Below are positions 1-64,000 of a stretch of 64,000 nucleotides of DNA, piece by piece (position 1 is the stretch's first letter; each line of letters begins with the position of its first letter). The position numbers and the translations under genes were made by a program. Origin of the DNA: Sycon ciliatum (lineage: Eukaryota > Porifera > Calcarea > Leucosolenida > Sycettidae). The DNA is taken from NCBI RefSeq assembly GCF_964019385.1, contig NC_088643.1:76233614-76297613 (forward strand), written 5' to 3'. The notes beneath the pieces are model-generated. The model made no database searches. It saw only the letters and a list, made by a program, of their open reading frames with translations, and had not been told where the DNA came from.

Positions 1-12
1 TACGACTCCCTG
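1..12. mobile_element. Right end of a mini hAT-like palindrome (cut by window)
   Basis: TACGACTCCCTG equals the right end of the 43-bp element at 23530-23572. The rest lies outside the window. Confidence 0.45.
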
Positions 13-1099
13 ACAGAAACATCCTTGGGTGCCATACTGCTGTGTGTAAGAAGGGAACACGCACACTAGGCTGCAATGCACTCGGTACCCGAGGCCAGCT
101 CCGTATTTCACTGGTTCTTGCTGCATACCTAGGTGCACACATGTCACTGTATACGTACAGTGCTGCCCAATGAAATCCGATCTTGTGCGGCGTCATGTGT
201 GCGCCCTGCACCAGTTCACATCCCAGAGTTCGCAGGCCTCGGGCCACGCAGAGCCCACCACCACGTCCTTGATTTCATTTTAGCAGCACTGTAGTTTGTA
301 GTTGTACACACCAGGTCATTTATTTATTTTTATATTATTCCAAGCAATACATGGCTGGGGTAGCCAATGACCACTTTGCGTGGCGATTGCAGGGTTTTTA
401 TAGCCAACCATGGCTAACATGGAAAAGAGTAAGAAGTCAAAAAGAAAAGGAAAAGAAGAAAGAAGCAAATATGGACTAAAATTGTGGTCTACTGGTAAAG
501 CAAGGCGTTCTTGAATGCTGTTAAAGTAGAAAGGCCCTTTGTCTCCTGGTGCAGCTTAAGCCAATGCAAATAGCCATTGAAAAGGGGGGAGTGTAGCAAT
601 GCAGAAGAGCGGGCTAGAGGAAGGGAGAGTTGGTTCCTAGTGGAGTTATCCCGTCGGAACCAGTCAAATGGTTTTCAAAGATCCGGGGGTATTTTGGAAA
701 GTCGAATACGATGGATAAGACAGCACATCGTCATGCATGGGAATGGGTTACCAATTTCCCATTCCTCTTTTTTGGGTAACACGTGAACAGAACCCAATGT
801 GTGCCCATCTTCATACTATGTATATGTATTTGCCATTCTTGTCATTATATTCTCTTGGCATGCTGCATTTACGTGGTAACAAAAGTTAATCATTCTTGCA
901 ACAAAGAATGGGCAGAAACCTGACTTCAAACCTTCTTTCGAGCCAGGATATCATTTTTTTGTGGGGGGGGGGGGGGGGATTCGGACATCAATGGGAACCA
1001 AACCTTCGAACCTTCATTGCCAGCCTATGTTCTACATTGTGCATGTAAACCCGCGCTATGCTCTTCAATGTATTTCCTTGACACATTTGCCCCGTTTAG
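1..1099. other. Upstream sequence or intron of the kinesin gene
   Basis: I see no supported exon here, and in particular no kinesin P-loop. Bases 1-12 are the right end of a short hAT-like palindrome (see separate entry). There is a run of 16 G at 963-978. The rest is AT-rich and unremarkable. Confidence 0.5.
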
Positions 1100-22815
<21,716 letters not shown>

Positions 22816-23529
22816 GATTCAGGTTTCAAGCCAGCTTCTTGGCATCCACATGGCTTGTCTTAGCAGGTAGTGTGCCAGGCTGATGAGTAATTATTGGTCC
22901 TGGAACTTGAAGACAATGCAACGTCACAAGTATGTCAATTCTATAGCAATGTTGCGCAAACCTGCATAGCGTTCGTTGATCATGATGCATGTTGCTGTAT
23001 AACACTGGTCATTAGTACATGACTGTAACTTTTCTCGGCTTGACTTGACTGACTTCGCCTTGATGCCAACACACTTTTAATATTATTTTAGCTTTCCATA
23101 TATTCTACAATTCTCTGAAATAGCCCTCCACATCATAACTAGCATTCGACTCAGGACAATTACACAGCCAAACCCCAGAGTTGCTGTCTCAGTTTAATCC
23201 AGCAATGAGACAATGCTGATGTTTTATTTTATTTTATTGTATCGTACAGCGCACTGCATTTAGCGACAATGAATTGCTAGCCAGTTCTGCCTGCTCTATT
23301 TCTATTCTAATGTCTATGGCATACAGTGCTATGCACATAGCCATGGTGTCCCTGGAGTTTATGCTGCCACTCATGCACATCTTAGCACTAAGGCTGCTCG
23401 GCTTCTTACATCACAGTATACCTTTTAGTGCCTGAAACATTTTTGATCTTTATGGCCTGAAACCTGAATAGGGCGAATTGCGTGCCCAGCCTCAGGAGGT
23501 TTTAACATACCCGGAAATTTTGTTAGAAG

Positions 23530-23572
23530 CAGGGAGTCATAAAATACCGTATAGGTATTTTACGACTCCCTG
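23530..23572. mobile_element. 43-bp palindromic hAT-like insertion
   Basis: The element begins CAGGGAGTCATAAAATACC and ends with its near-perfect inverse. It is flanked by a perfect 8-bp direct repeat GTTAGAAG (23522-23529 and 23573-23580). A CAGGG terminus with an 8-bp target duplication is the hAT pattern. Confidence 0.8.
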
Positions 23573-23594
23573 GTTAGAAGCCTCCTGGATTTCA

Positions 23595-23722
23595 TGCATA
23601 TACATGTACATATACATGTGCATGCACATGTATATGTACATGTACATGTACATATACATACATGTGCATGCACATGTATATGTATATGTACATGTGCATA
23701 TACATGTACATGTATATGCATG
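23595..23722. repeat. TACATG/TGCATG alternating palindromic repeat
   Basis: Almost pure alternating purine-pyrimidine sequence built from acatgtac, atgcacatgtat and relatives. It can fold back on itself and is a candidate Z-DNA or cruciform site. Confidence 0.85.
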
Positions 23723-24392
23723 TCCTGGATTTTATGGCTATTATAATTCAAGAAACTGACACTGGCCAAAGTCCATCTCTTTTTCTCTCACTGGTCCATG
23801 TAAAACGATACGAGTAGATCATGAAGATGTGCATACACACTATTCACTCTTGACTACGATGGCGACAACGGCTGTATGCTGTTGACTGGGAGTACTGGTA
23901 CACTCTAGATCTACAAGTAGTTGCTTGGTGTGTACCGGTGTACCGGTACATGCAGGTTGGAGGCAGTTTGGGCCAAAATGTTAGTGTTGTAATATTCTGA
24001 CATCTGTTCATGTTCTCTGGACGTGTACATGTAGATTCGGTCTTCAGAATCATTCTCTGATAACTTCAGCAGGGCCCCGGGGTTTACTCCTATCCCAACA
24101 GGGGTCACCAGGGTTTTACCACTATTCCAGCCCGGTCGGTGTGGCTATTTTACCCTAAGTTCCAATGTTTGAACATCAAGTATCACTCCGGATATGCAGA
24201 CCCCATTATTTTATTTCAGATTCATAATGCATACCTGTGCTTTTCACAGTTCGTCTACCAACAATGAGCGAAGTATATCATCGAGGAACATTACATTTTG
24301 GTGAACAGAGTAATCATGATAATGCGAATGTACAATGTACATGTGCATGTACATGTAGAGCTGCATGACTGTAGTTTACATCAACCACACCT

Positions 24393-24434
24393 GGGGGGCC
24401 GGGGGGGGGGGGGGGGGCGGGGGGGGGGGGGGGG
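24393..24434. repeat. G-rich block
   Basis: Runs of 6, 17 and 16 G broken only by CC and C. It is a strong potential G-quadruplex on the + strand. Confidence 0.9.
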
Positions 24435-25317
24435 CAGGGTGCCCTACAAATACAATCCTGTAAAGACAGTTATCATGGCATGGCCATAGCCATTCAAAAC
24501 GTTTGTCAGATATGTGAGCGGATAGGAATGCAATATGCATGCGAATCACTCCAGAAACTCTCCAGGAACAGAGGGCCGAGAGATTCTCCGCGACCAGTCT
24601 ACTATCGTACCTCCTTATTGGCCGCCGGTGAGACACCGTGGTGGAGAATTGGCGACCCCTCCAGCTATGGCTATGGCGGACGAGCTACCCTCTAAGTCTT
24701 GCAGGACACTTACCCATTTCCAATTTGAACAATTTCTGTGTTTCATCCAGGCGAGTACCTCCTGGGGCCGTTGACCCACGATAGCCTCAGCCGCATTGTT
24801 GTCCCCAATGGCCAAACGCATTTCTGATACCGCAAGATGGTGAAACGGTCCTTTTATCACCTACTCACGACAAGTTCTTGCAGCAACTACCCAGTGTCGC
24901 GCAGAGAATCGAACAATTACTCCGGGATTGGACACGAAAGCATCTGCGAGTGTTCCCCCGACGACCACCCACACCACCGTGTTCAATACGAGTGGACAGA
25001 AATGACCAGAAATTGCCTTTAGGTCATGCTACATTGTAACACCATGATTGTGCTGTTGTGTGTCGCCATTGTGCCTTGATTGTAATTACACGTGACGCAG
25101 CAGCCAGAGTGCAATGATTGGTGCAGCAGCTTTCAATGCGCTGCCGCTTGATTAGTGGGTAGTCCTATAGCCTATAACATTGATTGACCTGCAGGGTGAT
25201 CATGGTGATATAGCGATCACCTTCCTGCACTTCAACTACATGTAACCGTTCATGTACCACTGCGCTAGTAGTCCGGTAGTGCAGACGATAGCGAATGATG
25301 GTGGTCTACTGAAGATA

Positions 25318-25500
25318 CAGTAAAACCTGGCAAGGCGACCATTAATTTTGGATAAGGTGACCACCTGTCCTTGAAGACTACTGAAACCAGGACCAAAGGA
25401 TGGTATTTCCGGTCAAATGACCCTCGAAAAGGAGACCACCTGGTAACAGAGACCACGTTTTGAAGGTCATATGAGCGGTCGTCTTAGGCAGGTTTCACTG
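25318..25500. mobile_element. pogo-like MITE, copy 1
   Basis: This 183-bp element starts CAGTAAAACCTGGCAAGG and ends with the inverse GGCAGGTTTCACTG, flanked by TA on both sides. Two more copies lie at 49511-49688 and 52519-52685. CAGTAAAACC termini with TA targets are typical of the pogo/Tigger branch of Tc1/mariner. There is no coding capacity. Confidence 0.8.
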
Positions 25501-28419
25501 TACATGATAAGCAATGCTAAATACTGCCACTAGTGACGTTTTGGAAAGCAGGAGCAGCTGAAGAAAGGAATTCACCTTGTCATGCAGCCGAAGAACCAAG
25601 CCTGCACCAACCCCATCTCACCACATCAAACCAAGACAGTAGTATGTACTGGTAGAAGGTACATGTGTACAGTCATGTACTTGTACCTGTAGGAAGTGCA
25701 GGCAAGACATCCGAAGAGCGCGTCAGAAATGGTTGGTTGGGATTCTGTGGCGATTGGAATTTCGTAGTTGTTTGTCCGCCTTCCCATCTGGCGTACAGAT
25801 GGAGGCCGGTCAATATTCCGATGAACGCCTTCCTGAAAGCGATTATTCTTTGCTCAATTTGTTTCTTTGAGCCAAACGCTGAGCTACATCGGTAGGAACT
25901 GTGAAGATCTAGGGTGTGGTGGTTCTGTTGCTTTGAGCAACCGCGAGACTAGCACAGTAGCATTCATGCAAGCAATTGGGAGGATTCCATACTACTTGTA
26001 CCCACACTACAGTCTTGCGAATTTACTGTCAGTATTCATGTCCCCGTCGATGTCTGTGTAGGAATTTAGAATTCCGCTGTAGGGGAAAGTTTCAAACGAT
26101 TAAATGTGTTAATGGTGTTACTGATGTGCAGTTTTTATGATAGTATTTCGATAAAGAACGTCTCTGGTCACTCGTCAGTTGAATGCAGAGGAAGTGTTGC
26201 CTGTAGGCAAGCACTTCCAGTCGGCTTTGCAACTACCGTCGTATCGATGGCTGGTAGAATGAACGCAGTGCCTGTGTTCCGCTTTGCCAGCATGATTACC
26301 TGTTTCGCTGTGGTGGCGACTACTGACCTCCAGTAACGCTAAGTAATTAGTTAGCATCGCTTTGGGCAATAGCTCAGACCCTTACAGGATCACACTGATC
26401 CCACGTTTCCCAGGTGCTCAGTGTAACTTATCAGCAGCAAAAGCGCTTAGTTTCCGACGCAACCGGTTCATTGGGACATGTAGTCATTTCCGAAGATGGC
26501 TGCCAGCGATCACGAACCCCCTAAGAACCCCCCCCCCCCCCCGTGTGTGTCTAGGATGGCCTATCAGGCTATCAATATTACAGTAGAAGGGCGGTTCAAG
26601 TAAGCTACAAAAGACCTTTTTTAAACTGCAGAAATGTCGTTTCTTCTCGCCTGCTGCGAAGGGGTGGCCCCTTTCTAGGTTCTACTGCCGTACTGGAGTA
26701 GCGCGATTTGTAGAGGCGCGATTTGTAGAGGGTCTACCTGACTTCACCTTTAATACTAATAATAGCAGTGTTTGATTGACAGACAGGATAAGAAATCGAT
26801 AACCACATGCCGAGTGATCTCAGCACTGCAATCGGTCAGCACCCGACACGTGGCTAGCTAGAACCTACTCGACCACTAGTTCCTAGTGCCAGTTTAACCT
26901 GGATGAGAAACGCACCATTCACGCCTGTTGATTTCCCGACATGCAGCAGCCATTTTGCTGCTTACCTCCGGCTACAGCACACAGATTACTCTATAGTTCC
27001 TATTGGCCACCATGCAGCTTTCACTCGGGACGACAAAGGTCTGTAGCGAAACCCCACGAAGGTACGATGTCAGCGGGATTAAAACTTCAAGCAGCAGGGG
27101 TGGAAGTGTCTTTTGGCTTGCTGGGATGGAACTCCGCCCACTGTGCGTCGACTAGTGACTAGTGTAGATTAGACGTATCATGTCGTGTCATGTCAGTACT
27201 ACACACAGTCAGTAGTGCAACTACATGTGTATGCTCCCCGGAGGTTAGCACTTACTCTCCTTCGGAGATAGAGAAAGTGAGGACGTTGCGCACAGCGTGT
27301 GACTGTGGTTTCTCTTGACCTGGATGATACTATAGTATCTGCACGTCCTCAGACAGTTTGCAAGAACTGAACGCACTGAACCCACTGACCTCGCCTAAAC
27401 ACAAACAATTCCCTAGTCATACTTCCTGTAGTGTATGTGACGTCATGTCGTTTGTATGGTAGAAGTCTTTGCACTGTTTGCAGTGAACATGTACCAGCGT
27501 CATATCCTTAGTCCATGCTGTAGCAACGGTTTGCGTTACCATGATTACGAGCATGGGAACATTAGTAAGTTCGGTTCCGTGTTCTGTTGCTCGCGATCGC
27601 GGGCCTTAGTAATAGGAACTTACAAGCATGCATCCATCAGTATCGACCTGTGCAGCTGCAGGGTGTACTGCACCAGTTGCTGTGAGTTGCCCGCCGGCAC
27701 ATACATACTCTCTTTGCGCCGATACTGTACACCGTTGTGGGACGAATATGGCACATGAGCAGCGGCACAATACTGCACTCTCGACGCCGCGTACTACCAA
27801 TGCGCATCGGGCGGACGGAACAAAGTCTGTCTTTACAGATTTTGCCGCACCAACACAATGTGACTGCTGTACCAGTACATGTCACAAGGCGCAAGTGTGT
27901 TTGTGTGGTGCTACACTATTACTCAGCGAGAGTCAATGGGCCCTGGCAGAGTGATAGTGTAGCACCAGTTGAACTGCAGGTGCGGTGCATACTCACTACT
28001 GCTAGTATGTACTGGCAAATCCATGCTAGTATTTCTGATTGAGTTGGTAATGACCAACGCCTCACCTGACAGTGTTTGCAGTGCGGGATGGATAGACATC
28101 GCGACATGATCTGACCCAGTAGAAGTGCCTGTACTGGGTGCGACCATCTGGACAGTGGCACTCTGCGGTGATCACGTGCACACATCACTTTCGACCCCAG
28201 ATCTGGGCGAGCGTGTGGACCATGTGGATATCCAGTCATCATGGTCATAATTGTAGCTATGCATGTGATGCTATTAGTATTACTACTAACGACTTAATGT
28301 ATGTTGTAAGAACAGTAATTACAATGTAAGTCATGTACTATCTGCAGTTCTCTCCCTACAACGGCTACATCGCATTATTGCCAACCATACACCCTTCGAC
28401 AGACAAGGACCTACTCCAT

Positions 28420-28790
28420 CGGACACGCACACACAAACAGGCACCGAGATTCCCCCATCAACAGTGCCCTCACCCTCTACAACTCACTCCCTATCGACAT
28501 CACAACCCAACCTCGTAGAAATTCTTTCCTAAACAATGCATCCAGTCTTCTTTTGAGCAGTACCTGTTCCTGCTCCGCGCATCCCCCTGGTTTCTGATAT
28601 CTCGAACGTGTACTTAACTATCTGGATCACCCCTGCTAACGTTATTGCCCCCGCTTGTTTTTCATGATCCATTGCTTCTTGCCTCCCCGGTTAATTTCCA
28701 TCTAGCTGTTTCTGGCTAGTAGTACCAGTTCTATCGCACTTATCAATCATCCTTATTGGCGTCACGCCATCTTGGAATAAAAGAATAATA
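28420..28790 (+). mobile_element. Decayed LINE 3' end
   Basis: One frame reads RDSPINSALTLYNSLPIDI, which resembles the C-terminal end of LINE reverse transcriptase proteins (the LWNSLP-type motif). Non-coding sequence with AATAAA near 28778 follows. No reverse transcriptase core remains, so the call is weak. Confidence 0.35.
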
Positions 28791-29348
28791 CATGGCGGGA
28801 GGGGGGGGGGGGTGATGATCAATGACAGCACGCACGCGTTCCTACGGAAGTAGAAGAACAACAGGACACCAGATTGAGAGAGTTCTCACAAGAGACGCTA
28901 ATTGTGCGGTATCCTTGGTTTTCACAGCACGTCCACTAAACATAATACATGTGCAAATTTGATTCAATAACGACATGGCCTATGGCGGGCACTCGATGGC
29001 TTCCATTGCAAAACTTGCCTTTGGAACACTAGATGCTAGTCGCAGTCACAACCACCACTCTCCTTACAACATACACATGCACATCAGTGACATGTTGTAG
29101 TAGTTCACTTGTTGTACCAATAATTGTACATGTACTACAGTATCAAACACATAGATAGCTACAGTACATACATAGTCATGAACACATACCGGGTAGTCAC
29201 ATAGTCATGAACACATAACGGGTAGTCACATAGTCATTGTTTTGCGCCTGTTTTATATCACCCCACCCAACTTACTCGCACGTACATGTACATCGCACTA
29301 GTGGCCCATATCATTCACTCGCGCTATATTACCCAAGCTTGCTGCCCC

Positions 29349-29406
29349 ATCAAGAGTACATAAGCTCCCTGGCCTGGGAGCTTACATGACTACTAGTACT
29401 CTTGAT
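29349..29406. repeat. Imperfect palindrome
   Basis: ATCAAGAGTAC at the left is inverted as GTACTCTTGAT at the right. An inner pair AAGCTCCC/GGGAGCTT surrounds the centre. No direct repeats flank it. Confidence 0.7.
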
Positions 29407-29889
29407 CACATCTTCAGAAAATTGTAGTCAGCTCCTGTCTGCTGATCCGTAAAACCGCGAGACTGAGAGTCACCATGGTCACAGCAAAAACTCTTTGTTT
29501 CCCTCTTTCAAGTTTGGGTAGTCATTATACTATTTAGATGCACACGTGCAGGAGTGCAGGAGTGCAGTGTGTAAGCATTTTGTTTGTTGGCAGACTCCAT
29601 GTTGTGATGTGGTTGGTAAAATCAGGGAGCACAATTATTACAGTCATACACTGAACGTGAACGTGTGCCTGTTCTCACAGTCACCACCTCCCAGGTGAAG
29701 GTGCAGATTGTGCTTCCGCGAGACTGAGAGTCCCAGCCTAGGACCCAGGTCAAATCAGCAGCTAACACATACAGTCGTGTATACGGCATCCTCCAGTCCT
29801 GCCATTGACGGTTACTCTACATCATAACTATACTGCACGAACACAAAAATTAATACGGACTTACAGTACAATATTCCGAGTGTTTGTGG

Positions 29890-30040
29890 TCTACTACTAG
29901 TACACTAGTGTACAGTCATGTACATGTATGTCATACATGTACATGACTGTACACTAGTACTAGTACTAGTACTAGTACTAGTACTAGTAGTAGTACACTA
30001 GTGTACAGTCATGTACATGTATGTCATACATGTACAACCT
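29890..30040. repeat. Complex inverted and direct repeat with (CTAGTA)n
   Basis: ACACTAGTGTACAGTCATG occurs twice in direct orientation (about 29900 and 29996) and once inverted between them (near 29942-29957). Both flank a CTAGTA tandem at about 29953-29990. Confidence 0.8.
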
Positions 30041-31314
30041 GCATATCATGAGCCTGGACTTCACTCCTTCTACTGGATGATTGCAGAATGCAGACCCAAG
30101 CATGGGTACTTGTACGAGAAGTGCACACCAAACCTGCTACAAAATGCAGTGTAGTGATACTTATTACATGTACATGTATTGTGTTCGCTGTACATGTTCA
30201 GGTCTGTACTGCTGATTCCCACCAACTCAAGGAGGCTGCAAAGATGTCTTATTCCACCAGTCACGTGATATACATGTACCCTATAATGTTGATTGGTGTG
30301 CTTGGGGCTGATACAGTGATAAGGGCTTGCATACTGCAGACAAACACGTCAATAGGGGACAGATAGCCAACGGCAAAGGTGGAGGAGTATCAAACAACTC
30401 TGCTTGTGGATAACATCGGATGTAGTCTATACCCTGTTGATCTAGACACCATGGTCAAGCATTTACTTCAACTAACTTGCAAGCACAAACAATATCGAGA
30501 TCCATGTCCGAGGGGTGTGCCTTGGCGAAGAGTGTATACAGTGGTGAAGAGGACACTAACAGTCCGAGATGTTGGTGGTGTCACTGGTGAGTGGTGTGGG
30601 AATGGTCATAACTCAACGCACCCTCAAGGTGCTAAGTCAGCCACAGTGTATCGGATACCACTCCGGCTGACTTTAGGTCTTGACCTGCACCATACAACAG
30701 GCCGGGGAAAGGGGACTTCTGATTAGCGGATACAAGTGCTAGCCGAATGCATGTGGAATGGTGTCGACTCCTGTGGCACACAGTGGTTTGAAGAATTTTC
30801 GGCAGGATTGTACAACTTGGCTCTGCATCATCGAACACTGCCGATCTAGATGTAGATGTGCGTATTCCATTGGCAATTTACATCATGACTGTATCTCCTT
30901 CAATCTCACCGAACCGATCACACATGTACCAGCAATATTGAACTTCATCCATTTTCACTGACTGCTTTCCAACGCGTCGTACAGGATAACAGCACGACCA
31001 CTTTAAGTTAGTTGATCAGCGTTCCAACATCGTACCCTGTACTGTGTACTGTGATGGAACTATTTTTTAAACTTTGCACCGTCATGTCTGAGCGTGACGG
31101 ACAATCTTGTATGCTAGCAGATAAACCCGATTTGGTGCTTGTTATGGGATGTTGCAGCAACAGAAGCGGCTGTGGAATTTACCTGAAAGCCAGCCCTTGG
31201 CTGAAGATGGGACATGTTTCCCAGGCACAATTGTACGGAAACTATAGATCATGTTATTTTGCATTGAGTAAGAGCAGGAGGGTAAGTCTCCAGCCAGATT
31301 GGCGACATGTCATG

Positions 31315-31497
31315 TCAGTTGAATGCATGACGCTCGCTGACCTCTTTCCTTGACTCAGTTCCCTTTCGAAGGCGGCCACGAGTTGCCTCCGTCGGAGCTC
31401 TCGCTGACACCGCTCTCACGAACCCCATGATGTGCAGGCTCAGTGTGCCTGTCAAAGCCACGAAGAAAGCAATGCTAATGCCAAAGGGCAGTGTCAT
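31315..31497 (-). other. Small ORF with signal-peptide-like start
   Basis: The 60-codon frame begins MTLPFGISIAFFVALTGTLS, a plausible hydrophobic signal sequence, and continues Arg-rich to a stop. No family is recognised, and there is no supporting promoter or splice evidence. It may be a chance frame. Confidence 0.2.
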
Positions 31498-34186
31498 ACG
31501 TTGTAGAATGTAGAATTATGTACATGACTGTGTAGTAAAGTACTAAGTACTAACTGTACACCCTACACGTCCATGCCTATAGGCTATGCTTATGTGCGAG
31601 TGCGAGTGACTTTACGTTTTCACAGGTTGTGTAATGGTTGTTATGTTACAACCTCCACTCAACTCTGTACTGTACTGTACTGTACTGTACTGTACCACAA
31701 TCCCGAACCGAGCCGTACACTTCGTCGAAAGGGGCAGTCTCTAGCGATCCACTGCCACGTATCACCTCGTGCATGGCTAGTGAACCAAGACAGACATCCC
31801 AGATCTTGTCGGATCCAGAGTACCAACTCGATCACACAGCTTGTTGAACCCAGGGGATGGATGATTGATCAGAGAACCGCAGGAGGTGTGTGCTAGATGG
31901 TACCATGGTATTCGAGCCCAGTTTTTCCGGTACTTCAACCCCTACCTTTGATCATTATACCCATTAGCAGAGGATGCCCCGAACAATCACATGCCCAAAC
32001 AAACATAGCCCAACATAGCCCAGTACATTGTACATTGTACGTGCTGGCAAAGGTACGTTCGAAGGCCCGATCCTCGGCTATTGGCATTGTAGCTTCCTTC
32101 ATGCATGGAAAGTGCTACTGTATGAGACTAGCAGCATGAAACGTTCGTAATGCTACTACTGTACTAGTATATTTCAGCTCGTTCTGCGCCACCGGTGCTA
32201 ACGTTTTTGATACTTTGTGGAGGGTTTTCTCGTTACTGGTATGCGGGTGAGTCCTGCTGGGTAGACCCTACTACTTTTTGTAGTCCATTTTATTCATCCT
32301 GATTGACTGTGGCAGACGTGTGAGGAGCGCCGAGCTCTGTTGAAAACTCGCCGCGCTCACCACGAACCAGTAGATCATTGGTCGTCTAGTGGCAACCTTG
32401 AGCCGCTCCTAACGATGCACACCTCGTACACACAAGTGCGACTAGGAACTTCGTAGTTCCTTGGCCACGGGTTACCCGCCTTGTAGCACAATGATCGACC
32501 GACTTTGTCGCCATGCCTTTGCTGATGTCACTGACTACAAGGTCGGGGAATGAACTACATCATCAAATCAGTACAGGCGAGATCTTGTCGGATCTAAACG
32601 GAGACTGCCTGAGACCTTTCCTTTTCCAATCAAGAGAAGACGACAAACAACCAAACTGAATTAGCCCCATCACGGGCTCGACACGATTCAGCCATGACCT
32701 TTTGAGCATAGAATACACTTCACACGTCTTGACAGAATTAGACTCTTATGACCAGGTTTCGTTACTAGTAAGTGAACCAAAACTTAAACTATGGCGCGCA
32801 GGGAGAGAGGGGGGGGGGGGGTATACTATAGGGATTGAATGTTAAGTTGATCAGGCGACTTAGCCTTCAGGAATACAACTATTAGCACAAAGGACATGCA
32901 TGTAAGAGTTAACAAGTTGCAGATCCTGAGGTTAATATGTGAGTAGGAAGTTCCGTTGGTTCACAATCATTATTGCTGAACTCAAAGTGTTTACACGCCC
33001 TCGGTGTATTGAGCCAAAGAATACCAAGCATAACAATGACTTTGTACTGTGATTGGTGGTGGATGCATCTGCTCCTCCGGCGAAAATTCCACAGCGAGTA
33101 CACTGATAGGTTTTTGTCTTTTTTCTTGGCTGCAGCATCTGCTATGGTCTGCGTTATGCCCGACTAGCAGTCCCCGTCGGAATTCTCTCTTTCAGGTAGC
33201 TGTCAGTTGTGCTAGGTTCCATGACATGCCGATGTAAAATTTACTGTCAACGCTTCAAACTCCGAGTCATTCTCGGACTACAACTATGCTCGATTTGAGC
33301 TCAAAGTCCGAACATGAAATGCATTCTTGTCCGAAATGGACATGATTAGTGTTTGCCGACGCTCATGAAAGGCATGTAGCAGTCAGCGAGACCCGTCAAA
33401 TTCGGCCAAGGCAAGATTTTTCAGCTCTGACAAAATGCGGGGACCACCGCGGATTGCCAGCTTCCCAGCTAGGTTTGGCTAGAATACGCAGTCAGGTACA
33501 TAATACATTAGCCCCGAGCGCTCCACGGTACATGCAGTAACTATACAACCATGCAGTGTTCACCCATCAGGTTGTACTGTTCCGTATAGGCGAGCTTAGC
33601 CTGTTCCTTGGTGACGTTCATCGTTCAGCCGACACACAATTCGCCCTCTCTCTACCTCTCTCTCACGCACATACGCACGCTGGTGCTGACTAGATTAGAA
33701 AAAACATGGCTCAGATCGTTTCAGAAAGCAGCAAACGGAGTGACGGACACCCGCTGTGCCGTTGTGTCTACTGCTGCGATCCAGCAGCAGCTGCGCTGGG
33801 ACTAGTTTTTACTGTTGCATCTCATTCTCGTGATCCTCTCCTGACATGTAGATGTACACCCTGGCCAGGATTTATAAAACACCCTTCATTGGCCTGGATG
33901 CACTCAGACGCACTGTTGGACCCACGCAGACGCCAGGAAAAGCCTGAAGCGCAGCCAGTATTGGCAGAAATCAGCTGTGCGGTCGAGAAGGAGAAGGCGA
34001 GGCAAGCCAACCGACCAAGCCCAGTCCCACAAGGTAAAGAGCACTTCTTTCCCAGTCAATACATTAGCTGAGCAGCACGCTTAGTTGTTGAGCGATTCAC
34101 TGGCAACTCTAGCAGCGGAGCAGTATTGTGCTGATGGGGTGTAGGTGAGGAAGTGAGGTATTAAAGTCATGTGGGGCTCGCGGCAG

Positions 34187-34194
34187 TATAAAGG
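34187..34194 (+). promoter_or_regulatory. TATA-box-like motif
   Basis: TATAAAGG in a GC-rich setting (CGGCAG before, CGGCCG after), about 1.7 kb before the WIF-NTR start codon. It could belong to a promoter on the + strand, but no transcript start can be shown. Confidence 0.3.
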
Positions 34195-34529
34195 CGGCCG
34201 AACCTGGTCAACACACCGGTGATCCTTAGGATTAAAGTACTTGCCACTAGTGTGGCAGTATGTGCCATGTGCTATGTATTGTGCTATGTATGGTACAGTG
34301 TTGGATAGGGCATATCACTCTAGATTACCTTACAAGTACATGATTGTGTAGAAGTATTCAGTCTGCATGTGGATCTACAGTGCATGTTTTCACAGAACGC
34401 ATAGTAGTCAGTCAGAGCATTGGTCTTAGAGGCTATTTTAATTGTAGTGGTGCTGGGCCTGGGCCTGTGGTGTACATGCACTGGCACTACTCCACTGTAT
34501 CCTGCATTCTTAGGATGATCCTGGCTTAG

Positions 34530-35359
34530 TTGAAGTCAGGTAGGTGGTTAAGGTCAGAGTCTGTATTCTTACAGTTATTCACCAGTTTTGCCCCTACTCC
34601 GGTCGTGAGAGTGAGAGCTGCCAGTCTCAGGCCAAAACTTAGGACAGCAGATGGACCAAGTATTGCTGCTTGCGGAAAAGGCACTGAAGGTCACTCTCTC
34701 GCTCCTGGCTCTCATGGTAAACGTGTCAATCGGCCTGACAAAGTAGTTGAGCACACATTTTCACTGCAGTCCATGCCATTGCTAGTCGAGTCCGTCATTT
34801 TGCGAGCGACTTGTCCCGTGTCTGCGTGTAGTCGGAATGGTCAGCCCGCCTACCAGTACCACGACCTGCGCTTTGTTCGCATTGCATTGACCGTCTTCGG
34901 TATAGTGCATGCAGGGGCCGAGGCCGCGGCTGAAAATGCAGCGCGTCGCGTGCGCGTCCGATTCATGACCCCCATGACACAGACACAGTGTTCGCACGCG
35001 ATGTCCGCCTCATATCGGGCGACCGCCTGCAGTGTTGCAGCTCTACTTGTAGCAGCGTTTTAACTTTTACGCTGAACACCTGCGTATGGCTTCGAGTAGA
35101 CCTACACGAGCGGCGGTGCTTCTACGATGACGAACCGTTAGACCCTGGCCTGGATGGGAAGTGGCGTTCGAGAGGAAATTCTCCGGGCGGATATGCTGCA
35201 TGCCATATCGAGGAAAGGTCGTGGCTGCTGCATACTTTGACAAAAGTATTCTCAGTCTTGGGCTGGACGGACGGGGGGATTTATAGAGACACTTTTCAGC
35301 GCTTCATAAGCCCATTTGTCTCTGGGGAACCGCGGAGTCACTTTGTCGATTGCTGAATT
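34530..35359 (+). other. CpG-rich open region, unassigned
   Basis: The base composition is richer in GC and CpG than the flanks (for example GCGCGTCGCGTGCGCGTCCG near 34940). Two overlapping long frames (34530-35063 and 34988-35356) are open. Neither resembles a family I know, and reading may shift between them. It could be a decayed transposon gene or a CpG-rich regulatory region upstream of the WIF-NTR gene. Confidence 0.25.
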
Positions 35360-35930
35360 ATTACCAAACTAATTACTTACAGCGCTGATGCTTGACGTGA
35401 CTGATTCGTGCATAATCAATGTGCACATTGTCACTTTCTCACGGCAGGACTTTCACTTTAGACCATCCACACAGTGATGCAGTGATAGGATACGACTGAA
35501 GGGGAAGTACGAGCCCCCCTCCTCTATGTGTTCCTGTATGACTGGCAGACTTCTAGTATAGGTTATTGTAACTTCAAGTTCAGGTAGTCATACTATAGAA
35601 ACTGAAGTGGAGAGCTGTTGACAGAGTATCTCGGAATTCTCTTGGATGCTGTCTTGCTGCTAGGCCGTCATCCTCATCTGTTCATTGAGCCCACCGCATA
35701 AGCTGGTCCGTCGTGGTTACCAAATACACACTGTACAACCAGTGTTGCTAGCTGTGCAGGCAGCATTGTCTGCAGTGGAGTATTGTGAGTGAGGTTATCT
35801 GGGGACCTCACCGTTCGTGCTGCTACTACTAGTAATGGAGTCATGTACATCATGTCGAGGAGCCAGTGGACGGTCGGCATTGGCAGACGACCCATCGGGA
35901 CATCGCCACCATCATTTCTCCTTACCCAAC

Positions 35931-51316
<15,386 letters not shown>

Positions 51317-52275
51317 CAATACTCGAATCGTCATATGGATTTAATCTGACAATCCTGTGCAATACCGTTGAAACATTTTCCTTATTTCTACGTGCAATTT
51401 CCTTCTTGAGAGATGTTGAGTTCAGCTTGGTACCGCTCGAATAATATAATCTTGATTTTCCTGACCATTTTCCGTAAGTTATATCGTTGAACAATCAATC
51501 CTACTCATACGTCTCTCCAACTATTATACCCATGATCCAATATACACTGCAACATCACGTACACGTGCAGTATGCAGTCTTCAATGTCCTGATTCTCCAG
51601 TCACAATCAGTCATGCAGATCTTTGTGCAGGTCAACTCTGACTGATTGAGAATTATTCTTTCGCCGGGCTTTCTATGGAATGAGGAATGAGCTGCATCAG
51701 ATTAATACCAGTCCTATCGTCACACCATTGACAGTCTAGAGCTCAACATTAATGTTATCGCCGCCTATAGCCTGGATAAGTAAATGTTAACGTTTCAACT
51801 AAAGGCTCAAACACTAACTCTACTTTAAATATGGATAGAAACGCAAAGTAACGATAGCATAGTCACTAACTAAGTTGTAAGATTCTGATGCTCTATTGCC
51901 ACTCATGCACTGTGCGTATGTGTAGGGAGGGGGGGGGGGGAGTGGGCGAGGGGTGTCCCTCGAATGCCGGTGTCCCGTTCACCTGGTTCACCACCCCTCA
52001 GTGGTGCACACAACGTACAGTGCCCTCAGCTCACAGCCTAGTTTCCAAGCATGTCCGCTGGGCAGATATCAGCTATATCAGCGTTGCAACAGTTTTAAAT
52101 TCACTGTATGTTTAGGGGACTACCAACTTTTTTCTACAAGTTGTAAGACTGAGTCCGCTGCACACCAGTCTGTTTTAAAAGCCCCCCCCCCCCCGCGCCC
52201 TCCTTACACCATCCCTTACGCACCAACGCCATGTACAACAGTACTCCCGTCGCAAGAGAAGCACACAAATCTGCA
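51317..52275. other. Sequence downstream of the WIF-NTR gene
   Basis: It contains the 3' UTR of the gene, of unknown extent and with no canonical AATAAA close to the stop, plus poly(G) near 51920 and poly(C) near 52183. No other gene is seen. Confidence 0.5.
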
Positions 52276-53230
52276 TTTTTTTACAAACAAACACACACAC
52301 ACTATTTGACGGCAAAAATCAGCAAGGTAGTGATGAGACATGCATGTATGGATTGGCAGAAGTGGGGGAGAGGCAGGGGAATCTTTGCCGACCATAGGCT
52401 AGGGTCTCGGCCTCAGCTTCATTGCAACCCGAGCGCTCCACAGAAAGAAAAGATTACAGAAAAACGCAGGGGGGGGGGGGGAGAGATGGTAGATTCCAGG
52501 GGATTACGGGGCAAAGGACAGTAAAACCTGTCAAGGTGACCACTCGGATAAGGCGACCACCTGTCCCAGAAGACCACTGCAGCCAGGAACAAGGGATGCT
52601 ATTTCCACTCAAATGGCACTGGATAAGGAGACCACCTGGTAACAGAGACCATACTTTGAAAGTCCATTGAGCGGTGGTCGTCTTATGCACAATATTGGAG
52701 AGTCACGAAGTGAATGAAGGAGGAATAGAATTAGATCGTTTTTTCGTCTTTTTCCTTTAGCCTGTTCGTTGCCCACTCCCAGCGGGTAAGGCGTAGGTGG
52801 GTGTTGGCCTTCTCTTTGAACGTCTGCAGTCATTTCCTTGTCGGCGGGTTCAGTAGAACGCACCGCGGGAGCTGGTTCCAGACCTCCACAGCAGCCTCAG
52901 GGAAGGACCGCAGGGCGTCATTGCGTGCTCAGAGGGGAAGAGTGGAAGCGAACTGAAACTGGCGTGAGGGATGCTGTTGTGTGCATCGGCTATAGCATGA
53001 TGTACTGGTAGGCCGGGGTGGAAGAAGGGCGAGGAGCATTTTTCTGGGCCAGTGGAAAGGGGGAGCTTGTACAGAAGGCAAAGTGCTCCGACCATTCTGT
53101 GGACGACCAGGCTAGGGAGGTAGGCTCCATCACCGATTAGGAGAAGGCCGCAAATGCATTGGATGTACACCCACTGGCACAGATTTTCTCTTATCACCAG
53201 CACACCCACACACGCACACAGTCTTTGCAT
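52276..53230 (-). mobile_element. LINE family A, 3' fragment 1
   Basis: On the - strand the sequence encodes a degraded reverse transcriptase C-terminus (VGALCLLYKL, VEVWNQL, LQTFKEKANTHL with stops), then a 3' UTR with CGGGTTGCAATGAAGC and an A/CA-rich end near 52276. It is closely related to the copies at 58985-59440 and 59508-59950. A pogo-like MITE is inserted at 52519-52685. Confidence 0.75.
52519..52685. mobile_element. pogo-like MITE, copy 3 (right end lost)
   Basis: The left end CAGTAAAACCTGTCAAGG and the body match copies 1 and 2. The copy stops after GGTCGTCTTA and lacks the last roughly 15 bases of the inverted repeat. It interrupts a LINE 3' fragment whose uninterrupted relative is at about 59735-59750. 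Confidence 0.75.
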
Positions 53231-54480
53231 GGTAGTCCGGTCACTGCAGTATTCGATGGTCCTTGTCCATTGTATGTTAGCATAGTTTCACACACTAAAA
53301 GACAATCAAATCCGCGTGTCGGAATGTTCATGAATATACCTTGGGAACGAAGGTAGATATTCTACAAGTTAGTCACAAGAGTATCTTACGTGGAGTGGCT
53401 ACCGCGCTCCGAGTCCGAGTGCAAGCCACGCAGAAACAGTGTTGGCAAACACTGCGGTAGACACGTCGCACCACAGCCTGACGCGGCCATGAACGGCTTC
53501 ACGCAGCGACCACTGACTTGACAACATAATTGACAGTCACACCATACCCAGTTTAACACCCGTATCGACTATTGCCGGTATTGGTGGCTGCAATTGCTAT
53601 TACCCTCACGCCCATGCATGCAGGCGATGCCCAGCAGCTGTGAAGAAACCAATGGAATACTTACAGATTTCACTTCAATCACAACACTGGACAAGAGGGG
53701 AAATGGCCAGCTTTCTCAGCTGATGTTGTCTTTTCAGTTTTAGCAGCTGCCCAGGTGACATGATTGATACGGGGATCGGTGGCCACGGAAAAAATGGTAG
53801 TGAGCCAGCCATGAGACGCTGTTATCTGACAAGGAAATGCCATTTTGAATTGTCATCAAGCTGAGAAAGTAAAGTACCTCCGCTCAATGTAAGGAAACGC
53901 AACGTCTGAAAAGCCGACGGCGGCTTTCTACTCTCTGAGTTGACCTCCCTGTAACTGGTTCTTTCAACGCTGACATCACGGCGTACCTGTTCGCAATCTT
54001 TTTGTTCTTGCTTTGTCTCCACTGCCGCTGGAAATGGCGTCATTTTCACGTTATACTGTGGCTAGCGTCCAAGGTCAGCTGCCGTGTACTTGAAATGTTA
54101 TTGACATGCATGACTTAAAAAAGTCTTTGTGTGACTATGTGTCACTGTAGAATGTATGTGACTTTGTGTGCATTTCGCCACCAGGCCGCTTTGGTCCTGC
54201 GTGAAAATCTGAGGAATGAGTACAGTTTGCATCACCCAAGAGTCTAGGGGGATGCTTGCACACAGCAGGCCAGGAAGCAGGAGGATCTCCACAGCGACGG
54301 CGTGGGGGAGGTCAGGACCCTTCTGTAACTACAAATGCTGGAAATACTTGTTTTAGTTCCTACCGCCCCGACCATTGCATGTACAAGTACATGATGCTGC
54401 TCCCTCGCGGCTGATCCCCAGTCACGACCATCATGTGATCCCCAGTCACGACCATCATGATTCGGGAGAAACTGTACGCA
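53231..54480. other. Non-coding spacer
   Basis: No gene or element is recognised. There is a short duplication of TGATCCCCAGTCACGACCAT around 54411-54460. Confidence 0.4.
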
Positions 54481-54489
54481 TGCCATGGA

Positions 54490-54527
54490 CAGGGAGTCGT
54501 CATGTACCGGTATTTGACGACTCCCTG
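54490..54527. mobile_element. 38-bp palindromic hAT-like insertion
   Basis: It starts CAGGGAGTCGTCATGTACC and ends GACGACTCCCTG. It is flanked by the perfect 8-bp direct repeat GCCATGGA (54482-54489 and 54528-54535). Confidence 0.8.
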
Positions 54528-54661
54528 GCCATGGACACTGGATGGAAGATGAACAGGACAAGAAACGGCTCTTCGTCCATGCCCAAATAACTGGTCAGAG
54601 AATTTACCTTGGACAACCCGAGGCATTGCCATTTTGAAAGGATTGGGAGAATTAATTTCAA

Positions 54662-54715
54662 ATTCAAAGGATCCGTCGGGGAAGGATCAGTCGGGGAAGG
54701 ATCAGTCGGGGAAGC
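54662..54715. repeat. 15-bp tandem repeat
   Basis: Three copies of ggatcagtcggggaa, the first with CCG in place of CAG. Confidence 0.9.
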
Positions 54716-54749
54716 GAACTGCCTGAACAGAGAAAAAATGCAAAACTCA

Positions 54750-54814
54750 CCAGGACTCGAACCCAGGGCCTTGCTTGTCATGAGCAACGCTCTAACTATC
54801 TGAGCTATGGGACC
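54750..54814 (-). mobile_element. tRNA-like sequence (SINE head or tRNA pseudogene)
   Basis: The - strand reads TAGCTCAGATAGTTAGAGCG (A box with a perfect D stem), an anticodon-like stem TTGCT/AGCAA and a B box GGTTCGAGTCC. The acceptor stem does not pair and the anticodon loop lacks the usual U33, so this is not a working tRNA gene. Confidence 0.55.
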
Positions 54815-55744
54815 GGTACATCTTCATGGGAATAATGTCTGTGGGGATTGGTGTATACCTCAACTCAGATGCTGTTCTGAAAGAAATCCTTCAAACGCAC
54901 AGGAAGGCCGACTACAGAAGAGGGAGTGGATTCTTGTGCTGCAGAGCACCATGCAACGGTGATTGTACCGGTATGCATGATGGGATTACAGTCAGGTACA
55001 TTGTAACTTATAACCATGATATGGGTTGGAAGTGAAGTTGAGAACGTATAGTACAATGCACTGATACCGGCCAGGCACTGTCGAGTTGAAACTCTACAAT
55101 GGATTTCTCCACTGATGTACAGCATTCATGTGCATGTACAGTAGCACAAGATTGTTTTTGCTCCGTCTCCTTGTGAAAGTTGGGGAACGTTCTGCAAGCG
55201 GCAACACCTACATCTTCCGGTTAAGGCCAATCGCTCATAGAACGTCTTCAACATGTTTTACATTCTTCCGGAGACCACAATCATGCGATTCTGTTCCCTT
55301 CGTGGAACACACCGGCGCACAACCCGACTTCACGTTAAACGGCTTGGCTAATAAGGCCACGTAGTTGTGTGATTCATGTAGTGTTGAAACGTACAGTTAT
55401 TTTTATCTTGATCGATCTTAGGTTGGACAACACACCAGTTACAATGACGTGCACTTATAATTGTAAGATTGCAGCATTGCACATCGTTGTAGCAAGAGTA
55501 CACTGGTCATAGCCCACTCTTGTTTGAACTCATTGCCATCTGCAATGTACAAGTCATGATACATGACAGTGTGCATGACTTCTAGCCTTCTACTTTCTAG
55601 TACTAATGCTCTCCACATACATTGTACATGTACACGTAGCTACAGTACATAATTGTATGACAAACACGATAGTGATAACGTGTGAACAACATCAAGACTT
55701 AGTAATTCAATCTTTTCCTTTCCTGGGCGGCTCTTCCTGTGTAG

Positions 55745-55826
55745 ATTGACCAGCTACTGGCATGAGGGGTGCATTGACGTGACGCCTAGAGGAGGCCGCC
55801 TGAAATGTGATCCTATCTGTGACTAA
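55745..55826 (+). other. Possible orphan terminal exon
   Basis: An acceptor (TTCCTGTGTAG) precedes a 26-codon frame, YWHEGCIDVTPRGGRLKCDP among it, ending in TAA at 55824. The Cys/Gly/Arg pattern looks protein-like. No partner exons were found and the family is not recognised. Confidence 0.25.
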
Positions 55827-56279
55827 CATGAACTTTCAGCAATTATTATTCCTTGACAATGAGCCGTCGAGCGTGTGCTCAAATGGCAAGGCAACAAAGA
55901 AAGTGTCAAGTTCTGTAGTACTAGTAGGCGGGCTTGTGTGTTCAGATATTACATGTACATGTACAACCATGTAAATTGACAAGACTTCCCGAACTGTACT
56001 GCAAAGCAGTAGTTTTGCTTGGTATTAAAATACATGTAGGTATTGACAAGAGTATACGCTGTATGCCATGTGCCCATGGGGTACTGATGTATGTAGATTG
56101 CATACTTGCAACTCTGTATTTCCTTGCAACGCGCAGGCCGAGCCGCTGCAACGAACTCCTAGGTTGCGGTAGAGAATGTGTGTCTATTAGAGCTGAATGT
56201 GCTGAATGTGGCTGAATGTGGCTGAATGAGCTGAATGAGCTGAATGTGGCTGAAGAAGATGCTCGCCACACAGTTGTTG

Positions 56280-56400
56280 TTGTTGTTGTATACTTTATTT
56301 ATAGTGGAAAATCAAAACAGGCAAAATGCCTAATAACATTGGACCCACTGTGAATAACATGTTAAAGGATATTGTGGAGAAAAAAAGAAAAAGAAAAAAA
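56280..56400 (-). mobile_element. Retroelement 3' end with (AAC)n tail
   Basis: Read on the - strand, TATAAATAAAGTATACAAC followed by CAA repeats looks like a polyadenylation signal followed by a simple-repeat tail, typical of LINE or SINE 3' ends. The body is not identified. Confidence 0.4.
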
Positions 56401-56909
56401 AAAAAAAAAAAAGTAGATACAAGAGAAAAAGAGAAAGGAAAAAATGACGGAAGGTTGGTTGCAACGAACATAATATCAATCCAGTAAGCATTGGAAAATC
56501 TATGTCACAGTTGATGTACACATGTCATTGTAAGACTGTCAACAAAGTAGAGTCACTGCTAATGTTAGCAAGTGTCTCTGACTGCGGGGGGGGGGGGGGG
56601 GGGGTAGTGAAGCTGTCAGAATATTTCTGTGAAACTTCTTTCCAAGGGACTACAGCATTCTATTTTCTCCCCCCCCCCCCTTTTCACCCAGCTTGGCATT
56701 CACAACATTCTCACGAGATTCATGCTCAATACTTATCGCTTTGTTTCGCTGCAAAAATTTTAAAGCCAGTAACTTGTTGTGTTCCCTCCTTCAAGTCAGA
56801 GCGGAAGCCAACTCCATCCACTGAACGCGTGGAGTCACACTGACACAGCTGATTCTAACCCCTCCCCCTGCAACAAGTGCCATTGGCTTGAAGTGTCTAT
56901 CTTTTTCAG

Positions 56910-57014
56910 GTGCTGATTCCTGGAATATTCGGCCCGTATGTGCTCGTACTTGTCCATCAGTCAACAAAAACAGCAACAGCAGCAGCAGTGGTCTAAGTGG
57001 TCTTGAAGAAACAG
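56910..57014 (+). other. Possible isolated exon
   Basis: Acceptor CTTTTTCAG and donor ACAG|GTACAC enclose 105 nt open in one frame (ADSWNIRPVCARTCPS then Asn/Ser-rich), phase 1 at both ends. There is no family match and there are no partner exons. Confidence 0.2.
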
Positions 57015-57559
57015 GTACACATGCTCCGCCAATCCGTCACCGTCTCAATGCCAGTCTCAATGTCACCGTCTCAATGCCGCTGTCGCAGATCATGGGGTGA
57101 GGAGGAGTAAGAGTAGGAGGAGGAGGAAGTGTTCAGTCATAGGAAATGAATGTACAATATTAAGAAGGTATAAGGAGTTTGAAAGACGAAATAGCTGAGA
57201 GGGGTTCAACGACGGAGCATTGAGTAGCGGGTTTTGTCGGTCAAGACAGTCCGGGTAACGATATGTAAAGGCAAAACAAGGACAAGCACAATACACTGCA
57301 TGGAGCCATCAACGCCCCACCATCACTGCTGCGTCTTGGTGCTGCCCCTGTTCAATAGCCGTCTTCTTTGTCCTGCTTTGAAGTAGTCTCTTCTTTCTTT
57401 TCTTTTCTTTTTTTACTGAATACCACAGAACCATCAGATGCTGCACTGCGGGGGCGGTGGCATATTGGATGGAAGTGGGGAGTCTCAGTATCATTGTCCT
57501 TCATTATAATTTTCGAGCTGGGTACCGGTATGTGAATTATAGTCTTAAAAATCGACTCC

Positions 57560-57592
57560 TGTCTATTGTTTTTTTTTTTTTTTTGTCTATTG
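57560..57592. repeat. Poly(T) flanked by a 9-bp direct repeat
   Basis: TGTCTATTG occurs immediately before and after about 15 T. This is the form expected of a target-site duplication around an insertion consisting only of a poly(A) tail on the - strand. Confidence 0.7.
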
Positions 57593-58619
57593 TAGATACT
57601 AGTAACTAGATAACAGCAGTGACTCAGGGTGCACCTCTGAGATCGTCATTCCCCTCTTGACGTCCTCGCCCTCGGTGGTCTCAGCTTTCACTGAGCAACT
57701 GCTTCATGGGGGTAGGGTTTGCCGCAATATCTTAGTAGATTGTTTTCAGTTTTCGTGGTTGGGCTTAGCGCGAGGACACACTGCGGTTGGGTTGACGGCA
57801 AACTGCCGTGTCAGAAAATCTCTGCACCTGATACGGCAAGTGGTGAAGAGTTGTATCATAAACAAGTCAGCATGGGTGCCCCTTAATGTTAACACACGCA
57901 TCACACTATCACAAACAGAAACAGATCGATTTGATGATCAGAGTTCCCCGCGGTGGCGATGAGTATTTCCCACTGGGGCGCCATAAGGATTTATCCTTCT
58001 GCTCGTGACAAGCATGTTCCCACCTTCCCAAACAATGCACACCTGCCCGAGATGCAAGACTGAACACTTCAGCCTTGTAATCTAATCTCCATGAGAATCG
58101 CTCCAGGGACACCACCGTGCCTGTATTGGCCGAGTAGACACCTGCCGAGCGGAGGAAATCAACTGACACCATCGATTGTGATCAGAGTCAGTGCCAGAGC
58201 CATGCATCTCAGCAGGGGAGTCGCAGCAACAGTTACAGTAGATGACTTTTTCAAACAGTGCCAGCTATAATGGTCCGATCTGACATCTCTCTACCCGTGA
58301 CTTGTTTCTCATGCCACAGTACGCTGCAGTCTGCCATTCTCCAGAGCTATTGTCACCTGTATGGTTCATGCATGTAGCTACTGGTATGTCTAACCGTATA
58401 AACACACCGGGCACAATAGTAGCTAGCACCAATGCCACTGGGGACAGATTTAATAAAAGCAGAGGGAAGATAACTGGAAGGAGAAACTACTAAAGCAGAC
58501 TAAATGAATAAAAACGAGAAGAGCAATTCAGAAGAAAAGAACAGGGTTTTATCATCGTGTTATGTCAGCATCAAATTCTATTATTGATAGCGTTGTTGAC
58601 ACTTACTTCTTACCGGGCT

Positions 58620-58690
58620 ACGACCCCATACGGCTCAACAGTTATGGTCACAAGACCGGTGCCCTACCAACCGGTCTCTGGTTCAGTGGT
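58620..58690 (-). mobile_element. tRNA-like SINE, family B, copy 2
   Basis: On the - strand it reads ACCGGTTGGTAGGGCACCGG and then TGTGACCATAACTGTTGAGC. It is homologous to 58785-58855 and to 16393-16465 on the + strand. Confidence 0.5.
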
Positions 58691-58784
58691 TTCAGTCAGG
58701 ACCGCTGTTTTCAATGTGTCCTAGACCCTCCTTGCGATGCCTTGTGATGTGCTCACGTCACCCTAGAATAAAGAGGGTCTGAAC

Positions 58785-58855
58785 CATAGCCCCATACGGT
58801 TCAAATGGTCGCAAGGCCGAGACTCTACCAACCGGTTTATGGCTGCAGGCAGGAA
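58785..58855 (-). mobile_element. tRNA-like SINE, family B, copy 3
   Basis: The - strand reads AACCGGTTGGTAGAGTCTCG, then GCGACCATTTGAACCGTATG, then near 58770 GGTTCAGACCC as a B-box-like motif. It is in tandem with the copy at 58620. Confidence 0.5.
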
Positions 58856-58984
58856 CACTGTTTCCCATACAGTGGGCTTTTCATGCTGTCGTCGTGAAAA
58901 CAGTACTAGTAGTGCAGTAGCAATCCATTGTACTGCTACACTAAAGTACAGTACTAGTCAGTAGTATCAAGAGTACAAGTCATA

Positions 58985-59440
58985 CACGCCATAGCCGACG
59001 CACACAACAGTATTCCTCTCACCAGTTTCAGCTCCCCTCCACTCTTCCGCTCAGAGCACGGAATGATGTCCTTCCCTGACACTGTTGTGGAGGTCTGGAA
59101 CCAGTTCACGCAGTGCGTTCTGCTGAATCCGCCAACAAGGAAAGGACTGCAGACATTCAAAGAGAAGGTCAACGCCCACCTGCGCCTTACCCGCTGGGTG
59201 TGGGCAACGGACAGGCTATGACCTAAAGAAAAAGAGACGAAAAGAGGTCTAACTCTGTTCCCTCCTCCATTCACTTCTTGACTCTCTGATACTAATGATA
59301 GTGCATACTTTCCCCCGCGATCCCCAGTAATCTACCCCCCCCCCCCCCTCCCTGTGTGTATTTTCTGTAATCTTGTGTTTCTGTAGAGCACTTGGGTTGC
59401 AATGAAGCCGAGATCCTAGGCTATGGTCGGTAAAGACCCC
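58985..59440 (+). mobile_element. LINE family A, 3' fragment 2
   Basis: The + strand encodes the end of a reverse transcriptase protein (DTVVEVWNQF, LQTFKEKVNAHLRLTRW, stop after ATDRL near 59220). A 3' UTR with a C-run and GGGTTGCAATGAAGCCGAGA follows. It lies tail-to-tail with fragment 3. Confidence 0.75.
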
Positions 59441-59506
59441 CGGCCCCTTCAGATCTGTACGGTATTAAGACGCAAAGATCCGATAAATATGCTCGACCAA
59501 GACCCT

Positions 59507-59507
<1 letters not shown>

Positions 59508-59542
<35 letters not shown>

Positions 59543-59950
59543 AAAACACACACCATTTGACGGCACAAAGCAGCAAGGCAGCGATGGGACATATGGAATG
59601 GCAGGAGTGGGGGAGAGGCAGGGGCAGCTTGACCGACCATAGGGTCTCGGCTTCATTGCAACCCAAGCGCTCCACAAAAGCAAAAGATTACAGAAAATAC
59701 GCAGGGGGGGGGGGGTAGATAACTGGGGATTACGGGGAAAAGTATGCACAATAAGAAGTTATCAGAGAGTCAACGAAGTGAATGGAGGAGGGAACAGAGT
59801 TAGAGCTTTTTTTCGTCTTTTTTCTTTGATTCATAGCCTGTCCGTTGCCCACTCCAAGCGGGTAAGGCGCAGGTGGGTGTTGACCTTTTCTTTAAACGTC
59901 TGCAGTCCTTTCCTTGTTGGCTGGTTCAGCAGAACGCACTGCGGGAGCTT
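59508..59950 (-). mobile_element. LINE family A, 3' fragment 3 with poly(A) tail
   Basis: The 3' UTR and C-terminal coding end match fragments 1 and 2 in inverse orientation. The left end is a run of about 29 T (59508-59537), which is the poly(A) tail on the - strand. At about 59735-59750 (GGGGAAAAGTATGCACAATA) it shows the site that carries a MITE in fragment 1. Confidence 0.78.
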
Positions 59951-60145
59951 TTTTTAATTTTTTTTTATATATACTTGAAAAAGCACATAACCACCAGGAA
60001 AGCTGACAAAGAAAAAAGAGTAAGAAAAGACAGATAAAAAGAGAGCTGAGAGAGAGAGAGAGTTGGGGTACGGTTAGGGGAGGACTAGACATTGAATGGT
60101 GGTCGCCACAGTCACAGATAGTAGCAGTGCTGGTGAGGCTACAGG

Positions 60146-60485
60146 TGTAATGGGTAGCCGAGTGGTAGGCGCGGTGAAATCAACAAGAATTACTTTTATT
60201 CTACTTTCAGGTACACACCTGAGATGTAATTATTAGTGAAAGAAGAAGCGGCAAAATAAATAAGATTCAAGATCTCTCCGGTGCTCACCTAGAGGTTGAC
60301 TACTTCTTCGAGTTATCTTTCGTTGCTATCTAATCTAATCTTCTCTTCATCAAAACAGAAATGCTCAGCCGCTTTTATGCAGCAGACGCCGTACGCTTAC
60401 ATACGGAGATACACTAAATATACATCAGGCAAAGCTCCGTATTAGTTCCGTACTGCTTCCGTATTGGTCGGGCAGGAATACTACA
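60146..60485 (-). repeat. 3' LTR
   Basis: 340 bp, nearly identical to the 5' LTR. The one difference seen is GGAATACTACA here versus GGGATACTACA, which implies a recent insertion. Confidence 0.92.
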
Positions 60486-60967
60486 CCCTCCCTTCCTACA
60501 GGTAATCACGCCCTCGTGATTTTCAAAAAATTAGTGAAGAGTTACGAAAACAGCGTCAACCGGAAGATGGCAAATTATATCGGAAATGATAACGTTTAGA
60601 GTAGACAGAATAAATGAACTGATAACAAATCATAAAGTACAAGCACACCAGGTTCACACGATCTCACGGGGTCAAAAGGGGAAAGAACTGTCCTCCAAAT
60701 AGGACCTGAAAATCCACAGCACTCTTGCTGCACAACGCTGGCACAACCCGCCAGGAACATCGCAGTTCAAAAACCGAACTGAATACACTATAACTATAAA
60801 GGGCGTTGTCACACACATTGTCCCACGTTAGCTGGGTAAACCGTGGCTCACCATGATCAGACGCCTACCAAACTAAACTGGATTCACACACTCGCATAAA
60901 GGAAGACTGAAAAGAACAGGGAGACTGAAGGAAGAGAGGAAAGAAAATGCCATACCTAGAATCAGCG

Positions 60968-61525
60968 TTAGTAACCACGGCGGCGGCTGGAGCTACGGCG
61001 GAGGGCAAGCCAGGTTTTATCTTCATCTTGGTTGAGCCGGTCACTCAGAGCGGCTAGCTCGGCGTCAGACAAATAACCTCCCTCCTCGTCTTGAATCATG
61101 GTCTTCACATTGTCGATAGCATCGCTTTGCGCGACGTAAAGAGTGATGGTCTAGCCAGGAAGAGTGTTGACGAAAATCTGCATCCCACCACGGAGACGAA
61201 GTACCAAGTGAATAGTGGACTCCTGCTGAACGTTGTAGTCACTCAGGGTTCGGCCGTCTGCCAACTGCGTGCCGGCGAAAATCAAACGCTGCTGGTCTTG
61301 GGGAATACCCTCCTTGTCTTGGTCAGCAGCCTGCATGTCGTCGTCCTCATCAGCTTCGCCATCACCACCGGTAGTATACATGTAGGTAGCGGGTCGCTTG
61401 GAATCGCCATCGGAGTCTCCAGTGAGTGCCATGCGGAGGGAAGGGTGATCCACGCTAGCACCCTGACTGTGCTGCAAGCTAATAAGCAGGGCCAGGCCCA
61501 GGAAGGCAAGAAACATGATTCTCAT
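60968..61525 (-). pseudogene. Signal peptide plus permuted ubiquitin ORF, one internal stop
   Basis: The frame starts at ATG 61525 with [20 protein letters not shown], a strong signal peptide, then an acidic spacer. A ubiquitin segment follows that corresponds to residues 31-76 (QDKEGIP to LRLRGG). It runs straight on into residues 1-10 of a next ubiquitin (MQIF). A TAG at 61151 stands at the position of Lys11. Beyond it the same frame continues as ubiquitin to about residue 35 and then becomes a basic, Ser/Arg-rich tail ending with TAA at 60968. Chain-forming lysines are changed: Lys6 to Asn, Lys29 to Met, Lys48 to Thr, Lys63 to Gln. The Leu8, Ile44 and Val70 patch and the terminal Gly-Gly are kept. 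A 124-residue product ending at the TAG is also possible. Confidence 0.82.
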
Positions 61526-61601
61526 CTTGATTCGTCGCACGAAGCTGCGGGTTGAGCCATGGGGGTCTGGGGTCGAATCACGTTGTTTTATTTTACAAAA
61601 A

Positions 61602-61618
61602 CACACCGCTGCCACCAA
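61602..61618 (-). promoter_or_regulatory. Primer-binding site of the LTR element
   Basis: Directly inside the 5' LTR the - strand reads TTGGTGGCAGCGGTGTG. TGGTGGCAGCG pairs with the 3' end of initiator-Met-type tRNA except at one position. Confidence 0.65.
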
Positions 61619-61958
61619 TGTAATGGGTAGCCGAGTGGTAGGCGCGGTGAAATCAACAAGAATTACTTTTATTCTACTTTCAGGTACACACCTGAGATGT
61701 AATTATTAGTGAAAGAAGAAGCGGCAAAATAAATAAGATTCAAGATCTCTCCGGTGCTCACCTAGAGGTTGACTACTTCTTCGAGTTATCTTTCGTTGCT
61801 ATCTAATCTAATCTTCTCTTCATCAAAACAGAAATGCTCAGCCGCTTTTATGCAGCAGACGCCGTACGCTTACATACGGAGATACACTAAATATACATCA
61901 GGCAAAGCTCCGTATTAGTTCCGTACTGCTTCCGTATTGGTCGGGCAGGGATACTACA
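61619..61958 (-). repeat. 5' LTR
   Basis: 340 bp, TG...CA ends. The - strand carries a TATATTT motif (61889-61895) as possible promoter and AATAAA (61668-61673) as possible polyadenylation signal. Confidence 0.92.
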
Positions 61959-62194
61959 CAGGCACTCCACTGACCATTAGGTCTCAGTATCGCCATGCCG
62001 GTAACGCACCAAGAGACAAAAACGGAAGAAAATCTGAAGCGCAATACATGAATGTTAATTACAATATAGGTAATAGGGAGAGTGGTGACCAAGAGAGGAC
62101 AGTATAGACCGTTAGTATGGGGTGCTTCAATGCACATCCCCAAACCGAGAGGTGCGATCTGGAAAGAACAGTGAGACGATCAACATGATGGGCT
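61959..62194 (-). other. 3' UTR or flank of the second LINE
   Basis: Between the LTR element and the reverse transcriptase stop lies sequence without a gene. It is probably LINE 3' UTR, since the LTR insertion may have split it, but no tail is visible. Confidence 0.4.
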
Positions 62195-64000
62195 TCAAAG
62201 CACGTCCCAAGACCATGGCTGGTCTGAAATGTGTTTGTTGACACCTTTTTTAAAAGCTGTGAGTGGAGAGTGATTGGCCAGACGGGGAAAGACGTCCTCG
62301 GGGAGGCTGTTCCACCATTCAAGGAAACAGTACGGGAAGGAACGTCGAAGGTAATCAGGACTGGTGCCGGGGGTGGTGTTTAAGAGCTGTTCCCGGTGCT
62401 GGCGCTGAGCATAATGCTGCTGGCGGGTTCGAACAGTATCGGCCCGTGGTTTTGGGGGAGGGCGGATGCGTGTCAGACGGGGTGGGCCCTTGCAGTTAAC
62501 TACCTTGTAGAGATAGGACAGCCCTGCGACCGTCCGTCTGGCCCGCAGACTCTGGAGGACGGTGGTGGGTTCAATCATCTGCATGGCCTTGCGCTGTGCT
62601 GTGTCCAACTTCCCAAGGTGGGTCTGGGCAGCACCAAGCCAGGCTAGTGGGGCATACTCAAGTATGGGCCTTACAAAGCCCTTATAGACGGTTAGGCGTC
62701 CAGCAGCATCCAGGATGGGGGCTGCCTTCCGCATGAAATGGAGGCGTTGATGTGCGCGCACAGAAAGCTGGTGGAGGTGGGCGCTGAAGTTGAGCTTCTC
62801 GTCGAACACCACCCCAAGGAGCTTCAACTGGCTGCTGACAGGAACAGGGGTGCCAAGGAATTGGACAGGGGGGAAGTCTAGAGGGGCCAGCTTCCTGGTC
62901 ACGGACATCAGCTGTGACTTAGAGGGCTCAAAGGTAACCCTCCAAGTACTTCCCCAGGCTTCCAGCTGGTTTACGGCTGTCTGAAGTGCAGCTGCGGCGG
63001 CCTCTGTGGTCTGTCCAGGCATGACAGACGTGTATAACGTAGTATCATCAGCATACACGGCGATGGAGACGCTGGCAGGTAGCTGATCTTCGGCGTCGTT
63101 TATGTATACTAGAAACAATGTGGGCCCTAGGATGCTGCCCTGAGGGACGCCTGACCGGATGGTAGAGGGGGTAGAGGTCTGTCCCCCAACAACAGCTTGC
63201 AGCTTCCGGTTCTGGAGGTACGATGTTAACCAGGCCAGCAGTTGCCCACCAATGCCATAGCCTCGGAGCTTGCAGAGGAGCCCAGGGTGTGAAACCCGGT
63301 CAAACGCGCCTGCTATGTCTATGGCGAGGGCCTGAATGGTTCCGCCCTTACTGGTGGTTAAAGCCCATTCATGCTGGAGTGACGTTAGTAGGTCAGCTGT
63401 GCCGATTGATTTCCGAAAGCCAAACTGGTTGGCAGACAGGAGGGTATTGCTGTTGAGATGGTTGATGAGCTGCTGGTTGACTATTCTTTCCATCATCTTG
63501 GATACTACACAGAGCAAGGAGACTGGTCGATAATTACGGACATCGCCCTTGGCCTTGCGCTTGTGGATGGGAACCACATTGGCTACCTTCCAGGCTGTAG
63601 GCTGGTAACCATGGGAGAGACAAGACGAGAACAGCTGCGACAACGGCTTTGAGAGCTCAGACGCACACTCCTTTAGAACGCGGCAGGAAATGGAGTCTGG
63701 CCCGGACGCTTTGGATACTTCAAGACACCGGAGCTGCTTGAGCACTGCTGATTCCCGGAAACGGATTTGACTCAGGATGGCGTCAGTGCGTGGTGGGAAA
63801 GGCGGGAGTGTGTCTTCAGTGAGATCATTTGGGATGCTGCACTTCTCTGCGAAGAATGATGCGAAACAGTCAGCCTTGGAGGAGGCCGTGGTACATTGCT
63901 GACCATCGGCCCCCTTTAGGACAGGAATATCAGATGTGCGGGATAGACCTCCTGCACGCTTCATGTTTGACCACCATGCTTTGTCACGTAGGTTTCCATT
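62195..64000 (-). CDS. LINE reverse transcriptase (5' part beyond window)
   Basis: On the - strand the frame is open from the window edge to a stop at 62195, so at least 600 residues are present. Motifs seen are VRNYRPVSLL, ANQFGFRKSIGTADLL, AIDIAGAFDRVSHPGLL, SGVPQGSILGPTLFLVYIND and YADDTTLY. The C-terminal end has WWNSLPEDVF. Both catalytic aspartate sites are present. The endonuclease, if any, lies outside the window. It is a jockey/CR1-group-like LINE, distinct from the one at 42378. The LTR element lies about 240 bp beyond its stop. Confidence 0.9.
   Translation of the reverse strand, partial: NGNLRDKAWWSNMKRAGGLSRTSDIPVLKGADGQQCTTASSKADCFASFFAEKCSIPNDLTEDTLPPFPPRTDAILSQIRFRESAVLKQLRCLEVSKASGPDSISCRVLKECASELSKPLSQLFSSCLSHGYQPTAWKVANVVPIHKRKAKGDVRNYRPVSLLCVVSKMMERIVNQQLINHLNSNTLLSANQFGFRKSIGTADLLTSLQHEWALTTSKGGTIQALAIDIAGAFDRVSHPGLLCKLRGYGIGGQLLAWLTSYLQNRKLQAVVGGQTSTPSTIRSGVPQGSILGPTLFLVYINDAEDQLPASVSIAVYADDTTLYTSVMPGQTTEAAAAALQTAVNQLEAWGSTWRVTFEPSKSQLMSVTRKLAPLDFPPVQFLGTPVPVSSQLKLLGVVFDEKLNFSAHLHQLSVRAHQRLHFMRKAAPILDAAGRLTVYKGFVRPILEYAPLAWLGAAQTHLGKLDTAQRKAMQMIEPTTVLQSLRARRTVAGLSYLYKVVNCKGPPRLTRIRPPPKPRADTVRTRQQHYAQRQHREQLLNTTPGTSPDYLRRSFPYCFLEWWNSLPEDVFPRLANHSPLTAFKKGVNKHISDQPWSWDVL

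Follow-up and report, generated by a model that had tools for sequence, protein, structure and literature searches.

Transducing retroviruses of the v-onc type carry spliced cellular cDNA between their LTRs in place of viral genes, and TRIM-type elements are very short, limited in length and without coding capacity. Ubiquitin occurs in the secreted ubiquitin-extension proteins of cyst nematodes and in the v-ubi of baculoviruses, in both of which it is whole and unpermuted. The maize element Bs1 is present at low copy number and lacks a reverse transcriptase of its own. Two reports describe Bs1 as an LTR retroelement whose hybrid ORF contains exon-only pieces of three host genes (PMC13317346, PMC4717578).

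The locus described here lies in the 538-Mb genome of the sponge Sycon ciliatum, within a window of 64,000 nucleotides (C1:76233614-76297613) that is the whole stretch of DNA analyzed. The best explanation, with a probability of roughly 0.85, is a small, non-autonomous LTR retrotransposon in which cDNA of two cellular genes takes the place of gag-pol; it would have been reverse-transcribed with template switches and moved in trans, and its ubiquitin part would most likely be an inactive passenger.

Including its duplications, the LTR element occupies window positions 60142-61962 on the minus strand. A scripted flank check identified the target-site duplication CAGG on the left (60142-60145) and on the right (61959-61962). 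The 3′ LTR, with TG...CA ends (60146-60485, minus strand; left on the plus strand), and the 5′ LTR (61619-61958, minus strand; right on the plus strand) are each 340 bp long and identical at 339 of 340 positions, with one mismatch. A polypurine tract, GGAAGGGAGGG (60486-60496, minus strand), adjoins the 3′ LTR, and a primer-binding site (PBS), TGGTGGCAGCGGTG (61604-61617, minus strand), lies beside the 5′ LTR and is complementary to the 3′ end of a tRNA that we take to be tRNA-Leu. Both signals are on the minus strand, so that the ORF and the element share one orientation. The LTRs, the CAGG duplication, the PBS and the polypurine tract bear out the original prediction of a non-autonomous LTR element with intact ends, primer site and purine tract; the coordinates first assigned to it, 60968-61525, delimit the ORF but not the whole element.

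The element measures 1,813 bp, with 1,133 bp between the LTRs, and holds the captured ORF without gag-pol. Ten pieces scanned on both strands gave no Pfam match to gag, protease, reverse transcriptase or integrase. The small ORFs scanned in the 3′ non-coding internal region (60497-60967, minus strand) gave no Pfam match above the cut-off; from about 60552 upward, this region is common to copies with a second kind of LTR. Upstream of the ORF, ATGGCTCAACCC might be a candidate gag start, and the leader before 61547 displays no homology to the host gene beyond that of shuffled sequence. Elsewhere in the window, ORFs of 1,040 aa (42375-45497; RVT_1, E 1.6e-28, with an endonuclease domain) and 589 aa (62195-63964; RVT_1, E 6.6e-35) represent non-LTR elements, and tandem repeats of period 16 (11986-12452, 29 copies) and period 19 (21124-21569, 23.5 copies) are open in several frames.

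The ORF (61154-61525, minus strand, ATG at 61525) encodes 124 aa, comprising a putative signal peptide, read by eye from the hydrophobic start, an acidic stretch, ubiquitin residues 31-76 and ubiquitin residues 1-10. Residues 31-76 form the first part of the captured stretch (61184-61321, minus strand). The second part, residues 1-35 (61079-61183, minus strand), is interrupted at Lys11 by a TAG stop codon (61151-61153, minus strand) that ends the ORF, beyond which the frame runs on with residues 12-35 and a tail starting GYLSDAELAALSDRLNQDEDK (60968-61078, minus strand) to the next stop at 60968. The order predicted behind the signal peptide, residues 31-76 followed by 1-35, is exact, and the part before the TAG matches the Pfam ubiquitin family (PF00240, E 4e-16); the 60 aa after the TAG gave no Pfam match.

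Residue alignment verifies the replacements foreseen at Lys6 (N), Lys29 (M), Lys48 (T) and Lys63 (Q) in the window, where Lys11 (TAG) and the second-part Lys33 (E) are likewise replaced. Lys27 and the first-part Lys33 are kept, as are Gly-Gly and the Leu8, Ile44 and Val70 patch that had been expected to remain. The Gly-Gly is not C-terminal, as ten further residues follow it directly, and the 124-aa product, whose second part goes no further than residue 10, lacks a full 76-residue ubiquitin. The ubiquitin core should not form without residues 11-30. A single AlphaFold2 prediction for the 124-aa protein with 16 relatives had low confidence, its mean pLDDT of 48.9 being by itself weak evidence against a ubiquitin fold; block scores were 79 and 73 over the signal helix and below 50 in every later block.

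A protein search with ORF residues 1-68 gave 49 matches, comprising 48 ENA proteins and P0042, an NCBI protein of Sycon ciliatum; a search with P0042 gave 20, namely P0042 and 19 of the same ENA proteins. P0042, which is without ubiquitin, is matched at 100% by a three-exon host gene on the minus strand of C109 (13,353 bp), with exons at 4721-4784 (64 bp counted from the ATG), 2161-2205 (45 bp) and 1370-1567 (198 bp, with a donor after it). Its two introns have GT-AG ends and measure 2,515 and 593 bp; neither is present in the element. On the minus strand of the window, exon 1 is matched at 61460-61547 (85% over 88 bases, covering the signal peptide and 22 bases upstream of the ATG), and exon 3 at 61311-61421 (its first part, 78% over 111 columns) and 61013-61090 (82% over 78 bases). 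Exon 2, too short for a separate DNA match, has its counterpart by position at 61422-61459 (minus strand), joined without an intron. In the secretory part, exons 1-3 of this gene for a secreted acidic protein are copied without introns. C109 ends before any further host exon appears, and since the last host exon is off C109, the tail of the element below 61013 has no known source.

After its signal peptide, the known host product consists of 40% Asp and Glu. Two papers report Asp-rich proteins secreted by Sycon in spicule-forming cells (PMC5390275, PMC12419799). The NCBI name of P0042, ‘TFIID subunit 7-like, partial’, looks like a low-complexity misannotation, Pfam giving nothing above the cut-off. 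Positions 37-229 of C109, read as reverse complement, are 79% identical to the 3′ non-coding part of the element, in the opposite orientation.

One repeat length of sponge polyubiquitin sits inside the exon-3 part. Polyubiquitin genes are located at C1:3161275-3162414, with five repeats matched, and at C4:35376249-35377616, with six. The element’s 243 bases align gap-free over a repeat junction, with 209/242 identical to C1 and 186/243 to C4, in agreement with the proposed capture of a host polyubiquitin segment across such a junction. The prediction had named two kinds of host gene to look for, a parent polyubiquitin gene and a related signal-peptide gene; the former is thus present on both C1 and C4 and the latter is the three-exon gene on C109. 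DNA identity to the C1 gene is 86%, with 17 codons differing silently and 15 with an amino-acid change, including one to TAG; Asp24 and Thr28 are common to the element and Sycon ubiquitin. Short words common to the host exon and ubiquitin, chosen by eye, lie at the entry (CAAGAC) and the exit (AGGAGGGT), both at ubiquitin codons 31-35. As entry and exit fall at the same place of successive repeats, the permutation arises without rearranging ubiquitin itself.

An autonomous partner that went unseen would have supplied the reverse transcriptase for both messages, which were probably joined when that enzyme switched templates at short words common to the two. Element RNA may then have been packaged in trans, primed by what we presume is tRNA-Leu, and integrated by the partner’s proteins. 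Translation of the ORF would give a secreted, acidic 124-aa protein that has only part of a ubiquitin at its end; this protein most likely lacks ubiquitin activity and is carried along as a passenger. No autonomous partner was seen in the ten solo or partial-LTR loci looked through (L009, L016-L021, L023, L024 and L026). In one of them, L018 (PBS at 2631, sense orientation), the LTR is followed by 47 bases, TGGTGGCAGCGGTGGGATTCGAACCCACGCCTCCGGAGAGACTGGAG, whose sequence reads as complementary to the 3′ half of a tRNA and presumably fits tRNA-Leu(AAG). These bases would represent primer copied beyond the usual stop, which would support tRNA priming, and joints of this type are apparently integrated by-products of tRNA-primed synthesis. 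An LTR joined to a stretch resembling the complement of a tRNA 3′ half, as in L018, is also seen in L016 and in the 5′ flank of copy L027a.

The best 40 of 1,412 candidates were scored in an LTR search of the genome, and the best 150 of 1,387 in a host-protein search; the latter placed the host gene at the top and yielded at least 149 further matches beside it. We read 57 copies, of which 17 were found by LTR, the window included, and 40 came from the upper part of the 150 protein matches. Of the 40 LTR matches 38 lie in the regions covered, and the ten solo LTRs or pieces named above, three of which (L016, L019 and L023) contain gene pieces, stand outside the 57. Two kinds of LTR are represented: 41 copies carry the window kind and 16 have no match to the window LTR. 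The second kind has the form TGTA(G/A)CGT...CGCTACA in the four of these 16 copies inspected, with the same PBS word in 15/16 and identical 4-bp flanks in 6/10 that could be checked. Copies of the second kind group together in a copy tree that was used for that grouping only, as it is poor, with a misaligned host row and long branches (e.g. L053, L057, L014, L072, L070 and L086) that probably reflect bad mapping. On C226 (469938-474569), four matches 1,465 bp apart, one of which (L066) was read, likely form a tandem LTR-internal array of the element.

Both LTR ends were located by motif in 31 of the 57 copies, and 24 of these 31 have identical 4-bp flanks; seven do not, and the other 26 copies are without both LTR ends by motif. 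Among the 31, the LTRs are mismatch-free in seven and at most 1% different in 19 (gaps not counted); young insertions are numerous. All 57 copies contain the ubiquitin stretch: it is complete in 38 (type A, including all 16 with the second LTR kind) and lacks 32 to 42 internal columns in 19 (type B), exactly 32 bases in 16 of them and 33, 39 and 42 columns in the other three. What the copies show is therefore not an absence of ubiquitin accompanied by random decay in the window. Since types A and B both include young copies, with near-identical LTRs in several of type B, loss of intact ubiquitin did not stop the spread.

Codon 125 is TAG in 55/57 copies, TAT in two and lysine in none. The stop at Lys11 in the window ORF might in itself suggest an ordinary decaying insertion, with the likeness to ubiquitin due to chance or local decay. 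This reading has practically no probability, chance likeness or one-off decay being ruled out by the PF00240 match at E 4e-16, the ubiquitin stretch in 57/57 copies, the TAG in 55/57 and the 86% identity to C1.

A further reading, that the secreted, lysine-poor ubiquitin protein serves the element or the host, for example by acting on ubiquitin receptors or hydrolases, is in our judgment quite improbable. It is consistent with the lysine loss and with the 124-codon frame, kept in 26 of the 38 undeleted copies, 25 with the first ATG, in a set partly chosen by ORF. One of the 57 copies, L069 (C9:4426114-4428514), has an uninterrupted 185-aa frame together with mismatch-free LTRs and a 4-bp duplication; the uninterrupted 174-aa frame of L003 (type B) passes ubiquitin in another phase. 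The signal peptide offers further support, with an N:S of 18:18 where a ratio of 2.31 was expected (p 0.01) over all branches of the 17 LTR-found copies, though as one of five regions tested. Its N:S on the internal branches of all 57 copies is 4:10 (p 0.0007), a result favored by the choice of 40 of the 57 for their likeness to P0042. In subsets chosen by ORF, the signal peptide gave 7:6 (p 0.20, 16 copies with the second LTR kind) and 7:19 (p < 0.001, 21 copies, four badly mapped ones dropped). It is the only region that stands out in both the full and the LTR-found sets and, judging from these counts, may be under constraint.

The remainder of the frame speaks against such use. Residues 85-124 of the ORF have an N:S of 21:11 (expected ratio 2.84, p 0.19) in the LTR-found set of 17 and 31:9, without constraint, on the internal branches of the 57. 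The other regions gave 31:10 (residues 23-68), 2:2 (69-84) and 25:12 (after the TAG) on those internal branches, and 55:15 (p 0.75), 10:6 (p 0.10) and 43:20 (p 0.16), respectively, in the LTR-found copies. For residues 1-84 on internal branches of the 57 copies, N:S was 37:22, a ratio to expectation of 0.61 (p 0.045), compared with 0.69 and 1.13 in shifted frames; a first count with 14 copies and the window had given 13:10 for shared changes in these residues. The 19 type B copies, having spread without 32 to 42 ubiquitin columns, and the low-confidence structure model also count against a product in use. The ubiquitin part thus shows no clear constraint among copies, either on the internal branches of the 57 or in the 17 LTR-found copies, so that the expectation of an ORF kept under selection may hold for the signal peptide, which stands out, but is not supported for the ubiquitin part. 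Together with the TAG at Lys11 and the pLDDT of 48.9, this speaks against a permuted ubiquitin, as originally predicted, being encoded today. Most copies would at best produce a secreted protein with an incomplete ubiquitin; judged from their sequences, nearly all copies read have lost the full coding frame for a secreted permuted ubiquitin.

Comparison with the parents gives dN/dS values of 0.17/0.52 against the host gene (93 codons) and 0.09/0.42 against C1 polyubiquitin (80 codons), whose interpretation is difficult, as they also reflect host constraint and gene conversion in polyubiquitin. These values are low for a free passenger and, with lysine codons changed beyond expectation before the copies spread, would suit a host retrogene that came first: the secreted-protein and polyubiquitin messages would have fused into a functional host gene that was retained, and the whole fusion would later have been taken up by an LTR element. 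We regard this order of events as unlikely, given that host-side constraint and gene conversion distort both ratios. No LTR-less copy was recognized among the 57 read, a weak argument in that 26 are without both LTR ends by motif and only best-scored matches were used.

In the window, 6/8 lysine codons of the parent stretch are changed, compared with an amino-acid change in 15/81 codons overall; this excess (P 0.0003, hypergeometric; 0.0011 or 0.0007 with codons weighted by mutability) was tested post hoc, the original prediction having pointed to the lysines. Among copies with readable codons, Lys48 is Thr in 55/56, Lys63 is Gln in 47/53, Lys6 is Asn in 49/57 and the second-part Lys33 is Glu in 54/57; the Lys29 position is T in 42 of the 57 copies and M in the remaining 15, and Lys27 and the first Lys33 are kept in 55/57 and 56/57. 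Being common to nearly all copies, the lysine replacements predate the spread. It is conceivable, if very improbable, that before the spread selection acted on a functional secreted protein made of the signal peptide and a full permuted ubiquitin that had lost most of its lysines but retained Lys27; a few copies might still make it, and the element or the sponge would have used it against ubiquitin handling along the secretory route. Lys27 is buried in ubiquitin.

With the locus thus read as a non-autonomous retrotransposon carrying cDNA of two cellular genes, its value lies in part in both donor genes still being in the genome. The making of a chimeric gene can be followed joint by joint in an early-branching animal: an intron-less message came in, ubiquitin entered at one short shared word and ended at another, and the frame was kept. 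Two unlike kinds of LTR carry the captured gene, and its copy number is high, situations that, to our knowledge, are known mainly from plants. The element family allows a direct test of whether captured cargo is ever selected. No title or opening abstract describing this element was found in the literature, which is no proof of its absence from print.

Like v-onc-type transducing retroviruses, the Sycon element carries spliced cellular cDNA between its LTRs; in contrast to them, it has no env or sign of infection, and its family has spread within one genome. It resembles TRIM-type elements such as PbTRIM of the red harvester ant in being short, with LTRs, PBS and polypurine tract, without gag-pol and thought to be moved in trans, but at about 1.8 kb it bears a cargo of two cellular genes. 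As with the cyst nematode ubiquitin-extension proteins and v-ubi, ubiquitin is found here in an unusual context, secreted or viral, although the Sycon ubiquitin is permuted and incomplete. Like Bs1 as described in its sources, the Sycon element has intron-less host exons between LTRs and more than one host gene in one ORF. In comparison with that description of Bs1, it belongs to an animal, combines a secretory protein with ubiquitin, has at least 149 matches and places the same cargo on two unlike LTR kinds. For this sponge, Bs1-like transduction of two genes by a small LTR element is well documented, and the resulting element has multiplied and its cargo occurs with both LTR kinds.
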